DNA of 61,724 nucleotides from Actinomycetota bacterium (GTDB lineage: Bacteria > Actinomycetota > Acidimicrobiia > Spongiisociales > UBA5794). The position numbers were made by a program, and so were the translations under genes. Position 1 is the stretch's first letter, and the number at the start of each line of letters is the position of its first letter. The notes under the pieces were generated by a model, which saw only the letters and a program-made list of their open reading frames with translations, was not told the DNA's origin and did no database searches. The stretch is from assembly GCA_013151445.1 (NCBI GenBank), contig JAADIG010000063.1, forward strand, positions 1 through 61,724, in the 5' to 3' direction. Below, in pieces: positions 1-61,724 of this stretch.

Positions 1-194
1 AGGACCAAGGTGTTCTCCTCCCACGGAGCGTTGGTTTTCGGGTCTCGTAAACCTCCCCAGAGGTCAACGACCTTCTCACCCCTGTGGTAGACGGCGCAAG
101 CTGCGCCAACCTCATCACGGATCGCAAAGTTCTCCGCGAACACGTCGCGCACTGACTCGAATCCGGGTGCGACGGTTCCTTGTATGTTGGTCAC
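1..194 (-). CDS. Serine hydrolase, beta-lactamase/EstB family (5' end only)
   Basis: The minus strand reads from a GTG at 194 off the left edge of the window, giving 64 residues. The N-terminus (VTNIQGTVAPGFESVRDVF, then GAACAVYHRGEKVVDLWGG) matches the start of class C beta-lactamase-like esterases and serine hydrolases (Pfam Beta-lactamase). An AGAGGA Shine-Dalgarno sequence lies about 8 bases upstream of the GTG, which supports this start. The catalytic SxxK and YxN motifs would lie beyond the window, so activity cannot be judged. Members of this family hydrolyse esters or beta-lactam-like amides; the substrate here is unknown. The next gene diverges from it. Confidence 0.8.
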   Translation of the reverse strand, partial: MTNIQGTVAPGFESVRDVFAENFAIRDEVGAACAVYHRGEKVVDLWGGLRDPKTNAPWEENTLV

Positions 195-361
195 GGAGAA
201 TTCCTCTGGTCACGTAGTCGAGTTGTCATCGTACAAGCCTGCACCGCATCGGCGCATGTGCCAAGATCACGGCACGGAACACTGAGCGGTACCGCCGATC
301 AGCTGCGGTACAGCAAGTCGCTTGGTGGGTCATCGTCGCCCGAAGGAGGAAGTCGATCACT
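195..361. promoter_or_regulatory. Divergent intergenic region with short palindrome
   Basis: These 167 bases separate the divergent hydrolase and nuclease-like genes, so they should hold both promoters. A 10-bp perfect palindrome GCGGTACCGC lies at 286-295. A strong Shine-Dalgarno sequence (GAAGGAGGAAG) lies just before the ATG at 362. I see no convincing -35/-10 pair. A short GC-rich palindrome is weak evidence for an operator. Confidence 0.3.
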
Positions 362-1657
362 ATGAACGCCCAGCAGACAACAGCGGAGGATCCGCTCCGT
401 CGTCTTGTGGCTCGTTGGCGTGAAGATCCGTCCGGGACGTATCAGACCTGGTTCCTTTGGGAGGAGCGGATAAAGAATTTCCGTTCGATCGCGCAGGGAA
501 TTCGCGTGGTCGTTTCCGAGATCGAGGCGGGCACATTCGGCAACGTCTACAGGGGGTCCTCGCTCGAAACCGTCGTGAAGTCCATCGCAGAACAGAGACA
601 GGTCTTCCGGGGCGCCGACCATGCATTTCTGTGGAAGCCGAAACTACGCATCCCCGACATCTACGAGGATCCGGAGAATCAAAAGGCGTTTGGCCGCTTT
701 CTCCAGGCCTGCATTGGATGCTCCGGGAAGGAGTCGGAAGTCGTTGATGCGATCCAAGCGTTGGATCGTCATGCGATCAAGGGTGTTGGGCCCGCGAGCG
801 CGAACATTCTCTACTTCTTGCATCCGACGGTGATTCCTCCCTCCAACACCAAGATTGTCAAGGGATACAACGCCATCACCGGAGCGAAGGTGAAACTGGG
901 GCGGTGGGATGGATATCTAGCGATGCGTCGGGGAATCCTGGAGATCAATGATCGGTACCGCGACCTGTTCTCGAACGATCTCGGAGCGGTTGCTGGTTTC
1001 TTGTTCGACGTGGGTTCAGGAAGGTACCTTGCCCCGCCTCTCGAACCCGACGAGGCGCTGCTGGCCGAATGGGAGAAGGAGCTTGCCGAGGTGCGAGCGG
1101 AGTCGGCGCGCGCCGACCGAGCCATCCAAAAGGCCCAAGACGAGGACCACACCCACACGGAAATCCAGGGATGGCTTCGAGACTTGGGAATGGCCGTTGG
1201 TTTCGATGTCTGGATTGCCAGCAACGACATCAATCGGCCATACGACGGTGGGCGCTTGGCAGATGGTTGTCTCGGTATGCTCGCTGAGCGATTGAGGGCT
1301 TCACCGTCGTTTGATGCGATCCGCCTTATCGATGTCCTCTGGGTTGATCCACAAAACGGGCGGGTCAGCGCTGCCTTCGAGGTTGAGCACACGACCTCGA
1401 TTTACTCTGGGATTCTTCGCATGTCGGATCTCGCACTCGGACTCGAACACGACGAACTTGCTCTGTTTCTCGTCGCTCCCGACTCACGTGAGTCTGACAT
1501 TTCGGATCAGCTTCGGCGCCCGGCTTTCAGCCGGGTAGCTGACCAGCTGGCCGTCCGCTTCATTGCATACAGCGATCTGAAGAAAAATCGCGACGCCATT
1601 GCGCGCTTTGGTCAGGGGCTGAAACCTATTGAGGCAATCGCCCGAAGACCCTGGTAA
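362..1657 (+). CDS. HhH domain plus PD-(D/E)XK nuclease-like protein
   Basis: 431 residues. Residues ~115-165 contain a helix-hairpin-helix-like stretch (HAIKGVGPASANILYFLHP), reminiscent of DNA-glycosylase HhH modules. A charged helical linker (residues ~225-260) follows. The C-terminal ~170 residues contain IDVLWVDP...AAFEVEHTTSIYSGILRMSDL..., which fits the D-x(n)-ExE/K core of the PD-(D/E)XK superfamily: Asp in IDVLW, Glu in FEVEHT. Similar C-terminal domains occur in proteins annotated as restriction-endonuclease-like. The ATG follows an AGGAGG sequence. It stands alone, 114 bases before a methyltransferase that does not look like a DNA methylase. A DNA repair or defence role is plausible but unproven. 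Confidence 0.6.
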   Translation: MNAQQTTAEDPLRRLVARWREDPSGTYQTWFLWEERIKNFRSIAQGIRVVVSEIEAGTFGNVYRGSSLETVVKSIAEQRQVFRGADHAFLWKPKLRIPDIYEDPENQKAFGRFLQACIGCSGKESEVVDAIQALDRHAIKGVGPASANILYFLHPTVIPPSNTKIVKGYNAITGAKVKLGRWDGYLAMRRGILEINDRYRDLFSNDLGAVAGFLFDVGSGRYLAPPLEPDEALLAEWEKELAEVRAESARADRAIQKAQDEDHTHTEIQGWLRDLGMAVGFDVWIASNDINRPYDGGRLADGCLGMLAERLRASPSFDAIRLIDVLWVDPQNGRVSAAFEVEHTTSIYSGILRMSDLALGLEHDELALFLVAPDSRESDISDQLRRPAFSRVADQLAVRFIAYSDLKKNRDAIARFGQGLKPIEAIARRPW

Positions 1658-1771
1658 CAACGGCATCTTCGGCCTTGGGGCGCACAAGGTGCCACTCCGG
1701 GAACGGCATGCGATCAGGATCATCGGCCTCCGGGCGTCCGGGCGTACACCGGCCGCCATGCTGCGTGTCGT

Positions 1772-2500
1772 ATGTGGCAAGATCGGGGGATGGAACACGG
1801 AGATGCTTTTGGTGAGGCGCTGCTCGAGTACGTCGCCGGTGGTGATGGGGCGTACCTGATCGAGCGCGATGACGGACTGATGGAACGCCTCAGGTCAGTC
1901 GACGTCTACTTTTCGGGGGTTGATTCGTTCGCCGAGATCGAAACCACGGGAATAGACCTGGTGGTTGGCCGCGTCCTCGACGTTGGTGCCGGTGCCGGTC
2001 GCTTTTCTCTCGCAGCCGTCGAACGAGGATGCGACGTCGTTGCGCTCGACAACTCCGCTGGAGCGGTCGAGGTGTGTCACCAGCGAGGCCTCACCAATGT
2101 GGTGCATGCCTCGATCCACCGGTACGAGACCGATACCCGTTTCGATACGTTCATCATGATGGGCGCCAATCTGGGACTTCTCGCACCCGATCCGGTCCGA
2201 ACTCTTGGCCGGTTGCGAGGTATGGCAGCCGCCGGAGCACGGATCGTCGGTTCAACTCTCGACCCCTATGCCACCGAGGAACCCGTACATCTTGGTTACC
2301 ACGAGGCGAATCGAGAACGCGGGCGACTCCCCGGACATGTGATCATGCGGGTCAGACGCCGGATCACAGTCGGTGACTGGTTCGACTACCTTTTCATGTC
2401 ACCCGCGGAGCTTGCAACAATCGCCGAACGTGCCGGATGGTCGATGGATGTCGTTGAACACGATGGTATGCGTTACGTTGCTTGTCTGACCGCGATGTAG
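1772..2500 (+). CDS. Class I SAM-dependent methyltransferase
   Basis: 242 residues with the Rossmann motif I GRVLDVGAGAGRFSLAA (residues ~67-83) and the motif II acidic residue in VVALDNS, typical of small-molecule class I methyltransferases. There is no (N/D)PPY motif and no C5-cytosine Cys motif, so a DNA methylase is unlikely. The start may instead be the in-frame ATG at 1790, which follows GATCGGGGG more closely. The C-terminus (ELATIAERAGWSMDVVEHDG) resembles Methyltransf_11/25-type proteins. The substrate is unknown. The gene lies between the nuclease-like protein and a TfoX-N protein on the same strand. Confidence 0.75.
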   Translation: MWQDRGMEHGDAFGEALLEYVAGGDGAYLIERDDGLMERLRSVDVYFSGVDSFAEIETTGIDLVVGRVLDVGAGAGRFSLAAVERGCDVVALDNSAGAVEVCHQRGLTNVVHASIHRYETDTRFDTFIMMGANLGLLAPDPVRTLGRLRGMAAAGARIVGSTLDPYATEEPVHLGYHEANRERGRLPGHVIMRVRRRITVGDWFDYLFMSPAELATIAERAGWSMDVVEHDGMRYVACLTAM

Positions 2501-2531
2501 CGGCATACGAGTCGAGGAGAGAGGGGTCACG

Positions 2532-2873
2532 GTGAACTCGGAATACCTCGCTGAACTAACCGAGCTATTGAACGTCGCCCAGCCGGACCTTGGTCCCACC
2601 CGCAGCATCACCTATCGGAACGTCTTCGGCGCCGTTGGTGGGTACGTCGATGGCACCATTTTCGTTTCCTGTGGCGCCTTTGGTGTCGCGCTTCGACTCG
2701 GGCCGGAGACCCTGGAAACGCTGTTCGCCGAGGATGGTGTCGAGCCGTTGCGGTACTTCCCGAGGGGACACGTCAAAAAGCAATATGCGGTCCTCCCGAG
2801 ACGGATTCTTGAGGACCGCGAACAGATTCGCACGCTCATCGAGCACAGCGTTGAGTTCGTCACCGACGGTTAG
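2532..2873 (+). CDS. TfoX N-terminal domain protein
   Basis: 113 residues. The order NVFGAVGGYVDGTIFVSCGAFGVALRLG...PLRYFPRGHVKKQYAVLP matches the TfoX/Sxy N-terminal domain fold (an early FG motif, a VALRL strand, a later YF/K segment). Stand-alone TfoX-N proteins of this size are common in actinobacteria and their function is unknown; competence regulation as in Haemophilus should not be assumed. The GTG start follows GAGGAGAGAGGGG. Its stop codon overlaps that of the convergent ABC ATPase gene by two bases. Confidence 0.7.
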   Translation: MNSEYLAELTELLNVAQPDLGPTRSITYRNVFGAVGGYVDGTIFVSCGAFGVALRLGPETLETLFAEDGVEPLRYFPRGHVKKQYAVLPRRILEDREQIRTLIEHSVEFVTDG

Positions 2874-3553
2874 CCGTTGACGATCTTTCTGATCGTCTCG
2901 GGGTCGGGTTTCCCGTCGTACACCAGCTCGCCATCGCTCAGTCCCACACAGCGCGTCGCAATGTCGGTGATGTTTGAGTGATGGGTCGAGACCACCACTG
3001 CGACATCGATTGAGGCCAGGGTCTGGAGAATGTCGACGAGGGTGTCCTGGCCGGTCGCATCGATACCGAGGAAGGGCTCGTCGATGAGGAGCAGCCGGAA
3101 CGGTCGCACCAACCCGATAACGATCGCCGCCTTTTGGCGCATGCCGCGCGAGAACTTGGCCGGGAGGCCATCGACCCGGTCCATGAGACGAAACGCCTCC
3201 AACTGCTCCACGGCGGCATCCTCCCAGTCGGGTGTTCGGTGAAGCGCGGCGTTGTATGCAATGTGTTCCCACAGCGTCAGATCGTCGTAGAGAATCGGCT
3301 GGTCGGGAAGGTAACTGCGACCGATACGAGCCGGCACACTGTCAGCGGGGGCACCGACGATCTGTACCTCTCCCTCGGTCGCCTCCAAGAGACCTGCTGC
3401 AAGACCGAGGAATGTGCTCTTGCCCGATCCGTTGTGTCCTACGAGAAGGACCAGCTCTCCGCTGGTGACCTCAAGGTCGAGAGGTGAAAGCCCGAACCCT
3501 TCCCCATAGTCTTTTGCGAGACCATCGGCCTGAAGTGCCATCTGGGAAGTCAC
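2870..3553 (-). CDS. ABC transporter ATP-binding protein
   Basis: 227 residues with Walker A GHNGSGKST, signature FSRGMRQK, Walker B LLLIDEPFLG and an H-loop in VVSTHHS, so a complete ABC ATPase. The non-standard signature (SRGM) is common in CcmA/EcsA-like and drug-export ATPases. The GTG start at 3553 forms a GTGA overlap with the stop of the upstream permease gene (TGA at 3550-3552), indicating translational coupling; an ATG at 3541 is an alternative. It should pair with the membrane protein encoded just upstream. The substrate is unknown, and an exporter-type role is inferred from the absence of any binding-protein gene. Confidence 0.85.
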   Translation of the reverse strand: MTSQMALQADGLAKDYGEGFGLSPLDLEVTSGELVLLVGHNGSGKSTFLGLAAGLLEATEGEVQIVGAPADSVPARIGRSYLPDQPILYDDLTLWEHIAYNAALHRTPDWEDAAVEQLEAFRLMDRVDGLPAKFSRGMRQKAAIVIGLVRPFRLLLIDEPFLGIDATGQDTLVDILQTLASIDVAVVVSTHHSNITDIATRCVGLSDGELVYDGKPDPETIRKIVNG

Positions 3554-5136
3554 GCCAACCCCGGGTTTCTCTGTGCTATCCACATCCAGGCGACTCCAAT
3601 CATGAGACCAACCAGCACAACGCTGTTTGGTAAGAAAACGTTCGCTGGGGTCCCGTTGACGAGACCCGCAACGACGGGCGCAAACGGGAGGGCCGCGATA
3701 ATCGGTGGTACGACGAGGCGAACTACGATCGCCAGACCGAACAGTTCGCTGCTCGCCATGACGTCGGGGCCACCGAGTAGCGTGCTCACCGATGCACCGA
3801 CGGCGGCAGTAGCCGCAGCGAGGGGGAACACAACCGCGGCGATCAGGGCCGTCTCGGGACCGCCGATCGCGGCGGCTACGGCCGCTGCGAGTACGGCGAC
3901 TGGCAGCATCGATACCGCTCCTGCGATGGTCAAGCGGACGGCGAGCTCGCCAAGTTGCAGCGGGTAGGTGGCCCATCGACCCGGATTGTCGACCTCCTGG
4001 GCGAGTGGTTCCATGAAGTCGTAACCCGCTACGAGCATCAGGAGTCCGGCCACGAGTGCAAGGGCAGCGACGCCGCGTCCGGCGAGGCCGACGCTGACGC
4101 CGGCCCCAACCGAAAGCGCGGTGATGCGAATAACGGCCGCAAGCGGCAGTCGTAGATGCGACTGGACGCTTCGTCGCAGCACCGGCAGGCGTCGCCCCGA
4201 CGAGCGTCCGATTGGTAACCACGGTTTTGTCCTGTACGAATGGTTGGCGAGGCGTCGGCGCAGCAGTACGACAGTGCGCAGATCGTTCATGGTGAGTGCG
4301 AACCGTATCTGGCTGATAAGCCCGGCCCTCTGCAGGGATGCCTCAAGAGAGAAGTTACCGGCCCGGCGGATCCCTTCGCCGACCACGGCAATGATCAGGA
4401 CAGCACCGACGATCGAGAGGCTGGTACCAGAAAGTGGCCACATGCCGAGGCGACCCACCAGTGTGAAGGGCGACGTTACCGAGGCGAACGCAAGGTCGAG
4501 AGCTGACCATCCGACAAGCAATATCCCAATGGATGTAGCAACCGCGGGCGGCACCGGCCGCCCAGACGCGACAAGTGCGGCACCGAACATCAACACACCG
4601 CCGAGGGCTCCGACCGCGGCGAACCCGAAGACGAATTCGATGGTGTTTCCGGGAAGCGAACCGGAGACAGCCAAACCAAGACCTGCCCCGCCAGCCGACC
4701 CCCACATAACGGCGGTACGGAGCTGCTTCTGTGCCGCTCGTCGGGCCACGAACGCTCGATCGACCGGTGCCTGGAGGACGTACTGGACCGTCGCTGCCTC
4801 GAAGACAAGAGGGCCACCATGGATTCCCGAGCGAATTCCCAGGTAACCCGCAAGGGCGACAAACAACCCGAGAGCGGCAGGTCCGCGTTTGACGACGTCG
4901 GCGACACCCGCAGCACTGATTTCGCTCTGGGGGAGGACCGATGCGATGGCGGCAATGACGATGACCATGACAAATCCGGCGACATACGCCTGATAGATGG
5001 CTTCCCAGAAGTCGATAACCGTGCGTCTCGTCTTGCGTCGTGCCCTCTCAAGATCGAGGACGACTTCTCTGACTGAGTCTGCCTTTTCCGTAACCACCGG
5101 ATGGACACTAGTGACCTGCGCGTTGCACATCTCCAC
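3550..5136 (-). CDS. ABC transporter membrane protein (multi-spanning)
   Basis: About 528 residues with some twelve hydrophobic segments (for example YVAGFVMVIVIAAIASVLP near residue 52, and paired helices at the C-terminus) and a basic cytoplasmic stretch mid-protein (RRRLANHSYRTK, then SSGRRLPVLRR). No ATPase motif is present. The size and the coupled downstream ATPase suggest the permease of a two-component ABC transporter, similar in layout to ABC-2/EcsB-like permeases. The start is GTG at 5136 or ATG at 5130. The 5' end is divergent from the GGDEF-EAL gene. Confidence 0.7.
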   Translation of the reverse strand: MEMCNAQVTSVHPVVTEKADSVREVVLDLERARRKTRRTVIDFWEAIYQAYVAGFVMVIVIAAIASVLPQSEISAAGVADVVKRGPAALGLFVALAGYLGIRSGIHGGPLVFEAATVQYVLQAPVDRAFVARRAAQKQLRTAVMWGSAGGAGLGLAVSGSLPGNTIEFVFGFAAVGALGGVLMFGAALVASGRPVPPAVATSIGILLVGWSALDLAFASVTSPFTLVGRLGMWPLSGTSLSIVGAVLIIAVVGEGIRRAGNFSLEASLQRAGLISQIRFALTMNDLRTVVLLRRRLANHSYRTKPWLPIGRSSGRRLPVLRRSVQSHLRLPLAAVIRITALSVGAGVSVGLAGRGVAALALVAGLLMLVAGYDFMEPLAQEVDNPGRWATYPLQLGELAVRLTIAGAVSMLPVAVLAAAVAAAIGGPETALIAAVVFPLAAATAAVGASVSTLLGGPDVMASSELFGLAIVVRLVVPPIIAALPFAPVVAGLVNGTPANVFLPNSVVLVGLMIGVAWMWIAQRNPGLA

Positions 5137-5196
5137 TGCTCGGCAAAAACCTCAAGAAACCGGCTCGGAGACTCAACTTTTGGCGGCTCGGCGCCG

Positions 5197-7359
5197 ATGA
5201 CAGACATGTTGGGTCGACATCCGTTCGCCTCGTCCCGACAAAGAGCGAGAGGGAACGTGAACCGTACGATGCTGGGACGAAGACGAGCAAGCCGTTCACC
5301 GCTGCGCTCAGGTCCGGTTGATGTCGCCATTGCGCGGTCAACGGTTCGGTACATTGTCGGACTTGCTCTCCTCGCGGTCCTTGCCATCGCGGGCGCCTTC
5401 ATCACGCAAACGTCGCTGACGGATCAAAAGTTTGACGCTGCGCAGGTGAGCACGGCAGCGGGTCAGATCACGATTGCTCAACGCGTCACCGAGCAGGCCA
5501 ACAACGGGCTCGTTGACCCCGCCGCGCATCCGATCGACGCGACAGCCTCGAGCATGCGTATCACCATCGAAGAGCTCGACATGATTCAGAATGGTCTCCG
5601 GGTCGACGATCCGAAACCGGAAATCCTCGACCTGTTCTCGGTCGCCGAGCCATACCGAACGGGGCTACGGGCCGCCGTTGAGCGCTACCTGACGGCCCTC
5701 GCTGACGGGACCGCAACCCGGTCCGACGTTGACGCGATCACCGCTCAGTCGCAGCTCTTCCAAGCGGCGATGGAGGTCGTTGTCGCCCAGCTCGAGATCG
5801 ATGCGGCCCGGCGAGTTCAATCGCTGCAAACAACGCAGCTCTTCCTGCTCGGTTTCACACTGGTACTGATCGTTTCCGAGGGTCTCTTCCTGATCCGCCC
5901 TGCGGAGCAGCAACTTCGCAACGTTTGGTCGAGTCATGTCGAAAAGCAGCGTTCGGATCGAGAACGCGCACAAAAGCGGCTGACGTTCCTTGCTCGGTAC
6001 GACGCGCTAACCGGGCTGATGAACCGGTCACTGTTCAACGAACGCCTGGAATCCGCGGTCGAACGTGCTCGACTGGAAGGTGGACTTGTTTCACTCATGT
6101 TCCTTGATCTCGACGAATTCAAGGGTGTCAACGATCGTCACGGACACGCGGTTGGTGATGAGTTGCTGAAGCAGGTCGCTGAGCGGCTTCTCGGAAGTGT
6201 GCGTGACTCGGACTCAGTCGCCCGACTGGGAGGCGACGAGTTCACCGTTGTACTCGAGGGCAACCACCGTATTGAGGACGCCGGGAATGTCGCAACCAAG
6301 ATCCTGGCAGCACTGAGCGCTCCGTACGACCTCGACGGACTCGAACTTCGAACATCTGCGTCGATCGGGATCGCGCTGTATCCGGTTGATGGTGACAACG
6401 CCGAGGACCTGTTGCGCGATGCGGACACCGCCATGTATTCGGCGAAGGCCGCCGGCCACAACACGTACCAGTACTTCACTCCGGAACTCCGGGAACAGAC
6501 CTCCGAACGGTTGTCCCTGATCGACGGCCTCCGCCTGGCCCTGGAGAACGAGGGCCAGCTTGAACTCGTATACCAGCCGAAGGTCGACATCCTTGAGGGT
6601 CGGACCATTGGTTTTGAGGCGTTGCTGCGATGGCACCATCCGGAACTCGGGCTTGTTCCCCCGTCCAGGTTCGTACCCCTTGCCGAGGAGACGGAGCTCA
6701 TTCTGCCGATCGGCGAATGGGCACTGGGTCATGCGTGCCGACAAGCCGTCGAATGGATGCGCTCCGGAATCAGTTTCGACTCGATAAGCGTGAACGTGTC
6801 AGAGAGACAGATCCGCCGCGGCGACTTCGTCGATGTTGTGCATCGAGCGCTCAGTAGCTCGGGTCTGCCACCCGAGAAACTTGAGATCGAAATCACGGAA
6901 GGCACTCTGATCGAGGACACCCAGCTTGCGCGGCGCGTGCTCGAACGCCTGCGGACCATGGGCGTGCAGATTGCCATCGATGATTTTGGCACGGGTTACA
7001 GCTCACTGAGCTACCTCAAGCGGTTTCCGATCGACACGCTCAAAATGGATCGAGCGTTTGTTGGCGACATCACGACATCTGAGGATTCGGCAGTGCTGTC
7101 CACCGTCATTCTTACCTTGGCGGAGGCGCTCGGGATGGCTGTGGTGGCCGAGGGAGTCGAAACCCTTGAGCAGGCACGTTTCCTCCAGGCGAATGGCTGT
7201 CGTCTGATGCAGGGATATCTCTTTGCGAAACCGATGCCAGCGGCGCAGTTTGAGCGGTGGATGGCACAAGAGATGCGCCCAACTCTTGCCGAGACGATCG
7301 TCACTATCAACGGTGGATCACCCAGGCTTCGGGCAGTGTCCGAATCCGATATCGCATAA
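5197..7359 (+). CDS. Membrane GGDEF-EAL cyclic-di-GMP enzyme
   Basis: About 720 residues from the ATG at 5197. Alternatives are GTG 5257 and ATG 5269, which sit after GAGAGGGA. A first membrane helix (YIVGLALLAVLAIAGAFI) is followed by a ~150-residue periplasmic helical sensor resembling the PilJ-type N-terminal domain, then a second helix (LFLLGFTLVLIVSEGLFLI). The GGDEF domain has an intact RLGGDEFTVVL active site. The EAL domain has the EALLRW motif, IDDFGTGYSSL and AEGVET, so both diguanylate cyclase and phosphodiesterase sites look functional. Which activity dominates cannot be read from sequence. It lies divergent from the ABC transporter. Confidence 0.92.
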   Translation: MTDMLGRHPFASSRQRARGNVNRTMLGRRRASRSPLRSGPVDVAIARSTVRYIVGLALLAVLAIAGAFITQTSLTDQKFDAAQVSTAAGQITIAQRVTEQANNGLVDPAAHPIDATASSMRITIEELDMIQNGLRVDDPKPEILDLFSVAEPYRTGLRAAVERYLTALADGTATRSDVDAITAQSQLFQAAMEVVVAQLEIDAARRVQSLQTTQLFLLGFTLVLIVSEGLFLIRPAEQQLRNVWSSHVEKQRSDRERAQKRLTFLARYDALTGLMNRSLFNERLESAVERARLEGGLVSLMFLDLDEFKGVNDRHGHAVGDELLKQVAERLLGSVRDSDSVARLGGDEFTVVLEGNHRIEDAGNVATKILAALSAPYDLDGLELRTSASIGIALYPVDGDNAEDLLRDADTAMYSAKAAGHNTYQYFTPELREQTSERLSLIDGLRLALENEGQLELVYQPKVDILEGRTIGFEALLRWHHPELGLVPPSRFVPLAEETELILPIGEWALGHACRQAVEWMRSGISFDSISVNVSERQIRRGDFVDVVHRALSSSGLPPEKLEIEITEGTLIEDTQLARRVLERLRTMGVQIAIDDFGTGYSSLSYLKRFPIDTLKMDRAFVGDITTSEDSAVLSTVILTLAEALGMAVVAEGVETLEQARFLQANGCRLMQGYLFAKPMPAAQFERWMAQEMRPTLAETIVTINGGSPRLRAVSESDIA

Positions 7360-7377
7360 GGGCCGTACACTGACGCC

Positions 7378-8130
7378 ATGGTCAAGCGGTCCCTGCTCGT
7401 CTGTTTCGCTCTCATTGCCAGCGCGTGTGCTTCGGCCGGTGAGCCCGTGCTCCATGATCATCTGACCAAGTTCGCTGATGTGTCCATCGGGGAATGTTTT
7501 TCTTTCGACGAACCCGAATCAACGACTGTTAGCGGGGTCGAAGTTGCGCCGTGCACGACTCCTCACACGTACGAGCTGTTCTTTCTCGGCGACACCACCG
7601 CTCCCGAGTGGGGCGATGTAGAGACGTTCCGCTCCGAGGCTGTTGCATCGTGTGCACCGGCTCTTGAAATCTACACCGGGGCGCCGATCGCGGATCGAGT
7701 CTTCGACTTTGCGTACTTCACCCCATCGGTTCGAGAGTGGGAGGCTGGTGTGCGGACGTTTGGCTGTTACGCCTTTGCCCTCGATGGCAGTCAGGCAACT
7801 GACACGGTGCTCGCTGTGTCGCCGAGCCGTCGCATGGCACGGCGAGATCTGGTCGACGGCACATGTTTCACGGCGCCATCATCTGACCTCGTATTTACCG
7901 TCGCGGTGCGCGACTGCTCGCAAGCCGACCGTGAAATGATTGGGCAGGTCGATCATCCGTCGCTTACCGAGACCTACCCGGTCCGTATGTCTGACGACGC
8001 CCAGGGGTTGTGCGACACCATGTTCAGCGAACGGTCGATTGAGGGAACCGCGACGTACTTCGCACCGTCACCGGCGGGTTGGGCCGCCGGCGACCGTACG
8101 ATCCAGTGTCTGCGCGTGCTCTCCGGCTAG
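7378..8130 (+). CDS. Lipoprotein with septum-formation-like domain
   Basis: 250 residues. A short signal peptide ends in a lipobox (LIASAC, Cys17), so the mature protein should be lipid-anchored outside the membrane. The body shows two copies of a Cys-rich pattern (DVSIGECFSF...VAPCTTPHTYELF...CAPALEIYTG...WEAGVRTFGCYAF, then GTCFTAPS...VAVRDCSQADREM), as in the actinobacterial septum formation domain (Septum_form). The role of that domain is poorly defined. The gene follows the GGDEF-EAL gene by 18 bases and precedes an LLM oxidoreductase by 10, so they may be cotranscribed. Confidence 0.7.
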   Translation: MVKRSLLVCFALIASACASAGEPVLHDHLTKFADVSIGECFSFDEPESTTVSGVEVAPCTTPHTYELFFLGDTTAPEWGDVETFRSEAVASCAPALEIYTGAPIADRVFDFAYFTPSVREWEAGVRTFGCYAFALDGSQATDTVLAVSPSRRMARRDLVDGTCFTAPSSDLVFTVAVRDCSQADREMIGQVDHPSLTETYPVRMSDDAQGLCDTMFSERSIEGTATYFAPSPAGWAAGDRTIQCLRVLSG

Positions 8131-8140
8131 CCTCATCGTC

Positions 8141-9307
8141 ATGTCCCCTCCGCTCTTCACGCTTGGAATGACGGTTGGATCCCAACCGCCGCTCGGGCGC
8201 ATCCACATGATGACCCGCGTTGCTAGAGCCCTCCGAGTTGATGTTGCTTGGACCGTCGATCACTTTCTTGGGTTCTTTCCCCAGTCCGTATGGGATGAGG
8301 ACTTCTCCTGGGTCGCCCACCCGGACGGGTCACCCCATGCCTACTTCGACTGGCAGATGGTGCTCGCAAACCTGGCCTCTCGGGCCGGGTCCATGCGGCT
8401 GGGTGTTGGTGTTACCGAGTCTGTGCGGCGCCACCCGGTCCTGCTTGCCCAGGCGGCGATGACCCTCGCCCATATGACGAAACGCGCACCCATCCTCGGG
8501 ATCGGTGCGGGGGAGCGCGAGAACATCGAACCGTATGGACTCTCGTTCGATACTCCGGTGGGTCGCCTCGAAGAGGCACTTCAGGTCATCCGTCTCATGT
8601 TCGACTCGAAGGGGCCGGTCGGTTTCTCCGGGAAGCATTTCACCCTGGACCGCGCCGTACTCGATCTCAAGGCGCCGACCGGTCGAACACCCGAACTATG
8701 GGTCGCCGCTCACGGACCCCGTATGCTGCGCCTCACCGGTGAGTATGGCGACGGGTGGTACCCGACGTTTCCGATGACTGCCGGCGAATACGAATCGAAG
8801 GTCGAAACGATTCGTGGTCACGCAACAGGAGCTGGGCGCGACGCCGATGCGATCGTCCCGGGTTGGCAGACGTTCGTCGTCCTTGCCAAGACCGAACGAG
8901 CAGCCCTCAAACTGTTGTCGCACAAGGCCATCCGGTTTACCGCCCTGCTCGGTACGGGCGAGCAGTGGAAGAAGTTTGGCGCCCAACATCCGCTCGGAGA
9001 CGACTTCCGTGGCATGGTCGATTTCATCCCACAGCATCACGGTCGCCGGGAGATCGAAGCGATGATCGCGCAAGTACCGAGCGACCTCATACGAGAAGCG
9101 ATGATCGTCGGAACCCCCAAGCAATTGCGGGCAACACTCCACGACTATGCGGATGCGGGCCTGCGTCATGTCGTGCTTCAGCCGGTGTCTGCGCTGGTGT
9201 CCAAGCAGGACGCTTTGTTCTCGATGCGCCACTCGATATTCGTCGGGCGGAAGGTCCGTCGTGAAGTGAACCGACAAATCGGATCGAGCCCTGCCCAAAG
9301 GGCGTAA
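8141..9307 (+). CDS. LLM class oxidoreductase (F420- or flavin-dependent)
   Basis: 388 residues from the ATG at 8141, ten bases after the preceding stop. Luciferase-like monooxygenase features are present: a DVAWTVDHFLGFFP strand with the conserved Asp-His, MRLGVGVTE, LGIGAGERENIEPYG and ELWVAAHGPRMLRLTGEYGDGW. The GAGERENIEPYG segment is typical of F420-dependent family members. The substrate is unknown. Three LLM proteins occur in this window, in line with an F420-using actinobacterium. It may be cotranscribed with the downstream ABC-F gene (13-base gap). Confidence 0.85.
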   Translation: MSPPLFTLGMTVGSQPPLGRIHMMTRVARALRVDVAWTVDHFLGFFPQSVWDEDFSWVAHPDGSPHAYFDWQMVLANLASRAGSMRLGVGVTESVRRHPVLLAQAAMTLAHMTKRAPILGIGAGERENIEPYGLSFDTPVGRLEEALQVIRLMFDSKGPVGFSGKHFTLDRAVLDLKAPTGRTPELWVAAHGPRMLRLTGEYGDGWYPTFPMTAGEYESKVETIRGHATGAGRDADAIVPGWQTFVVLAKTERAALKLLSHKAIRFTALLGTGEQWKKFGAQHPLGDDFRGMVDFIPQHHGRREIEAMIAQVPSDLIREAMIVGTPKQLRATLHDYADAGLRHVVLQPVSALVSKQDALFSMRHSIFVGRKVRREVNRQIGSSPAQRA

Positions 9308-9320
9308 GCTACCGGCCGCA

Positions 9321-10919
9321 ATGCTTATCGCACGTAACGTGTCCATCGAGGTTGGCGCACGCGAGCTCCTGCGTGATGTTTCCTTCTCCCTTCAGTCCGG
9401 TGACAAGATCGGTCTCGTGGGTCATAACGGCGCGGGAAAAACGACTCTCATTCGCACACTGGCCGGTGAACTACGTGAGGCATCGGGCGAGATCGTGGTT
9501 TCGGGCAAGCTCGGCTACCTCTCCCAGGAGGCGGCACTGTCCGAGATCGAGGACCGTCAGATTACCGCTCTAGAGCGGATTCTCATGGCGCGCGATATCG
9601 GTTCCTTGGAGCGGCGGATGGAGTCTGTTCGCCGCGACATGGAGGACGCAGACGATGAGGAGCGCGACAAACTCATTCACCGATATGCCCGCCTCGATGA
9701 TGAGTTTGGTGCCGCCGGTGGTTACGTCGCCAAGGCCGAAGCGACACGGTTCGCGGCGGCGCTCGGTGTCGCCGGTGAGGATCTTGAACAACCTGTTGCA
9801 ACGATGTCTGGGGGGCAGAGACGTCGTGTCGAGCTTGCCCGCATCCTCTTCGGTGAAACTGACACCCTTTTGTTGGACGAACCGACGAACCATCTCGACC
9901 TCGACGCCAAGATGTGGTTGATGGACTTTCTGTCGAGGTATGCGGGTGGACTTCTCGTTATCAGCCACGATCTCGCCTTGCTCGACAAGTCAATTACGTC
10001 AGTGCTCGCGACCGAGGGCGGGACGCTCGATGCTTTTCGCGGGAACTACAGCTTCTACCTGTCCGAGCGCGAGACTCGCCGCACCCAGCGGCTGCGCGAG
10101 CGCAAACATCAAGACGCCAAGATTGCGCGACTCGAGGAAGGTATCCGGCGATTCAAGGGTTCGAGCGAGAAGCTCGCTAAGCGTGCCCGCTCCTGGGAGA
10201 CCCGGGTCGACAAACTCAAGGCCACCCGCACGGAGATCGCGGCAAGCCGCCGCAACGTTGCGGTGCGGTTTCCGCAACCCGAGACGACCGGGAGAACACC
10301 TATCAAGGCGGACGGACTCGGGAAGGCGTACGGCGACAACCTGGTGTTTCTCGACGTTGAGGTCGACATCGACCGCGGGGAACGGATGATCATCGTTGGT
10401 CTGAACGGTGCCGGAAAGACCACGCTGCTGCGAATCCTCGCCGGTGTTGAGACCACCGATCTTGGTGAAGTCACCTATGGCTTGCGGGCGTCGGTCGGTT
10501 ATTACGCCCAGGAACATGAGCAGATCCATGCGGGAACCTCCGTGATCGATCATATGCGGGCCGTTTCGGGCGCCCCGGACAGGGAGCTTCGCTCAGTGCT
10601 TGGTCATTTCCTTTTGGCGGACAAAGTCGACCAGGATGCCGGCACTCTTTCGGGTGGGGAGAAGACGAAGTTGGCCCTCGCCCAAGTTGTGATGGGTCAG
10701 CACAATCTGTTGCTGCTCGACGAGCCGACCAACAACCTCGATCCTCAGTCCAAAGAAGCACTTCTTGACGCTCTGACACAGTACGTCGGCACCCTGATCC
10801 TGGTCAGCCATGACACGGACTTTGTTGAGCAACTCGTCCCCGACAGGGCGATCCTGATGCCCGACGGAGACACGGTCTGGTTCGAGGAGGAGCTGCTCGA
10901 AATGGTGGCACTGACCTAA
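9321..10919 (+). CDS. ABC-F family ATPase
   Basis: 532 residues with two complete ABC domains and no membrane segment: Walker A GHNGAGKTT and GLNGAGKTT, signatures MSGGQRRRVELA and LSGGEKTKLALA, Walker B LLLDEPTNHLD and LLLDEPTNNLD. The two domains are joined by a basic helical linker (residues ~240-315, TRRTQRLRERKHQDAK...), the P-site tRNA-interaction motif of ABC-F translation factors. It probably acts on the ribosome, either in elongation or in antibiotic protection. The ATG at 9321 follows the LLM gene closely. Confidence 0.93.
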   Translation: MLIARNVSIEVGARELLRDVSFSLQSGDKIGLVGHNGAGKTTLIRTLAGELREASGEIVVSGKLGYLSQEAALSEIEDRQITALERILMARDIGSLERRMESVRRDMEDADDEERDKLIHRYARLDDEFGAAGGYVAKAEATRFAAALGVAGEDLEQPVATMSGGQRRRVELARILFGETDTLLLDEPTNHLDLDAKMWLMDFLSRYAGGLLVISHDLALLDKSITSVLATEGGTLDAFRGNYSFYLSERETRRTQRLRERKHQDAKIARLEEGIRRFKGSSEKLAKRARSWETRVDKLKATRTEIAASRRNVAVRFPQPETTGRTPIKADGLGKAYGDNLVFLDVEVDIDRGERMIIVGLNGAGKTTLLRILAGVETTDLGEVTYGLRASVGYYAQEHEQIHAGTSVIDHMRAVSGAPDRELRSVLGHFLLADKVDQDAGTLSGGEKTKLALAQVVMGQHNLLLLDEPTNNLDPQSKEALLDALTQYVGTLILVSHDTDFVEQLVPDRAILMPDGDTVWFEEELLEMVALT

Positions 10920-10933
10920 CCGTTCCGAACGGT
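10919..10933. terminator. Small palindrome between convergent genes
   Basis: ACCGTTC-C-GAACGGT is a perfect 7-bp inverted repeat around one base. It starts in the ABC-F stop codon and ends at the stop of the convergent membrane-protein gene. It could fold as a 5-bp stem with a 5-base loop and act as a weak bidirectional terminator. There is no T tract. Confidence 0.3.
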
Positions 10934-11532
10934 CACATTTCGGATTCCGTGATCGTGGACTCGATCTCCGTCTCGTTCGATGTGACGAGCGCTAACGACC
11001 GGTGACTCGCCGACGTGAACACGACGCGGATGAAATCTCCCTGTGTCAGGATGACCTCGGTGGAGAAACCGGGCTGTGGTGTCGCCCATTGCAGAAACAA
11101 TTCGGCGCCGAGACGTCGGACGCTCACCGAGCCGCCTTCAAGGTGGATGACCCGCGTGGCGGTGCGCTCACTGGTTGCGGCATCGGTGGCGCTGCCGCTG
11201 AACGGATCGCTTCCGCGCGCGGCGTCAACCGAGGAATCTCCTCCTGCGTCGGCTGCTGCATCACCCTCGCGAGTGCGATCAGCCCGGTCGGGCGCTCCCG
11301 TAGAAGTGTCATCGGTGCTGTCATCGCCGCCGGAGGCTTGGGGCTCGTTCACTGATTGCACTGTCGCTGCGACGGGGAGCGCTGCTACTTCGGCCGCCGA
11401 CAACGGGTTCAGTGGTCTGTCATTGACACGACCACCGGCAACGGTGACGGCACCCAAAGCGACCAGACTTGTCACGGAGGCCACGATGACCCAGCCGACG
11501 ACGAGGAGGAGTCTCTGCCGCATTGCGATCAT
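10933..11532 (-). CDS. Membrane-anchored hypothetical protein, divergent from two-component genes
   Basis: 199 residues. An N-terminal helix (LLLVVGWVIVASVTSLVALGAVTVAGG) acts as signal or anchor. A low-complexity Asp/Ser/Thr/Ala-rich linker follows (residues ~65-120, e.g. GGDDSTDDTSTGAPDRADRT). The C-terminal ~75 residues form a compact beta-rich module (VIHLEGGSVSVRRLGAELFLQWATPQPGFSTEVILTQ...). I do not recognise a family. AAGGAGG lies 11 bases before the ATG. Being divergent from the response-regulator gene with only 92 bases between, it is a candidate target or accessory of that system. Confidence 0.6.
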   Translation of the reverse strand: MIAMRQRLLLVVGWVIVASVTSLVALGAVTVAGGRVNDRPLNPLSAAEVAALPVAATVQSVNEPQASGGDDSTDDTSTGAPDRADRTREGDAAADAGGDSSVDAARGSDPFSGSATDAATSERTATRVIHLEGGSVSVRRLGAELFLQWATPQPGFSTEVILTQGDFIRVVFTSASHRSLALVTSNETEIESTITESEM

Positions 11533-11624
11533 TGTGGAACAAACCTCCTTTGGTGCTGGCCAATATTACGTTAAAGAATCAATAAAGTGCATTGAGATTT
11601 GCATAAGGTATCTACAGTGGCCCC
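11533..11624. promoter_or_regulatory. AT-rich divergent promoter region of the two-component locus
   Basis: 92 bases, unusually AT-rich for this window (CAATATTACGTTAAAG, AATCAATAAAGTGC, TTTGCATAAGGTATC). The region must hold promoters for both the membrane protein and the response regulator. A TAATAT hexamer read on the minus strand upstream of the AAGGAGG site is a possible -10 for the membrane protein. I could not define a response-regulator box with confidence. Confidence 0.45.
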
Positions 11625-12311
11625 ATGGTATCGGTCGTAATCATTGAGGACGAGCAACGTATCCGCGAATTGCTTGCGCGGGTACTGGCGGATCAGGGGT
11701 ACGTCGTCGAGTCGACCGGGACCGCCATGGACGGTCTCCACGCCGTTGTGCGGGGGTCGCCCGACCTCGTCGTTCTCGATATGGGTTTACCCGACCTCGA
11801 CGGCACCGAACTACTGAAGATGATTCGTGCGGTCAGTGATGTCCCGATCATCGTCGCCACCGCTCGTGGGGAGGACTCCGATGTCATCAGGACTCTTGAT
11901 GCCGGTGCCGACGATTATCTCGTAAAGCCCTTCTCGGTTGAGCAGCTCGAGGCCCGCGTCCGAGCGGTCCTGCGGCGGATGTCGGGTGATGGGAGACGCG
12001 GCCAGCCGCTGGTGATCGGAGATCTCGAGATTGATGCGGCGGCACGGATCGTCAAACTTGGCGACAAGGAGTTAGATCTCAGTCCCAAGGAGTTCGATCT
12101 TCTGAGGTTCCTTGCCGAACGGGTCGGTGAAGTCGTTTCGAAGCGCGAGATCTTGGCCGAGGTATGGCGCCAGCCCTATGGCGGGTCCGAGAAAACGGTT
12201 GATGTTCACATCTCATGGCTTCGCAAGAAACTTGGCGAGTCGGGGGCCAAGGCGCGATATCTCCAAACCGTGTTCGGGGTTGGGGTGAAGCTGGTCGATC
12301 CAAACGAGTGA
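11625..12311 (+). CDS. OmpR/PhoB-family response regulator
   Basis: 228 residues. The receiver domain has the acidic pair Glu8/Asp9, the phospho-acceptor Asp52 (VVLDMGLPD), Thr79 and Lys101 (VKPF), all intact. The C-terminal winged-helix domain (residues ~130-225) has the OmpR-type LSPKEFDLLRFLAERVGEVV and HISWLRKKLGE...VFGVGVKLV. It is expected to bind DNA as a phospho-dimer. Its stop overlaps the GTG of the kinase gene (GTGA), so the pair is translationally coupled. Direct targets probably include the divergent membrane-protein gene. Confidence 0.95.
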   Translation: MVSVVIIEDEQRIRELLARVLADQGYVVESTGTAMDGLHAVVRGSPDLVVLDMGLPDLDGTELLKMIRAVSDVPIIVATARGEDSDVIRTLDAGADDYLVKPFSVEQLEARVRAVLRRMSGDGRRGQPLVIGDLEIDAAARIVKLGDKELDLSPKEFDLLRFLAERVGEVVSKREILAEVWRQPYGGSEKTVDVHISWLRKKLGESGAKARYLQTVFGVGVKLVDPNE

Positions 12312-13630
12312 GACGCAGACTCGCGCTCGTGTCGCTCGCCGTGGTCGCACTCGTTGTTGTCTCTTTTCTCCTGCCGCTTGCCGTTCTGGTTCGTAACCAA
12401 GCACAGGATCGTGCGCTGTCACGAGCGGAACGTGAGGCAAAATCTATCGCGGCTGCCGTCGCAGTCCTCTCGTCGGGACCCGAAGTCGATACCGATGACC
12501 CAGAACTCATCCAGAACGTGCTTGACAGCTTCGGGTCGCCCGACGGCATCTCGGTGATTTTGCCGTCGACGGAGGTTATTGGCGAGCAGTTCAGTGTCGG
12601 AGTGAACCTCGATCGTGCACGCTCCGGGAGTGCCTTTACGGCACGTATTTCATCGGGGGCCGAGGTTCTGGTTCCTGTCCTTGTCTCGGACGGGCCCGCA
12701 TCATCGTCGACGGCGGTTGTTGTACGGGCGTTCGTGCCAAACGATGAGCTGCGACGAGGCGTCGTCGTGGCATGGGTCATGTTGGGTGGCCTCGGCGTAT
12801 TTTTGCTGTTCGTCGCTGTTTGGGCGGCAGACCGGTTTGGACGTTCCGTGGTACGACCGGTGACGGCGCTTTCGGATGCCGCGCATCGGCTCGGTAGAGG
12901 TGAGCTCGACTCACGGGTGGAGCCCGATGGACCCGAGGAGATAGCCGACGTCGGGATAGCCTTCAATACACTTGCGCGCCAATTGGGAGACTTGCTGTCT
13001 GCCGAGCGGGAGTCCCTGGCCGATCTGTCCCATCGGTTGCGAACACCGCTCGCAGCGTTACGTCTCCAGGCAGGGACCCTGTCCAACGCAGATGAGGCGG
13101 CTGCGATTCTGGTCGATATCGAAGCCCTCGAAGGAGCCGTCGACTTTCTCATTGAGCAGGCGCGCGCTCCCGACCCCGATCGCACGGGAAGACGCTGTGA
13201 TATGTCGGCAGTGGTGCGACATCGCGGTCCGTTCTGGAAGGTCCTCGCCGATGAACAGGGTCGAGCGACAACGATTCGCACGTCGGGTGGGAGCCTCCTG
13301 GTTGGTATTGCCGCCGACGAGCTTGGGGTGATTATTGACACGCTGCTGGAGAACGTGTTCGCACACACGCCGGCTGGCACGAGTTATTCGTTGACCGCAC
13401 ATCGGACGCCGCGAGGTGAAGCAGTGCTGGTCATCGAAGATGATGGTCCCGGGTTCAACCAGGAAGACGTTATGGAGCGCGGCGTCTCGGGCGCTGGTGG
13501 CACCGGCCTCGGTCTGGACATCGTCCGGCGGACCGTTGAACGTCACGACGGTGCTGTGCGTATCCGTCGTGCGGTATCGGGTGGGGCACGCGTGGAAGTG
13601 TCGTTCCCGATTATTGCGACCCCCGTCTAA
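12308..13630 (+). CDS. Sensor histidine kinase
   Basis: 440 residues from the GTG at 12308, which overlaps the regulator stop codon. TM1 lies at residues ~5-28, a ~120-residue extracytoplasmic sensor follows, TM2 at ~152-173, then HAMP (~175-230). The H-box LADLSHRLRTPLAALRL carries His242. The N-box (LLENVFAHTP), G1 (IEDDGPGF) and G2 (GAGGTGLGLDIVRRT) are present, so catalysis looks intact. The SHRLRTP variant (R instead of E after the His) is common in actinobacterial kinases. The signal is unknown. Confidence 0.94.
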   Translation: MRRRLALVSLAVVALVVVSFLLPLAVLVRNQAQDRALSRAEREAKSIAAAVAVLSSGPEVDTDDPELIQNVLDSFGSPDGISVILPSTEVIGEQFSVGVNLDRARSGSAFTARISSGAEVLVPVLVSDGPASSSTAVVVRAFVPNDELRRGVVVAWVMLGGLGVFLLFVAVWAADRFGRSVVRPVTALSDAAHRLGRGELDSRVEPDGPEEIADVGIAFNTLARQLGDLLSAERESLADLSHRLRTPLAALRLQAGTLSNADEAAAILVDIEALEGAVDFLIEQARAPDPDRTGRRCDMSAVVRHRGPFWKVLADEQGRATTIRTSGGSLLVGIAADELGVIIDTLLENVFAHTPAGTSYSLTAHRTPRGEAVLVIEDDGPGFNQEDVMERGVSGAGGTGLGLDIVRRTVERHDGAVRIRRAVSGGARVEVSFPIIATPV

Positions 13631-13638
13631 CCCAGCGC

Positions 13639-15132
13639 CTAGACCGCTGTCTCCGAGGCACCGGCAGCAGGGACTGCGCGGTCCTGTGCCCATGCTCGGA
13701 GGCGAGCAACGTCCTCGGGCCGCGATTGTGAGAGCGGGATCGTTGCAGCTATTTCGTCGAGGATATGATCGCCGGTGACGGTCATTTCGTCGTCCAACGA
13801 ACGGTACAGAGCCCCCACGATGCTTGACTCGATCTCCGCCCCGGAGAATCCGGTGGTCGCGGCGACCAGTGAGTCCATGTTGAATTCGTCCACCGCAAGG
13901 TTGCGACGGGTCATGTGGAGTTCGAGGATTGCCCGTCGAGCCGGCGCCTCGGGAAGGTCGACGAAGAAGATTTCGTCAAACCTACCGCGGCGAAGAAACT
14001 CGGGTGGGAGCGAGGTGACATCGTTGGCGGTTGCGACGATGAACACGTCGGCTTGGTGATCCTGCATCCAGCGAAGAAACGTTCCGAGAATCCTCCGGCT
14101 GACGCCGCCGTCACCCTCACCAGAGGACGCGAATCCTTTTTCAATCTCGTCGATCCACAACACGACGGGTGCCATGGTCTCAATCGATGCGAGAGCCGTC
14201 GTCAGGCGGGTCTCGGTTTCCCCGATGTACTTGGAGTACAGCCGAGCTGGGTCGAGTAGCACGAGGGGTCGACCCCACGTCGTCGCGAGGGTTTTGGCAA
14301 CGAACGATTTCCCGCATCCCGGGATACCGGTCATCAGGATGCCGCGGGGAGTTCCGAGGCCGAGTTGTTCTGCGAGTCCCTGAGTGACGGCCCGTTCGCG
14401 TAACGAGAGCCATCGTTTTAGGCCTTCTAGGCCACCGACCTGGTCGAGGGTTCCAACATTTTGCTCAACAAGGTCAAGTATCCCATCGTTCGCAAGGAGG
14501 GCCGCCTTCGCCATCCTGATCTTCGAGATGTCGGTCGTGTCGATCGTTGACTCGTCCAGCAGTGTCTTCTGGAGAAGACGATCAGCCTCCGATAGGCTGA
14601 GGCCTCGTAGGGCGGCAACCATTCGAGAGCGATCCGTGGGGACGAGGTCGACGATGAGTCCACGCTGGACGAAGCTTCTCAGTGTGGCATCGACGAGGTC
14701 GCCTATTTCGGTGTCGCTCGGCGGTTTGAGACGCCACTGCCTGGCCTGTTCACGGAGTTCGTCGGGGATACTGAAGTCCGGTCCGGTGACAATGTAGGTC
14801 TGTCCCGGCTGGGCGTTTGCCGTTGCTTCCTTGAGCGCCCGAACGACGGTCGGGTTGTCGAGGAAGGGATAGAGGTCGGCGAATACGAATATGCTGGGGA
14901 TTTGCAACGCGGTCGTGAAGTCCAGCGCGGTGGTTGGGTCCTGCGTTCCGTACTGGCTGGCGAGCCCTTGTTTGGAGAGTCCGCTGGCCGAAGACCAGAT
15001 CCACACGGGAAGGCGGAGGTCTTCGGCGACACGCGTGAGCAGCCTCACAAATCGCGACTCCTCCGCTGTTTCGACAGCTAGCAGGGGATGGCGCGAACGG
15101 AGGAGTGCTGTGAGGTCTTCCATCGAATCCAT
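13639..15132 (-). CDS. AAA ATPase, Ycf46-like
   Basis: About 497 residues from the ATG at 15132 (ATG 15123 is also possible; neither has a clear Shine-Dalgarno sequence). The N-terminal half (LTALLRSRHPLLAVETAEE...) is the domain seen in Ycf46-type AAA proteins of plastids and cyanobacteria. The C-terminal half is a classical AAA module: Walker A GIPGCGKS, Walker B VVLWIDEIEKG, sensor ATAND, arginine finger region LRRGRFDEIF. The partner is unknown; a chaperone-like unfolding role is inferred from the fold. It is divergent from the GNAT-synthetase fusion and convergent with the kinase gene (8-base gap). Confidence 0.85.
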   Translation of the reverse strand: MDSMEDLTALLRSRHPLLAVETAEESRFVRLLTRVAEDLRLPVWIWSSASGLSKQGLASQYGTQDPTTALDFTTALQIPSIFVFADLYPFLDNPTVVRALKEATANAQPGQTYIVTGPDFSIPDELREQARQWRLKPPSDTEIGDLVDATLRSFVQRGLIVDLVPTDRSRMVAALRGLSLSEADRLLQKTLLDESTIDTTDISKIRMAKAALLANDGILDLVEQNVGTLDQVGGLEGLKRWLSLRERAVTQGLAEQLGLGTPRGILMTGIPGCGKSFVAKTLATTWGRPLVLLDPARLYSKYIGETETRLTTALASIETMAPVVLWIDEIEKGFASSGEGDGGVSRRILGTFLRWMQDHQADVFIVATANDVTSLPPEFLRRGRFDEIFFVDLPEAPARRAILELHMTRRNLAVDEFNMDSLVAATTGFSGAEIESSIVGALYRSLDDEMTVTGDHILDEIAATIPLSQSRPEDVARLRAWAQDRAVPAAGASETAV

Positions 15133-15258
15133 GGACGAGTCATCGGCGTAACACCGTGTGCTCCAAAGCGATCTTTCGTGCCATTGCACACATCGAAAGT
15201 AGTCTTCAGCCCTGTTGGTAGTGTGTCGGTTCTACGCAGAACGAAGGGTGTGGTCGAA
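15133..15258. promoter_or_regulatory. Divergent intergenic region, AAA ATPase / GNAT-synthetase
   Basis: 126 bases between divergent starts, so both promoters should be here. A GAAGGG sequence ten bases before the ATG at 15259 can serve as its ribosome-binding site. No clear -10 or operator is visible. Confidence 0.3.
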
Positions 15259-18006
15259 ATGAACGCTGATCCTACGGTGGTCGACGCACCCGATGGGTAC
15301 CCGGAGGGGTGGCAATTCGACACCGTCCTCAAGGACGGCAAGACGGTTCGCATCCGTCCGATCGTTGCGAGTGACGGTGACGGTCTCCAGCAGCTGGTTC
15401 GTGGCATGTCGAACCAGAGTGCCTATCACCGATTCTTTCGGGTCAAACACGAACTCTCCGAGTCGGAGCTCGAATATTTCACCGTTCTGGACTACGCCGA
15501 TCGCATGGCGTTTGTGGCCATTGCAGCAGGCGAGCTGATCGGCGTCGGGAGATACGACCGTCAGCGAGAGGGAACGGTGGCCGAGGTCGCGTTCGCTGTC
15601 GCAGAAGGGCATCAGGGTCGCGGTGTTGCGTCACAATTGATTCAGCATCTCACGAACTATGCGAGGACCCAGGGTATCGACCAGTTCAGTGCGTACGTGC
15701 TTGCGGACAACCACTCGATGATGCGAGTGTTTCGCAACGCTGGTTTCCAGATGGAGCGTTCCTTCGAGGCCGGTGTGTACACAGTCAAATTCCCCACCGA
15801 GGAATCCGCCGAGCGCTGGGAGATTGAGACCCAGCGGGAACGGCGCGCCGTGGCCGCCTCGATGATGCCAATTTTCTATCCGCACTCGGTCGCGGTGATC
15901 GGAGCGAGCCGTAATCCAGCGTCAATCGGTGGTCGTCTGTTCAGAAACCTGCTCAAGGGCGAGTTCACGGGCCCGGTTTTCCCGATCAACCCGAAGGCGT
16001 CGGTCGTGCGCAGCGTGAAGGCGTACAAGTCGGTTCTCGACGTTCCCGACCCCATCGATCTTGCGTTCATCAGCGTTCCCGCAGAGTTCGTCGTTGGTGT
16101 TGCAAAGGAATGTGCCGAAAAGGGAGTGAAGGGACTCGTCGTGATCACGGCGGGGTTTGGTGAGACGGGAGCCGCTGGGCGGGTCCTGGAGCAGGAGTTG
16201 CTCGACATCGTTCGGTCCAGCGGGATGAGAATGGTCGGTCCGAACTGCATGGGAATCCTCAACACCGATCCCGTTGTTTCGATCGATGGACAATTCGGAC
16301 CGATCTCACCACCACGCGGCAACGTCGCGATGTCGTCCCAGAGTGGTGCGCTTGGTATTGCGATCCTGGACTATGCGAAACGTCTCAGTATCGGGATCTC
16401 GAGCTTCGTCTCTGTTGGCAACAAGGCCGATGTCTCGGGCAACGACCTCCTCCTGTTCTGGGAGGACGATCCCTCGACCGATGTGATCCTGTTGTATCTC
16501 GAGTCGTTCGGTAACCCACACAGGTTTTCCCGGCTCGCCCGTCGGATCGCCCGGAAGAAGCCGATCGTCGTCGTGAAGTCCGGTCGTTCCGCTGCTGGGG
16601 CGCGCGCTGCCAGCAGTCACACCGGTTCGCTTGCTAGCTCCGACACCGCCGTCGATGCCCTGTTCCGCCAAGCCGGTGTCATTCGCCTCGATACGTTGGA
16701 ATCGATGTTCGACGTCACATCCCTACTGGCGAACCAGCCGCTTCCGAAGGGACGACGAGTCGGGGTGCTGACGAACGCTGGCGGCCCGGCGATCCTCGCC
16801 GTCGATGCACTTGAGGCTCAGGGTCTCGATGTTGTCGAGTTTTCGAACTCCCTAAAGGAGAGCATTCAGAACATACTGTCACCGGATGCCTCGGTCACTA
16901 ATCCGGTTGACATGATCGCGTCCGCCGGTCCAAGCCAGTACGCCGCATGCCTGTCACTGATGCTCGACTCGGCCGAGATTGATGCCGTCTTCGTGATTTT
17001 CATCCCGGCATCTTCGGACGGAGTTGTCGATACGGCTCAGGCGATCCGCAATACGGCGGACGCGTATCAAGGGGACAAGACGATCCTCGCTGTGTACATG
17101 TCGTCGGGCGGAGCGCCCGATGAGTTGTCGGGGGGCACCAACAAGATTCCGACCTACCCGTTCCCGGAACCTGCGGCCCTTGCGCTGTCGAAGGCCGTCG
17201 GATATGCGGAATGGCGAGAAAAGGATCATGGGCACGTTGTCGAGCTTGATGGTGTAGATAGGGAGCGGGCACGGGCGATTGTTGATGCGGGAATCGCGAG
17301 ATTGATGGACTCCGATGGGCTCTGGCTGGAACCGGCCGAGGTGGATGGCATTCTCGGTGCTTACGGAATATCACTACCTGTGAGTCGAGTGGTGACGACT
17401 GCTGACGATGCGGTATCGGTGTGGTCGCAGGTGGGCGGCCCTGTCGTGCTCAAGGTCGTGGCCCCGTCGGCCCTTCACAAGTCGGACATCGGGGGTGTCG
17501 CACTTGATCTTGATTCGGAGTCTGCGGTTCGGGATGCGTATGAGGCGGTGACGTCGGTTGTGACAGACGCTGAGGGCGTCCTGGTTCAGGAGTTTGTTGC
17601 CGGTGGACATGAGGTCTTGATCGGGATGACCGACGATCCCAATTTCGGGCCGTTGATCGTTTTCGGCCTGGGAGGGGTATTTGTCGAACTCATCGGTGAC
17701 GTTTCATTCCGTATCCATCCGATTACCAGTGTCGACGCCCGAGACATGATTCAGGAAGTGAAGTCGGCGCGTCTGCTTGAGGGATATCGGGGCGGAGACC
17801 CAGGCGACATACCGGCCGTGAGGGACACGTTGTTGAGGGTCTCGGCGCTGGTCGAGGACCTTCCGGAGATCGTCGAGATGGACCTGAACCCGGTTAAGGT
17901 GCGTCTCCCCGGTTCCGGTGTATCTGTCGTTGACGCACGAATGCGGATCCGGTCAGTGGGCGACCGATGGGTGCCAAACAGGCGAGACATCCCATCCGAG
18001 ATCTAA
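15259..18006 (+). CDS. GNAT - NDP-forming acyl-CoA synthetase fusion (protein acyltransferase-like)
   Basis: 915 residues. An N-terminal GNAT domain (residues ~28-190; AcCoA loop EGHQGRGVASQL) is followed by a CoA-binding domain (VAVIGASRNPASIGG), two succinyl-CoA-ligase-like domains and a C-terminal ATP-grasp domain (VVLKVVAPSALHKSDIGGV). Such fusions resemble Pat protein lysine acetyltransferases, with the GNAT at the N-terminus here and at the C-terminus in the Salmonella enzyme. The phospho-His motif SSHTGSLASS is present (His454), unlike in Pat enzymes whose synthetase half is inactive, so acyl-CoA synthetase (ADP-forming) activity is possible. It may control or use acetyl-CoA. CBS-BON and hydrolase genes follow closely. 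Confidence 0.88.
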   Translation: MNADPTVVDAPDGYPEGWQFDTVLKDGKTVRIRPIVASDGDGLQQLVRGMSNQSAYHRFFRVKHELSESELEYFTVLDYADRMAFVAIAAGELIGVGRYDRQREGTVAEVAFAVAEGHQGRGVASQLIQHLTNYARTQGIDQFSAYVLADNHSMMRVFRNAGFQMERSFEAGVYTVKFPTEESAERWEIETQRERRAVAASMMPIFYPHSVAVIGASRNPASIGGRLFRNLLKGEFTGPVFPINPKASVVRSVKAYKSVLDVPDPIDLAFISVPAEFVVGVAKECAEKGVKGLVVITAGFGETGAAGRVLEQELLDIVRSSGMRMVGPNCMGILNTDPVVSIDGQFGPISPPRGNVAMSSQSGALGIAILDYAKRLSIGISSFVSVGNKADVSGNDLLLFWEDDPSTDVILLYLESFGNPHRFSRLARRIARKKPIVVVKSGRSAAGARAASSHTGSLASSDTAVDALFRQAGVIRLDTLESMFDVTSLLANQPLPKGRRVGVLTNAGGPAILAVDALEAQGLDVVEFSNSLKESIQNILSPDASVTNPVDMIASAGPSQYAACLSLMLDSAEIDAVFVIFIPASSDGVVDTAQAIRNTADAYQGDKTILAVYMSSGGAPDELSGGTNKIPTYPFPEPAALALSKAVGYAEWREKDHGHVVELDGVDRERARAIVDAGIARLMDSDGLWLEPAEVDGILGAYGISLPVSRVVTTADDAVSVWSQVGGPVVLKVVAPSALHKSDIGGVALDLDSESAVRDAYEAVTSVVTDAEGVLVQEFVAGGHEVLIGMTDDPNFGPLIVFGLGGVFVELIGDVSFRIHPITSVDARDMIQEVKSARLLEGYRGGDPGDIPAVRDTLLRVSALVEDLPEIVEMDLNPVKVRLPGSGVSVVDARMRIRSVGDRWVPNRRDIPSEI

Positions 18007-18015
18007 GGTACGGCT

Positions 18016-18621
18016 ATGAATGTTGTTGATCTGATGACCACCAATGTGGCGACGGTGTCGCCCGATACATCGCTGCGGGGTGCGGCCCGCATCATGTTTC
18101 GTTCCCAGGTCAGCGGTCTTCCGGTGACCGACGACAACGGGCTGTTGGTTGGGATCATTACCGAAGCGGACTTTCTCCGACTTGAGTTGAGCCGGGTGGA
18201 GTCCGACAATCCGGCGGCGGTCGAGTCGGTTGGTGACATCATGACCAGGACGGTAGAGACGATCGGCCCAAACACCCCGCTGATCGAAGCGGCCAAGGTT
18301 ATGGTGGTTCGCGAGGTCAAGAGGCTGCCGGTCGTCGACGATGGCGACCAGCTCGTCGGCATCATTTCCCGAATGGACGTGGTGAATGCGTTCACGCGAC
18401 CCGATGAGGTCATTGAGGACGAAATCCGCGAGGACATTGTTCGCCGTGTGCTCGGACTTGAGCCGAGTGAACTCGATGTGACCGTGAAAGAAGGTGTGGT
18501 GTACCTGCGCGGAGCTATGGGGACCCAAGCCGAGGCCAGTCTCCTCGCCGAGATGACTCGCCGACTCGATGGAGTCCTGAAGGTCGCATCCGAGCTGACA
18601 TGGCCGCTCGGCAGTGTCTGA
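18016..18621 (+). CDS. Tandem CBS - BON domain protein
   Basis: 201 residues. Two CBS domains (DLMTTNVATVSPDTSLRGA...GLPVTDDNGLLVGIITEADF, then DIMTRTVETIGPNTPLIEA...RLPVVDDGDQLVGIISRMD) form a Bateman module that usually senses adenine nucleotides. The C-terminal ~65 residues (DIVRRVLGLEPSELDVTVKEGVVYLRGAMGTQ) form a BON domain, which often mediates membrane or protein contact. It lies 9 bases after the GNAT-synthetase gene, so nucleotide-dependent control of that enzyme is a reasonable guess. The following hydrolase gene overlaps its end by 8 bases. Confidence 0.88.
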   Translation: MNVVDLMTTNVATVSPDTSLRGAARIMFRSQVSGLPVTDDNGLLVGIITEADFLRLELSRVESDNPAAVESVGDIMTRTVETIGPNTPLIEAAKVMVVREVKRLPVVDDGDQLVGIISRMDVVNAFTRPDEVIEDEIREDIVRRVLGLEPSELDVTVKEGVVYLRGAMGTQAEASLLAEMTRRLDGVLKVASELTWPLGSV

Positions 18622-19468
18622 TCTGGGCGAATCCGCTGGAACGTTCACAGCTTCTGCCGGGCACACTATTGCCTGGGTCCGTTGGGAAACGCCACACCCC
18701 GAGCAGCGATTGTTCTTCGTCCACGCGACCGGATTCTGTAAGGAGTTGTGGCGCCCTGTCATCGACGAGCTCGTAGATCGTGGACTCGAGTTCTCGGCGA
18801 CGGCAATCGACCATATGGGTCATGGTGCATCAACGCGCAATTGGGATGTGCCCGTCGATTGGTGGCAGAACGGGCGGGACGAGGTTCAGTGTGGGGGTGG
18901 CATCCCGTTCGACATGGTTGTCGGGCACAGCTCGGGGGCGGGAAATGCGGTGCTTGCCGCTCTCATCGATCCCGAGTTCACGCACCGTCTTGTCCTCATC
19001 GAACCGATTCTCTTGCCCCCTCCCTATGTGCAGGACACGCAGCACCCACTCGTTGTGGGCGCGCTGCGCCGAAAGCGGCGTTTTGAGTCTCGCGAGGCTG
19101 CGTATGCGAACTTCCACGGTCGAGGTGTGTTCGCAACGTGGGACGAGCGAGCGTTTGATGCCTATATGGCGTACGGGTTTGTGGACCAGCCGGACGGTTC
19201 GGTTGTCATCGCGTGTGACCCGAGACACGAATCCGAGTACTTTGGCGCCGCGACGGCGCATGGGGGATGGGAACGGATGGGTGAGATTGGGGTGCCGGTA
19301 CATATTGTTGCGGGCGAAACCTCGGACTCGCATCCGCCCGAGTTCGTGGAACTACAGCGAGAACGGTTCGGTGGCACGAGCGAGATTGTTGCCGGAGTAG
19401 GTCACCTTGTGCCGATGGAAGCACCCGGCGTCGTTGCCGAGATCGTCATTCGGGAACTTGGTGCCTGA
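18614..19468 (+). CDS. Alpha/beta hydrolase
   Basis: 284 residues with an alpha/beta hydrolase core: oxyanion segment FFVHATGFCKELW, the nucleophile elbow GHSSGAG, and a C-terminal catalytic His in GVGHLVPMEAPG. The GTG start overlaps the CBS-BON gene by 8 bases. The substrate is unknown. The position after the CBS-BON gene suggests cotranscription rather than a role in the menaquinone pathway. MenH-type enzymes share this fold, but I see no specific reason to call this MenH. Confidence 0.82.
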   Translation: MSDLGESAGTFTASAGHTIAWVRWETPHPEQRLFFVHATGFCKELWRPVIDELVDRGLEFSATAIDHMGHGASTRNWDVPVDWWQNGRDEVQCGGGIPFDMVVGHSSGAGNAVLAALIDPEFTHRLVLIEPILLPPPYVQDTQHPLVVGALRRKRRFESREAAYANFHGRGVFATWDERAFDAYMAYGFVDQPDGSVVIACDPRHESEYFGAATAHGGWERMGEIGVPVHIVAGETSDSHPPEFVELQRERFGGTSEIVAGVGHLVPMEAPGVVAEIVIRELGA

Positions 19469-19499
19469 GCGGTGCTGTGACCCTGTACCATTGAACACC

Positions 19500-20822
19500 G
19501 TGTTGATTCCTTACGACGATATTCGCGCTCTTCGAACAGCCCTCGCTGGGGATTCAGCGAACACTCGAACGGTTGTCATTCCGACTTCGGTCCCTCCGCT
19601 GCAACTCGTTCGATCTGGCGCTCATCTGTTTGGTCGTGCGTTCTTCTTCTCAGAGCCGGGTGGGCTCGAGTTCGGTGGACTCGGGGCAACATGGCGGACT
19701 GTCGCGAGCGGTCCTGGAAGGTTCTCCATCCTCGAAGATGAGTTTGCCGCGGCCTCCCTTCCCCGCGGTGTGCGAGCAGCGGTCGGGTTTTCGTTCTCCG
19801 AGGACGGTCCGAAGAGCGATCTGTGGGAAGGTTTTGGAGCGGCCGAGGTGTGTGTCCCAGAGGTCGCGATTTCGACGTCTGTTGGTGGCGGATACGAGCT
19901 GCGGGTCACCGTTGCAGGGGGACAATCGGCGGATAACATTCTCTCGGTTCTTTCCGACCTCGCCGAACCTGGGCGCCTTCGCCCACCCGAGCCTGGTAAC
20001 CACACGGTCGAGGCTCGTCCTTCAACCCTGGATTGGCAACGCGAAGTTGACGATGCGGTTGATGCCATCCGCTCCGGGGTGGTGCACAAGGTGGTTCTCA
20101 GCAGGTCCGTCGTCGTGAAGTCGGAGGTGCCGGTCCCTCCGTTCGACCTGGTGCATCACCTTGGAACCGGGCACCGGGGGTGTTACATCTTCGGCTGGCA
20201 GGTGGGTGATGCGGTGTTTCTCGGGGCGACACCGGAACTGTTGCTCGCCAAGCGCGGCCGGAGCATCGTCTCCAACCCGCTTGCGGGTTCGGCGCGCCGT
20301 GGCGTGAGCGACGAAGCAGATCAGGGAATCGGTGCCGAGTTGATGGCTTCGACAAAGGACCGGTCGGAGCACGCCTTCGTCGTCGACGACATTCGAGATC
20401 GGCTCGGAGCCATTACCGATGAACTCGTGGCACCGTCTGAGCCGTCGGTGTTAAGAACCGCGGCGGTGCAGCATCTCTCCACAAGGATCCATGGGACGTT
20501 GTCCGACGGCGTGTCACTGTATGACGTCGCCGCATCGATTTACCCCACCGCTGCCGTCGGTGGTTCACCCCGCCAGCAGGCCCAGGTGTTCATCGACAAG
20601 GTCGAGCGGCTCGACCGGGGATGGTACACCGGAGGCATTGGTTGGACCGATGCCGGTGGCGACGGGACTCTGGCCCTCGGTCTGCGTTGTGGGTTGGTTC
20701 GCGCTAACGAGGCTCACGTATTTGCGGGCAACGGCATAGTCGCGGAATCCGACGCGGAACGGGAACTTCTCGAAACTCGGCTGAAACTGCGTCCGATGCT
20801 CAACCTGCTTTCGGCTACGTAA
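19500..20822 (+). CDS. menF: Isochorismate synthase
   Basis: 440 residues from the GTG at 19500 (TTG 19491 is an in-frame alternative; neither has a strong Shine-Dalgarno sequence). It converts chorismate to isochorismate, the first committed step of menaquinone synthesis. The chorismate-binding domain is complete: VHKVVLSRSV carrying the general-base Lys, GATPELLLAKRG, SNPLAGSARRG, YPTAAVGGSP and WYTGGIGW. The N-terminal ~150 residues are weakly conserved, as usual. menD is convergent with it (8-base overlap of ends), so the two are not in one operon. A salicylate or siderophore role is less likely given the other men genes. Confidence 0.92.
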   Translation: MLIPYDDIRALRTALAGDSANTRTVVIPTSVPPLQLVRSGAHLFGRAFFFSEPGGLEFGGLGATWRTVASGPGRFSILEDEFAAASLPRGVRAAVGFSFSEDGPKSDLWEGFGAAEVCVPEVAISTSVGGGYELRVTVAGGQSADNILSVLSDLAEPGRLRPPEPGNHTVEARPSTLDWQREVDDAVDAIRSGVVHKVVLSRSVVVKSEVPVPPFDLVHHLGTGHRGCYIFGWQVGDAVFLGATPELLLAKRGRSIVSNPLAGSARRGVSDEADQGIGAELMASTKDRSEHAFVVDDIRDRLGAITDELVAPSEPSVLRTAAVQHLSTRIHGTLSDGVSLYDVAASIYPTAAVGGSPRQQAQVFIDKVERLDRGWYTGGIGWTDAGGDGTLALGLRCGLVRANEAHVFAGNGIVAESDAERELLETRLKLRPMLNLLSAT

Positions 20823-22509
20823 GCGTTGCGCGCACCAGACCACGCAGTCTCTCGCGTTCGGCTGCTGCGGCAGCTCGTGTTGTGTTCACCTCAATAAGCA
20901 ACGGTGTGCCCGTTCGCAGAGAAAGTGCCTCGGACAGATCTGCCATTGAAACCACAGTGACCGAATTGACCCCGAAGGCGCTCGCGGTGGAGGCGAAAGA
21001 CAGTCCGTGCGGTGCGCCATAGAGCCGTTCGAATTGGTCGGAGTCGAGCGTGCTCGGATCTCCCTGGGCGAGATGGTGAAAGATCCCGCCGCCGTTGTTG
21101 TTGACGACGAGGATCGTGAGGTCGGGTACAAGACGAGCGACTGTTGCGAGAGCCCCGATGTCGTGGAGTGCTGCGGTATCACCCATGTAGAGGACCGTGT
21201 GACCGTCCGTAACCATGGCAACTCCAATAGCAGTGGAGACCGTTCCGTCGATGCCGTTAGCGCCGCGATTGGCGATCGTCCGTTTCGCATTCCACTGGCT
21301 GCCCCAGGAATCGAGGTCGCGAATCGGCATTGATGATGCGACGACCAGGGAGTCGGCCGCGGTGCAAGTCGCTGCCACAGTCGCCGCGATTGCCGGCTCC
21401 GTTATTGCGGCGGTTCGCAACTCGCCGTCGAGCACCGCCGCGGCGAGCTGGTCATGATGTGCCCACGTCGTCACAAAGTCGCGTGATGGGCGCGACAAAC
21501 GTGTTTGTGTCGCGGTGAGAGTGGCGGCGATAGGGCTTGTCACGACAACGGCGGCCGACCCCATCGGGTCGTGAATACCCGACGCGGTGATGACGTATTG
21601 CGGAACTTCCGGATGGTTCCCAAGCCAGGTCCAAATCGGTTTTGATGTCGGGATCGGCCCGCATCGGAGTACGAGGTCGGGGGCGCTGTGATCGAGGACT
21701 CCGGCCCCGGCGAGAACATCCGCATACCGGATCGTGTTGGTGTCCTTGGGTGATCGAAGCCCTGACTGTGGGTCGGCAAATACGGGCGCCCCCAGATATT
21801 CGGCGAAAGCTTGGACAGCGCGAGAGTCTTCCTGGGTCAGGCGGCCTGCCACAAGCAGAGGGCGCTCGCAGGTTTGCAGCGCCGAGACGAGGCCGGTCCC
21901 ATCTGTCGGTTCGATGGCGTTCGAAACCACAGAGTCGATGGGGGATGGCGCCACGTCGTCGATCGCCCCGGAATCAGCGGGGAGCAGGGGCTCGCGGAGT
22001 TCCACGTTGAGATGAACCGGCCCCGGTGTCGGCGACACCGCGAAGCGCCAGTGGGACATGAGCCAGGACGCCAGGTTCGTGTTGGTTGTTTCGCCAACCC
22101 GGTCAGGATCAATTGAGGAGTAGGCACGTACCGTCGAACCGAAGATCTCGCGTTGGTTGATCGTCTGCGGCGCACCGCGGCCCCACAGTTCGTGGGGGCG
22201 GTCGGCCGACACGATGATCATCGGTGTTGTCGCAAGATCCGCCTCGACGACTGCGGGGAAGTAGTGGCTCACTGCCGATCCAGATGTGCAGACCAAGACC
22301 GCAGGAATTCCGGTTGCCTTGCCGATACCGAGAGCGACAAACCCGGCGGACCGCTCGTCATGATGAACCGACACAGAGAGGTCGGGATGGTTGTCGAGTG
22401 CGAGCAGCAGGGGAGTGTGGCGCGAGCCGGGAGAGGCCACCACATGTCGTACCCCGCTTGCTGCGAGGGTGGCGGCGATAGCGAGTGCGGTCCGGTCCTG
22501 AGGATTCAT
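20815..22509 (-). CDS. menD: SEPHCHC synthase (menaquinone pathway)
   Basis: 564 residues from the ATG at 22509. It is a ThDP-dependent enzyme joining isochorismate and 2-oxoglutarate. Family landmarks are VVASPGSRHTPLLLAL, the conserved Glu in DERSAGFVALGIGKA, TSGSAVSHYFPAVVEA, DRPHELWGRGAPQTINQ, and the ThDP/Mg motif GDTAALHDIGAL...VVNNNGGGIFHHLAQ. The length is typical. The 3' end overlaps the menF end by 8 bases in convergent orientation. The gene is divergent from the GntR regulator with 91 bases between. Confidence 0.96.
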   Translation of the reverse strand: MNPQDRTALAIAATLAASGVRHVVASPGSRHTPLLLALDNHPDLSVSVHHDERSAGFVALGIGKATGIPAVLVCTSGSAVSHYFPAVVEADLATTPMIIVSADRPHELWGRGAPQTINQREIFGSTVRAYSSIDPDRVGETTNTNLASWLMSHWRFAVSPTPGPVHLNVELREPLLPADSGAIDDVAPSPIDSVVSNAIEPTDGTGLVSALQTCERPLLVAGRLTQEDSRAVQAFAEYLGAPVFADPQSGLRSPKDTNTIRYADVLAGAGVLDHSAPDLVLRCGPIPTSKPIWTWLGNHPEVPQYVITASGIHDPMGSAAVVVTSPIAATLTATQTRLSRPSRDFVTTWAHHDQLAAAVLDGELRTAAITEPAIAATVAATCTAADSLVVASSMPIRDLDSWGSQWNAKRTIANRGANGIDGTVSTAIGVAMVTDGHTVLYMGDTAALHDIGALATVARLVPDLTILVVNNNGGGIFHHLAQGDPSTLDSDQFERLYGAPHGLSFASTASAFGVNSVTVVSMADLSEALSLRTGTPLLIEVNTTRAAAAAERERLRGLVRATLT

Positions 22510-22600
22510 TGCTAAAAGCCTACCCGGGTGGGACTCCGTGGATTCATGTGTTGGTGGAGCGATTCGTGGATGAGGATATTGTTCTATAATATATAGAACA
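22510..22600. promoter_or_regulatory. menD / GntR divergent promoter region
   Basis: 91 bases. A perfect -10 hexamer TATAAT lies at 22585-22590, eleven bases upstream of the GntR ATG, which predicts a near-leaderless transcript. The candidate -35 at 22562-22567 (ATTCGT) is poor. The menD promoter must read the other way from the same region. Confidence 0.6.
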
Positions 22601-22602
22601 AT
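22578..22602. promoter_or_regulatory. Perfect palindromic operator overlapping -10 and start codon of the GntR gene
   Basis: ATTGTTCTATA-ATA-TATAGAACAAT: two 11-base arms around three bases. It covers the TATAAT box (22585-22590) and ends inside the ATG at 22601. The position is ideal for autorepression by the GntR protein encoded immediately downstream, blocking both polymerase and start-codon access. Confidence 0.75.
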
Positions 22603-22945
22603 GTTAATCAAACTCAAGACCGACTCCCGGATCCCACTCCACGAGCAGATCGCGACCGGCGTTCGTCGCGCCATTCAGGAGGAGCAGGTTGGCGTTGGCG
22701 ATCGTCTGCCTGCTGCGAGAGAGCTAGCGAGAGCGCTCGATGTGAATATGCACACAGTCCTGAGGGCGTACGCGGCGCTGCGTGACGAGGGTGTCATTGA
22801 GATGCGACGGGGCCGCGGGGCAGTGGTAATCGGCGAGGTCTCTCGGGTCCAGGTCAGGGCGAGCCTGCGAGGGGTCGTGGCGGATGCACGCCGCATCGGG
22901 CTGAGCGACACCGACATTTTGGATGAATTGCAGGGAGCACTGTGA
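22601..22945 (+). CDS. GntR family regulator, YtrA type
   Basis: 114 residues: an N-terminal winged helix (IPLHEQIATGVRRAIQEEQVGVGDRLPAARELARALDVNMHTVLRAYAALRDEGVIEMRRGRGAVVI) and a short ~45-residue C-terminal helical tail with no ligand domain. That is the size and layout of the YtrA subfamily, which usually controls adjacent membrane-protein or ABC operons. No ribosome-binding site is visible; translation is probably leaderless. Its stop overlaps the start of the DUF1648 membrane protein, the likely co-regulated partner. Confidence 0.92.
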   Translation: MLIKLKTDSRIPLHEQIATGVRRAIQEEQVGVGDRLPAARELARALDVNMHTVLRAYAALRDEGVIEMRRGRGAVVIGEVSRVQVRASLRGVVADARRIGLSDTDILDELQGAL

Positions 22946-23913
22946 TGAATGATCGTACCGGGGTTTCTACGAAGCTTTTGTTGTGGCTCCCGGGGGTGAT
23001 AGCCGTGGTGTTGCTGGTTGTACCGCTCGCCATCCGGGATCGGCTCCCGGACCCGCTAGCTATTCATTGGGATCTCTCCGGCGCTCCGAACGGATCCGGC
23101 CCTCTGATCCTTATTGCACTGGTGTCGTCTGTGGCGGTGGCGATTGCGTGGGTGGTGTTTCTGCGAACATACCGGGTCGGGATGCTGGAATCGCATGCCG
23201 GCGCAATGGTCTGGTTCCTCGTCATCCTTGTCGGTGGCATGGAAACCTTCACCATTGCTGCCAACCTTGATCGTGCTACTTGGCAGGACGCGGCGAACTT
23301 CGGTCCGGGTCGTGCCGCCGTGCTCGTTGTTCTTGCCGGGGTCGTCGGTTTCGGAGTGTGGCGAGTGCTTGGAGGGACCATGACGGATCCCAGTGTTGCG
23401 ATCGGTCCCGCGCCCTCAGCGGGTATCGAACTCGGCGAGCACGCGGTATGGGTGGGAAAGACGGCTGCTGCAAAGGGGTTCGTCGGTATTGCGCTCGTCA
23501 TCACGGTTGGTTCGGCGGCGGCTGCCGTGTTCCGACTCTCCCCGGTGGTTGCGTTGTCCCTTGTCGTCACCGCGTTACCGCTGCTGATGTTTATCTCGCT
23601 GCGCGTCCGGGTGAGCAACACCGCGGTCACCATATGGATGGGGATCTTCGGAGTGCCGAGAGTTTCCTATCCGCTCACAAGGATCATCCGTGCAGAGGTG
23701 ATCGAGGTGCGCCCCCTGGCGTATGGCGGATGGGGGTATCGCATTGTGAAGGGTGCGCGCGCGTGGATTGTGCGGCGCGGGGAGGGGATCCGACTCGTCC
23801 GTCCCGGGAAGTCCGACATCGTGATCACGGTTGACGGCGCCGCCGGTGCGGCAGGTCTCATCAACGATATCCTGATGACGCAAGGGCGCTTCGTCGCGGC
23901 CGAGTCGTCCTAA
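22942..23913 (+). CDS. DUF1648 membrane protein
   Basis: 323 residues. The N-terminal LPDPLAIHWDLSGAPNG is the DUF1648 signature (the IHW..G.P.G motif). About six hydrophobic helices are visible (e.g. LLLWLPGVIAVVLLVVPLAI, LILIALVSSVAVAIAWVVFL, VALSLVVTALPLLMFI), and a C-terminal soluble region (ISLRVRVSNTAVTIWMGIFGVPRVSYPLTRI...) looks PH-like. It starts at GTG 22942 or ATG 22945, overlapping the GntR stop. YtrA-type regulators are often coupled to such membrane proteins. The function is unknown. A 60-bp palindrome follows directly after the stop codon. Confidence 0.75.
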   Translation: MMNDRTGVSTKLLLWLPGVIAVVLLVVPLAIRDRLPDPLAIHWDLSGAPNGSGPLILIALVSSVAVAIAWVVFLRTYRVGMLESHAGAMVWFLVILVGGMETFTIAANLDRATWQDAANFGPGRAAVLVVLAGVVGFGVWRVLGGTMTDPSVAIGPAPSAGIELGEHAVWVGKTAAAKGFVGIALVITVGSAAAAVFRLSPVVALSLVVTALPLLMFISLRVRVSNTAVTIWMGIFGVPRVSYPLTRIIRAEVIEVRPLAYGGWGYRIVKGARAWIVRRGEGIRLVRPGKSDIVITVDGAAGAAGLINDILMTQGRFVAAESS

Positions 23914-23973
23914 CCAGCTGTTTTGGCGTCCATTTGGGCGATATATCGCCCAAATGGACGCCAAAACAGCTGG
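23914..23973. repeat. 60-bp perfect palindrome, copy A of a repeated element
   Basis: Thirty-base arms with no mismatch, beginning at the base after the TAA of the DUF1648 gene and ending 19 bases before the stop of convergent menA. The inner 48 bases (23920-23967) are shared with the element at 37856-37903; the centre here is GGGCG-ATATAT-CGCCC. It probably acts as a bidirectional terminator or is a REP/MITE-like repeat. There is no T tract on either side. Confidence 0.9.
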
Positions 23974-23992
23974 AGTGGGGTGGCGGAGACGG

Positions 23993-24862
23993 TTAGAGGA
24001 TGAGCGTGAGGCTGAGCACTGCTGCGACGGCAAGCTGAAGTCTTGCCGTACCTTTAAGCACCGCGATGAAGGCCTGGCCCGAGGTCGCGCGTGATAAACC
24101 TCGCCCAAGCCAAATGCCGACGAGCGACAGTAAACCGGCGAGTACCACAGTCGCCGGATAGCCCGCGTAACGAACGCCGAGCGAGATGCTGACCGAGGTC
24201 GCGATAAAGAGTGCGATGTAGAGCCACACCGAGCGGGTCCGACCGAGCCGGACCGCAAGCGTTCTTTTCCCCGCGGCCTCATCCGTGGGGATATCCCGGA
24301 TGTTGTTGGCAACGAGAATTGCGGTGGCGAGAAAACCCATGGCGACGGCACTCGGAATCGTGTCGGCCTGCCAGGTCCCATCGTGGACGAACCGTGCACC
24401 GATGGTGGCAACGAGACCGAAGAACACAAAGACGAAGAGCTCCCCGAGTCCGAGGTAGCCGTATGGTCGAGGGCCGTTGGTATAGCCGAACGAAGCGATG
24501 ATGCTGGCAACCCCGATTGCGATCACCGGCCACCCCGCGACCCACGTGAGGTAGATCCCGCCGACGGTCGCGATGCCAAGCACGACGGCGACACCCCGCC
24601 ACATGTGTTGCGGGGAGATGAGACCGAGTGCGACGGCGCGCGGCGGGCCAATGCGATCTGAGCTGTCGGTACCTTTGATGCCATCGCCGACATCGTTAGC
24701 GAAGTTCACCGCGACCTGGATCAGCACCGCTGTGACGACAGTGACGGCAAAGACATCGGCTCGGAAGACCTCGTCGCGTACTGCGAAGGCTGATCCGACC
24801 AATACCGGTGCGACCGCGGCCCAAAGCGTCGGTGGCCGAGCGGCAAGGACCCAGGGATTCAC
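23993..24862 (-). CDS. menA: 1,4-dihydroxy-2-naphthoate polyprenyltransferase
   Basis: 289 residues, GTG start. It is an integral membrane UbiA-family enzyme that prenylates DHNA to demethylmenaquinone. The first Asp-rich motif is NDVGDGIKGTD (residues ~55-65), and the second region is RDIPTDEAAGKRTLAVRLG. About eight to nine membrane segments are visible. It lies 16 bases downstream of menB on the same strand, forming a menB-menA unit. The MenG/UbiE methyltransferase that would finish menaquinone is not in the window. Confidence 0.94.
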   Translation of the reverse strand: MNPWVLAARPPTLWAAVAPVLVGSAFAVRDEVFRADVFAVTVVTAVLIQVAVNFANDVGDGIKGTDSSDRIGPPRAVALGLISPQHMWRGVAVVLGIATVGGIYLTWVAGWPVIAIGVASIIASFGYTNGPRPYGYLGLGELFVFVFFGLVATIGARFVHDGTWQADTIPSAVAMGFLATAILVANNIRDIPTDEAAGKRTLAVRLGRTRSVWLYIALFIATSVSISLGVRYAGYPATVVLAGLLSLVGIWLGRGLSRATSGQAFIAVLKGTARLQLAVAAVLSLTLIL

Positions 24863-24878
24863 GCTCCGATCTCCGGCG

Positions 24879-25769
24879 TTAGAAGTGCCACGGGAACTTG
24901 CGGTAATCCTGCTTGCGTTTCTCGAGAAAGGCGTCGCGTCCTTCTACCGCCTCGTCGGTCCCGTAGGCAAGCCGGGTCGCCTCGCCAGCGAACAACTGTT
25001 GCCCGACCATGCCGTCGTCCTGGAGATTGAACGCGTACTTCAGCATTCTTTGGGCCGTTGGGCTCTTGGAGATGATCTCTAACCCCCACTCGAGGGCGAC
25101 GGTTTCGAGCTCGGCATGGTTCACCGCTCGGTTCACCGCTCCCATTGCGACCATCTCGTCCGCTGAGTAGTCGAACCCGAGGAAGAACACCTCGCGTGCA
25201 CGTTTCTGGCCGACCTGGCGGGCGAGCAACGCGGATCCGTATCCGCCATCGAAGGACCCGACGTCGGCGTCGGTTTGCTTGAAGATTGCCCGCTGGCTGG
25301 ATGCGAGCGTTAAGTCGCAAACCACGTGGAGCGAGTGTCCACCGCCGACGGCCCATCCCGGCACGACTGCGATCACGATCTTTGGCATGAATCGGATGAG
25401 TCGCTGGACCTCGAGGATGTGGAGGCGGCCGAGGCGCGCAGGATCAATGCCGTCATCACCCTCGTACTGGTAACCATCCTTGCCGCGGATGCGCTGATCG
25501 CCACCCGAGCAGAAGGCCCATCCTCCGTCTTTCGGTGACGGGCCGTTTCCGGTGAGGAGCACACATCCAACGTCCGAGGTCATGCGGGCATGATCGAGAG
25601 CGGTGTACAACTCGTCCACGGTGTGGGGCCGAAACGCGTTGCGCACCTCTGGTCGGTCAAAGGCGATCCGCACGACACCCCCGGCCCTGGCCCGGTGGTA
25701 CGTGATGTCGGTGAACTCGAACCCATCCACGGCATCCCATGCGGATGGGTCGAAGATTTCTGATACCAC
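24879..25769 (-). CDS. menB: 1,4-dihydroxy-2-naphthoyl-CoA synthase
   Basis: 296 residues from the GTG at 25769, chosen because GGAGG lies six bases before it; longer in-frame readings lack such a site. Crotonase fold: EVRNAFRPHTVDEL, the oxyanion segments FCSGGDQRIRG and PGWAVGGGHSLHVVCDLTLAS, then TDADVGSFDGGYGSALLARQVG, typical of MenB. The C-terminus RKFPWHF is the usual MenB ending. It cyclises OSB-CoA. The gene is divergent from menE with 52 bases between starts, which places the OSB-CoA ligase and the cyclase under neighbouring promoters. Confidence 0.96.
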   Translation of the reverse strand: MVSEIFDPSAWDAVDGFEFTDITYHRARAGGVVRIAFDRPEVRNAFRPHTVDELYTALDHARMTSDVGCVLLTGNGPSPKDGGWAFCSGGDQRIRGKDGYQYEGDDGIDPARLGRLHILEVQRLIRFMPKIVIAVVPGWAVGGGHSLHVVCDLTLASSQRAIFKQTDADVGSFDGGYGSALLARQVGQKRAREVFFLGFDYSADEMVAMGAVNRAVNHAELETVALEWGLEIISKSPTAQRMLKYAFNLQDDGMVGQQLFAGEATRLAYGTDEAVEGRDAFLEKRKQDYRKFPWHF

Positions 25770-25821
25770 GGGAGCCTCCGGTTCGATGTGTCGGGACCTG
25801 TGCGGATACTGTAGTGAGACA
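25770..25821. promoter_or_regulatory. menB / menE divergent promoter region
   Basis: A GATACT hexamer at 25805-25810, twelve bases before the menE ATG, could be a -10 box giving a nearly leaderless menE mRNA. The -35 candidate (TTCGAT, 25782-25787) is weak. The menB Shine-Dalgarno sequence lies in 25770-25781 on the minus strand. Confidence 0.4.
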
Positions 25822-27222
25822 ATGCCGGTTGATCTTATCCACACAGCGCTCATGCGCCACGCCTCGGAGCGACCTGACCTGGTCGCGGTATGTGACCGTG
25901 GGGTCGACGTGACCTACGGCGAGCTGTGGGAGCGAGTGTCAACACTCGCTGGTGCGCTCACGAGAGATATCGCACCCGGCGCGGCGGTGGCGTACATTGC
26001 GGGGCGCAATCCCGAAACGGTTGTGGTGCACCATGCGTTGGCCGTTGCCGGACTCATTGGAGTGCCGATGAACGGCGCTGCACCCGAGGGCGAACGCAAC
26101 GCCCAGTGCGAAGGAGCGGTGGACGTGTCGATCGGCGACGCCTTCCCGGCGTGCCCTCGGCGTATCGAGGCGACCTCAATCGCGGGCTCGGCAATGATTC
26201 AGGACGCCCCGCAACCAGACAGCGTTCATTCGGTGGTTTTCACGTCCGGGACATCGGGGACTCCGAGAGGTGTGATGCTCAGTCACGGCAACGTTGCTGC
26301 CGCCGCCGACGGAGCAGCTTCTCATCTCGGGCTCACCGCTCGTGACCGCTGGCTGGGCGCTTTGCCACTGTTCCACGTAGGGGGCCTGGCAGTTCTGTGG
26401 AGAATGGCATTTGTTGGTGGCGCGGTTGTGTTCGAGGGCGACGACTTCGATGTCGGAGAAATGATTCGTGCAATCAACAGCGGGTCGATCTCGTGGATTT
26501 CCATGGTGCCCACAATGCTGCAACGAGTGTTGGTGCGCGGGGCTGCGCCATCGGTCCGTGTTTCGGTGCTGGTCGGTGGCGGCCCGGTTGATCCTGGCCT
26601 CGTCGCACAGGGTTCAGCGCAGGGGCTGACAATCCTTCCGACCTACGGTATGTCGGAGACGACGTCGCAGGCCGTTACCGCAACTGACGGGGGAGCGTGG
26701 GCGGCTACGCTCGCCGGTCAGCCGCTCCCCGGTGTAACCGTAGAGGTGTTGGACACCGACGGGGTGTCCTCGACGATCGGCACTGGCCGACTCGTCATTT
26801 CCGGTCCCACGGTTGCCATTGGAACAGTCGATGGGGAACGTTTCGATGGTCGTTATGTCACGAACGACATTGGCAACATCGACGAGACCGGTGCGGTCCG
26901 AGTGCTTGGCCGTGCCGACGATGTTGTTATCACCGGTGGCGAGAACGTCCACCCCCAGGAGGTCGAGGATGCGTTGCGTAGCTGTGGCGCAACGGGAGCG
27001 GTCGTATGGGGCGTCGAGGACGACGAGTGGGGTGAGGTGCTCGTCGGTGCGGTGACGCTGGGACCGGAGGCGACAATCAGCTCGGTTCTGGACAAGATGC
27101 GGAGTCGTGTCGCACCCCACAGGGTTCCGAAGCGGCTCTGGTCGGTCGACGAGTTTCCCCTGTTACCAAATGAAAAGATTGATCGCCGTACCGTCAGGGC
27201 AACCCCCTTTCCGTTCTTGTGA
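25822..27222 (+). CDS. menE: o-succinylbenzoate-CoA ligase
   Basis: 466 residues from the ATG at 25822. It is an ANL-superfamily enzyme: P-loop VVFTSGTSGTPRGVMLSH, A5 motif YGMSETTSQ, A8 hinge LGRADDVVITGGENVHPQEVE, catalytic Lys in LLPNEKIDRR. The short length and the position next to menB identify it as MenE rather than a fatty-acyl ligase. The last codons (PFL-stop) lie in the left arm of a 14-bp inverted repeat that ends downstream of the gene. There is no Shine-Dalgarno sequence, in keeping with leaderless expression. Confidence 0.93.
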   Translation: MPVDLIHTALMRHASERPDLVAVCDRGVDVTYGELWERVSTLAGALTRDIAPGAAVAYIAGRNPETVVVHHALAVAGLIGVPMNGAAPEGERNAQCEGAVDVSIGDAFPACPRRIEATSIAGSAMIQDAPQPDSVHSVVFTSGTSGTPRGVMLSHGNVAAAADGAASHLGLTARDRWLGALPLFHVGGLAVLWRMAFVGGAVVFEGDDFDVGEMIRAINSGSISWISMVPTMLQRVLVRGAAPSVRVSVLVGGGPVDPGLVAQGSAQGLTILPTYGMSETTSQAVTATDGGAWAATLAGQPLPGVTVEVLDTDGVSSTIGTGRLVISGPTVAIGTVDGERFDGRYVTNDIGNIDETGAVRVLGRADDVVITGGENVHPQEVEDALRSCGATGAVVWGVEDDEWGEVLVGAVTLGPEATISSVLDKMRSRVAPHRVPKRLWSVDEFPLLPNEKIDRRTVRATPFPFL

Positions 27223-27263
27223 CGCTGGACGTGAATAATCACACCCAAACGTCACAAGAACGG
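27211..27263. terminator. Inverted repeat spanning the menE stop codon
   Basis: CCGTTCTTGTGACG (27211-27224) and CGTCACAAGAACGG (27250-27263) are perfect 14-base arms around 25 bases. The left arm includes the menE TGA. No T run follows. It may terminate menE ahead of the SDR gene. Length (53 bases) and parts of the sequence (CCGTT.T.G, TTTGGG, GTCCA) recall the 52-bp palindrome at 37854. Confidence 0.6.
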
Positions 27264-27282
27264 GGTTTGGTAGTGTTGCGAC

Positions 27283-28065
27283 ATGGATCTTGGACTCACC
27301 GGAAAACGGGCGATCGTTGCGGCCGCATCATCGGGCCTTGGTTATGCGATCGCCGAAGGTTTGGCCCGTGAGGGGTGTCGCGTTGCCATCTGTTCACGAG
27401 ACACCGGGCGAGTCAAGGATGCAGCGGAGGCGCTCCGAGCGGAGACGGGTGCCGAGGTTATCGGCTCCGCGGTTGACGTTTCGGACGAAGAAGCGATCAA
27501 GACCTGGGTGACCGATGTCTCCGAAAGGTGGGGTGGGATTGATATTCTGATCCCGAACGCGGGAGGGCCGACATACGGTGCGTTCGATGATCTGTCCTCC
27601 GAGCAATGGGATGAGGCATATCACCTGACCCTCAAGTCAGCGATTGTTTTCGCCTCATCTGCACGCCCCCATCTCGAACGAGGCTCTGCCGTCCTCTTCC
27701 TCACCTCAATGACTGCGAGACAACCGGTCGGACCCCTGGTCCTCTCGGGGGTGTATCGAGCCGGCGTTGCGATGCTTGCCAAGACACTCGCCGACGAGTG
27801 GGCATCCGATGGGATCCGAGTGAACCACCTCATCCCGGGACGCATCGCGACCGAGCGTGTTGCCCACCTGGACGCGTACGCCGCCGATGCTCGGGGCATT
27901 TCCGTCGACGAGGTTGTTGCTGGATCGTCGAAGGCCATTCCGCTGGGGCGCTACGGCACACCAGGTGAATTCGCATCAGCTGCGGTATTCCTCGTCTCAC
28001 AGGCCGCGGCGTACATCACCGGCGCAACCCTCCAGGTGGACGGCGGCGCACTTCGGGGCGCGTAG
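27283..28065 (+). CDS. SDR-family oxidoreductase with altered active site
   Basis: 260 residues. The Rossmann glycine motif (VAAASSGLGYAIAEG), the NAG motif (LIPNAGGP) and the C-terminal GATLQVDGGALRGA are those of FabG-like short-chain dehydrogenases. The catalytic YxxxK reads SGVYR (before AGVAMLAKTLA): Tyr replaced by Ser and Lys by Arg, while the earlier Ser region is LTSMTARQP. It therefore may not be a standard dehydrogenase. It follows menE by 60 bases on the same strand, but its role there is not evident. Confidence 0.82.
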   Translation: MDLGLTGKRAIVAAASSGLGYAIAEGLAREGCRVAICSRDTGRVKDAAEALRAETGAEVIGSAVDVSDEEAIKTWVTDVSERWGGIDILIPNAGGPTYGAFDDLSSEQWDEAYHLTLKSAIVFASSARPHLERGSAVLFLTSMTARQPVGPLVLSGVYRAGVAMLAKTLADEWASDGIRVNHLIPGRIATERVAHLDAYAADARGISVDEVVAGSSKAIPLGRYGTPGEFASAAVFLVSQAAAYITGATLQVDGGALRGA

Positions 28066-28198
28066 GACCTCAACCGGCTCCCACAAATAGCCAACAACCC
28101 CAATGGATTCAAGGTGCTTGCCTCCAATTCCGATGGGATTAGAGTTGTCTCTTTGCATCACCGGCCTCGCAGTATCCGGTGACATGAGTTGAAAGTCG
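28066..28198. promoter_or_regulatory. Leader region of surface protein with hairpin
   Basis: 133 bases. TCACCGG (28158-28164) and CCGGTGA (28176-28182) form a 7-bp stem with an 11-base loop, 17 bases before the GTG at 28199. It may be an SDR terminator or a leader hairpin. There is no strong promoter hexamer. Confidence 0.35.
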
Positions 28199-30700
28199 GT
28201 GAGGTTCGTGGTCAAGAGTTGGAAGCGACGCGTCTATCTAGTGGCGCTAACTGTCATGTTTTCTGTCATCGTTGTACCGGTGGCCGGGGCGATACCGACG
28301 AATGATGACCTCGACAACGCGTTGTTTGTGACCGATGGTTATTCGGCTGCGACAAATAACGTCGGCTCGACACTTGAGGCTGGCGAAGCCGACGGGTCAT
28401 GTGAGGCCGTGACGGCCGATTGGTCGATGTGGTACGCCTTTACAGCGACGTCGACAGGAAACGCCTTCTTTCGATCGCAGGTGACCGGAGCCAGCGCGAC
28501 GAACTATTTGACCGTCTACGAGATGACGACCGTGGGTCCCCCGCACACCCTCGGTTCCCAGGTTGCCTGTGCGCCGGGACTGAACGCCCTCCAGCAAACC
28601 GTCGCTGTCACGAGCGGCACAACATACGCCGTACGAATATCCGGGGCGTCTGCGGACCTCGGAAAGGACGTCACACTGTCCTACGAAACGACCGGGTCGC
28701 TGGCCGGAACTGTCACCGAGTTCGGGACCTCCAATCCGCTGTCCGGCATTACCGTTCAGGTGCTCGACACGACGGGAACTGCGTTACAGGGTTCTGCAAC
28801 GACTGCTGCCGACGGTACCTGGCAGGCCGAGGTTCCGACCCGCGACGTCATTGTCAAGTTCAGCGATAGCACCAACGTGTACGCCGACCAGTATTACGAC
28901 AACGTGGTATCCAAGGTCGATGCAACGGTGCTCACGGTCCTTGAGGGGGTGACGACCTCGGGCATTGATGCTGTGCTTGCGAACGCGGGGTCCGTGTCGG
29001 GCACCATCACGAGTGATGGCGGTGCGCCGCTTGAGGGCGCTGCCGTATCGATTTACGACACCCCGATACCCAGTTCACCCGTCAAGACCTCCCTTACGGT
29101 TGCGGACGGCACGTATTCGATGGTGGGGGTGCCGCCCGGCGACTATTTCGTTCGGATCAGCCACCCGGACTATTTCGCGGAGTGGTACAACAACGTTCCG
29201 GATTACACGACCGCGACGATCGTCACCGTATCCATCGGTGTCGACTCTGTGGTGAACGCCGCATTGGCTCCGGGTGGTGCGATCTCGGGTGTCGTGACCG
29301 ATGATGGTGGGCAACCGGTCGAGGGGATCCTGATTGACATTTACGAAGCCGAAGGAGTCCTCAAGTACCAACGAATCACTCTCGCGGATGGATCGTACGA
29401 CGTCCCCGGCATGGTTGCGGGAACCTACGCCATCTTTGCGGACGCAGATTCGGGCACGCCCGGAGCGTATCGCGACGAGTGGTGGGATGACTTCGCTCCA
29501 GGTACCCCCTACGCATCCGTCGGCAAGATAACTGTCGCCGCGGGGACCGACGACACGGTGAATTTCATCCTGAACCGGTCGGTTGTGTCGGGCACCGTGA
29601 CGAGCGCTGCCGATTCGCTACCAATTCAGGGTGTCGTGGTCACGCTGCTCGACAGTCTTTCTGGTCAGGTCGGGCAGACAACGACTGACGCTGCGGGGAC
29701 GTACGCCTTCGAAGCGTTCGGGTTCTCTAACCCGCCGTTGAGTGTTTCCTTCGAGGCAACGAACGCATACTTTGTAGACGACGCCTCCACGTCGTTTGCG
29801 TTCACTGCTGGTGATAAGCAGGTTGAAGACATCGTGCTCGGTGTCGATCAGCAGCCGCCGACCATCTCTCCCGGGCAGTCATTCACCGTTCCGGAGAACA
29901 TCGCGGTGAGCGCGATCGTCGGGACCGTGAGCGGTGGCGACAACAACCGGGCCGATACAGTCACCTGGTCGATCACGGGTGGCAACAGTGCGGGTCTCTT
30001 TGCGATCGATACCGCGACCGGCGCCATCAAGACAACGGCCGCTCTCGACTACGAGACGACGAACGCATTCTCGTTAACCGTCGCGATCTCGGACGGGTCG
30101 GCACAGGATTCAACGAACATCGCTATCACGGTGACCGACGTCGATGAAACGATTCCCTCAGCGGGATTCACGGACACGATCGGGACACTGTTCGAGAAGA
30201 GCATCGACTGGATGGCATTCACCGGGGTCACCGCGGGATGCAACCCACCGGACAACGACCTGTACTGCCCCGACGCCACGGTGACCCGAGGCCAGATGGC
30301 GGCATTCCTGGTTCGCGCCCTCAATCTCCCCGCAGCAACCGAGGACTATTTCACCGATGATGACAACTCCATTTTCGAGGACTCGATCAATCGGGTTGCT
30401 CTGGCTGGCATCACCCGCGGATGCAACCCGCCGGAGAATGACCTGTTTTGTCCCAGCGGTACGGTGACCCGTGGTCAGATGGCGGCGTTCCTGGTGCGTG
30501 CCCTCGGATACACGGACAACGGTGGTGGGAACCTCTTCGCTGACGACGACGGATCCATTTTCGAGGCCGATATCGACAAGCTCGCCACAGCCGGTGTCAC
30601 TCGGGGATGCAACCCGCCGGAGAATGACCTGTTTTGTCCCAGCGGCACGGTGACCCGTGGTCAGATGGCGGCGTTCCTGTTCCGGGCTCTGAGCGGCTAG
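28199..30700 (+). CDS. Secreted multi-domain surface protein with SLH-like Cys repeats
   Basis: 833 residues. A signal peptide (VYLVALTVMFSVIVVPVAGA) is followed by a PPC-like beta domain (residues ~38-165), four carboxypeptidase-regulatory/CNA-B-like repeats (~170-560, each starting G.(L/V/I)(S/A)G.V(T).), and a cadherin-like repeat (PENIAVSAIVGTVSGGD...FAIDTATGAIKTTAALDYE, ~565-650). Three C-terminal repeats with GCNPP.NDL(Y/F)CP....VTRGQMAAFL follow, resembling S-layer homology units with an added Cys pair. Such repeats are widespread on Acidimicrobiia exoproteins and probably anchor them to the cell surface. GTG 28208 is an alternative start. Confidence 0.85.
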   Translation: MRFVVKSWKRRVYLVALTVMFSVIVVPVAGAIPTNDDLDNALFVTDGYSAATNNVGSTLEAGEADGSCEAVTADWSMWYAFTATSTGNAFFRSQVTGASATNYLTVYEMTTVGPPHTLGSQVACAPGLNALQQTVAVTSGTTYAVRISGASADLGKDVTLSYETTGSLAGTVTEFGTSNPLSGITVQVLDTTGTALQGSATTAADGTWQAEVPTRDVIVKFSDSTNVYADQYYDNVVSKVDATVLTVLEGVTTSGIDAVLANAGSVSGTITSDGGAPLEGAAVSIYDTPIPSSPVKTSLTVADGTYSMVGVPPGDYFVRISHPDYFAEWYNNVPDYTTATIVTVSIGVDSVVNAALAPGGAISGVVTDDGGQPVEGILIDIYEAEGVLKYQRITLADGSYDVPGMVAGTYAIFADADSGTPGAYRDEWWDDFAPGTPYASVGKITVAAGTDDTVNFILNRSVVSGTVTSAADSLPIQGVVVTLLDSLSGQVGQTTTDAAGTYAFEAFGFSNPPLSVSFEATNAYFVDDASTSFAFTAGDKQVEDIVLGVDQQPPTISPGQSFTVPENIAVSAIVGTVSGGDNNRADTVTWSITGGNSAGLFAIDTATGAIKTTAALDYETTNAFSLTVAISDGSAQDSTNIAITVTDVDETIPSAGFTDTIGTLFEKSIDWMAFTGVTAGCNPPDNDLYCPDATVTRGQMAAFLVRALNLPAATEDYFTDDDNSIFEDSINRVALAGITRGCNPPENDLFCPSGTVTRGQMAAFLVRALGYTDNGGGNLFADDDGSIFEADIDKLATAGVTRGCNPPENDLFCPSGTVTRGQMAAFLFRALSG
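30420..30680 (+). repeat. Near-identical direct DNA repeats inside the surface protein gene
   Basis: A ~74-base stretch beginning GGATGCAACCCGCCGGAGAA at about 30420 recurs at about 30605 with a single base change (GGTACGG versus GGCACGG). It encodes the Cys-containing half of the second and third C-terminal repeats. The first repeat (about 30237) is diverged, so the last two were duplicated or homogenised recently. Confidence 0.85.
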
Positions 30701-30756
30701 CTCACGGCGGAGGGAGGACCGTCATGGTGATTGTGCGAGCGTGATAGGGTTTTGCC

Positions 30757-31152
30757 ATGTCGCTTGCTGATGAAAAATATCTCGTATTGACCACATTCCG
30801 TCGCGACGGGACGCCCGTTCCGACCACCGTATGGGCCGTTCCTCTTGACGATGGCAAGATTGGTCTTTGGACAAGTTCTGGCTCCGGAAAGGCAAAACGG
30901 CTCGCCCACACCGAGGCTGTGACCATCCAACCGTGTGATGCGCGGGGCCGTGTGACGGCCGGTTCGGAACCGTCCGACGCAGTTGCGCATCTTGTTGATG
31001 GCGCTGAGTTTGCGGCGATCCAGGCCAAAGTCAGGGCCAAGTACGGTTTTATGACCAAGCTCACGAAACTGTTGAATTCCATCGGTGGCACGCTCAAGCG
31101 CAATCGGGTTCCCTACGGGGACCGCGGCATTGTGATTACTCCATCGACCTGA
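30757..31152 (+). CDS. PPOX-class F420-dependent enzyme
   Basis: 131 residues, split-barrel flavin/deazaflavin-binding fold. EKYLVLTTFRRDGTPVPTTVWAVPLDDGKIGLWT and GSGKAKRLAHTEAVTIQPCDARG are the landmarks of the small actinobacterial PPOX/Rv2061-type F420 proteins. The substrate is unknown. It lies after the surface protein and convergent with the M3 peptidase gene, with its own start at an ATG following GTTTTGCC; the Shine-Dalgarno sequence is weak. Confidence 0.85.
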   Translation: MSLADEKYLVLTTFRRDGTPVPTTVWAVPLDDGKIGLWTSSGSGKAKRLAHTEAVTIQPCDARGRVTAGSEPSDAVAHLVDGAEFAAIQAKVRAKYGFMTKLTKLLNSIGGTLKRNRVPYGDRGIVITPST

Positions 31153-31181
31153 TCAGCCCGCTGGTGTGCGGGGACCTCAGC

Positions 31182-33170
31182 TCAGGTTGAGGTTTCGTCA
31201 AGGCCGAGATTCCTAAGGAACGCGTCGCTGTTCGGGTCGCGTTGGAGAAACGCACGAAGATGCTCGATAGCGTCGCGCGAACCGCCAGCGGCGAGCACCT
31301 CGTCGCGGTAGCGTTTTCCAACCTCGGGACTCGTTACCCCGAGTCGTTGGAACTCGGAGAACATGTCGTCGCCATACACCTTTGACCACAGGTAGCCGTA
31401 GTAGCCGGCGTCGTAACCACCCATGAGATGTCCGAATGATGCGAGGAAATGTGTGCCCTCGTGGAAGGGGAGGAGCGTGAGTTTGTTCGCTTCGCGGGCA
31501 ATGGCTTCAAGATCTGATGTATCACCACCGTCGTGCAGGGCCATGTCGAGTTTGCCGAGGAAGACCTGGCGGATCATCTGCATGCCGATATGGAGATCCC
31601 GGGCTTCCACCAGCCGGTTGACGAGATCCTCCGGGATGACATCGCCGGTCTGATGGTGGGCCGCAAAACGCTGGAGTACCTCGGGTTGCCACATCCAATG
31701 TTCCATGATTTGAGATGGCGCTTCAACGAAGTCCCATTCGGTGTCGTACCCAGAGAACCGCAGCATGTCGACGGTTGTCAGACAAAAATGCAACACATGA
31801 CCGAACTCGTGGAAGAGCGTCACCGCTTCGCCGTGCTCGAGAAGTGACGGCTGCGAGTTGGTGGGTTTCGTGAAGTTCGCGACGATCGCCGCAATGGGTT
31901 TGCGGTACGAACCATCCGGCTCGCGGACCCCGTACTCGATCGGGAACGCGGCGGCATGTCCGAATTTGCCATCGCGGGGGAACAGGTCGGCGTAGAAGTA
32001 TGCCAGCGGTTCTGACTCGTTCCTATTGCGAATCTCGTACAGCACGACATCTTCGTGCCAGGCCCTTGCGTCCTCGACGCGGGAGTATTCCAGCCCGAAC
32101 GCTTCTCCCGTTATTGCGAACATGCCGTCGATGACTCGTTCGAGCGAGAAGTACTTTGCGACCTCGTTCGGATCGATGCCGTAGTCGGTTTTGCGACGCT
32201 GGTTTGCGTAGTAAAACCAGTCCCAGCTTTGGAGTTCGCCGTCATAGTCCTTGTCGGACAGCGCCTGCAACGCAGCACGCTCGGTCATGGCCCGCGTTGT
32301 GAGACCCGGGATCACCGAGTCGTAGAAGTCGTTCACTGCCTGGAGGTTTTTTGCCATCTTCACTTCGAGCATGTGGTCCGCCCATGACCCGTGGCCAAAG
32401 ATCGTCGCGATACGCGCCCGAATGCCAACAGCCTCCCCAAGCAGGGCGGTGTTCGTTTCGGCGGCGCGATTCCAGAACTTGAACTGCATCGCCTTGCGCA
32501 GGTCGCGATTCCTACCTTGCTCGATGAAAGGCATGTAATCCGGGTAGGCCATCGTCACGCGGAATGTGCCGTCATCGTTCTTTTCGAGGCGCTCGACGTA
32601 GTCGTCGGGGAGTCCGTCGAGCTCGTCGCGCGTCATGTCGATGCCATCGTCTACTTCGGCAAGATTCCGTTCATATGCAACCTGAAGCTCGATAAGCCGT
32701 GCCTGGAGCGCCTTGAGCTCCTCGCGGGCAGCGTCATCGAGGTCGTGTCCTGCCCGGTGTAGATCGCGCAACCACTCGTCGAGGAGGCGACGCTCGATGC
32801 CATCGAGTCCGGCGGCCTCATCGGTAGCGGCGAAGGCCTTGACTGCCGCGGCGAGATCCGTACGGAAGATCAGTTCGTTGGTCCACTTCGAGACCTTTTC
32901 CTCCCACTCGGTGGCCTCGGTCCGGATATCAGGGTCCGGATGCACTTTCCCCATAAACGGACCCCTCCCGTACGCATCACTCAGGATGCGACCCGCTCGC
33001 TCAAGCTCAAGGAGTGTGTTCGCAAGCGTCCGTGTGGAGGGTTCCGCGATGACCTTCTCGATAATCGTTTCGGCTTCGTGGAGGGCGCTTCCGGTAGAGG
33101 CGGCAACGTCGCCCTTTTGCATGGTGGTGTAGTCGGTCAGCATGTCATCGAGGTTAGTGCGTTGCGACAC
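31182..33170 (-). CDS. M3-family oligopeptidase (zinc metallopeptidase)
   Basis: 662 residues from the GTG at 33170 (ATG 33143 is an alternative). The zinc motif HEFGH is at residues ~453-457 inside EAVTLFHEFGHVLHFCL, and the third-ligand region is WDFVEAPSQIMEHWMW. This is the thimet/oligopeptidase A pattern. No signal peptide, so it is a cytoplasmic peptide-degrading enzyme. Length and the C-terminal GYYGYLWSKVYGDDMF segment are typical of the family. The divergent ABC exporter starts 86 bases away. Confidence 0.93.
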   Translation of the reverse strand: MSQRTNLDDMLTDYTTMQKGDVAASTGSALHEAETIIEKVIAEPSTRTLANTLLELERAGRILSDAYGRGPFMGKVHPDPDIRTEATEWEEKVSKWTNELIFRTDLAAAVKAFAATDEAAGLDGIERRLLDEWLRDLHRAGHDLDDAAREELKALQARLIELQVAYERNLAEVDDGIDMTRDELDGLPDDYVERLEKNDDGTFRVTMAYPDYMPFIEQGRNRDLRKAMQFKFWNRAAETNTALLGEAVGIRARIATIFGHGSWADHMLEVKMAKNLQAVNDFYDSVIPGLTTRAMTERAALQALSDKDYDGELQSWDWFYYANQRRKTDYGIDPNEVAKYFSLERVIDGMFAITGEAFGLEYSRVEDARAWHEDVVLYEIRNRNESEPLAYFYADLFPRDGKFGHAAAFPIEYGVREPDGSYRKPIAAIVANFTKPTNSQPSLLEHGEAVTLFHEFGHVLHFCLTTVDMLRFSGYDTEWDFVEAPSQIMEHWMWQPEVLQRFAAHHQTGDVIPEDLVNRLVEARDLHIGMQMIRQVFLGKLDMALHDGGDTSDLEAIAREANKLTLLPFHEGTHFLASFGHLMGGYDAGYYGYLWSKVYGDDMFSEFQRLGVTSPEVGKRYRDEVLAAGGSRDAIEHLRAFLQRDPNSDAFLRNLGLDETST

Positions 33171-33255
33171 GATTGCAGCTCTCGCCAGGGTCGACGACCG
33201 GCGTTTGTAGACCCTGCCTGCTTTCGGCGCGTCCCGGTCCGGTTACAGTTGGGGA
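33171..33255. promoter_or_regulatory. Divergent region, M3 peptidase / ABC exporter
   Basis: 85 bases that must contain both promoters. Apart from GTTGGGG before the exporter ATG, no motif stands out. Confidence 0.25.
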
Positions 33256-35043
33256 ATGACTGATGGCGAGAAAGTTGGGCTACGTTCGCCGATCGCCCGA
33301 GCGGGTGTCGGGCTGCTGCTCGCAACGCTAACTCAGTACCGTCGTGAGGCCATCAAGTCGATCCTTGGTGCGTTGTTATGGATGGTCATGATCATCATCA
33401 TGCCGCTCCTCACCAAGGCCGCAATCGACGAGATCACCGCAAACGGTGCAAGTGTCGGTCGGCTGTATCCCCTGGTTCTGTGGTTTCTCGCTGCGGGTGT
33501 TCTGCAAAGTGTTGGGATCGGTCTACGGCGGTATTACGGATTCTTGTATTCCTATCGCGCCGAAGCGGACCTTCGCAACCGGATTTTTGAACACGTCCAG
33601 AGACTCACCTTCGGGTTTCACGACGTCACCAGCCCCGGACAACTCATGGCGCGCGCCTCGTCGGACCTTTCCCAGGTTCGGCTAATTTTCGCGATGGCCC
33701 CGATCACCATTGCCAACCTGGCGATGTTCACGCTCGTCGGCATCGTTCTCGTGTGGATCGACCCCGTCCTCGGGTTGGCATCAATAGCGATGATCCCCGT
33801 GTTGTTCGTCTTCGTGACAAAGTACTCGCGCCGCGTCCTCCCGCTATCCGCCGATCTCCAGGAACGTCATGCTGACTACTCCCAGGTCGTCGAGGAAGCG
33901 GTCAGCGGGATCCAGGTCGTCAAGGCATACGGGCAGGAGAACCAGGAGCAGGCCCGTCTTGATGCATCTGCGGAACGTATCAAAGAGTCATCGTTGCGCA
34001 TTGCGAAGAACGCCGCCATCTTCACGCCGATATTGGAGATAGTGCCATCGGCTGCCCGCATCATGGTTGTATGGCTCGGCGGTGTGCGTCTGCTGAGCGG
34101 AGCGATCTCATTCGGGGACTTCGTGGCTTTCCTCCAGTACCTTGGCGTGTTGATAATGCCGATTCGGATCACTGGCTGGTTCTTTGCGAATCTCCCGCGG
34201 GGTGCCGTTGCTGCGACTCGGGTGCAAAACTTGCTGGAAACCGAACCCGACATTCTCGATGCGAGCAACCCGCTAAGCCTTCCCGACGGACCCGGCACCA
34301 TCGAGATGCGCAACGTGTCGTTCACCTATTCGGACGGCCCCGCGGTTCTTCGTGATGTGGACGTCACGATTCCCGGCGGGGAGTCGGTCGCATTGGTCGG
34401 TGCGACTGGATCGGGCAAAACGACGCTGGCACACCTGATTCCTCGATTTCATGATGCTGATAGTGGCGTTGTGAGTATCGACGGTGTTGATGTTCGAAGC
34501 CTCGGTCTCGATGATCTCCGCCACGAATGTGCGATCGTTTTCCAGGACACGTATCTGTTTTCGGCGAGTATTCGCGACAACATCGCGCTTGGCGATCCCG
34601 ATGCGTCGGAAGAGTCGGTCCGGGCGGCCGCACGGCTCGCCCAGGCCCACCAGTTCATTTGCGCGATGCCCGATAGTTACGACACCATGGTCGGTGAACG
34701 TGGTCATTCACTGTCCGGTGGACAACGACAGCGTGTTGCATTGGCGCGCGCTGTTTTGCGTGATCCGCGTGTGCTGATCCTTGATGACGCTACGTCGTCT
34801 GTCGACGCAATTGTTGAGGCGGAAATCCAGGCAGCACTCCGGCGGGTTATGCAGGGACGCACCACAGTCATCATTGCGCACCGAACGTCGACGCTGGCCC
34901 TCGTCGACCGTGTCTTGTTTCTTGAGGATGGCCGCATCATCGCTTCTGGGAGCCACGAGGAGCTGCTTGCAACAGTGCCGCGATATGCGGAAGTTCTCGC
35001 CTCGGCAGACGAACACGGATCCGAAAGGGCGGTTCAGCAATGA
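33256..35043 (+). CDS. ABC exporter half-transporter, degenerate-site subunit
   Basis: 595 residues: a six-helix membrane domain (residues ~20-310) then an ABC domain. Walker A GATGSGKTT (~382) and signature LSGGQRQRVALA are canonical, but Walker B is LILDDATS, with Asp511 where the catalytic Glu should be. This is the hallmark of the degenerate-site half of heterodimeric multidrug or lipid exporters. The downstream half-transporter overlaps it by 4 bases (ATGA) and has the complementary pattern, so the two surely form one heterodimer. The substrate is unknown. Confidence 0.94.
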   Translation: MTDGEKVGLRSPIARAGVGLLLATLTQYRREAIKSILGALLWMVMIIIMPLLTKAAIDEITANGASVGRLYPLVLWFLAAGVLQSVGIGLRRYYGFLYSYRAEADLRNRIFEHVQRLTFGFHDVTSPGQLMARASSDLSQVRLIFAMAPITIANLAMFTLVGIVLVWIDPVLGLASIAMIPVLFVFVTKYSRRVLPLSADLQERHADYSQVVEEAVSGIQVVKAYGQENQEQARLDASAERIKESSLRIAKNAAIFTPILEIVPSAARIMVVWLGGVRLLSGAISFGDFVAFLQYLGVLIMPIRITGWFFANLPRGAVAATRVQNLLETEPDILDASNPLSLPDGPGTIEMRNVSFTYSDGPAVLRDVDVTIPGGESVALVGATGSGKTTLAHLIPRFHDADSGVVSIDGVDVRSLGLDDLRHECAIVFQDTYLFSASIRDNIALGDPDASEESVRAAARLAQAHQFICAMPDSYDTMVGERGHSLSGGQRQRVALARAVLRDPRVLILDDATSSVDAIVEAEIQAALRRVMQGRTTVIIAHRTSTLALVDRVLFLEDGRIIASGSHEELLATVPRYAEVLASADEHGSERAVQQ

Positions 35044-36836
35044 GCGCAGCCCCGGGGAGCGCACTCTCGACCGCGAAACCAGAGCGGGTGGTCCGCCGTG
35101 CGGTCCGCATGGGGTCCCATCTCAAGGGTCAAGCAACCGTCGCGGTGACGTTGACCGCGATCGCCACGATCTCCAAGCTCTTGATTCCCCTTGCCATCCG
35201 CGCCGGGGTCGACGACGGTATCGAGAAGGCAGACACCACGGTGATCGCCCGTGTCTCTCTTCTCGGTCTCGGGTTGCTGGTCATCCAATACATTGCTCAA
35301 CGCGTCGCATATTTCGCAGTTGCTCGTCTTGGTGAGGAGTACCTCGCGAACTTCCGTGGGCAGATCTTTTCATCGTTGATGAAGCTCGACATGCCGTTCT
35401 ATGGGCGTTCGAAGGCCGGTGTCCTCGTTGCACGCATGACGTCGGATATCGAGTCGATGACCGAGTTTGTCAACGAGGGTGCCGTGATGGCGCTATCCAA
35501 CGCACTCACCGCGTTCGGCGTTGCCGTGTTTCTGGTTGCCGTTGATTGGCGGCTCGCACTTCCCATCCTCGGTGTGATTGGCATCCTGATTGTCATTTCG
35601 GCGGTTTTTCAGCGGTGGGTCTCCCGGTCGTATGCCCAGGTCCGAGAGCGGATCGGAGGCGTGCTTGCCCTGCTCCAGGAGGGCATCACCGGAGTCCGTG
35701 TTGTCCAGGCGTTCACTCAGGAATCGGGGCAGGCCCGGGCGTTTCGGCGCATCAATGAGCGGTACTTCGAGGCGAACATGGGTGCGGCACGGGCGATATC
35801 GAAATACTTCCCCATGGTGTCGTTCCTCCGGTCACTGGCGGTCGGTATCGTGCTGGCGCTCGGGGGCCGCCGGGTCATCGACGGCACACTGAGCTTCGGG
35901 ACCCTCGTTGCATTTCTCCTGTATCTCAACTGGTTTTTCATGCCGATCATCAACCTGGCCAACGTCTACAACTTGGGTCAATCGGCGGTTGCCGCGCTTC
36001 ACAAACTCTTTGCCGTCGTTGACACGCCGGTGGAGGTTGCTGAAGCCCCCGACGCCCGTGACATCATGACGCCGGTGGAGGGACGGCTCGAACTGGCGTC
36101 GGTTTCGTTTGGTTACGAACCGGGCGACTTGATCCTCGAGGACCTCGACCTCGTGATTCCCCCTGGCCAACGCCTTGCCGTTGTAGGGGAGACCGGAGCG
36201 GGGAAGTCCACCGTGGCGAAACTTCTCATGCGGTTCTACGACCCGGTCAAGGGTGAGGTCCGCCTGGACGGGCAAGACCTCAAGAGGCTCACTCACGCGT
36301 CGCGCGCTTCGGCTGTCGCGCTCATTCCCCAAGACGACTTCCTCTTTAACGCGACGTTGCGCGAGAACATTCGTTTCGGCCGTCCCAGCGCTGATGACGC
36401 CGCGATCTGGGCGGTGTGTGAAACGATGGGTATCGATGGCTGGTTGCGATCGCTTCCGGAGGGGTTGAACACTGAGGTGCGAGAAAGGGGGAGCCGGTTC
36501 TCGTCCGGTGAGCGACAGTTGGTTGCACTGGCGCGAGCCTTTCTCGTCGATCCCGATGTGATCGTTCTCGATGAAGCGACGTCGAACCTCGATCCGCAAA
36601 CTGAACTTGCCGTTGAGCAGGCATTGCGCAGACTGCTCAGCGGACGTACATCGGTCGTGATTGCTCACAGGCTGCGCAGCGCCGAACGCGCCGATCGGGT
36701 GATCATGATCGATGCCGGGGCCATCATTGCGGATGGGACGCATGACGAGTTGCTACGCACCAGCGCGCGTTATGCGGAGCTCGTTGCGGTATGGGAGCGC
36801 GGCCTGTCGTCGGGGAGTCCGGCCGTCGAACAGTAA
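35040..36836 (+). CDS. ABC exporter half-transporter, consensus-site subunit
   Basis: 598 residues. A membrane domain (~60-330) precedes an ABC domain with Walker A GETGAGKST and Walker B VIVLDEATSNLD, with the catalytic Glu (residue ~512) present. Its signature is altered to FSSGERQL. In the heterodimer its intact Walker sites pair with the canonical LSGGQ of the partner to make the hydrolytic site, while its altered signature meets the partner's Asp-containing site. Translation is coupled to the upstream gene by an ATGA overlap. A luciferase-like enzyme gene follows after 30 bases. Confidence 0.94.
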   Translation: MSAAPGSALSTAKPERVVRRAVRMGSHLKGQATVAVTLTAIATISKLLIPLAIRAGVDDGIEKADTTVIARVSLLGLGLLVIQYIAQRVAYFAVARLGEEYLANFRGQIFSSLMKLDMPFYGRSKAGVLVARMTSDIESMTEFVNEGAVMALSNALTAFGVAVFLVAVDWRLALPILGVIGILIVISAVFQRWVSRSYAQVRERIGGVLALLQEGITGVRVVQAFTQESGQARAFRRINERYFEANMGAARAISKYFPMVSFLRSLAVGIVLALGGRRVIDGTLSFGTLVAFLLYLNWFFMPIINLANVYNLGQSAVAALHKLFAVVDTPVEVAEAPDARDIMTPVEGRLELASVSFGYEPGDLILEDLDLVIPPGQRLAVVGETGAGKSTVAKLLMRFYDPVKGEVRLDGQDLKRLTHASRASAVALIPQDDFLFNATLRENIRFGRPSADDAAIWAVCETMGIDGWLRSLPEGLNTEVRERGSRFSSGERQLVALARAFLVDPDVIVLDEATSNLDPQTELAVEQALRRLLSGRTSVVIAHRLRSAERADRVIMIDAGAIIADGTHDELLRTSARYAELVAVWERGLSSGSPAVEQ

Positions 36837-36866
36837 CCTGGAATCTCGCCCTTGGAACGGAGAACC

Positions 36867-37853
36867 ATGCGAATCGCGGTGAGTCCAACTGCACCCTCGA
36901 TGAATGCCGCCGAAGCAGTCCAGCTCTGTGTCGACGTGGAACGCCTCGGGATTCGAGATGCCTGGCTTGCGGAGGTCGCCGGCGCCGAGGCATTCGCCCT
37001 CGCCGGGGCTATAGCCACCGCTACCGAGGAAACAAACGTGGGGATCGCGGTGGTTGCGGCCGCGAACCGGAGTATTGCACTCCATGCCATGGGATCGGTG
37101 ACGGTGAGCCAACTTCTTGCAGGGCGCGAGTTCCATCTCGGGGTCGGAGCCTCCTCACGGCTGATCGTCGAAGCCTGGCATGACCGTTCGTTCGCACCTC
37201 CGCGAACTCGGGTACGTGACATGGTGGACGGCGTCAAACAAGCCATTGCCGGGGCGCGTAGTGTCGATACGGCGACGGCGAAGATGGACAAGTTCCGTCT
37301 CGCCGGTTCCGCGCAGGGAGTTTGCGATGTCTACGTGGGCGCCCTCGGTCCGGGGATGCTCGCAACGGCGGGTGAGGTCGGCGACGGTGTCTGCCTGAAT
37401 CTCATGCCGGCAAGCGTTGTGCCTCGACAGCTCGCTGTTGTCCGCGAGGGTGCCGGTGCTGCCGGCCGCGAGCTGTCCGATGCGTTTGGCGTTATGGCGC
37501 GGTTCCACACCGTTGTCACCGATGATGTTGACGCCGGCCGCGACATCATCCGGGGTGCCTTCGGTCCCTACTTCGCCCAGCCGGTGTACAACCGGTTCCT
37601 GGCTTGGTGTGGGTTCGAGGAAGCCGCCGAGAAGGTGTTGGCCGGGTTCCAGGCGGGTGACCGTGCGGCGGTTGCGGCGGCCCTCACCGACGATGTTGTT
37701 GATGCAATTTCGCTGGTCGGACCGGTCCCGGCGGTGCATGATCGCCTTGTCGAGTTCGGCGAAGCTGGCGTGACGGTAGGTGCCATCAACCTGCTGACCG
37801 GTGATGCAACGACAATGGCCGACGTGCTCGGCCGTCTCGCCGCCCCCAACTAA
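36867..37853 (+). CDS. LLM class oxidoreductase
   Basis: 328 residues from the ATG at 36867; a TTG at 36852 in the same frame is less likely. Luciferase-like fold: RIAVSPTAPSMNAAEAVQLCVDVERLGIRDAWLAEVAGAEAFALAGAIA, LAGREFHLGVGASSRL, and VYVGALGPGMLATAGEVGDGVCLNLMP. It is probably F420-dependent like its relatives, but the cofactor is not provable here. It follows the ABC exporter on the same strand. A 52-bp perfect palindrome begins directly after its TAA. Confidence 0.82.
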   Translation: MRIAVSPTAPSMNAAEAVQLCVDVERLGIRDAWLAEVAGAEAFALAGAIATATEETNVGIAVVAAANRSIALHAMGSVTVSQLLAGREFHLGVGASSRLIVEAWHDRSFAPPRTRVRDMVDGVKQAIAGARSVDTATAKMDKFRLAGSAQGVCDVYVGALGPGMLATAGEVGDGVCLNLMPASVVPRQLAVVREGAGAAGRELSDAFGVMARFHTVVTDDVDAGRDIIRGAFGPYFAQPVYNRFLAWCGFEEAAEKVLAGFQAGDRAAVAAALTDDVVDAISLVGPVPAVHDRLVEFGEAGVTVGAINLLTGDATTMADVLGRLAAPN

Positions 37854-37905
37854 CCGTTTTGGCGTCCATTTGGGCCATATATGGCCCAAATGGACGCCAA
37901 AACGG
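37854..37905. repeat. 52-bp perfect palindrome, copy B of a repeated element
   Basis: Twenty-six-base arms with no mismatch, beginning at the base after the LLM stop codon and ending 8 bases before the stop of the convergent LLM gene. Bases 37856-37903 equal the core of the element at 23920-23967 except for a paired swap: the centre is GGGCC-ATATAT-GGCCC here and GGGCG-ATATAT-CGCCC there. The swap keeps the pairing, so the hairpin or palindrome itself is under selection or was copied as such. Confidence 0.9.
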
Positions 37906-37913
37906 GGGGTTGG

Positions 37914-38705
37914 TTATTGGCTGGCGTTCCTGTCGTCCCGCCATGCCAACCATTCGGTGGCCATGTCCATGTTGTAGTCGGGGCCGTTGAGACCAAAGGT
38001 GAATTCCCGATAACCGAGGTCGTAGTAGGTGTCGGCCATCTTGAGCATCTCCGCTTCCTCACGCGGCTGGAACCCGACCGAGCGGCGGATCTCCTTCGGG
38101 TCGCGGCCAACCTTTGCACACCAGCCGTCGAGAATCTCAGACTTCCGTTTCATTGATTCGGTATCACCGAAGTAGTGCCACACGTGGGCGTGTTCGGCAA
38201 CGATGCGCAGTGTGACCTTTTCACCACCGCCACCGATGAGGATCGGCATGTCCGACGGTGGGGGATTGAGTTTCGCCCAGCGGGCCTTGATCCGAGGAAG
38301 CGCTGCGTCGAGCGCGCGCAGGCGCCCACCAGCAGTGCCGAACTCGTAGCCGTACTCGTCGTAGTCACGTTCGAACCATCCCGAGCCAATCCCGAAAATG
38401 AGTCTTCCGTCGGAGATGTGGTCGACGGTTCTGGCCATATCGGCGAGCAACTCCGGGTTGCGGTAGGAATTGCAGGTAACCAGCGCGCCAATCTTGATCC
38501 GCGAAGTCTGCTCGGCCCAGGCCCCGAGCATCGTCCAGCACTCGAAATGTTTGCCGTCGGGGTCCGCATACAGCGGATAGAAATGATCCCAGTTGTACGC
38601 AATATCGAACCCGAGGTCTTCGGCGCGCACGACAGCATCTCGGATATCTGCGTAGTCGGCTTGTTGGGGGTGGATTTGAACGGCTAGTTCGACTTTGTCA
38701 TGCAT
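37914..38705 (-). CDS. LLM class F420-dependent oxidoreductase
   Basis: 263 residues, ATG at 38705. ADYADIRDAVVRAEDLGFDIAYNWDHFYPLYADPDGKHFECWTMLGAWAEQTSRIKIGALVTCNSYRNPELLADMARTVDHISDGRLIFGIGSGWFERDYDEYGYEF is a classical F420-dependent luciferase-like sequence (the W-DH-F motif, IGSGWFERDYDEYG). The substrate is unknown. It is convergent with the other LLM gene across the palindrome and divergent from the Eis-like gene. Presence of F420 biosynthesis is implied but not shown in this window. Confidence 0.88.
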   Translation of the reverse strand: MHDKVELAVQIHPQQADYADIRDAVVRAEDLGFDIAYNWDHFYPLYADPDGKHFECWTMLGAWAEQTSRIKIGALVTCNSYRNPELLADMARTVDHISDGRLIFGIGSGWFERDYDEYGYEFGTAGGRLRALDAALPRIKARWAKLNPPPSDMPILIGGGGEKVTLRIVAEHAHVWHYFGDTESMKRKSEILDGWCAKVGRDPKEIRRSVGFQPREEAEMLKMADTYYDLGYREFTFGLNGPDYNMDMATEWLAWRDDRNASQ

Positions 38706-38821
38706 CGCAGCGAGTCCCTTCTTGGCGTGAGGACGACACTACCGGCCTTTGGGAATATCGTTGACGAATCGGGCGACCAGGTCGCCTTCCACTGTGAGGG
38801 CGACCGGGTAGCCTGGCAGGC
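38706..38821. promoter_or_regulatory. Divergent region, LLM oxidoreductase / Eis-like gene
   Basis: 116 bases. GGCGACC-A-GGTCGCC at 38772-38786 is a perfect 7-bp inverted repeat, and a related half site GGGCGACCGGGT follows at about 38798. It could be an operator, but GC-rich palindromes arise easily at this base composition. Confidence 0.3.
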
Positions 38822-40039
38822 ATGGATTTCGACATTCGCAGCCTCACCGAACAAGACATTCCCGCAATGCTCGACACGACCGCCCTGGTCTTCGGGATGA
38901 ACCCGGTGCCCGAGACCACGGAGACGTGGAAGACGCTTGTCCCGTTCGATCGGTTCGTCTGTGCGTGGAGTGGTGACACCCTCATCGGGACCGGGGTCGC
39001 CCTTGATTCATCGCTCTCGGTTCCGGGCGGTGCCGTGCTCGACATGGCGGCGGTCTCGGCCGTCACGGTTCTGCCGACCCACCGCCGTCGCGGAGCCCTT
39101 ACTCAGATCATGGGCTCGCTCCTCGACCAAGCCGTTGAAAGGGGAGAAACCTTGTCGGCTCTGTGGGCCAGCGAGGCTTTGATCTACGGCCGGTACGGGT
39201 ACGGCGTTGGGACGTCGCACTACAAAGCGAGCATCGATTCCGGTGTTCTGGCTTGGCCCGAGCCGGGGGAGCTCGACGACGTCTCGCTTGCAGTGGTTAA
39301 AGATGTCGAGGACGATTACAAGGCAATCTTTGAACGCACTTCGCGGCACCGGGCCGGCCTCCATGTTCGTTCCGATGCATGGTGGCGGGCGCGAATCTTT
39401 GACGATCCGGAGTATCGGCGCGACGGCGGCACCGCGCTTCGTGTACTTCGTACCCACCGCCGAGGTCGGCTCACCGGTCTCGCGACATTCCGTCACCCCA
39501 ACACCTTTACCTTGGACGGATCCGCCCCGGTGCAGATCGTTGAGATGTACGCCGATGATGACCGAGCTCGTGAGACGATATGGCGTTTCATGACATCGAT
39601 CGATCTCTACCCGACTGTCACGTGGCCGACGATGCCGGTCGACGACCCTCTTGCGTATCTTGTGGGCAACCATCGGGCGGTCCATCGTACGATGAGAGAC
39701 GGGCTGTGGGTCCGCATCCTCGACATCCCGGATGCGCTCGCGGCTCGGACATACGAGGCAGAGATCGATGTCACGCTCAAGGTCACTGATTCCTTTCGGC
39801 CTGCGCTGGGTGGAGTTTTCCGGCTCACGGTTCGCGACGGCGTTGGGAGTTGTCAACGGACCGAGGATTCGCCGGACATCACGCTCGGGATCGTCGAACT
39901 CAGCTCCCTATACCTTGGTGGCGGATCAGCGGTGCAGCTTGCGGCCGCCGGGCGGATAGGGGGCGATCCCGGAGCGGTCATCGATCTTCATCACACGTTT
40001 CGAACTGTGACCGCCCCGGTGTGCCAAGAGGTCTTTTGA
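38822..40039 (+). CDS. Eis-type GNAT acetyltransferase
   Basis: 405 residues, the usual Eis length, with the three-part layout: an N-terminal GNAT domain (VSAVTVLPTHRRRGALTQIM holding the acetyl-CoA loop), a second GNAT-like domain, and a C-terminal SCP2-like domain. The conserved Tyr region YGRYGYGV is present. The protein ends in Phe (...CQEVF), matching the C-terminal carboxylate that serves as general base in Eis enzymes. These enzymes acetylate amines, including aminoglycosides and lysines; the natural substrate here is unknown. No Shine-Dalgarno sequence is evident before the ATG. Confidence 0.9.
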   Translation: MDFDIRSLTEQDIPAMLDTTALVFGMNPVPETTETWKTLVPFDRFVCAWSGDTLIGTGVALDSSLSVPGGAVLDMAAVSAVTVLPTHRRRGALTQIMGSLLDQAVERGETLSALWASEALIYGRYGYGVGTSHYKASIDSGVLAWPEPGELDDVSLAVVKDVEDDYKAIFERTSRHRAGLHVRSDAWWRARIFDDPEYRRDGGTALRVLRTHRRGRLTGLATFRHPNTFTLDGSAPVQIVEMYADDDRARETIWRFMTSIDLYPTVTWPTMPVDDPLAYLVGNHRAVHRTMRDGLWVRILDIPDALAARTYEAEIDVTLKVTDSFRPALGGVFRLTVRDGVGSCQRTEDSPDITLGIVELSSLYLGGGSAVQLAAAGRIGGDPGAVIDLHHTFRTVTAPVCQEVF

Positions 40040-40058
40040 TCGCACTGGTCGAGCGCCG

Positions 40059-40505
40059 CTAGACGGTCTCGGCATTGACGAGGTGGAGGACTTGCTCGGG
40101 GGTCGCGTCGTCGAAGATGACGGACACGAACTCAACTCCGATCTTGGCTAGTGCCGATCCGTCGACGTCATCGCAGGACACCCATATGATCCGGCCGATC
40201 TTGGCATCGCGGAGTCCATCCGCCCACTGAGCAACGACTTCGGCGGGGGTCTTCGCGAATGACCGCTCACGCGGGTCGTGAGTCGCGGTCGAAATGCAGA
40301 TCGCACAGAACACTCCGTAGGCGGCGCCACCAACGTGTGAACCATCGGAGACATCGCCGTTTGCGGCCGGAATACCCCGGGCAAGGAAGTTTGATCGAGC
40401 CTCCGGGGTACTAACAAACGCACGGAGCTCACCCTCACGAGCCTCAAGGGCCGCAATGATTTTCGCGCCCTGTGGGGTGTCGGCGCCGATGACGAGAGCA
40501 GGCAT
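40059..40505 (-). CDS. Short NAD(P)-binding-fold protein, hypothetical
   Basis: 148 residues. The start (MPALVIGADTPQGAKIIAALEAREGELRAFVSTPEARSNFLARGIPAANGDVSD) is a clear beta-alpha-beta nucleotide-binding fold, as in NmrA-type atypical SDRs, with GADTPQG replacing GxTGxxG. The protein stops after roughly half the usual length, and a short tail (IIWVSCDDVDG...) supplies two more strands. It may be a minimal family member or a remnant. The gene is convergent with the Eis-like gene and divergent from gltB. Confidence 0.6.
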   Translation of the reverse strand: MPALVIGADTPQGAKIIAALEAREGELRAFVSTPEARSNFLARGIPAANGDVSDGSHVGGAAYGVFCAICISTATHDPRERSFAKTPAEVVAQWADGLRDAKIGRIIWVSCDDVDGSALAKIGVEFVSVIFDDATPEQVLHLVNAETV

Positions 40506-40673
40506 ACCCCATAGCGTAGAAGACCGTATACCTGCATGAATCCGGATCTTCTATGCATCCTTTTTGCAGATATCAACACACTCCGTACAGTGCGCACACT
40601 GTTGGGGATGTGTTTCATGCGTTAGGAGACTCGCTACTCAGCTCTTGCAACGACGCGCAGTGGAGGTGACGAG
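40506..40673. promoter_or_regulatory. gltB upstream region with inverted repeat
   Basis: 168 bases between divergent genes. ACAGTG-CGCA-CACTGT (40587-40602) is a 6-bp inverted repeat about 70 bases before gltB. GTGGAGGTGACGAG provides the gltB ribosome-binding site. A -10 was not pinned down. Nitrogen-dependent control would be expected for gltB, but I see no clear GlnR box. Confidence 0.4.
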
Positions 40674-43600
40674 ATGACGAATCATCACGGGTTCTATGAC
40701 CCTGAGGATGTACGCGACGCCTGTGGTGTCGGTTTTGTCTCGGATCGCAGAGGGCGCCGCACCCATCGGATGATTCAGACTGCGGTACGGTGTCTCCACG
40801 CCCTTGACCACCGTGGCGCCCGGTCGTCAGATGGCACCGGTGACGGCGCTGGCCTCATGACACGTATACCGTTCAAACTGTTCGAACGTGACCTTGTTCG
40901 GATGGGAATTACCCCTGTCGGTGAGGGCCGTCTCGGCGTGTTCATGGTGTTCCTTCCGACCGCTAACACGGCTGCGGCGAGAGACGTTGTGGAGACTGCC
41001 GCACGGCGAGAAGACCTTGATGTTCTCGGGTGGAGAACTGTTCCGGTGGGGACCACCATCCTGTCTGAGACGGCGCGTCGCTCGCTGCCCGTGATCGAGC
41101 AGCTCATGGTCGCCGCACCAGAGACTGTGTCAAGCGATGACTTTGAGCGAAAGATGTACCTCGCTCGCCGCCTTGCCACACGACAGGTCGAGGATGAGGC
41201 CTTCTTCATTTGCTCAGCGTCGAGCCGAACCATCGTCTACAAGGGGTTGTTCCTCGCCTCGACGGTCGAGCAGTTCTACTGGGATCTGGTAGATCCGATG
41301 TTCGAAACCGACTTTGCGATCTTTCACCAGCGGTACTCCACGAATACCTTTCCGGCTTGGGGCATGGCGCAGCCATTCCGGATGCTGGCGCACAACGGTG
41401 AGATCAATACGGTGCAAGCCAACCGCAGTTGGATGGCGGCCCGCAGCAACGATCTCGTGAGTGATCTGTGGGGAGAGCGACTTTCGGACCTCAACCCGCT
41501 CATTGAACCCCTCGGATCGGACTCCGCTTCGCTTGACAACGCGTTCGAGGTGCTCGTGCGTTCGGGGCGATCTGTGTCACATACAAAAGAGATGCTCATG
41601 CCACAAGCGTGGGAGAACGTCAGTGATCTGTCCGATGAGATGCGAGCGTTCTATGAGTATCACGCGTTCCTCAGCGAACCATGGGATGGTCCGGCTGCGA
41701 TAGCCGCCAGCGATGGGCGGCACCTCATTGCCGGTCTCGATCGCAACGGCTTGCGGCCCTCTCGGTGGACAATGACGGACGATATCGTCATCGTTGCGTC
41801 CGAGGCCGGGTTATCCCCAGCGGACGAAGTCGAGGCTATCGCGACCGGTCAGCTCGGTCCGGGTGATGTGCTGTTCGTCGACCTCGAAGATGGTCGAGTC
41901 ATCTTCGCCGACGAGGTTCGCGAGCGTCTCGCCGCGAAGGCGCCGTACGTCGAATGGATTACGACCGAGACCCAGACTGTTCACGGGCCGTTCGATGATG
42001 AGCAGGACGAACGCTACGACGCGACGAAACTCGCCCGCGTCTTTGGATACACGGCCGAGGAACGGCGACTGATCCTCCAGCCAATGGCACAGGGTGTCGA
42101 TCCGATGCTGTCCATGGGCCACGACACCGGCCTTGCCGCACTCTCAGAATGGCCGCAACGGCTGCCGCGTTACTTTCACCAGGCGTTCGCCCAGGTCACC
42201 AACCCGCCGATGGATCCCATTCGCGAAAAGCTCGTGATGTCTCTGCGGACATACCTTGGACGTCGCGGGTCGATCCTTACCGAGACCGCCCAGCAGGCCC
42301 ACTTGCTGGAGCTGCACTCGTCGGTCCTCAGCGACGCCGAGCTTCAGGATCTGACCGGGAACACCGATCCGCACTTTCGGTCGCACAAATTGGACATCAC
42401 CTTTGATGCGGCGTCTGGGACCGAGGGCATGCTTGGTGCACTCGATGAGCTGTGCGATGAAGCCTCTGCTGCGGTGGCTGAAGGGGTGTCGATCCTTGTC
42501 CTTACCGATATGGGGGTTACCGCGGCCCGTGCGCCACTCCCGGTCGTCGCAGCGGTCGGCGCCGTTCATCATCGTCTCATCGACGACGGGTTGCGGCTCC
42601 ATGCATCGATCATCGCAGTGTCCGGCGAACCTCGCGACGCCCACGACTTTGCTTGTCTCGTCGGAGTTGGCGCATCGGCCGTGTACCCGTACCTGGCGAT
42701 TGAACAGGTTCGCAGGATGGCACTCGAAGGAGCGATCGACGTCGGACCGGTCGAAGCGCAGGAGAACTATCGTCGCTCCCTTGAGACGGGTCTGCTCAAG
42801 ATCATGTCAAAGATGGGTATCTGCACAATTTCGTCCTATCGGGGGAGCGAGTTGTTCGAAGCTATCGGTCTCGACCACGAGGTCGTCGATAGGGCATTTC
42901 GCCGGGTACAGCATCGCATCGGTGGGGTCGGATGGGACCGGATCGAACACGACATTATTCGCCGTCACGCCGACTTCGATACTGGGAAAGAAGACCTTGG
43001 CGGTTACTACAAGCACCGTCGTGGCGGCATGCCCCACATCGCCGCACCCCGAGCCGTGCTTGCCCTGCAAAGGGCGGTGCGATCTGGTGCGATATCCGAG
43101 TGGGAGACATATATCGCACAGGTCCAGGACGACCGGCCCGCTCTCGAGATTCGCGATCTGCTCGCCATCGGATCCGTTGGCACGCCGGTCCCGGTTGACG
43201 AGGTCGAGCCGATCGAGCGCATCATGCGGCGTTTCACGACGGCGGCGATGTCCCTCGGTGCGATCTCCTCCGAGACGCACGAGACCTTGGCCGAAGCGAT
43301 GAACTACATCGGAGGAATGTCGAACTCGGGCGAAGGAGGTGAAGATCCGGAACGGTTCGGAACGTCGCGCAACTCACGGATCAAGCAGATCGCGTCTGGC
43401 AGGTTTGGAATCACACCCGGGTATCTGGCATCGGCGGAAGAGTTCCAGATCAAGATGGCTCAGGGTTCGAAACCGGGCGAGGGCGGGCAACTCCCGGGCC
43501 ACAAGGTAACCCCAGCCGTCGCAGCTCTGCGACATACCTTGCCCGGTGTCACATTGATTTCGCCACCACCACATCACGATATCTACTCGATCGAGGACCT

Positions 43601-45056
43601 GGCGCAGCTCATCTATGACCTCAAGACTTTCAAACCGTTGGCCCGCGTGTCGGTGAAGCTTGTCTCGGGTCCTGGTGTCGGGACGATCGCCGTCGGTGTG
43701 GCGAAGGCCCTTGCCGATGGCATCACCATTTCGGGCAACGCTGGTGGTACCGGTGCGTCGCCGCTGGCCAGCATCAAACACGCCGGTTCACCCTGGGAAC
43801 TCGGACTCGCCGAGGCCCACCAGGCGCTCGTACACAATGGTCTTCGGTCCGGTCTCAGTGTGGAGACCGACGGGGGTATGCGCACGGGTCGAGACGTTAT
43901 CATCGCCGCGCTGCTTGGTGCCGATCGGTACGGGTGGGGAACGGTGCCCTTGCTCGCGCTCGGCTGCAAGATGGTGCGTCAATGTCACCTGAACACCTGC
44001 CCGGTCGGGATCGCGACCCAGCGCGAAGACCTGCGTGCGAAGTACACCGGCAGTGTGGACCAGGTCGTTGCACTCTTCCGCCACGTCGGTGGAGAAATTC
44101 GTCACCACCTCGCGGCAATGGGTGCTCGAACCCTGGCGGAGGTTGTTGGTCGCGCCGACCTGCTCACTCCCTTCGACGGTTCCAACCCGGTCGCGGCGGC
44201 ATTCGTGGATCGGCTCGGCAGGAGCGATTTCTCGTCGAGTAGGCATTTCAAGAGCATTGAACGATCTCGCGTCGGTGAATTGCTCGCGGTAGAGGGCAGA
44301 CGTGCCGTCGCTCGGGGAACGACGGTCGATCTCGCGTTCCCGATCAGGAATACTGACCGTGCGATCGGTACCCGGTTGTCGGGAGAGATCGCCGACCTCA
44401 CCGACGGTCTTGGAGCCGCAGACGGCACGGTCACGGTGCGTCTGTCGGGGACCGCTGGCCAGTCCTTCGGGGCCTTCCTGTCACCGGGAGTATCAATGTA
44501 TCTTCTCGGCACGGCCAATGACTATGTGGGCAAGAGCATGGGTGGTGGTGTGATCTCGATTGCACCACATCGCTCGACCGACGAACGCGTGCAGGGTGCG
44601 GGGAACGCATGCCTGTACGGTGCGACCGGCGGAGAGCTCTATGTCGCCGGTGCCGTCGGCCAGCGGTTTGCGGTCCGGAACTCGGGTGCGGTCGCCGTCG
44701 TCGAAGGCATGGCGGACCACGGTTGTGAGTACATGACCGGCGGGACCGTTGTCTGTCTCGGAGCTGCAGGTCGTAACATTGCCGCGGGAATGACCGGCGG
44801 TGTGCTGTTCCTCTGGGATCCAGTGCGAACATCACGTCGTCAGGTGGCGACGACGAACGTCCCGCACGAACTCTCGGTATCCGATGGGGAACACCTCGCC
44901 GCGATCATTGCCCGCCATGTCGCGCTGACCGCCAGTGAACGCGGTTCCCAGTTGCTGAATCGATGGGATGCGGCGAAAAAGGAGTTCCTCGTGATACGTC
45001 CAGAGGCCCCGGTCTGGGTTGACCCCGCTCCGATCACGACCTCGTCGGTGCTTTAG
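40674..45056 (+). CDS. gltB: Glutamate synthase large subunit
   Basis: 1460 residues. After a ~16-residue propeptide, Cys17 in RDACGVGFVSD is the N-terminal nucleophile of the class II glutaminase domain (HQRYSTNTFPAW and AHNGEINT are also present). The central and FMN domains follow (GEGGEDPERFGTSRNSRIKQ, PGEGGQLPGHKV), then the 3Fe-4S cysteines in CKMVRQCHLNTCPVG, and the C-terminal GXGXG domain (GTANDYVGKSMGGGVISI). It makes two glutamates from glutamine and 2-oxoglutarate. gltD, the NADPH subunit, normally follows but is absent here; the next gene is sufB. Confidence 0.97.
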   Translation: MTNHHGFYDPEDVRDACGVGFVSDRRGRRTHRMIQTAVRCLHALDHRGARSSDGTGDGAGLMTRIPFKLFERDLVRMGITPVGEGRLGVFMVFLPTANTAAARDVVETAARREDLDVLGWRTVPVGTTILSETARRSLPVIEQLMVAAPETVSSDDFERKMYLARRLATRQVEDEAFFICSASSRTIVYKGLFLASTVEQFYWDLVDPMFETDFAIFHQRYSTNTFPAWGMAQPFRMLAHNGEINTVQANRSWMAARSNDLVSDLWGERLSDLNPLIEPLGSDSASLDNAFEVLVRSGRSVSHTKEMLMPQAWENVSDLSDEMRAFYEYHAFLSEPWDGPAAIAASDGRHLIAGLDRNGLRPSRWTMTDDIVIVASEAGLSPADEVEAIATGQLGPGDVLFVDLEDGRVIFADEVRERLAAKAPYVEWITTETQTVHGPFDDEQDERYDATKLARVFGYTAEERRLILQPMAQGVDPMLSMGHDTGLAALSEWPQRLPRYFHQAFAQVTNPPMDPIREKLVMSLRTYLGRRGSILTETAQQAHLLELHSSVLSDAELQDLTGNTDPHFRSHKLDITFDAASGTEGMLGALDELCDEASAAVAEGVSILVLTDMGVTAARAPLPVVAAVGAVHHRLIDDGLRLHASIIAVSGEPRDAHDFACLVGVGASAVYPYLAIEQVRRMALEGAIDVGPVEAQENYRRSLETGLLKIMSKMGICTISSYRGSELFEAIGLDHEVVDRAFRRVQHRIGGVGWDRIEHDIIRRHADFDTGKEDLGGYYKHRRGGMPHIAAPRAVLALQRAVRSGAISEWETYIAQVQDDRPALEIRDLLAIGSVGTPVPVDEVEPIERIMRRFTTAAMSLGAISSETHETLAEAMNYIGGMSNSGEGGEDPERFGTSRNSRIKQIASGRFGITPGYLASAEEFQIKMAQGSKPGEGGQLPGHKVTPAVAALRHTLPGVTLISPPPHHDIYSIEDLAQLIYDLKTFKPLARVSVKLVSGPGVGTIAVGVAKALADGITISGNAGGTGASPLASIKHAGSPWELGLAEAHQALVHNGLRSGLSVETDGGMRTGRDVIIAALLGADRYGWGTVPLLALGCKMVRQCHLNTCPVGIATQREDLRAKYTGSVDQVVALFRHVGGEIRHHLAAMGARTLAEVVGRADLLTPFDGSNPVAAAFVDRLGRSDFSSSRHFKSIERSRVGELLAVEGRRAVARGTTVDLAFPIRNTDRAIGTRLSGEIADLTDGLGAADGTVTVRLSGTAGQSFGAFLSPGVSMYLLGTANDYVGKSMGGGVISIAPHRSTDERVQGAGNACLYGATGGELYVAGAVGQRFAVRNSGAVAVVEGMADHGCEYMTGGTVVCLGAAGRNIAAGMTGGVLFLWDPVRTSRRQVATTNVPHELSVSDGEHLAAIIARHVALTASERGSQLLNRWDAAKKEFLVIRPEAPVWVDPAPITTSSVL

Positions 45057-45062
45057 AGGGAA

Positions 45063-45156
45063 CATCATCGGTGCGGTGGACGTTATTACTAGTGATGATG
45101 GTCCACCGGGATGGAACGGTCTTCCCCCACTCCCACACCCAGCCCGGTGGGCCATC
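45063..45156 (+). terminator. Competing inverted repeats after gltB
   Basis: Helix 1: CGGTGGAC (45074-45081) with GTCCACCG (45101-45108). Helix 2: GATGGTCCACCGGG (45097-45110) with CCCGGTGGGCCATC (45143-45156), 14 bp with one G-U. They share GTCCACCG, so only one can form. A further CATCATC/GATGATG pair (45063-45069/45094-45100) interleaves with helix 1. Helix 2 is strong enough to act as a terminator; no T tract follows. Confidence 0.45.
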
Positions 45157-45241
45157 TACCACCAGGTTGGCTTGAGCGTATGCTCGCACACTCCTTTGTT
45201 CAGCGATCGCGACGGTGTCCCACCGCGGACCTGGTACCTTA

Positions 45242-45297
45242 TTGAGTGGTTTCCAGCGCAATTGATATGTGCGATAATGACACTATGACGGTAGTGT
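45242..45297 (+). promoter_or_regulatory. sufB: sufB promoter with downstream operator
   Basis: An extended -10 (TG-C-GATAAT, 45270-45278) lacks a good -35. ACACTA-N6-TAGTGT (45280-45297) begins right after it and would cover the start site. Its half sites resemble the ACACT/AGTGT-type palindromes I recall upstream of actinobacterial suf operons bound by the Fe-S repressor SufR. No sufR gene is in this window. Confidence 0.55.
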
Positions 45298-45335
45298 TAA
45301 ATAGGTGACACCCCGTCCAACGTGGAGAGGTTCTC

Positions 45336-46739
45336 GTGGCAGTTGTAGATGTTGATCTTGGAAAGTACTCCCTCGGCTGGGCCGATGAGGAGGACTATGT
45401 GTTCAAACCCGAGAAGGGGTTGAACGAAGAACTCATCCGTGAAATCTCGCGCATGAAGAAGGAACCCGAGTGGATGCTCGACTTCCGCCTCAAATCCTAC
45501 AAGCGGTTCCTCGCAAAGCCAATGCCCACCTGGGGTGGTGGCGGTCTGCTCGAGGAGATCGACTTTGATGATATCTACTACTACATCAAGCCGACCGACT
45601 CGCAGGCCAAGGACTGGGACATGGTTCCCGACTCCATCAAGGAGACGTACGAGAAGCTTGGAATTCCCGAAGCGGAGCGCAAGTACCTTGCCGGGGTGAC
45701 CGCTCAGTATGAATCCGAAGTCGTGTACCACCGCAACCGCGAAGACCTCGAAGAACTCGGTGTGATCTTCTGCGACATGGACACCGCGCTGCGCGACTAT
45801 CCGGATATCGTCAAGGAGTATTTTGGGACGATCATCCCTCCGAATGACAACAAGTTCGCCGCGTTGAACTCGTCGGTGTGGTCGGGTGGGTCGTTCATCT
45901 ACGTCCCGCCGGGCGTGCATGTGGACCAACCGCTGCAGGCGTACTTCCGGATCAACGCGGAGAACATGGGCCAGTTCGAGCGGACGCTCATCATCATCGA
46001 TGAGGGGGCCTTCTGCCACTACGTCGAGGGGTGCTCGGCGCCGACGTATTCGAGCGACTCGCTGCATTCTGCCGTTGTCGAGATCATCATTAAGGAGGGC
46101 GGTCGGTGCCGCTACACGACCATCCAGAACTGGTCAACGAACGTCTTCAATTTAGTGACGAAACGGGCCGTGGCCTACAAGAACGCCACCATGGAATGGA
46201 TCGACGGCAACCTCGGCTCTCGTCTCACGATGAAGTATCCGGCGGTGTGGCTGATGGGAGAAGGCGCCCACGGCGAGGTGCTGTCGATTGCGATGGCGGG
46301 TAAGGGTCAAGTGCTCGATGCTGGCGCCAAGATGGTGCACGTCGCTCCCAACACCACGTCTCTGATTACCTCGAAGTCGATTTCGCTTGATGGGGGTCGT
46401 GGTGGCTACCGCGGTCTGGTGAGGGTGGAGGACGGCGCCAAGAACGCGCATTCGTTTGTGCGGTGCGATGCCCTAATTCTCGATGAGGATTCACGCTCGG
46501 ACACCTATCCGTATCTTGAGATAGAGGAATCGAACACCAACATCGGTCACGAGGCGACGGTTTCCAAGGTCGGTGACGAGCAGTTGTTCTATCTGATGGC
46601 TCGTGGACTTTCGGAGGAAGAAGCCATGGCGATGATCGTTGCCGGCTTTATCGAACCGATCGTGAAGGAACTTCCGATGGAGTACGCGGTCGAACTCAAC
46701 CGCCTTATCGAGCTGCAAATGGAAGGCTCGGTCGGTTAA
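45336..46739 (+). CDS. sufB: Fe-S cluster assembly scaffold SufB
   Basis: 467 residues, GTG start after GTGGAGAGG. SufB forms the Fe-S scaffold with SufC and SufD. The sequence is typical throughout: [103 protein letters not shown] and [22 protein letters not shown]. It stands apart from sufD-sufC, which lie 12 kb downstream on the same strand, after the box, nucS, cox and sigma genes. It is probably expressed from its own promoter at about 45270. Confidence 0.97.
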
Positions 46740-46778
46740 ACCCCCGACCCGTCATGGTCGCCCATTGTGCGGCCCTAC

Positions 46779-46807
46779 TTGTCCTGACTGACCGGTCAGT
46801 CTATCTT
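46779..46807 (+). promoter_or_regulatory. boxC: box operon promoter with operator filling the -35/-10 spacer
   Basis: -35 TTGTCC (46779-46784) and -10 TATCTT (46802-46807) are separated by exactly 17 bases (46785-46801). Within that spacer, GACTGACCGGTCAGTC (46786-46801) is a perfect 16-bp palindrome of TetR-operator type. The TetR gene at the end of the same operon is the obvious candidate repressor. The predicted start site falls near 46814. Confidence 0.7.
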
Positions 46808-48460
46808 ATGTTTGTGATAGATTTTCAAACCCATCCTGATCGGTACCGGCATTGGCGTCTTGGGGTCGATGGTCGGGTTGCAACACTCGACATGGACGTC
46901 GATCCCGATGGCGGGCTTCACGACGGCTACAAGCTCAAGCTCAATTCGTACGATCTCGGTGTTGACATCGAGCTTGCGGACGCAGTTCAGCGTCTCCGCT
47001 TCGAACATCCCGAGGTCGGCGCCGTGGTCTTGGGGTCGATGAAGGAGCGGGTGTTCTGCGCCGGTGCGAACATCACGATGTTGGCCGGAGCGCCGCATCC
47101 ACTCAAGGTGAATTTTTGTAAGTTCACCAACGAGACCCGCAACGGTATCGAGGAGGCTACCGCAGAGTCCGGTCAGCGTTACCTGGCCGCGATCAACGGT
47201 ACCGCCGCGGGCGGCGGATACGAGCTCGCGCTCGCAACCGACCACATCATGTTGATCGACGATGGCAGTGCATCCGTGGCGTTGCCGGAGGTTCCTTTGC
47301 TTGCGGTCCTCCCGGGTACCGGTGGGTTGACCCGGCTGGTGGACAAACGATTCGTTCGCCGCGATCGGGCAGACGTCTTTTGCACGATCGAGGAGGGCAT
47401 CAAGGGCTCCCGGGCTGTTGAGTGGAAGCTCATCGACGAGTTGGTGCCCGGTTCAGTGTTCGACGAGCGAGTCGCCGATCGAGCTAACGAGTTTGCGGAC
47501 GCGAGCCCGCGACCGGCCGATGCGGTCGGGGTCCCCCTCACACCCCTGGATCGAAACTTTAGTGACAACGGTGTGGTGTACTCGTCGGTGACCGTCACGA
47601 TCAACCGGAGTGCCCGCACCGCTGAGATCGTCGTCAAGGGGCCCACCGGACCAGCCCCGTCCGATACCGAGGCTGCTGGCTCCGCCGGCGCTGATTGGTG
47701 GGCATTGCGTGCGGCGCGTGAGCTTGACGATGCGATTCTTCATCTCAGGGTGAACGAGTTGGAGATTGGTACGTGGATCATTCGGACCGAAGGCGACATG
47801 GAAGCTGTTCTCGATCATGACCGCTTTCTCCACGAACACGATGACAATTGGTTCGTTCACGAGGTGATGTTGTACTGGCGGCGCATTCTCAAACGCGTCG
47901 ATGTGACCTCGCGAACGATTATTTCCCTGATCGATCCAGGGTCGTGTTTTGGTGGTGTGCTTGCCGAACTCGCTCTTGCGAGCGACCGAACCTACATGTT
48001 TCTCGGCACCACAGAGGACGACGATCGGACGGCGGTTCTTGCATTGTCGGAGTCGAGTCGGGGTGTGCTTCCGATGTCGAACGGTTTGGCACGAATCGGT
48101 ACCCGCTTCTGGGGCGATGACGAAGGACTTCGAGCAGCCGAGGAGACGATCGGCACGTCACTCGACGCGGATGCCGCGATGCAAGCTGGCCTCGTTACTG
48201 AGATTTATGACGATATCGACTGGGACGACGAACTGCGCATCATGTTTGAGGAGCGTACGTCGTTTAGTCCCGACTGTTTGACCGCGATGGAAGCGAATCT
48301 TCGGTTCCCCGGTCCCGAAACGTTGGAAACGAAAATATTCGGTCGTCTGACGGCGTGGCAGAACTGGGTCTTTCAACGGCCTAGTGCTTCCGGTGAAACT
48401 GGCGCACTGCGCCGATACGGGACGGGTCTGCGTCCCGAGTACGACAAGAGGAGAGTTTGA
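46808..48460 (+). CDS. boxC: 2,3-epoxybenzoyl-CoA dihydrolase (benzoyl-CoA-dihydrodiol lyase)
   Basis: 550 residues. A crotonase-superfamily enzyme of the aerobic benzoyl-CoA pathway: it hydrolytically opens the 2,3-epoxide ring formed by BoxB. Hallmarks are DPDRYRHWRLGVDGRVATLDMDV, LKLNSYDLGVDIELADAVQRLRFEHPEV, FCAGANITML, INGTAAGGGYELALA, LPEVPLLAVLPGTGGLTRL, and the C-terminal GTGLRPEYDKRRV. GTG 46814 may be the true start on a leaderless mRNA, since the predicted transcription start coincides with it. One base separates its stop from the boxB GTG. Confidence 0.93.
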   Translation: MFVIDFQTHPDRYRHWRLGVDGRVATLDMDVDPDGGLHDGYKLKLNSYDLGVDIELADAVQRLRFEHPEVGAVVLGSMKERVFCAGANITMLAGAPHPLKVNFCKFTNETRNGIEEATAESGQRYLAAINGTAAGGGYELALATDHIMLIDDGSASVALPEVPLLAVLPGTGGLTRLVDKRFVRRDRADVFCTIEEGIKGSRAVEWKLIDELVPGSVFDERVADRANEFADASPRPADAVGVPLTPLDRNFSDNGVVYSSVTVTINRSARTAEIVVKGPTGPAPSDTEAAGSAGADWWALRAARELDDAILHLRVNELEIGTWIIRTEGDMEAVLDHDRFLHEHDDNWFVHEVMLYWRRILKRVDVTSRTIISLIDPGSCFGGVLAELALASDRTYMFLGTTEDDDRTAVLALSESSRGVLPMSNGLARIGTRFWGDDEGLRAAEETIGTSLDADAAMQAGLVTEIYDDIDWDDELRIMFEERTSFSPDCLTAMEANLRFPGPETLETKIFGRLTAWQNWVFQRPSASGETGALRRYGTGLRPEYDKRRV

Positions 48461-48461
48461 C

Positions 48462-49907
48462 GTGACGAGTTCAGAGAAGGTTGACTACGACGCCCTGATA
48501 CCGAACAACGTCGGGCTCGCCGACGATCCGAAGCTGCGCCGCGCCCTTGAGGCGTGGCATCCCGGGTACATTGACTGGTGGATGTCGATGGGTCCCGACG
48601 GATTCCAAGCTGCCGACGTGTTCCTACGAACCGCAGTCAGTGTCGAGAATGAGGGCTGGGCACAGTTCGATTATGTGAAGATGCCCGACTATCGCTGGGG
48701 GATCCTGCTTGCTCCAGCAGTCGAGGGTCGCACCATCCCGTGCGGCGAACACGCCGGGGAACCTGTATGGCAGGAGGTTCCGGGGGAGTATCGGGCATTG
48801 CTGCGTCGACTCATCGTGATCCAGGGTGATACGGAACCGGCATCGGTCGAGCAACAACGCTTCCTCGGTGCTTCGGCCCCGTCTCTCTACGACCTCCGCA
48901 ACCTCTTCCAGGTGAATGTCGAGGAGGGCCGCCATCTGTGGGCGATGGTGTATCTGTTGCAGAAATACTTTGGAAGGGACGGACGCGAGGAGGCTGGAGC
49001 ACTGCTGGAGCGCCAGTCCGGGAGTGATGATCGTCCCCGCATGCTGGGAGCGTTCAACGAGGAGACACCCGATTGGTTGTCGTTCTTCATGTTCACGTAC
49101 TTCACTGATCGTGATGGGAAGATGCAGCTTGAGGCGCTCGCCCAATCAGGTTTTGATCCGCTGAGTAGAACGTGTCGTTTTATGCTTGCAGAGGAAGCGC
49201 ATCACATGTTTGTCGGGTACACCGGGATTCGCCGTGTCGTTCAGGCAACAGTCGAGGCGATGGAGGCCGCCGGCATCGAAGACCCGAATGACCTGGAGGC
49301 AGTCCGGGCGCTCGGGGTGATCGACCTGCCAACGATTCAACGCAAGACCAATCTCCACTTCTCTCTCACGCTGGATCTGTTCGGTTCGGAGGAGTCGACC
49401 AATGCGGCGAATGCTTTCAACGCAGGGATCAAGGGCCGCTATCACGAGTCGCAGATCGATGACGATCATCGCCTTGTCGACGACACCTACCCGGTGATGA
49501 AGCTCGTGGACGGCAAGTTCCGTCCGGTTGATGTTTCCGCCCTCATTGCTCTCAACGCCCGGTTGCGTGACGACTTCATCGACGATTGTCAGGGTGGGAT
49601 CACCCGGTGGAATCGAGTGATCGCCGGGGCGGGTATCGATTTCGAGATCCGGCTACCGCACGTCGCCTTCAACCGGGCTATCGGCGAGTTTGCGGACCTC
49701 AATGCATCGCCGGCGGGAGAGTTACTCACCGACGATGAATGGTCGGCAGTTCGCGACGAGTGGCTCCCTACGCCCGCCGACCGGGCTCATATCGAGGGCC
49801 TGATGAATTCAAAGTTCGAGGCCGGAGAGTATGCAAGCTGGATTGCCCCACCGTCCAAAGGCATCCAGAACAAACCCGAGGACTTTCTCTATGTCAAGCT
49901 GCCGTAG
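48462..49907 (+). CDS. boxB: Benzoyl-CoA 2,3-epoxidase, diiron subunit
   Basis: 481 residues from the GTG at 48462 after AAGAGGAGAG. It is the oxygenase component that epoxidises benzoyl-CoA. The diiron carboxylate motifs NVEEGRHLWAM and LAEEAHHMFVG are intact. FMFTYFTDRDGKMQLEALAQSGFDPL, HESQIDDDHRLVDDTYPVM and ASWIAPPSKGIQNKP...FLYVKLP are typical of BoxB. The reductase partner BoxA and the benzoate-CoA ligase are not in the window. The TetR gene follows after 6 bases, so boxC-boxB-tetR is one operon. Confidence 0.94.
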   Translation: MTSSEKVDYDALIPNNVGLADDPKLRRALEAWHPGYIDWWMSMGPDGFQAADVFLRTAVSVENEGWAQFDYVKMPDYRWGILLAPAVEGRTIPCGEHAGEPVWQEVPGEYRALLRRLIVIQGDTEPASVEQQRFLGASAPSLYDLRNLFQVNVEEGRHLWAMVYLLQKYFGRDGREEAGALLERQSGSDDRPRMLGAFNEETPDWLSFFMFTYFTDRDGKMQLEALAQSGFDPLSRTCRFMLAEEAHHMFVGYTGIRRVVQATVEAMEAAGIEDPNDLEAVRALGVIDLPTIQRKTNLHFSLTLDLFGSEESTNAANAFNAGIKGRYHESQIDDDHRLVDDTYPVMKLVDGKFRPVDVSALIALNARLRDDFIDDCQGGITRWNRVIAGAGIDFEIRLPHVAFNRAIGEFADLNASPAGELLTDDEWSAVRDEWLPTPADRAHIEGLMNSKFEAGEYASWIAPPSKGIQNKPEDFLYVKLP

Positions 49908-49913
49908 GGCTCC

Positions 49914-50528
49914 GTGGCGGTCTTGACCACCACCGAGGCGTCGGTCGAGGAACGCAGCCTTACGATCGTGAAGGCCGCGTATCGAGTGATGTCGCGCCGT
50001 GGTGTGCATCGTGTTCCTCTGAGTGAAGTCGCCGACGAGGCCGAGGTCTCCAAGGGGCTGGTCCTCTATCACTTCGGTTCCAAGGATGCGCTTGTGCTTG
50101 CGGCCCTGGAGTGGGTGCTGCGCGGTACCGCAACGCGGCTTCGTGCTGCGGTCGAGGCGAGTGGGGATCCGGTGGATGCGATTCGGGCGGTGGTCGCGGC
50201 GGTGTGGCGCAACCCGCAAGCGAACAGAGATTTCTTCCGTTTCTATCTCGACGGTGTTGAGCACCAGACGAGGGCCGACGGATTCGAGAGTCTTGGTGCG
50301 ACGGCCGCCGAGATTATTGAGGGCCACTACGCCGAGATATTGAGCACTGCGATGTCCACCGGGTCGATCCCGAAGGGTGATCCGAAAGATGCTGCCGCGA
50401 CGATGCGGGCCATTGTCGAGGGGTTCTTCTTGCAATGGCTGCAACGCGCCGACTGGGAGGAATCCCACCCCGAGTACCGCCAACGCTGCACGACCGCGGT
50501 GTTGGCGACCGTCGGCGCAGCGGTCTAG
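49914..50528 (+). CDS. TetR-family regulator, likely box repressor
   Basis: 204 residues. The N-terminal HTH (VPLSEVADEAEVSKGLVLYHFGSKDALVLAALEWV) is standard TetR. The C-terminal ligand domain (RDFFRFYLDGVEHQTRADGFESL...IVEGFFLQWLQRADWEE) resembles BetI-like regulators. The GTG start is 6 bases after boxB. The perfect palindrome in the boxC promoter is its probable operator, giving autoregulation. The inducer would likely be benzoyl-CoA or a related aromatic CoA ester (inference). Confidence 0.9.
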   Translation: MAVLTTTEASVEERSLTIVKAAYRVMSRRGVHRVPLSEVADEAEVSKGLVLYHFGSKDALVLAALEWVLRGTATRLRAAVEASGDPVDAIRAVVAAVWRNPQANRDFFRFYLDGVEHQTRADGFESLGATAAEIIEGHYAEILSTAMSTGSIPKGDPKDAAATMRAIVEGFFLQWLQRADWEESHPEYRQRCTTAVLATVGAAV

Positions 50529-50581
50529 CTCGTTCAACACCTGCGCGCTATCCACAGGGTGGGTTCGGGTAGCCTGGGTGG

Positions 50582-51241
50582 ATGCGGATTGTTATTGCCC
50601 AATGCACCGTCGACTACGAGGGTCGGCTCAACGCTCACCTTCCCCTTGCAACGCGTCTTGTCATGGTGAAAGCCGATGGTTGTGTGGCGGTGCACGCCGA
50701 TGGCGGTGCGTACAAACCGCTCAATTGGATGAACGCCCCGAACCATCTCATTGACGACGGCCAACGGTGGATCGTGACGAATCCCAAGGGGGAGACGCTG
50801 ACGATCACGTTTGGGGAGATCTTCTTCGAAACCGCCATGGAACTCGGCGACGACCCCGGTCTCCAAAAGGACGGTGTCGAAGCGGACCTTCAGCGGCTCC
50901 TGGCGGACCATCCCGAGGAAATCGAGGAGGGGCTTGAGCTGATTCGGCGGGAGTATCCAACACCGGTCGGTCCGGTGGACCTGTTGTGCCGCACTACTGA
51001 GGAGGGGACCGTTGCGATCGAGATCAAACGTCGTGGGGACATCGATGGTGTCGAGCAGCTCACGCGGTATCTCGACTTCCTCAACCGCGATGACCGGCTC
51101 GCGCCGGTGCGGGGCATCTTTGTCGCCCAGGTGGTGAAACCCCAGGCGCGGGTGCTTGCCGAGGATCGTGGGATTGGTTGGGTCGAAGTTGACTACGACC
51201 GCCTATGCGGCATCGACTCGCCACACCTGCGACTGTTCTAA
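50582..51241 (+). CDS. nucS: Mismatch-specific endonuclease NucS
   Basis: 219 residues. [26 protein letters not shown] and AYKPLNWM mark the N-terminal DNA-binding/dimerisation domain. [23 protein letters not shown] holds the catalytic Asp, Glu and Lys of the PD-(D/E)XK domain. NucS/EndoMS replaces MutS-MutL in most actinobacteria. The C-terminal PHLRLF fits the short tail that contacts the sliding clamp. It is convergent with the oxidase operon and has its own promoter region of 53 bases after the TetR gene. Confidence 0.95.
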
Positions 51242-51264
51242 CCAACCGCGTCCGGGTCGTCTGC

Positions 51265-51278
51265 GACGGAGCCCCGTC
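51265..51278. terminator. Weak hairpin between nucS and ctaE
   Basis: GACGG-AGCC-CCGTC forms a 5-bp stem with a 4-base loop, overlapping the ctaE stop codon. No T tract. It is the only structure I see between these convergent genes. Confidence 0.25.
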
Positions 51279-51849
51279 AGAACAAGTAGAGCGTCGGGTA
51301 GATGATCACCCATGCGAGGTCAACGAAGTGCCAGTACTTGATGACACCCTCCACCGGCCAGCTGTCTTTTGAACCGAAGCGCCCTTCCTTGCCAAGAAAG
51401 AGGATCACCGCGAGTGCGATGAGGCCGGTGAGTACGTGGAATGCGTGCAGCCCCACGAGGCTGAAGAAGGCCGTCCCGTAGATCGTCCCTGGTGGGAAGT
51501 ATTCGAGCGCTTCTTTCCACTCCAGGGCGACGCCTCCGAGAAAGAGGGCACCAAGTGTGATCGTCGCAACGGTGTAGATCCGGAAACCACGGTGATCGTC
51601 ATGAGCGTTTGCGGTCTCGGCTAGGTATGCGCTGATGCTCGACAACAGGAGCACAATCGTGAGTGCGAGCGCAAGGGCCTGGTTCAGATCTTCGGGGGTG
51701 GACGTCTGGGACGTTATGAACCGCGACGAGATGAACGCCCCGAACAGGAACGTTTCCGAAGCAAAGAACAACCACAGTCCGAGCTGGTTGATTCGTCGCT
51801 GCCGCGACGGACCGGCGCCGTGTTGGATTGGTTCTGCGCTGGTCGTCAT
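51277..51849 (-). CDS. ctaE: Cytochrome c oxidase subunit III
   Basis: 190 residues from the ATG at 51849, which overlaps the ctaF stop codon (ATGA). Five membrane helices. NQLGLWLFFASETFLFGAFIS carries the conserved Glu near the membrane middle, VGLHAFHVLTGLIAL the conserved H-FHV motif, and IKYWHFVDLAWVIIYPTLYLF the C-terminal family ending. This is the short five-helix form common in actinobacteria. It stabilises the catalytic subunit I and is the last gene of the ctaC-D-F-E operon. Confidence 0.94.
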   Translation of the reverse strand: MTTSAEPIQHGAGPSRQRRINQLGLWLFFASETFLFGAFISSRFITSQTSTPEDLNQALALALTIVLLLSSISAYLAETANAHDDHRGFRIYTVATITLGALFLGGVALEWKEALEYFPPGTIYGTAFFSLVGLHAFHVLTGLIALAVILFLGKEGRFGSKDSWPVEGVIKYWHFVDLAWVIIYPTLYLF

Positions 51850-52106
51850 CAGTGGTCGCCTCCGGTCTTCAGTTTTCTGATATGCATGAAGAAGTCCATG
51901 ATCAATGCCCCTTTGGCGAGGACGAATGGAAGGAGAAGTATCAGGGGGTTCTCGACGTTGATTGCAACGGCGTATTCGATGAGCGTCAGGACCGCGAGTA
52001 GTGCCGCCGTGATCCATCCCAACCGTACCCTGTCGTTATAGGTTCCCGGGCCGGTCGCTGGCGTAACTGCGGTCATCGTTCCTCCATCGTTGGTTTCGCT
52101 CGTCAT
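51849..52106 (-). CDS. ctaF: Cytochrome c oxidase subunit IV
   Basis: 85 residues with three hydrophobic helices (LGWITAALLAVLTLIEYAVAI, PLILLLPFVLAKGALIMDFFMHI). The ALIMDFFMHI segment is typical of prokaryotic subunit IV (COX4_pro). It is encoded between ctaD and ctaE with a 4-base gap and an overlap, as in caa3-type operons. ATG 52076 is a possible later start. The role is structural. Confidence 0.88.
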   Translation of the reverse strand: MTSETNDGGTMTAVTPATGPGTYNDRVRLGWITAALLAVLTLIEYAVAINVENPLILLLPFVLAKGALIMDFFMHIRKLKTGGDH

Positions 52107-52110
52107 ACGC

Positions 52111-53916
52111 TTATCCCACAGGGTCCGCTACTTCTCGGAGATGGGTGGGTGCGCCGACGACTCCATAGTCATAGGGCCCTCCATCGACCGATGGAGGTGA
52201 AGGGAAGTTGTGCTCGGGTGGGGGAGAGGACACCTGCCACTCAAGGGTGCGCGCATTCCATGGATTTGCTGGTGCTACTGGTCCGAATTTCGCCGACCAC
52301 AAGAGGTTGACGACGAAGAGAACAAAACTCAACCCCATGATCATTGCCATCATCGAGGCGAAACGATTCACGCCACCCAGGTTGTCCTGGTATGTAGCGA
52401 CTCGTCGATTCATGCCGTTGAGTCCCACCCAGAACAGCGGGATGAATGTCAGTTGGAAAAACACAAAGAACCATGTCGCAAAGATCTTCCCAAGTTTCTC
52501 GTTGTACATACGTCCCGTGACCTTCGGGAACCAATAGAACGTGCCCGCCATCAGAGCGAAGATGGACCCGCCCACGATGGTGTAGTGGAAGTGCGCAACA
52601 ACGAAGTACGTGTCGTGGAGCGAGAGATCGGTGACAAAATCGGCTAGGAAGACGCCGGTAATCCCGCCGATGAGGAACTGAAAGATCCAGAAGAACGCCA
52701 GGAGAAGCGGTGTCTGGAACCACAGTTTGCCCCTCCACAGCGTACCGACGGCCGCCAGGAAAATGACACCGGTGGGAATGGAAACCGCCTCGGTGAGAGC
52801 CATGAACGGCCCCTCGAGGTTCTGGGCCATACCGCTTGTGAACATGTGGTGTGCCCACACAACAGAGCCAATGCCCGCAATGCTGAGGAACGATACAACT
52901 ACTGCCTTGTAAGCGAAGAGGGGTTTGCGCGAGAAGTGCGAGATTATCTCAAGGATGACCCCCATGCCCGGGAGGACCATGATGTACACCGCCGGGTGCG
53001 AATAGAACCAAAACACATGCTCGTACAGCAGCGCGGTGCCTCCTCCGGGTGCTCCGAACCAGGTAGTTCCTGCGATCCGATCGAGCAGGATCATGATGAG
53101 CGATGCTGCGAAGAACTGCGTGACCGTGAGGCTCAGTATCGACGCCGCAAATGCTGCCCACACGAAAATCGGTAGTTTCGACCATGTCATGCCGGGCGCT
53201 CGCATGGTGATCACGGTCGCGACGATATTGAGGCCTCCCAGTATCGACGAGAGTCCGAAGGCAATGACCGCGACGTTGAAGAGCACCTGCCCGTCGCCGT
53301 TCAGGACGCTCAGCGGAGGGTACGCTGTCCAGCCGGCATCGAACGATCCGACAAGCGGCGCAGCAAGCAATGCAATAGCGACCGGCGGCACCATCCAATA
53401 ACCAAGGGCATTGATGCGTGGGAACGCCATGTCGTCTGCCCCGATCATGAGCGGCACGAGATAGTTCCCGAATGCGCCAAGGATGCCTGCCACTGCGACG
53501 GCGATCATCAAGATCCCGTGCATCGACATGACCTTGTTGTACACATCTGCTGTGAACAGGTTCTGGCCCGGTGATGCCAGCTCGGCGCGCATCGCCATGG
53601 CAACAAGACCGGCGAGGAGGAACACGATCAGCATCGTGACGAGGTACTGGGCGCCGATGACCTTGTGGTCAGTGTTGAACCGGAGGTAGCGGCGCCATCC
53701 CTCGGCCTTCTCTGTCTTGGGTGTGAGACCTACCCACTCTCGGCCCCAGGCATTCCACATGCCGATGCCAAAGAGCCAACCCAACAGGCCGAAGACGAAC
53801 CCCAGAACGAGTGCGAACTCGCCGGAGAATGTCGATGTAGTGGTGAGGGTCGCGATCAGAGCCCCGACCATGTACCCGACGATTCCTGACAATGTCCCGC
53901 GAATAAGTGGCCACAT
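52111..53916 (-). CDS. ctaD: Cytochrome c oxidase subunit I, A2 type
   Basis: 601 residues from the ATG at 53916, after AAGGAGG. Two extra N-terminal helices (residues ~1-55) precede the core. Heme a and a3-CuB ligands are present: MSMHGILMI, the WFYSHPAVY segment, WAHHMFTSG and VVAHFHYTIVGG. The D-channel Glu of the common GHPEVY motif is replaced (YSHPAVY), the defining feature of A2-type heme-copper oxidases. It should reduce O2 and pump protons. The gene lies 4 bases after ctaC. Confidence 0.96.
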   Translation of the reverse strand: MWPLIRGTLSGIVGYMVGALIATLTTTSTFSGEFALVLGFVFGLLGWLFGIGMWNAWGREWVGLTPKTEKAEGWRRYLRFNTDHKVIGAQYLVTMLIVFLLAGLVAMAMRAELASPGQNLFTADVYNKVMSMHGILMIAVAVAGILGAFGNYLVPLMIGADDMAFPRINALGYWMVPPVAIALLAAPLVGSFDAGWTAYPPLSVLNGDGQVLFNVAVIAFGLSSILGGLNIVATVITMRAPGMTWSKLPIFVWAAFAASILSLTVTQFFAASLIMILLDRIAGTTWFGAPGGGTALLYEHVFWFYSHPAVYIMVLPGMGVILEIISHFSRKPLFAYKAVVVSFLSIAGIGSVVWAHHMFTSGMAQNLEGPFMALTEAVSIPTGVIFLAAVGTLWRGKLWFQTPLLLAFFWIFQFLIGGITGVFLADFVTDLSLHDTYFVVAHFHYTIVGGSIFALMAGTFYWFPKVTGRMYNEKLGKIFATWFFVFFQLTFIPLFWVGLNGMNRRVATYQDNLGGVNRFASMMAMIMGLSFVLFVVNLLWSAKFGPVAPANPWNARTLEWQVSSPPPEHNFPSPPSVDGGPYDYGVVGAPTHLREVADPVG

Positions 53917-53920
53917 AGCC

Positions 53921-54664
53921 CTAGCCTCCTTCTGCCAAGATCTCGTCCAAGTAGGCGTCGAACTCAGCCTGTTCGACGACACGTACCTTCATCGACATTT
54001 GCGCGTGGCCCTGTCCGCACAGCTCGGCGCATTGCACCCGGACGTTCGGGTCTTCGGCGAACGTTCCTGTTTCGGTCGGGGTAATGAACATTTGTGTGAT
54101 CCGACCCGGGACTGCATCCTTCTTGATGCGGAAGGCAGGGATCCAGAATGAATGGATGACGTCGGGATCGAGGCTCGTGATGTCGAACTGAATGCGTTGG
54201 TCAACCGGAAGGACGAGCTCGCCCGTGTAGCTGGTGACGTCGACGCCGTTCGGATAGCTTATGGTCCACGACCACCGTTGTCCGGTGACCCCGATGACAA
54301 CGTCGGCGCCACCCTCACCCCGGACTTCCGACATGCCGACAAAACCGGGGTTGATCAGGATGCCGCCAGCAAGTGCGATCGTCACAACCAGCCAGGCAGT
54401 CAAGATACGTCCCGTATCTTGAATCGGGGGGCCATCCTCGAGCCCTCCCGGTGAACGGAACCGAAAAGCCGCATAGATGAGGATCGCCACGACGAAGGTA
54501 AACACGGGAACGGCGAGCACGGTGAGAAGGTTGAATGCATCGTCGACGATGCGGGCTTCACGGGCGAGGGCTGGCGGGAAGATGTTCCAGTTGAGAACGA
54601 GAATCCAGCCAAGAATGCTGAGCACAATCCACAGCAGGGTCGCGTTGACTATGTCCTTTTTCAT
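53921..54664 (-). CDS. ctaC: Cytochrome c oxidase subunit II
   Basis: 247 residues. Two N-terminal membrane helices (LLWIVLSILGWILVLNW; TVLAVPVFTFVVAILIYAAF), a third hydrophobic stretch, then the cupredoxin domain. CuA ligands are complete: HSFWIPAF (His), CAELCGQGHAQM (two Cys, Glu, His, Met). There is no C-terminal cytochrome c domain, so an external cytochrome c or bc1-c subunit must deliver electrons. It is the first gene of the operon, divergent from the Rrf2 regulator. Confidence 0.95.
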   Translation of the reverse strand: MKKDIVNATLLWIVLSILGWILVLNWNIFPPALAREARIVDDAFNLLTVLAVPVFTFVVAILIYAAFRFRSPGGLEDGPPIQDTGRILTAWLVVTIALAGGILINPGFVGMSEVRGEGGADVVIGVTGQRWSWTISYPNGVDVTSYTGELVLPVDQRIQFDITSLDPDVIHSFWIPAFRIKKDAVPGRITQMFITPTETGTFAEDPNVRVQCAELCGQGHAQMSMKVRVVEQAEFDAYLDEILAEGG

Positions 54665-54878
54665 CGCCTCATCCGCCGCGGTGACACAGCAAGACGAACG
54701 ATCTGACGGCAGTGAGCAATCTCCTGCATCTTCCCCTCACGCTTCCCTCAATATGGCAACATACACGCTGTCGCGGTCGTATGTTGAGTACATTGCGTGA
54801 CAATATACAGGGAAGGTTCGTGCGCAAACAAGTCATTCGGGTTTCCTTAACCGCCGCGGACTGTAGGGTTGAACGCGT
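54665..54878. promoter_or_regulatory. Divergent cox / Rrf2 regulatory region
   Basis: 214 bases. CAACATAC (54757-54764) and GTATGTTG (54779-54786) are a perfect 8-bp inverted repeat with a 14-base spacer. A looser repeat ATTG...CAAT follows at about 54792-54804 (ACATTGCGTGACAATATA). AT-rich stretches around 54750-54810 suit promoters in both directions. These are candidate sites for the Rrf2 protein. Confidence 0.55.
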
Positions 54879-55352
54879 ATGAAGATCGTTCCGACTCGAA
54901 GAACCGACTACGCAATACGTGCCCTGGTCTATCTCGCCCGCGATGAAGATCAGATGGTGACCGCGAGCAAACTGTCGGAGGAGATGGCCATTCCCAAGGG
55001 GTTTCTTCACCAGATCCTTCCGATCCTTCAACGCAACGGGCTAGTCACGTCTCGTCCCGGTCGGACCGGCGGGTACCTTCTTGCCCGGCCAGCCGACGAG
55101 GTCACACTTCTCGATATCATCGAAGCGACCGAGGGCCCACTCGATGGCGGCGAATGTGCCCTTAAGGGAGGACCGTGCCATTGGGAGGAAGTCTGTGCTC
55201 TTCACTGGGTGTGGAGCGCATCGAAGGATGCCTTTGCTGATCAGCTCAGGGAAGCGACGCTCGCCCGCATCGCAGCCGACGATCTTGCCCTTGCTGACGG
55301 GACGGCAACTGTCCCGCTCGATGCGCATCGGGGCAAGAAACGAACCTCGTGA
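54879..55352 (+). CDS. Rrf2-family regulator with three cysteines
   Basis: 157 residues. The winged helix (TRRTDYAIRALVYLARDEDQMVTASKLSEEMAIPKGFLHQILPILQRNGLVTSRPGRTGGYLLARPADEVTLLDIIEA) is classical Rrf2. Cys93, Cys100 and Cys106 in GGECALKGGPCHWEEVCAL are the cluster-ligand positions of IscR/NsrR/RsrR-type regulators, so a Fe-S cluster sensing redox, NO or Fe-S status is likely. Divergent placement from ctaC suggests it regulates the oxidase operon; control of the suf genes is also possible. The Shine-Dalgarno sequence is not evident. Confidence 0.9.
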   Translation: MKIVPTRRTDYAIRALVYLARDEDQMVTASKLSEEMAIPKGFLHQILPILQRNGLVTSRPGRTGGYLLARPADEVTLLDIIEATEGPLDGGECALKGGPCHWEEVCALHWVWSASKDAFADQLREATLARIAADDLALADGTATVPLDAHRGKKRTS

Positions 55353-55406
55353 CCGAGGGATTTTCGCCGCTGGCTGGCGATTAGCGAAGGCGAGCTGGGT
55401 GTGTCG

Positions 55407-55676
55407 TCAGCGCCGCTTTTTTCCCGCAAGAACGTTGAGCAGCGCAACGAATATCGCGGAGCCGGCAATTGTCGAGAGCACGGGGATCTGGGTACCACCA
55501 AGCGTGATCGTCCAAATATCACCGATTCCGAGCCTGGTTGATGCGGCCCGACCGAGCATGGCGCCGATGAGGCCGAGGACGATCGACATGAAACATCCGT
55601 TGTTGTCCTGGCCGGCGAGCCTCGCTCCGATCCCACCGAGAACCGCAGCGACGATGAGCAAGAAGATGACATCCAT
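55407..55676 (-). CDS. GlsB/YeaQ/YmgE family small membrane protein
   Basis: 89 residues with three hydrophobic segments (VIFLLIVAAVLGGIGARLAG, GCFMSIVLGLIGAMLGRAAS, VLSTIAGSAIFVALLNVLAG) and a basic tail. The spacing and glycine-rich helices match the transglycosylase-associated/GlsB stress-response family. The function is undefined. It lies 68 bases downstream of the sigma-factor gene on the same strand and may be cotranscribed. Confidence 0.8.
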   Translation of the reverse strand: MDVIFLLIVAAVLGGIGARLAGQDNNGCFMSIVLGLIGAMLGRAASTRLGIGDIWTITLGGTQIPVLSTIAGSAIFVALLNVLAGKKRR

Positions 55677-55744
55677 CCCTGCAGTGTAGGACTCCGCTCA
55701 CGACGGGGTTTTCGGGCATCGGCGTCGGTACCCGTCAACACGGG

Positions 55745-56677
55745 TTAGAGAAGGCCCCGCAGGCCGGTCCCTTCGGAGTTGTCGCGTAAGCGGACAAGTG
55801 CCCGAGTTTCCACCTGGCGGACACGCTCGCGGGTGATTCCGAGCAGGGCACCTGTTTTCGACAAAGTGCGCGGAGCCTCGCCGTCCAGGCCGTATCTGAG
55901 GATGACCACATCTCGCTCTCGCGGCGTTAGCTCACGCAGTGCAGCAAAGAGTTCCTGAAATCCGAGTCTTGCTTCAACGGCTAGAAATGGATCGACTGCG
56001 CAGTCGTCGGCCACAAAGTCGGCCAGCGTTGACTCCTGGTCTTCCCCGACTGGTCGGTCCAGAGAGACGGGGTCGCTTGGGGCGGCGAGGGCTCGGCGAA
56101 CCTTGTCGATCGTGAGACCAGAGCGTTCAGCGATTTCGGCGAGGGTCGGTCGGCGGCGAAGCTCATCGGTGAGACTCAGAATAGTTTCTCGCGTCGTCCG
56201 CACTACATCGATCATGTGGACCGGTATGCGGATGGTCCGACCCTGGTTTCCGAGTCCACGCGAAATCGCTTGGCGGATCCACCAGGTGGCGTAGGTCGAG
56301 AATTTGTACCCCATTTGCCAATCGAACTTCTCAACGGCACGGATAAGTCCAAGGTTTCCCTCTTGAATGAGATCCAGCAGGTCGAGGCCGCGACCCGTGT
56401 AACGTTTTGCAATGGAGACAACAAGACGTAGGTTCGAGCGTATGAAGTCTGCCTGAGCTTCGAGCCCCTGGCTGATGTCGAGGCGAAGCTGTCTACGGGC
56501 GGATCTGGGCAGGAGGGTGGACTGATCGGCGAGGGTAATCGCGGCAGCTTGCCCCCGTTCGATGATTCTTGCGAGTCGCACCTCGTCGGGCGCGTTCAGC
56601 AGCTCGTGCGCAGCCACTTCCTCAAGATACATCCCGATTGTGTCGTGCCCCGGCAACCGCCGAGCGGTCGTCGCCAT
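55745..56677 (-). CDS. RNA polymerase sigma factor, sigma-70 group 2 type
   Basis: 310 residues from the ATG at 56677, preceded by GGGGG six bases upstream. Regions: 1.2 (DTIGMYLEEVAAHELLNAPDEVRLARIIERG), 2 (NLRLVVSIAKRYTGRGLDLLDLIQEGNLGLIRAVEKFDWQMGYKFSTYATWWIRQAISR), 3 (RRRPTLAEIAERSGL), 4 (LTPRERDVVILRYGLDGEAPRTLSKTGALLGITRERVRQVETRALVRLR). The -10 and -35 recognition helices look like the housekeeping type. The short N-terminus suggests an alternative SigB/HrdB-like group 2 factor rather than the essential SigA. A 10-bp hairpin lies in its leader. Confidence 0.9.
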   Translation of the reverse strand: MATTARRLPGHDTIGMYLEEVAAHELLNAPDEVRLARIIERGQAAAITLADQSTLLPRSARRQLRLDISQGLEAQADFIRSNLRLVVSIAKRYTGRGLDLLDLIQEGNLGLIRAVEKFDWQMGYKFSTYATWWIRQAISRGLGNQGRTIRIPVHMIDVVRTTRETILSLTDELRRRPTLAEIAERSGLTIDKVRRALAAPSDPVSLDRPVGEDQESTLADFVADDCAVDPFLAVEARLGFQELFAALRELTPRERDVVILRYGLDGEAPRTLSKTGALLGITRERVRQVETRALVRLRDNSEGTGLRGLL

Positions 56678-56700
56678 CACTACCCCCGATACCCTTCCGT

Positions 56701-56732
56701 ACATCCCCCAGGGTCCTCCAAATGGGGGATGT
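56701..56732. promoter_or_regulatory. Hairpin in the sigma-factor leader
   Basis: ACATCCCCCA (56701-56710) and TGGGGGATGT (56723-56732) are perfect 10-base arms with a 12-base loop. On the minus strand it ends 24 bases before the sigma ATG. Its C-rich arm could also pair with the GGGGG Shine-Dalgarno sequence of that gene. Confidence 0.55.
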
Positions 56733-56834
56733 TGCTCTTAACCTATCAGGTGTCGGCGGTTGGCGCAACGGGCGGCTACCCTTTCAGGACGTTGCAGGTT
56801 CCCGCCGAGTCGTCTCGAGGATCGTTTTCTGCTG

Positions 56835-58334
56835 ATGCGCCCCCGAAATTTTGGTCTCATACTGGTCTTCGCCGCCCTTGGGTTAGGGGCGTGCGCTGGT
56901 CCAAGCATCATCGTGTCTGGTGAGACGGTGCGGTCGCCGGAGCCTCCACCCCCGCAGATCGCTATCAAAGTTGTGGATCGCGAGATGCTTGAGCCAATAG
57001 CCGCACAGGTTTCTCTCGGTGAGAACGTCGGTACTGCCGATGAAACTGGCGTCATTAGTCTGGAGTGGGGAGAGACCGCAACCCAGCTGATAGTCAACGC
57101 TCCCGGGTTCTACACCGACTCTTCGCTGATCACCGTGTTGCCAGAGGATGGCATCTATGAGGTCCAGCTCAATCCGGTGATACTTGAGGGCACGATCACG
57201 ACGCCGGATGGTAGACCCCTTTCGGCTGCCGTAGTGTCGCTTGGTAGCGTTGTCGATAAGACCGATTCCACCGGCAAGTACCGGCTTGAGCGCGTGACTC
57301 CCGGGGAGTTGCGGGTGAGTCGGCCGGCGTGGGAGTCGGCTGCGATACGTTGGGACGGTGATGCTCCGAGCCTCGATATGACACTCTCGCCGCTGATGAT
57401 CAAGGCGTTGCGCGTCAACGCGGAGAAGGCTGCGTCTCCCGCCGCGTGGCAGAGAATCCTCGATCTTGCTGCCAGATCGGAAGTTAATGGGTTAGTTCTC
57501 GACACCCGCAACGAGGACGGCATCATCTTCCACAAGAGCGAGGTCGAACAGGCCAACGAGATCGGTGCTGTGAGGGACTTCTACGATGTCAAGCAGGTGA
57601 TCGCGGACATGGACGCGGCCGGTCTGTACAAGATCACGCGAATTGTGACATTCCAAGACAACCCCCTCGCAAAGGCGCGGCCGGAGCTTGCAGTAATCGA
57701 CAATACGACCGGTCAACCGTGGAAGAACAACAAGGGCTTGCGCTGGCTCGATCCGACGAACCGCGACTCCTGGAAGCTGGCTTTGGACCTTGCGGAGGAA
57801 GCCTGCAACCTGGGGTTCGACGAAATCCAGTTTGATTACGTGCGCTTCCCGTCCGATGGCAACATCAAGCGGCTCAGCTTCAAGGAGCCGTACACCGAGG
57901 AGGTCAGGGTCGCCACCATTACGGCGTTCCTGCAGGAGGCACATGACCTGCTGAACCCGATGGGTTGCGCAGTGGCAGCGGACATCTTCGCTATCACGCT
58001 TGAGAGCGGGTGGGACGAGGGTATCGGCCAGTCGCCAGCGGCGTTGTCGAGCGTGATTGATGTGTTGTCACCCATGATCTACACATACACCTACGGCCCC
58101 GGCTGGAAGGGTTTTGACAACCCCAACAACTACCCAGTTGAGATCGTGAGCGGTGCGCTGGATGCTGGCATTCCGAAACTCAAGGGGGATTCGATCTACC
58201 GGCCTTGGATCCAAACATGGCAGCTCAACGCCAAGGAGATTCTCGCGGTCCAGAACGTGGCCGAGAAACGGGACCTTGGCTGGATGATCTGGTCAGCGAA
58301 CTCGATTTACGACGACAGCTTCCTCCTTCCCTAG
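56835..58334 (+). CDS. Lipoprotein with DUF4015-type glycoside hydrolase domain
   Basis: 499 residues from the ATG at 56835. A signal peptide with lipobox (LGLGAC) anchors it outside the membrane. Residues ~35-180 hold two carboxypeptidase-regulatory-like beta repeats (the second: VILEGTITTPDGRPLSAAVVSLG). The C-terminal ~320 residues are a TIM barrel of the DUF4015 putative glycosyl hydrolase family: NGLVLDTRNEDGIIFH, LRWLDPTNRDSWKLALDLAEEACNLGFDEIQFDYVRFPSDG, AADIFAITLESG and LSPMIYTYTYGPGW. A polysaccharide-cleaving role in envelope turnover is inferred. The UDG gene start overlaps its stop by one base. Confidence 0.85.
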   Translation: MRPRNFGLILVFAALGLGACAGPSIIVSGETVRSPEPPPPQIAIKVVDREMLEPIAAQVSLGENVGTADETGVISLEWGETATQLIVNAPGFYTDSSLITVLPEDGIYEVQLNPVILEGTITTPDGRPLSAAVVSLGSVVDKTDSTGKYRLERVTPGELRVSRPAWESAAIRWDGDAPSLDMTLSPLMIKALRVNAEKAASPAAWQRILDLAARSEVNGLVLDTRNEDGIIFHKSEVEQANEIGAVRDFYDVKQVIADMDAAGLYKITRIVTFQDNPLAKARPELAVIDNTTGQPWKNNKGLRWLDPTNRDSWKLALDLAEEACNLGFDEIQFDYVRFPSDGNIKRLSFKEPYTEEVRVATITAFLQEAHDLLNPMGCAVAADIFAITLESGWDEGIGQSPAALSSVIDVLSPMIYTYTYGPGWKGFDNPNNYPVEIVSGALDAGIPKLKGDSIYRPWIQTWQLNAKEILAVQNVAEKRDLGWMIWSANSIYDDSFLLP

Positions 58335-59023
58335 TGGAGAGTTCGACGGACCTCACCGGTCTGGCAGCTGCCATTGTGCAGTGTCGGAAATGTCCGCGTC
58401 TTGTTGTGTGGCGTGAGAAAGTCGCATCGCAAAAGCGCGCATCCTTCGTCGACGAGGAGTATTGGGGGAAGGCCGTCCCCGGGTTTGGCGATCCCGATGC
58501 GCGTCTCCTTGTGGTCGGCCTCGCCCCGGCGGCACACGGGGCGAACCGCACCGGTCGTATGTTTACGGGAGACCGTTCTGGAGACTGGTTGTACCGGGCG
58601 TTGCACACCGCGGGATTTGCGAATCAGCCAACCAGCACTGACCGCAACGACGGCCTTGTGCTCGCCGACGCTTGGGTGACGTCACCCGTTCGATGCGCAC
58701 CCCCGGACAACAAACCACTGCCGACCGAACGTGATGCGTGTGCACCGTATTTGGCGAAGGAAATCGAGTTGTTGGTCAACAAACAGGTCATCGTGTGTCT
58801 TGGCCAATACGGGTTTCTGGCGACGTGGAGGTTCCTCACCGCCCAGGGATACGTGATGCCCAAGCCGCGGCCAAAGTTCGCCCACGGCGGGTCGGTTGCG
58901 GTCAGTGACCTGACGATTGTGATGTCTTATCACCCGAGCCAGCAGAACACGTTCACCGGTCGGCTTACCGAACCCATGTTTGATGACGTCTTCGCCGTGG
59001 CGAGCGCTCGCTTGCGGGTATGA
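58334..59023 (+). CDS. Uracil-DNA glycosylase, family 5 (UDGb), Fe-S type
   Basis: 229 residues from a GTG that shares its first base with the upstream TAG. Motif A is VVGLAPAAHGANRTGRMFTGDRSGDWLYRAL, in which GLAPAAHG is the UDGb signature (no catalytic Asp at the usual place). The C-terminal motif is SYHPSQQNTF. Fe-S ligand cysteines are CRKC near the N-terminus, with Cys residues in VRCAPP and RDACAPY. It removes uracil and other deaminated bases from DNA. Coupling to a surface glycosidase gene is probably just compact packing. Confidence 0.92.
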   Translation: MESSTDLTGLAAAIVQCRKCPRLVVWREKVASQKRASFVDEEYWGKAVPGFGDPDARLLVVGLAPAAHGANRTGRMFTGDRSGDWLYRALHTAGFANQPTSTDRNDGLVLADAWVTSPVRCAPPDNKPLPTERDACAPYLAKEIELLVNKQVIVCLGQYGFLATWRFLTAQGYVMPKPRPKFAHGGSVAVSDLTIVMSYHPSQQNTFTGRLTEPMFDDVFAVASARLRV

Positions 59024-59098
59024 ATCGATATCGCTCGACGGCTCTGACTCCGCGAGATGCCACTACCATATCGTCGTCTGATTTCCCCGAGGAGACAC

Positions 59099-60358
59099 GT
59101 GGTTTCACTCAAGTCGCATCCGCCAATTGACCCTACGCTTCCGACCTGGATTGCCGACCTTCAGCATTCCGCGGCAGCAGCCCTTGCCGATCTGTCGATG
59201 CCGTCGCCGAAGCTCGAAGAATGGCGATACGTCGATCTCGGGTTCGACGTCGGTACATTCGGCATGGCGGCGAAAGGTCAACCCTCATCTCTTGATATCC
59301 CGTTTCGGTCCGAGGTAGGAGCCCTTGCCGTGACGGATGGGGGAATCGCCGAACTGGTGAACGAACTACCCACCGGTGTTTCTTTTGGATCTGTGCGTCG
59401 TTCTGGCGAGGACTACGTTGCTGAACGGTTTGGGGCCGGTATCCCGGGTGGCCGTGACGTTTTCACCGCTATCCACCAGGCGTTCGCCGACGATGGCGCA
59501 TTCCTTCACATCAGTTCCGGCACAGCTGTCGCGGAGCCGTTCACTCTCGAAATTAGCGCCACGCAGTCCGGAATGATCAGCCTGCCACACCTCACTGTTG
59601 TCGTGGAGGACAACGCGGAGGCATCGGCAATCGTGTACTTCACATCGGAAGAGGATGTCGAGGCGGTCGTGTTATCTCAAGTCGAGGTAACGATCGGTAA
59701 GAACTCGCACTTCAAGCTCACCGTGGTGCAGCAGTGGGGCGACAAGACTCGCGCGGTGGCTGATGTGGCCTACACAATGGCCGACAACGCGACGGGGACC
59801 TTCACCGAGATCGGCCTGGGTGGGGCGTATTCGAGAATTCGGTTTGACGCCAAACTGGTCGGTAACGGATCACATATGGAAATCGTGGGGGCGTACTTTG
59901 GCGATAGTGATCAGGTCCTCGACTACCGGTACTTTCTTGACCACATCGGTGTGGGCACGACATCGAACATGTTCCTAAAAGGTGCTGTTGAAGACGATGC
60001 GGAGTCGGTGTTCACAGGAATGATTCGGATCGAAGAGGGTGCTCAGAAGGCCAACGCCCACCAGACGAATCGCAATCTCATCTTGTCGGATGGGGCGAGC
60101 GCACAGTCGGTGCCGAACCTGGAGATCCTCGCCAACGATGTTCGCTGCGGCCATGGTTCCACGATGGGCCCGCTCGACAAGGACCAGCGCTACTACCTGA
60201 TGTCTCGCGGTTTGGACAAGGCTCAGGCGGATCGACTTCAGGTGAAGGGCTTCTTCGAAGAGGCGCTTGTCAAGGTGCCCCATCAACAGATTCGGGACGA
60301 ACTCCGTATCGCTATCAACGACAAGTTTGTGGCGGCACAATCCGAGGGCCGCGTATGA
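59099..60358 (+). CDS. sufD: Fe-S cluster assembly protein SufD
   Basis: 419 residues from the GTG at 59099 after CGAGGAGA. N-terminal PSPKLEEWRYVDLGFD is typical of SufD. The beta-helix core ends with GAVEDDAESVFTGMIRIEEGAQKANAHQTNRNLILSDGASAQSVPNLEILANDVRCGHGSTMGPLDKDQRYYLMSRGLDKAQADRLQVKGFFEEAL, containing the conserved Cys and His (CGHG). It partners SufB and SufC. The next gene overlaps by ATGA, giving a sufD-Rieske-sufC unit that lacks sufB. Confidence 0.96.
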   Translation: MVSLKSHPPIDPTLPTWIADLQHSAAAALADLSMPSPKLEEWRYVDLGFDVGTFGMAAKGQPSSLDIPFRSEVGALAVTDGGIAELVNELPTGVSFGSVRRSGEDYVAERFGAGIPGGRDVFTAIHQAFADDGAFLHISSGTAVAEPFTLEISATQSGMISLPHLTVVVEDNAEASAIVYFTSEEDVEAVVLSQVEVTIGKNSHFKLTVVQQWGDKTRAVADVAYTMADNATGTFTEIGLGGAYSRIRFDAKLVGNGSHMEIVGAYFGDSDQVLDYRYFLDHIGVGTTSNMFLKGAVEDDAESVFTGMIRIEEGAQKANAHQTNRNLILSDGASAQSVPNLEILANDVRCGHGSTMGPLDKDQRYYLMSRGLDKAQADRLQVKGFFEEALVKVPHQQIRDELRIAINDKFVAAQSEGRV

Positions 60359-60678
60359 TGCCAGCCGTCCGGCTCGGTACGGTTGATGCATTCCCCGAGA
60401 ACCGTGGTGTGCGTGTCGACGTTGGTGATGTACGCGTCGCAGTTTTTCGAATTGGTGACAAGTTCTATGCGATTGGGGATCGCTGCTCTCACGCTGAAGC
60501 TTCGCTCGCAGAGGGTGAGGTCTTCGAGGGAGATGTTGAGTGTCCCCGTCATGGTGCGGAGTTCTCGCTCGAAACGGGCGACGCACTCACGCTGCCAGCA
60601 ACCCAAGCGGTCCCGGTTTTTGATATCAAAGTTATGGATGGCGACGTTTTGCTCGTCGTCGGAGAGGACGAAACATGA
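60355..60678 (+). CDS. Rieske-type [2Fe-2S] ferredoxin
   Basis: 107 residues. Cluster ligands Cys44-x-His46 (DRCSHAEASL) and Cys63-x2-His66 (ECPRHGAEFSL) are intact. It is a soluble Rieske ferredoxin like those found inside actinobacterial suf operons, and may donate electrons in cluster assembly. Start and stop overlap sufD and sufC (ATGA on both sides), so all three are translated together. ATG 60358 is a possible second start. Confidence 0.94.
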   Translation: MMPAVRLGTVDAFPENRGVRVDVGDVRVAVFRIGDKFYAIGDRCSHAEASLAEGEVFEGDVECPRHGAEFSLETGDALTLPATQAVPVFDIKVMDGDVLLVVGEDET

Positions 60679-61445
60679 GCCTTGCCCTTTCGGTACGGTC
60701 GCTTGAAGCCAAGATTGGCGACCTTCAGATTCTCAAAGGTGTCGACTTGGAGGTTCCCGCGGGGGAGGTCCACGTGTTGATGGGGCCGAACGGGTCGGGG
60801 AAATCAACACTGTGCCACGTACTGACCGGCAAGGATGACTATCAGGCAACCGGGGCGATTCTTGTAGACGGTGTCGACGTGTCGGACATGGCCGTCGATG
60901 AACGCGCCCGGGCCGGTGTTTTCCAGGCTTTTCAGTACCCGATTCAGATCGGTGGGGTTCTGCTCGGGGAACTGATGGATGAAATGGCAGAAGCCTCACC
61001 CGATGCGGCAGCATTTCGGGCCCGCACCGCGGCGGCTGTCGAGACTCTGCACATGGAACCGTTCATGGACCGGGCGGTGAATGATGAGTTGTCGGGTGGC
61101 GAGAAGAAACGCTCCGAGATGTTGCAGCTTGCCGCGGTTCAGCCGAAGATCGCAGTCCTTGACGAAATCGATTCGGGTCTCGATATCGACGCAGTTCGCG
61201 AGGTAGCGGAACTGGTGGAACGGCTGCGTTCACCCGAACTCGGCGTGCTGCTGATTACTCACTACAGCCGAATCTTGCGTTATATGAAGCCGGATCGTGT
61301 TCACGTAATGATCGACGGTCGGGTGGTGAAGAGCGGTGGTATTGAAGTTGCCGAGGAACTCGAATCCAGCGGGTATGACGAACTGCGGAAGCGTTTCGGC
61401 CCTAGGCCGGTTGACGAAGAGGACGATTTCCTGGCCGACCTGTAG
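60675..61445 (+). CDS. sufC: Fe-S cluster assembly ATPase SufC
   Basis: 256 residues. Walker A GPNGSGKST, Q-loop GVFQAFQYPIQIGGV, signature LSGGEKKRSEMLQ, Walker B IAVLDEIDSGLDIDAV and H-loop LLITHYSRIL are complete. The SGGEKKR and DEIDSGLD forms are specific to SufC. It powers the SufBCD scaffold. After its stop, 68 bases separate it from the next possible in-frame start, and no SufS or SufU gene is visible before the window ends. Confidence 0.97.
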   Translation: MSLALSVRSLEAKIGDLQILKGVDLEVPAGEVHVLMGPNGSGKSTLCHVLTGKDDYQATGAILVDGVDVSDMAVDERARAGVFQAFQYPIQIGGVLLGELMDEMAEASPDAAAFRARTAAAVETLHMEPFMDRAVNDELSGGEKKRSEMLQLAAVQPKIAVLDEIDSGLDIDAVREVAELVERLRSPELGVLLITHYSRILRYMKPDRVHVMIDGRVVKSGGIEVAEELESSGYDELRKRFGPRPVDEEDDFLADL

Positions 61446-61558
61446 GCTGGGATACAGTGGTGGTGGCAAGGGTGGGTATCCTTGCAGCTGCGTTCGTCCG
61501 GCCGCAAAGTCCGATGAGCCGAGAATCCAACGATGTTCCTGACGTGGTGGAGGGGCAC
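61446..61558. other. Spacer between sufC and next gene
   Basis: 113 bases with no clear terminator. In-frame GTG (61457) and ATG (61514) codons could extend the following gene upstream. GGAGGGG at about 61548-61554 favours the ATG at 61559. Confidence 0.4.
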
Positions 61559-61724
61559 ATGAGTGACAACGAGACCTCGGTCTTTCATAGTCCGTCCGAC
61601 GCGAGGAAGTTCCTCGGTCAAATCGCTCGAGTGTGGGTCGTGTGGTTGACCCTCCTCGCGATCCTTGCGTTTGCGGTCTCGCCATGGAATTGGGTCACCG
61701 GGGGCGGCCTGCTCGTCCTGCTGT
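61559..61724 (+). CDS. Membrane protein, 5' end only
   Basis: Fifty-five residues are visible from the ATG at 61559, which follows a GGAGGGG site; an earlier in-frame ATG at 61514 is possible. The sequence MSDNETSVFHSPSDARKFLGQIARVW precedes a hydrophobic helix VVWLTLLAILAFAVSPWNWVTGGGLLVLL that runs off the window. The family cannot be named from this fragment. Confidence 0.55.
   Translation, partial: MSDNETSVFHSPSDARKFLGQIARVWVVWLTLLAILAFAVSPWNWVTGGGLLVLL

Follow-up and report, generated by a model that had tools for sequence, protein, structure and literature searches.

An actinobacterial protein of 431 aa, encoded at 362..1657 (+ strand, ATG start), belongs to the CopL family, named after a protein of a copper resistance cluster in Cupriavidus metallidurans, and is predicted to join an HhH-GPD-like base reader to a PD-(D/E)XK nuclease. 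Its relatives often lie within copper-resistance clusters, and this suggests that metal resistance includes a so far unrecognised component that handles DNA; base recognition, cutting and a role in repair are what we infer from the folds, the active-site residues and the metal linkage. The window analysed here, a stretch of 61,724 nucleotides, is an entire contig of a 3.07-Mb assembly in 159 contigs, and the CopL-family gene is present in this genome in a single copy. The upstream side of the gene lies out of view because the contig ends 361 bases before its start.

Relationship to CopL of Cupriavidus metallidurans

The window protein is 60% identical to CopL (Rmet_6120, WP_008652084.1), with homology over the full length. 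This CopL is presumably distinct from the same-named leader gene of Xanthomonas copLAB. On plasmid pMOL30 of C. metallidurans CH34 the homologue is flanked on one side by the copF (P-type ATPase) part of the cop cluster and on the other by the copQ/copH part. Its gene starts at 181969 in NC_007971.2, 14 bp from TSS_181983, which an excerpt of PMC9045368 gives as "14 bp upstr. Rmet_6120"; the pMOL30 homologue is thus CopL. It has the same domains and motif residues as the window protein, and its gene lies inside the cop1 copper cluster, whereas copper genes were not seen beside the window gene.

In excerpts of the published work, CopL is labelled "cys-rich cytosolic protein" (PMC7563307) and "type II enzyme restriction" (PMC12029693). 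Excerpts also report copL as one of two cop1 genes without up-regulation in an acute-copper transcriptome, in which its antisense start was up (PMC7563307), and among the genes with both sense and antisense transcripts up-regulated by a metal mix (PMC11647585); CopL was not detected in a proteome study (PMC11647595). No functional study of CopL was recognised in the searched part of the open-licence literature, none of the excerpts describes an activity of the protein, and those of PMC7060636 and PMC2932693 held nothing further on it. The CopL family name is already known, and so is the kind of protein that couples a reader to a nuclease; a glycosylase fold without its Asp joined to PD-(D/E)XK, and a cross-phylum association with copper clusters, were not met in the searched part of that literature.

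Predicted domains and active-site residues

Residue counts were taken over the 73 distinct homologue sequences, from 109 loci, that reach 380 aa or more. Two loci with broken frames (L030 and L031, ~9860-11235), in which the homologue is split between frames and is probably decaying or mis-assembled, were excluded from the alignments. The two-domain architecture proposed in the original prediction was borne out by structure models, fold comparison and residue conservation. The motifs it singled out, GVGPASAN (residues 141-148), IDVLW (323-327) and AFEVEHTTSIYSG (338-350), are real and not chance, their key residues being identical in 73/73 homologues. The family-level support expected for both domains was found in part: the sole family match of the protein was PADLOC REase_II PDLC03534 (E 1.3e-9, residues 261-395), Pfam and NCBIfam gave zero matches on all 431 aa, and PF00730 returned 0 families on 23 N-domains at E up to 10, a search in which HMMER filters lose many weak matches.

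The N-terminal part (residues 8-226; 383..1039, +) was assigned an OGG2-like HhH-GPD fold from its AF2 model and VIA-align. Modelled alone, the domain reached pTM 0.79 and mean pLDDT 79.1; the full-length model (mean pLDDT 75.6, pTM 0.54, parts of residues 31-96 at low confidence) has an all-helical HhH-GPD-type fold at residues ~10-222. The best VIA-align match of the N-domain alone was MjOgg 3knt (Z 7.4, rmsd 4.1, 155 aligned) and the second TmOgg 3n0u (Z 7.0, rmsd 4.8, 164 aligned), and residues 10-222 of the full-length model matched 3knt at Z 7.7 (rmsd 4.6, 169 aligned). The two OGG2 matches to the N-domain (Z 7.0-7.4) extend over the whole domain, from residues 3-5 to 214, at 11-12% identity. 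DNA glycosylases made up 45 of the 50 rows listed by VIA-align for the N-domain, and the list also includes a phage DNA-modification enzyme (8z2m) at Z 3.3. Foldseek alone found nothing at E 0.001. Given the moderate Z and the lack of a Foldseek match, the fold assignment leans on the uniform glycosylase list and the motif. A sequence search against solved structures returned helical viral fusion proteins (~10-15 bits per stretch) and others, which were taken as chance.

The helix-hairpin-helix motif GVGPASAN lies at 782..805 (+), and its G141 and G143 occur in 73/73 homologues; by moderate Z on a predicted structure, the domain is an HhH-GPD superfamily fold with the GxG hairpin. The motif was lined up with two HhH-GPD proteins of the same genome, which we take to be EndoIII-like and MutY-like and whose full hairpins read GVGRKTAS and GVGAYTAR; the lines are GVGRKTA...AVDTH and GVGAYTA...ATDTN versus GVGPASA...PSNTK here. 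At the place of the invariant catalytic Asp of HhH-GPD glycosylases there is Asn162 (845..847, +; motif alignment by eye). N162 and the following T163 are each found in 73/73 homologues, where the two own-genome glycosylases have DT. The catalytic Lys position of EndoIII-type and OGG2 enzymes corresponds, by motif, to Ala145 in 71/73. According to an excerpt of PMC5069365, the catalytic Lys129 and Asp147 (MjaOgg numbering) of OGG2 are conserved; the Lys and Asp of OGG2 become Ala and Asn in the window protein by motif alignment, and the latter, unlike OGG2, is fused to a nuclease. Base excision by the glycosylase-like part appears unlikely because the catalytic Asp and Lys positions are Asn and Ala. 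An Asn that is fixed at the Asp position, not a product of drift, suggests a selected, non-excising pocket. A CxxC at residues 117-120 (710..721, +), with CxCC in most homologues, is a possible metal or redox site: 58 of the 73 homologues have CxCC and 6 have CxxC, and the 9 without the motif are the Listeria/Enterococcus, three Bacteroidota, one cyanobacterial and three Kosakonia sequences.

The PD-(D/E)XK nuclease domain spans residues 255-431 (1124..1654, +). The VIA-align list for residues 254-431 is headed by restriction and repair nucleases, with fold matches to EndoMS/NucS and R.BspD6I-type enzymes, the best being the R.BspD6I small subunit 2p14 (Z 8.7, rmsd 3.8, 139 aligned), along with 2vld (Z 7.0) and 5gke (Z 6.4). 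The likeness of this domain to restriction-like proteins, noticed originally from the letters, was confirmed by 2p14 and by PADLOC REase_II, and the helix and strand order in the model fits the alpha-beta-beta-beta-alpha-beta core expected of a PD-(D/E)XK enzyme. The nuclease residues are retained: the predicted active site consists of Asp324 (1331..1333, +) and Glu340-Val-Glu342 (1379..1387, +), an ExE form of the D..(D/E)xK acidic motif, with D324, E340 and E342 in 73/73 homologues. The ExE variant resembles that of BamHI, whereas the EndoMS/NucS and R.BspD6I families carry ExK, and the N-terminal partner of the window protein differs from theirs. At residue 343, 67 of the 73 homologues have His and 6 have Lys, and H265 and Q269 are each present in all 73. 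The C-domain profile gave no match up to E 1.

Distribution and association with metal resistance genes

One scan of genome contigs returned 30 homologous loci, many of them in MAGs, that are 57-86% identical to the window protein and belong to Actinomycetota, Betaproteobacteria, Hyphomicrobium, Acidobacteria, Gemmatimonadetes, Nitrospira, Planctomycetota and others. In the plasmid collection 178/72,556 records matched, 169 of them with coverage of at least 80%; the full-length protein had no match in phage records or in the viral-contig scan. Relatives of the CopL-family gene transfer between distant bacteria. As anticipated, presence varies between genomes: 5/395 in the window's class (own genome counted), 21/349 in the family of a beta-proteobacterial Rhodoferax MAG and 2/327 in an alphaproteobacterial order (centre counted in both). 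The count in the phylum, 4/396, consists of the own genome, one gene truncated at the edge of its contig, a copy interrupted by stops and an EVE-type fusion. The five closest copies gave a dN/dS of 0.04-0.13, several synonymous distances being near saturation. A relative in the same phylum carries a CopL-type homologue with in-frame stops (L131, 1618-2661, -), and another in the same class has a diverged CopL-type protein (L171). Weak Pfam matches at L034, L035 and L036 were under the cut-off.

The association with metal genes was examined on genome contigs in the family of the Rhodoferax MAG. Copper-set proteins occurred in 17/20 homologue stretches versus 1/38 random stretches (Fisher p ~1e-10), and any copper or metal protein in 19/20 versus 5/38. 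When P-type ATPases, which are not copper-specific, were removed, the counts were 15/20 versus 0/38, and with near-copies collapsed by eye they were 13/15 versus 1/38 (p ~2e-9). The linkage is also present on genome contigs of large size, several measuring 3-5.6 Mb. The 20 stretches represent 20/24 homologue places (omitted were G397, the second places of G476 and G686, and G724), and the 38 random stretches were drawn from 12 of the 19 genomes that supplied them, after two of 40 picks that overlapped a homologue place had been dropped. Homologue stretches ran from 12.9 to 19.5 kb, some falling short of the 19.3-kb controls, and one set of reference proteins, taken from plasmid neighbourhoods, was used for both groups alike.

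On plasmids, we surveyed 25 records, one per genus and hand-picked from 41 genera, with annotations sorted by eye; they span six phyla (Pseudomonadota, Actinomycetota, Bacillota, Bacteroidota, Deinococcota and Cyanobacteriota). Sixteen neighbourhoods were copper-annotated and seven had other metal-type transport only (Azospirillum, Komagataeibacter, Magnetospirillum, Deinococcus, Streptomyces, Bradyrhizobium and Brasilonema, with Magnetospirillum classed solely through RND and cation-transporter names), while two, Pseudarthrobacter and Methylocystis, had neither. The copper-annotated neighbourhoods fall in four phyla, and other metal genes were found in two more. A P-type ATPase or multicopper oxidase lay at most 10 kb from the homologue in 16/25 plasmids versus 8.5 expected at random positions (P ~0.0009), in a test that used start positions, treated linear records as circles and omitted second same-frame pieces and sub-cut-off rows. 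Somewhere on the plasmid, a P-type ATPase was found in 23/25 and a Cu-oxidase_3 match in 22/25, so part of the linkage is at the level of plasmids that are metal plasmids throughout.

The defence-island setting considered in the original prediction was not encountered; the informative neighbours are copper or heavy-metal resistance genes. Annotation showed neither a DNA methylase nor a defence cluster next to the homologues, and the 25 plasmid tables, which are incomplete, named no R-M or CRISPR genes except the homologue itself. Six of the 25 plasmids (Cupriavidus, Magnetospirillum, Streptomyces, Paraburkholderia, Variovorax and Runella) have generic methyltransferases annotated close to the homologue. 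Nine plasmid methyltransferases were scanned with Pfam, of which five were generic or UbiE-type and four had no match; none of the nine matched a DNA-methylase model, and none of the plasmid methyltransferases resembled the one at 1772-2500 of the window at E 0.01. Methyltransferases of generic or UbiE type are thus a recurring presence close to CopL homologues in metal clusters (L034 19820-20614, L148 141-1220, L151 13102-15923, L158 8534-9181).

Neighbourhood labels were also assigned across the 73 homologues: copper for 45, metal for 7, none for 17 and too short for 4, counts that include nine plasmid loci whose own proteins served as references and which match themselves. On a tree of the 73, the labels are clustered but switch often, copper with 14 changes versus a shuffled mean of 22.5. 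The window's clade (L001-L003, L044/L045, L004 and L005) has no accepted copper-set neighbour, the copper label of L003 resting on a generic P-type ATPase without an HMA match. No copper-set neighbour was seen in the window, where the upstream side is out of view, or in L133-L135, and the neighbourhood of L136 holds a generic P-type ATPase only. The own genome has two Cu-oxidase_3 matches, both on other contigs. With no copper neighbour in its clade, a metal role for the window's host would follow by homology only. The three Kosakonia loci likewise lack a copper-set neighbour. The 104 predicted neighbours of 11 homologue loci mostly without copper markers included three E1-E2_ATPase and two HMA matches, and no shared theme was found among them. 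The Cys motif was considered as a cause of the copper linkage and set aside, since it tracks lineage instead: copper-labelled Listeria/Enterococcus, Bacteroidota and cyanobacterial members are without it, so the linkage needs no Cys motif. CopY boxes, searched with the common pattern in three Bacillota stretches, were found once in each (4325, 9462 and 4309), in no case just upstream of the homologue.

In the window, a class I methyltransferase lies next door (1772..2500, +) and was not counted as part of the system. It matches generic methyltransferase models, best Methyltransf_25 (Pfam), and no cognate DNA methylase was seen nearby, which upholds the orphan status claimed at the outset; the same is true of the 25 plasmid stretches, as far as their incomplete tables go. 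The methyltransferase was not found in 6/7 relatives searched and, among the loci compared, adjoins a homologue within the same genus only; the genus relative L002/L135 has the same neighbours as the window, at similar divergence. A link to this methyltransferase or to a TfoX-like gene was rejected, the pairing being confined to the genus among compared loci. Other genes of the locus, recognised by eye, are an ABC transporter ATPase and membrane protein pair (2870-5136, -) that is kept in the same genus, a 752-aa protein with GGDEF and EAL motifs of cyclic-di-GMP type (5101-7359, +), and a serine-hydrolase-like fragment at the contig end (3-194, -), 89% identical in L135.

Proposed function and alternative explanations

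The likely design is base recognition and cutting without base excision. The N-terminal OGG2-like module would bind DNA, and its glycosylase pocket would probably capture a base that is damaged or otherwise modified. The captured base would not be excised, because the catalytic Asp is Asn. The PD-(D/E)XK module would then cut at or near the captured base via D324/E340/E342 and a divalent metal. CopL, often an accessory of mobile copper or heavy-metal clusters, would in this way initiate removal of bases damaged under copper stress. Our leading reading, held with somewhat less than even confidence, is a stand-alone endonuclease with a reader for damaged or modified bases and a part in tolerating metal-induced DNA damage. 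A bolder form of it, which we consider rather doubtful, takes CopL as a lesion-directed endonuclease in which an Asn-fixed glycosylase fold is the non-excising reader that places the PD-(D/E)XK domain; CopL would then be the DNA arm of mobile copper resistance, possibly Cu(I)- or redox-switched at CxCC, and would start a non-BER excision under metal stress. Copper resistance is usually explained by efflux, oxidation and sequestration; if the proposal is true, DNA handling joins this list and copper genotoxicity becomes directly testable, the automatic label "type II restriction endonuclease" is in doubt, and a glycosylase fold can serve purely as the reader of a nuclease.

That label, given in many plasmid records, and the C-terminal fold match to type II enzymes would fit an orphan type II restriction enzyme of the classical kind, which recognises one fixed sequence and is countered by a protecting methylase encoded elsewhere in the genome. 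We regard this as improbable: no DNA methylase is named in the incomplete tables of the 25 plasmid stretches, where the scanned methyltransferases are general, UbiE-type or unmatched, transfer into six phyla would require a matching methylase every time, and type II enzymes do not usually recognise DNA through an N-terminal glycosylase fold. The CxCC/CxxC found at residues 117-120 in 64/73 homologues, together with the wording "cys-rich cytosolic protein" in the excerpt of PMC7563307, could point to a copper-sensing or regulatory DNA-binding protein in which Cu(I) bound at CxCC governs whether DNA is bound or cut. We give this little credence, as the motif is missing from the copper-labelled members named above and a protein that only regulates would have no use for the nuclease residues retained in 73/73. 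The gene might also serve the maintenance of mobile elements and travel with metal islands, contributing nothing to metal tolerance; the plasmid-level part of the linkage and the lack of copL induction by acute copper (PMC7563307, in excerpt) would agree with such hitch-hiking, but the linkage extends to large genome contigs, and inside plasmids the genes lie nearer to each other than random placement would give, which makes hitch-hiking, too, a poor candidate.

A modification-dependent, type IV-like restriction enzyme is an unlikely explanation as well, if less so than these three. Its HhH-GPD part would read a modified base in incoming phage or plasmid DNA, the nuclease would destroy that DNA, and metal plasmids would carry the gene as cargo or for excluding competitors. 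The reader-like fold predicted next to the nuclease may read a modified base, no DNA methylase was seen, PADLOC files the domain as REase_II, and the distribution is sporadic and plasmid-borne. The neighbours are nevertheless metal resistance genes, with no R-M or CRISPR genes besides the homologue named in the incomplete plasmid tables, and the identity across phyla and the low dN/dS also speak against it, such high cross-phylum conservation being unusual for defence enzymes. The EVE-type modification-dependent endonucleases, such as the EVE-HNH enzyme VcaM4I, share the reader-plus-nuclease layout with the window protein and differ in having another reader fold, VcaM4I also in using an HNH nuclease (PMC7897488, in excerpt); the word "copper" has 0 occurrences in the main text of PMC7641849, a paper on EVE domains.

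Both the endonuclease we favour and its type IV-like rival are touched by a domain swap seen in five proteins, in which an EVE-like N-terminus precedes a related nuclease domain. EVE domains are modified-base binders according to excerpts of PMC7641849 and PMC7897488, so the swap supports a base-reading role for the HhH-GPD module and also sustains modification-dependent restriction as a rival. Two of the five proteins are on viral contigs. Three are in actinobacterial genomes: L132 (1459-2604, -; EVE E 0.017), whose nuclease domain is 38% identical to that of the window protein, L168 (1501-3132, -; EVE E 0.053) and L169 (1447-2610, +), which had no Pfam match and was aligned with the others. 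Of the viral pair, L162 (3-1049, +) matched Pfam EVE at 24.9 bits, above the 23-bit cut-off, and L163 (4395-5522, +) at E 0.16; the EVE scores of L132, L163 and L168 are under the Pfam cut-off. On plasmids, 0/175 records reached 80% coverage of the EVE-type query. Three further viral contigs (L164, L165 and L166) encode ~310-aa proteins (~4554-5483, +) in which the N-terminus is unrelated and the nuclease domain that follows is a weaker relative.
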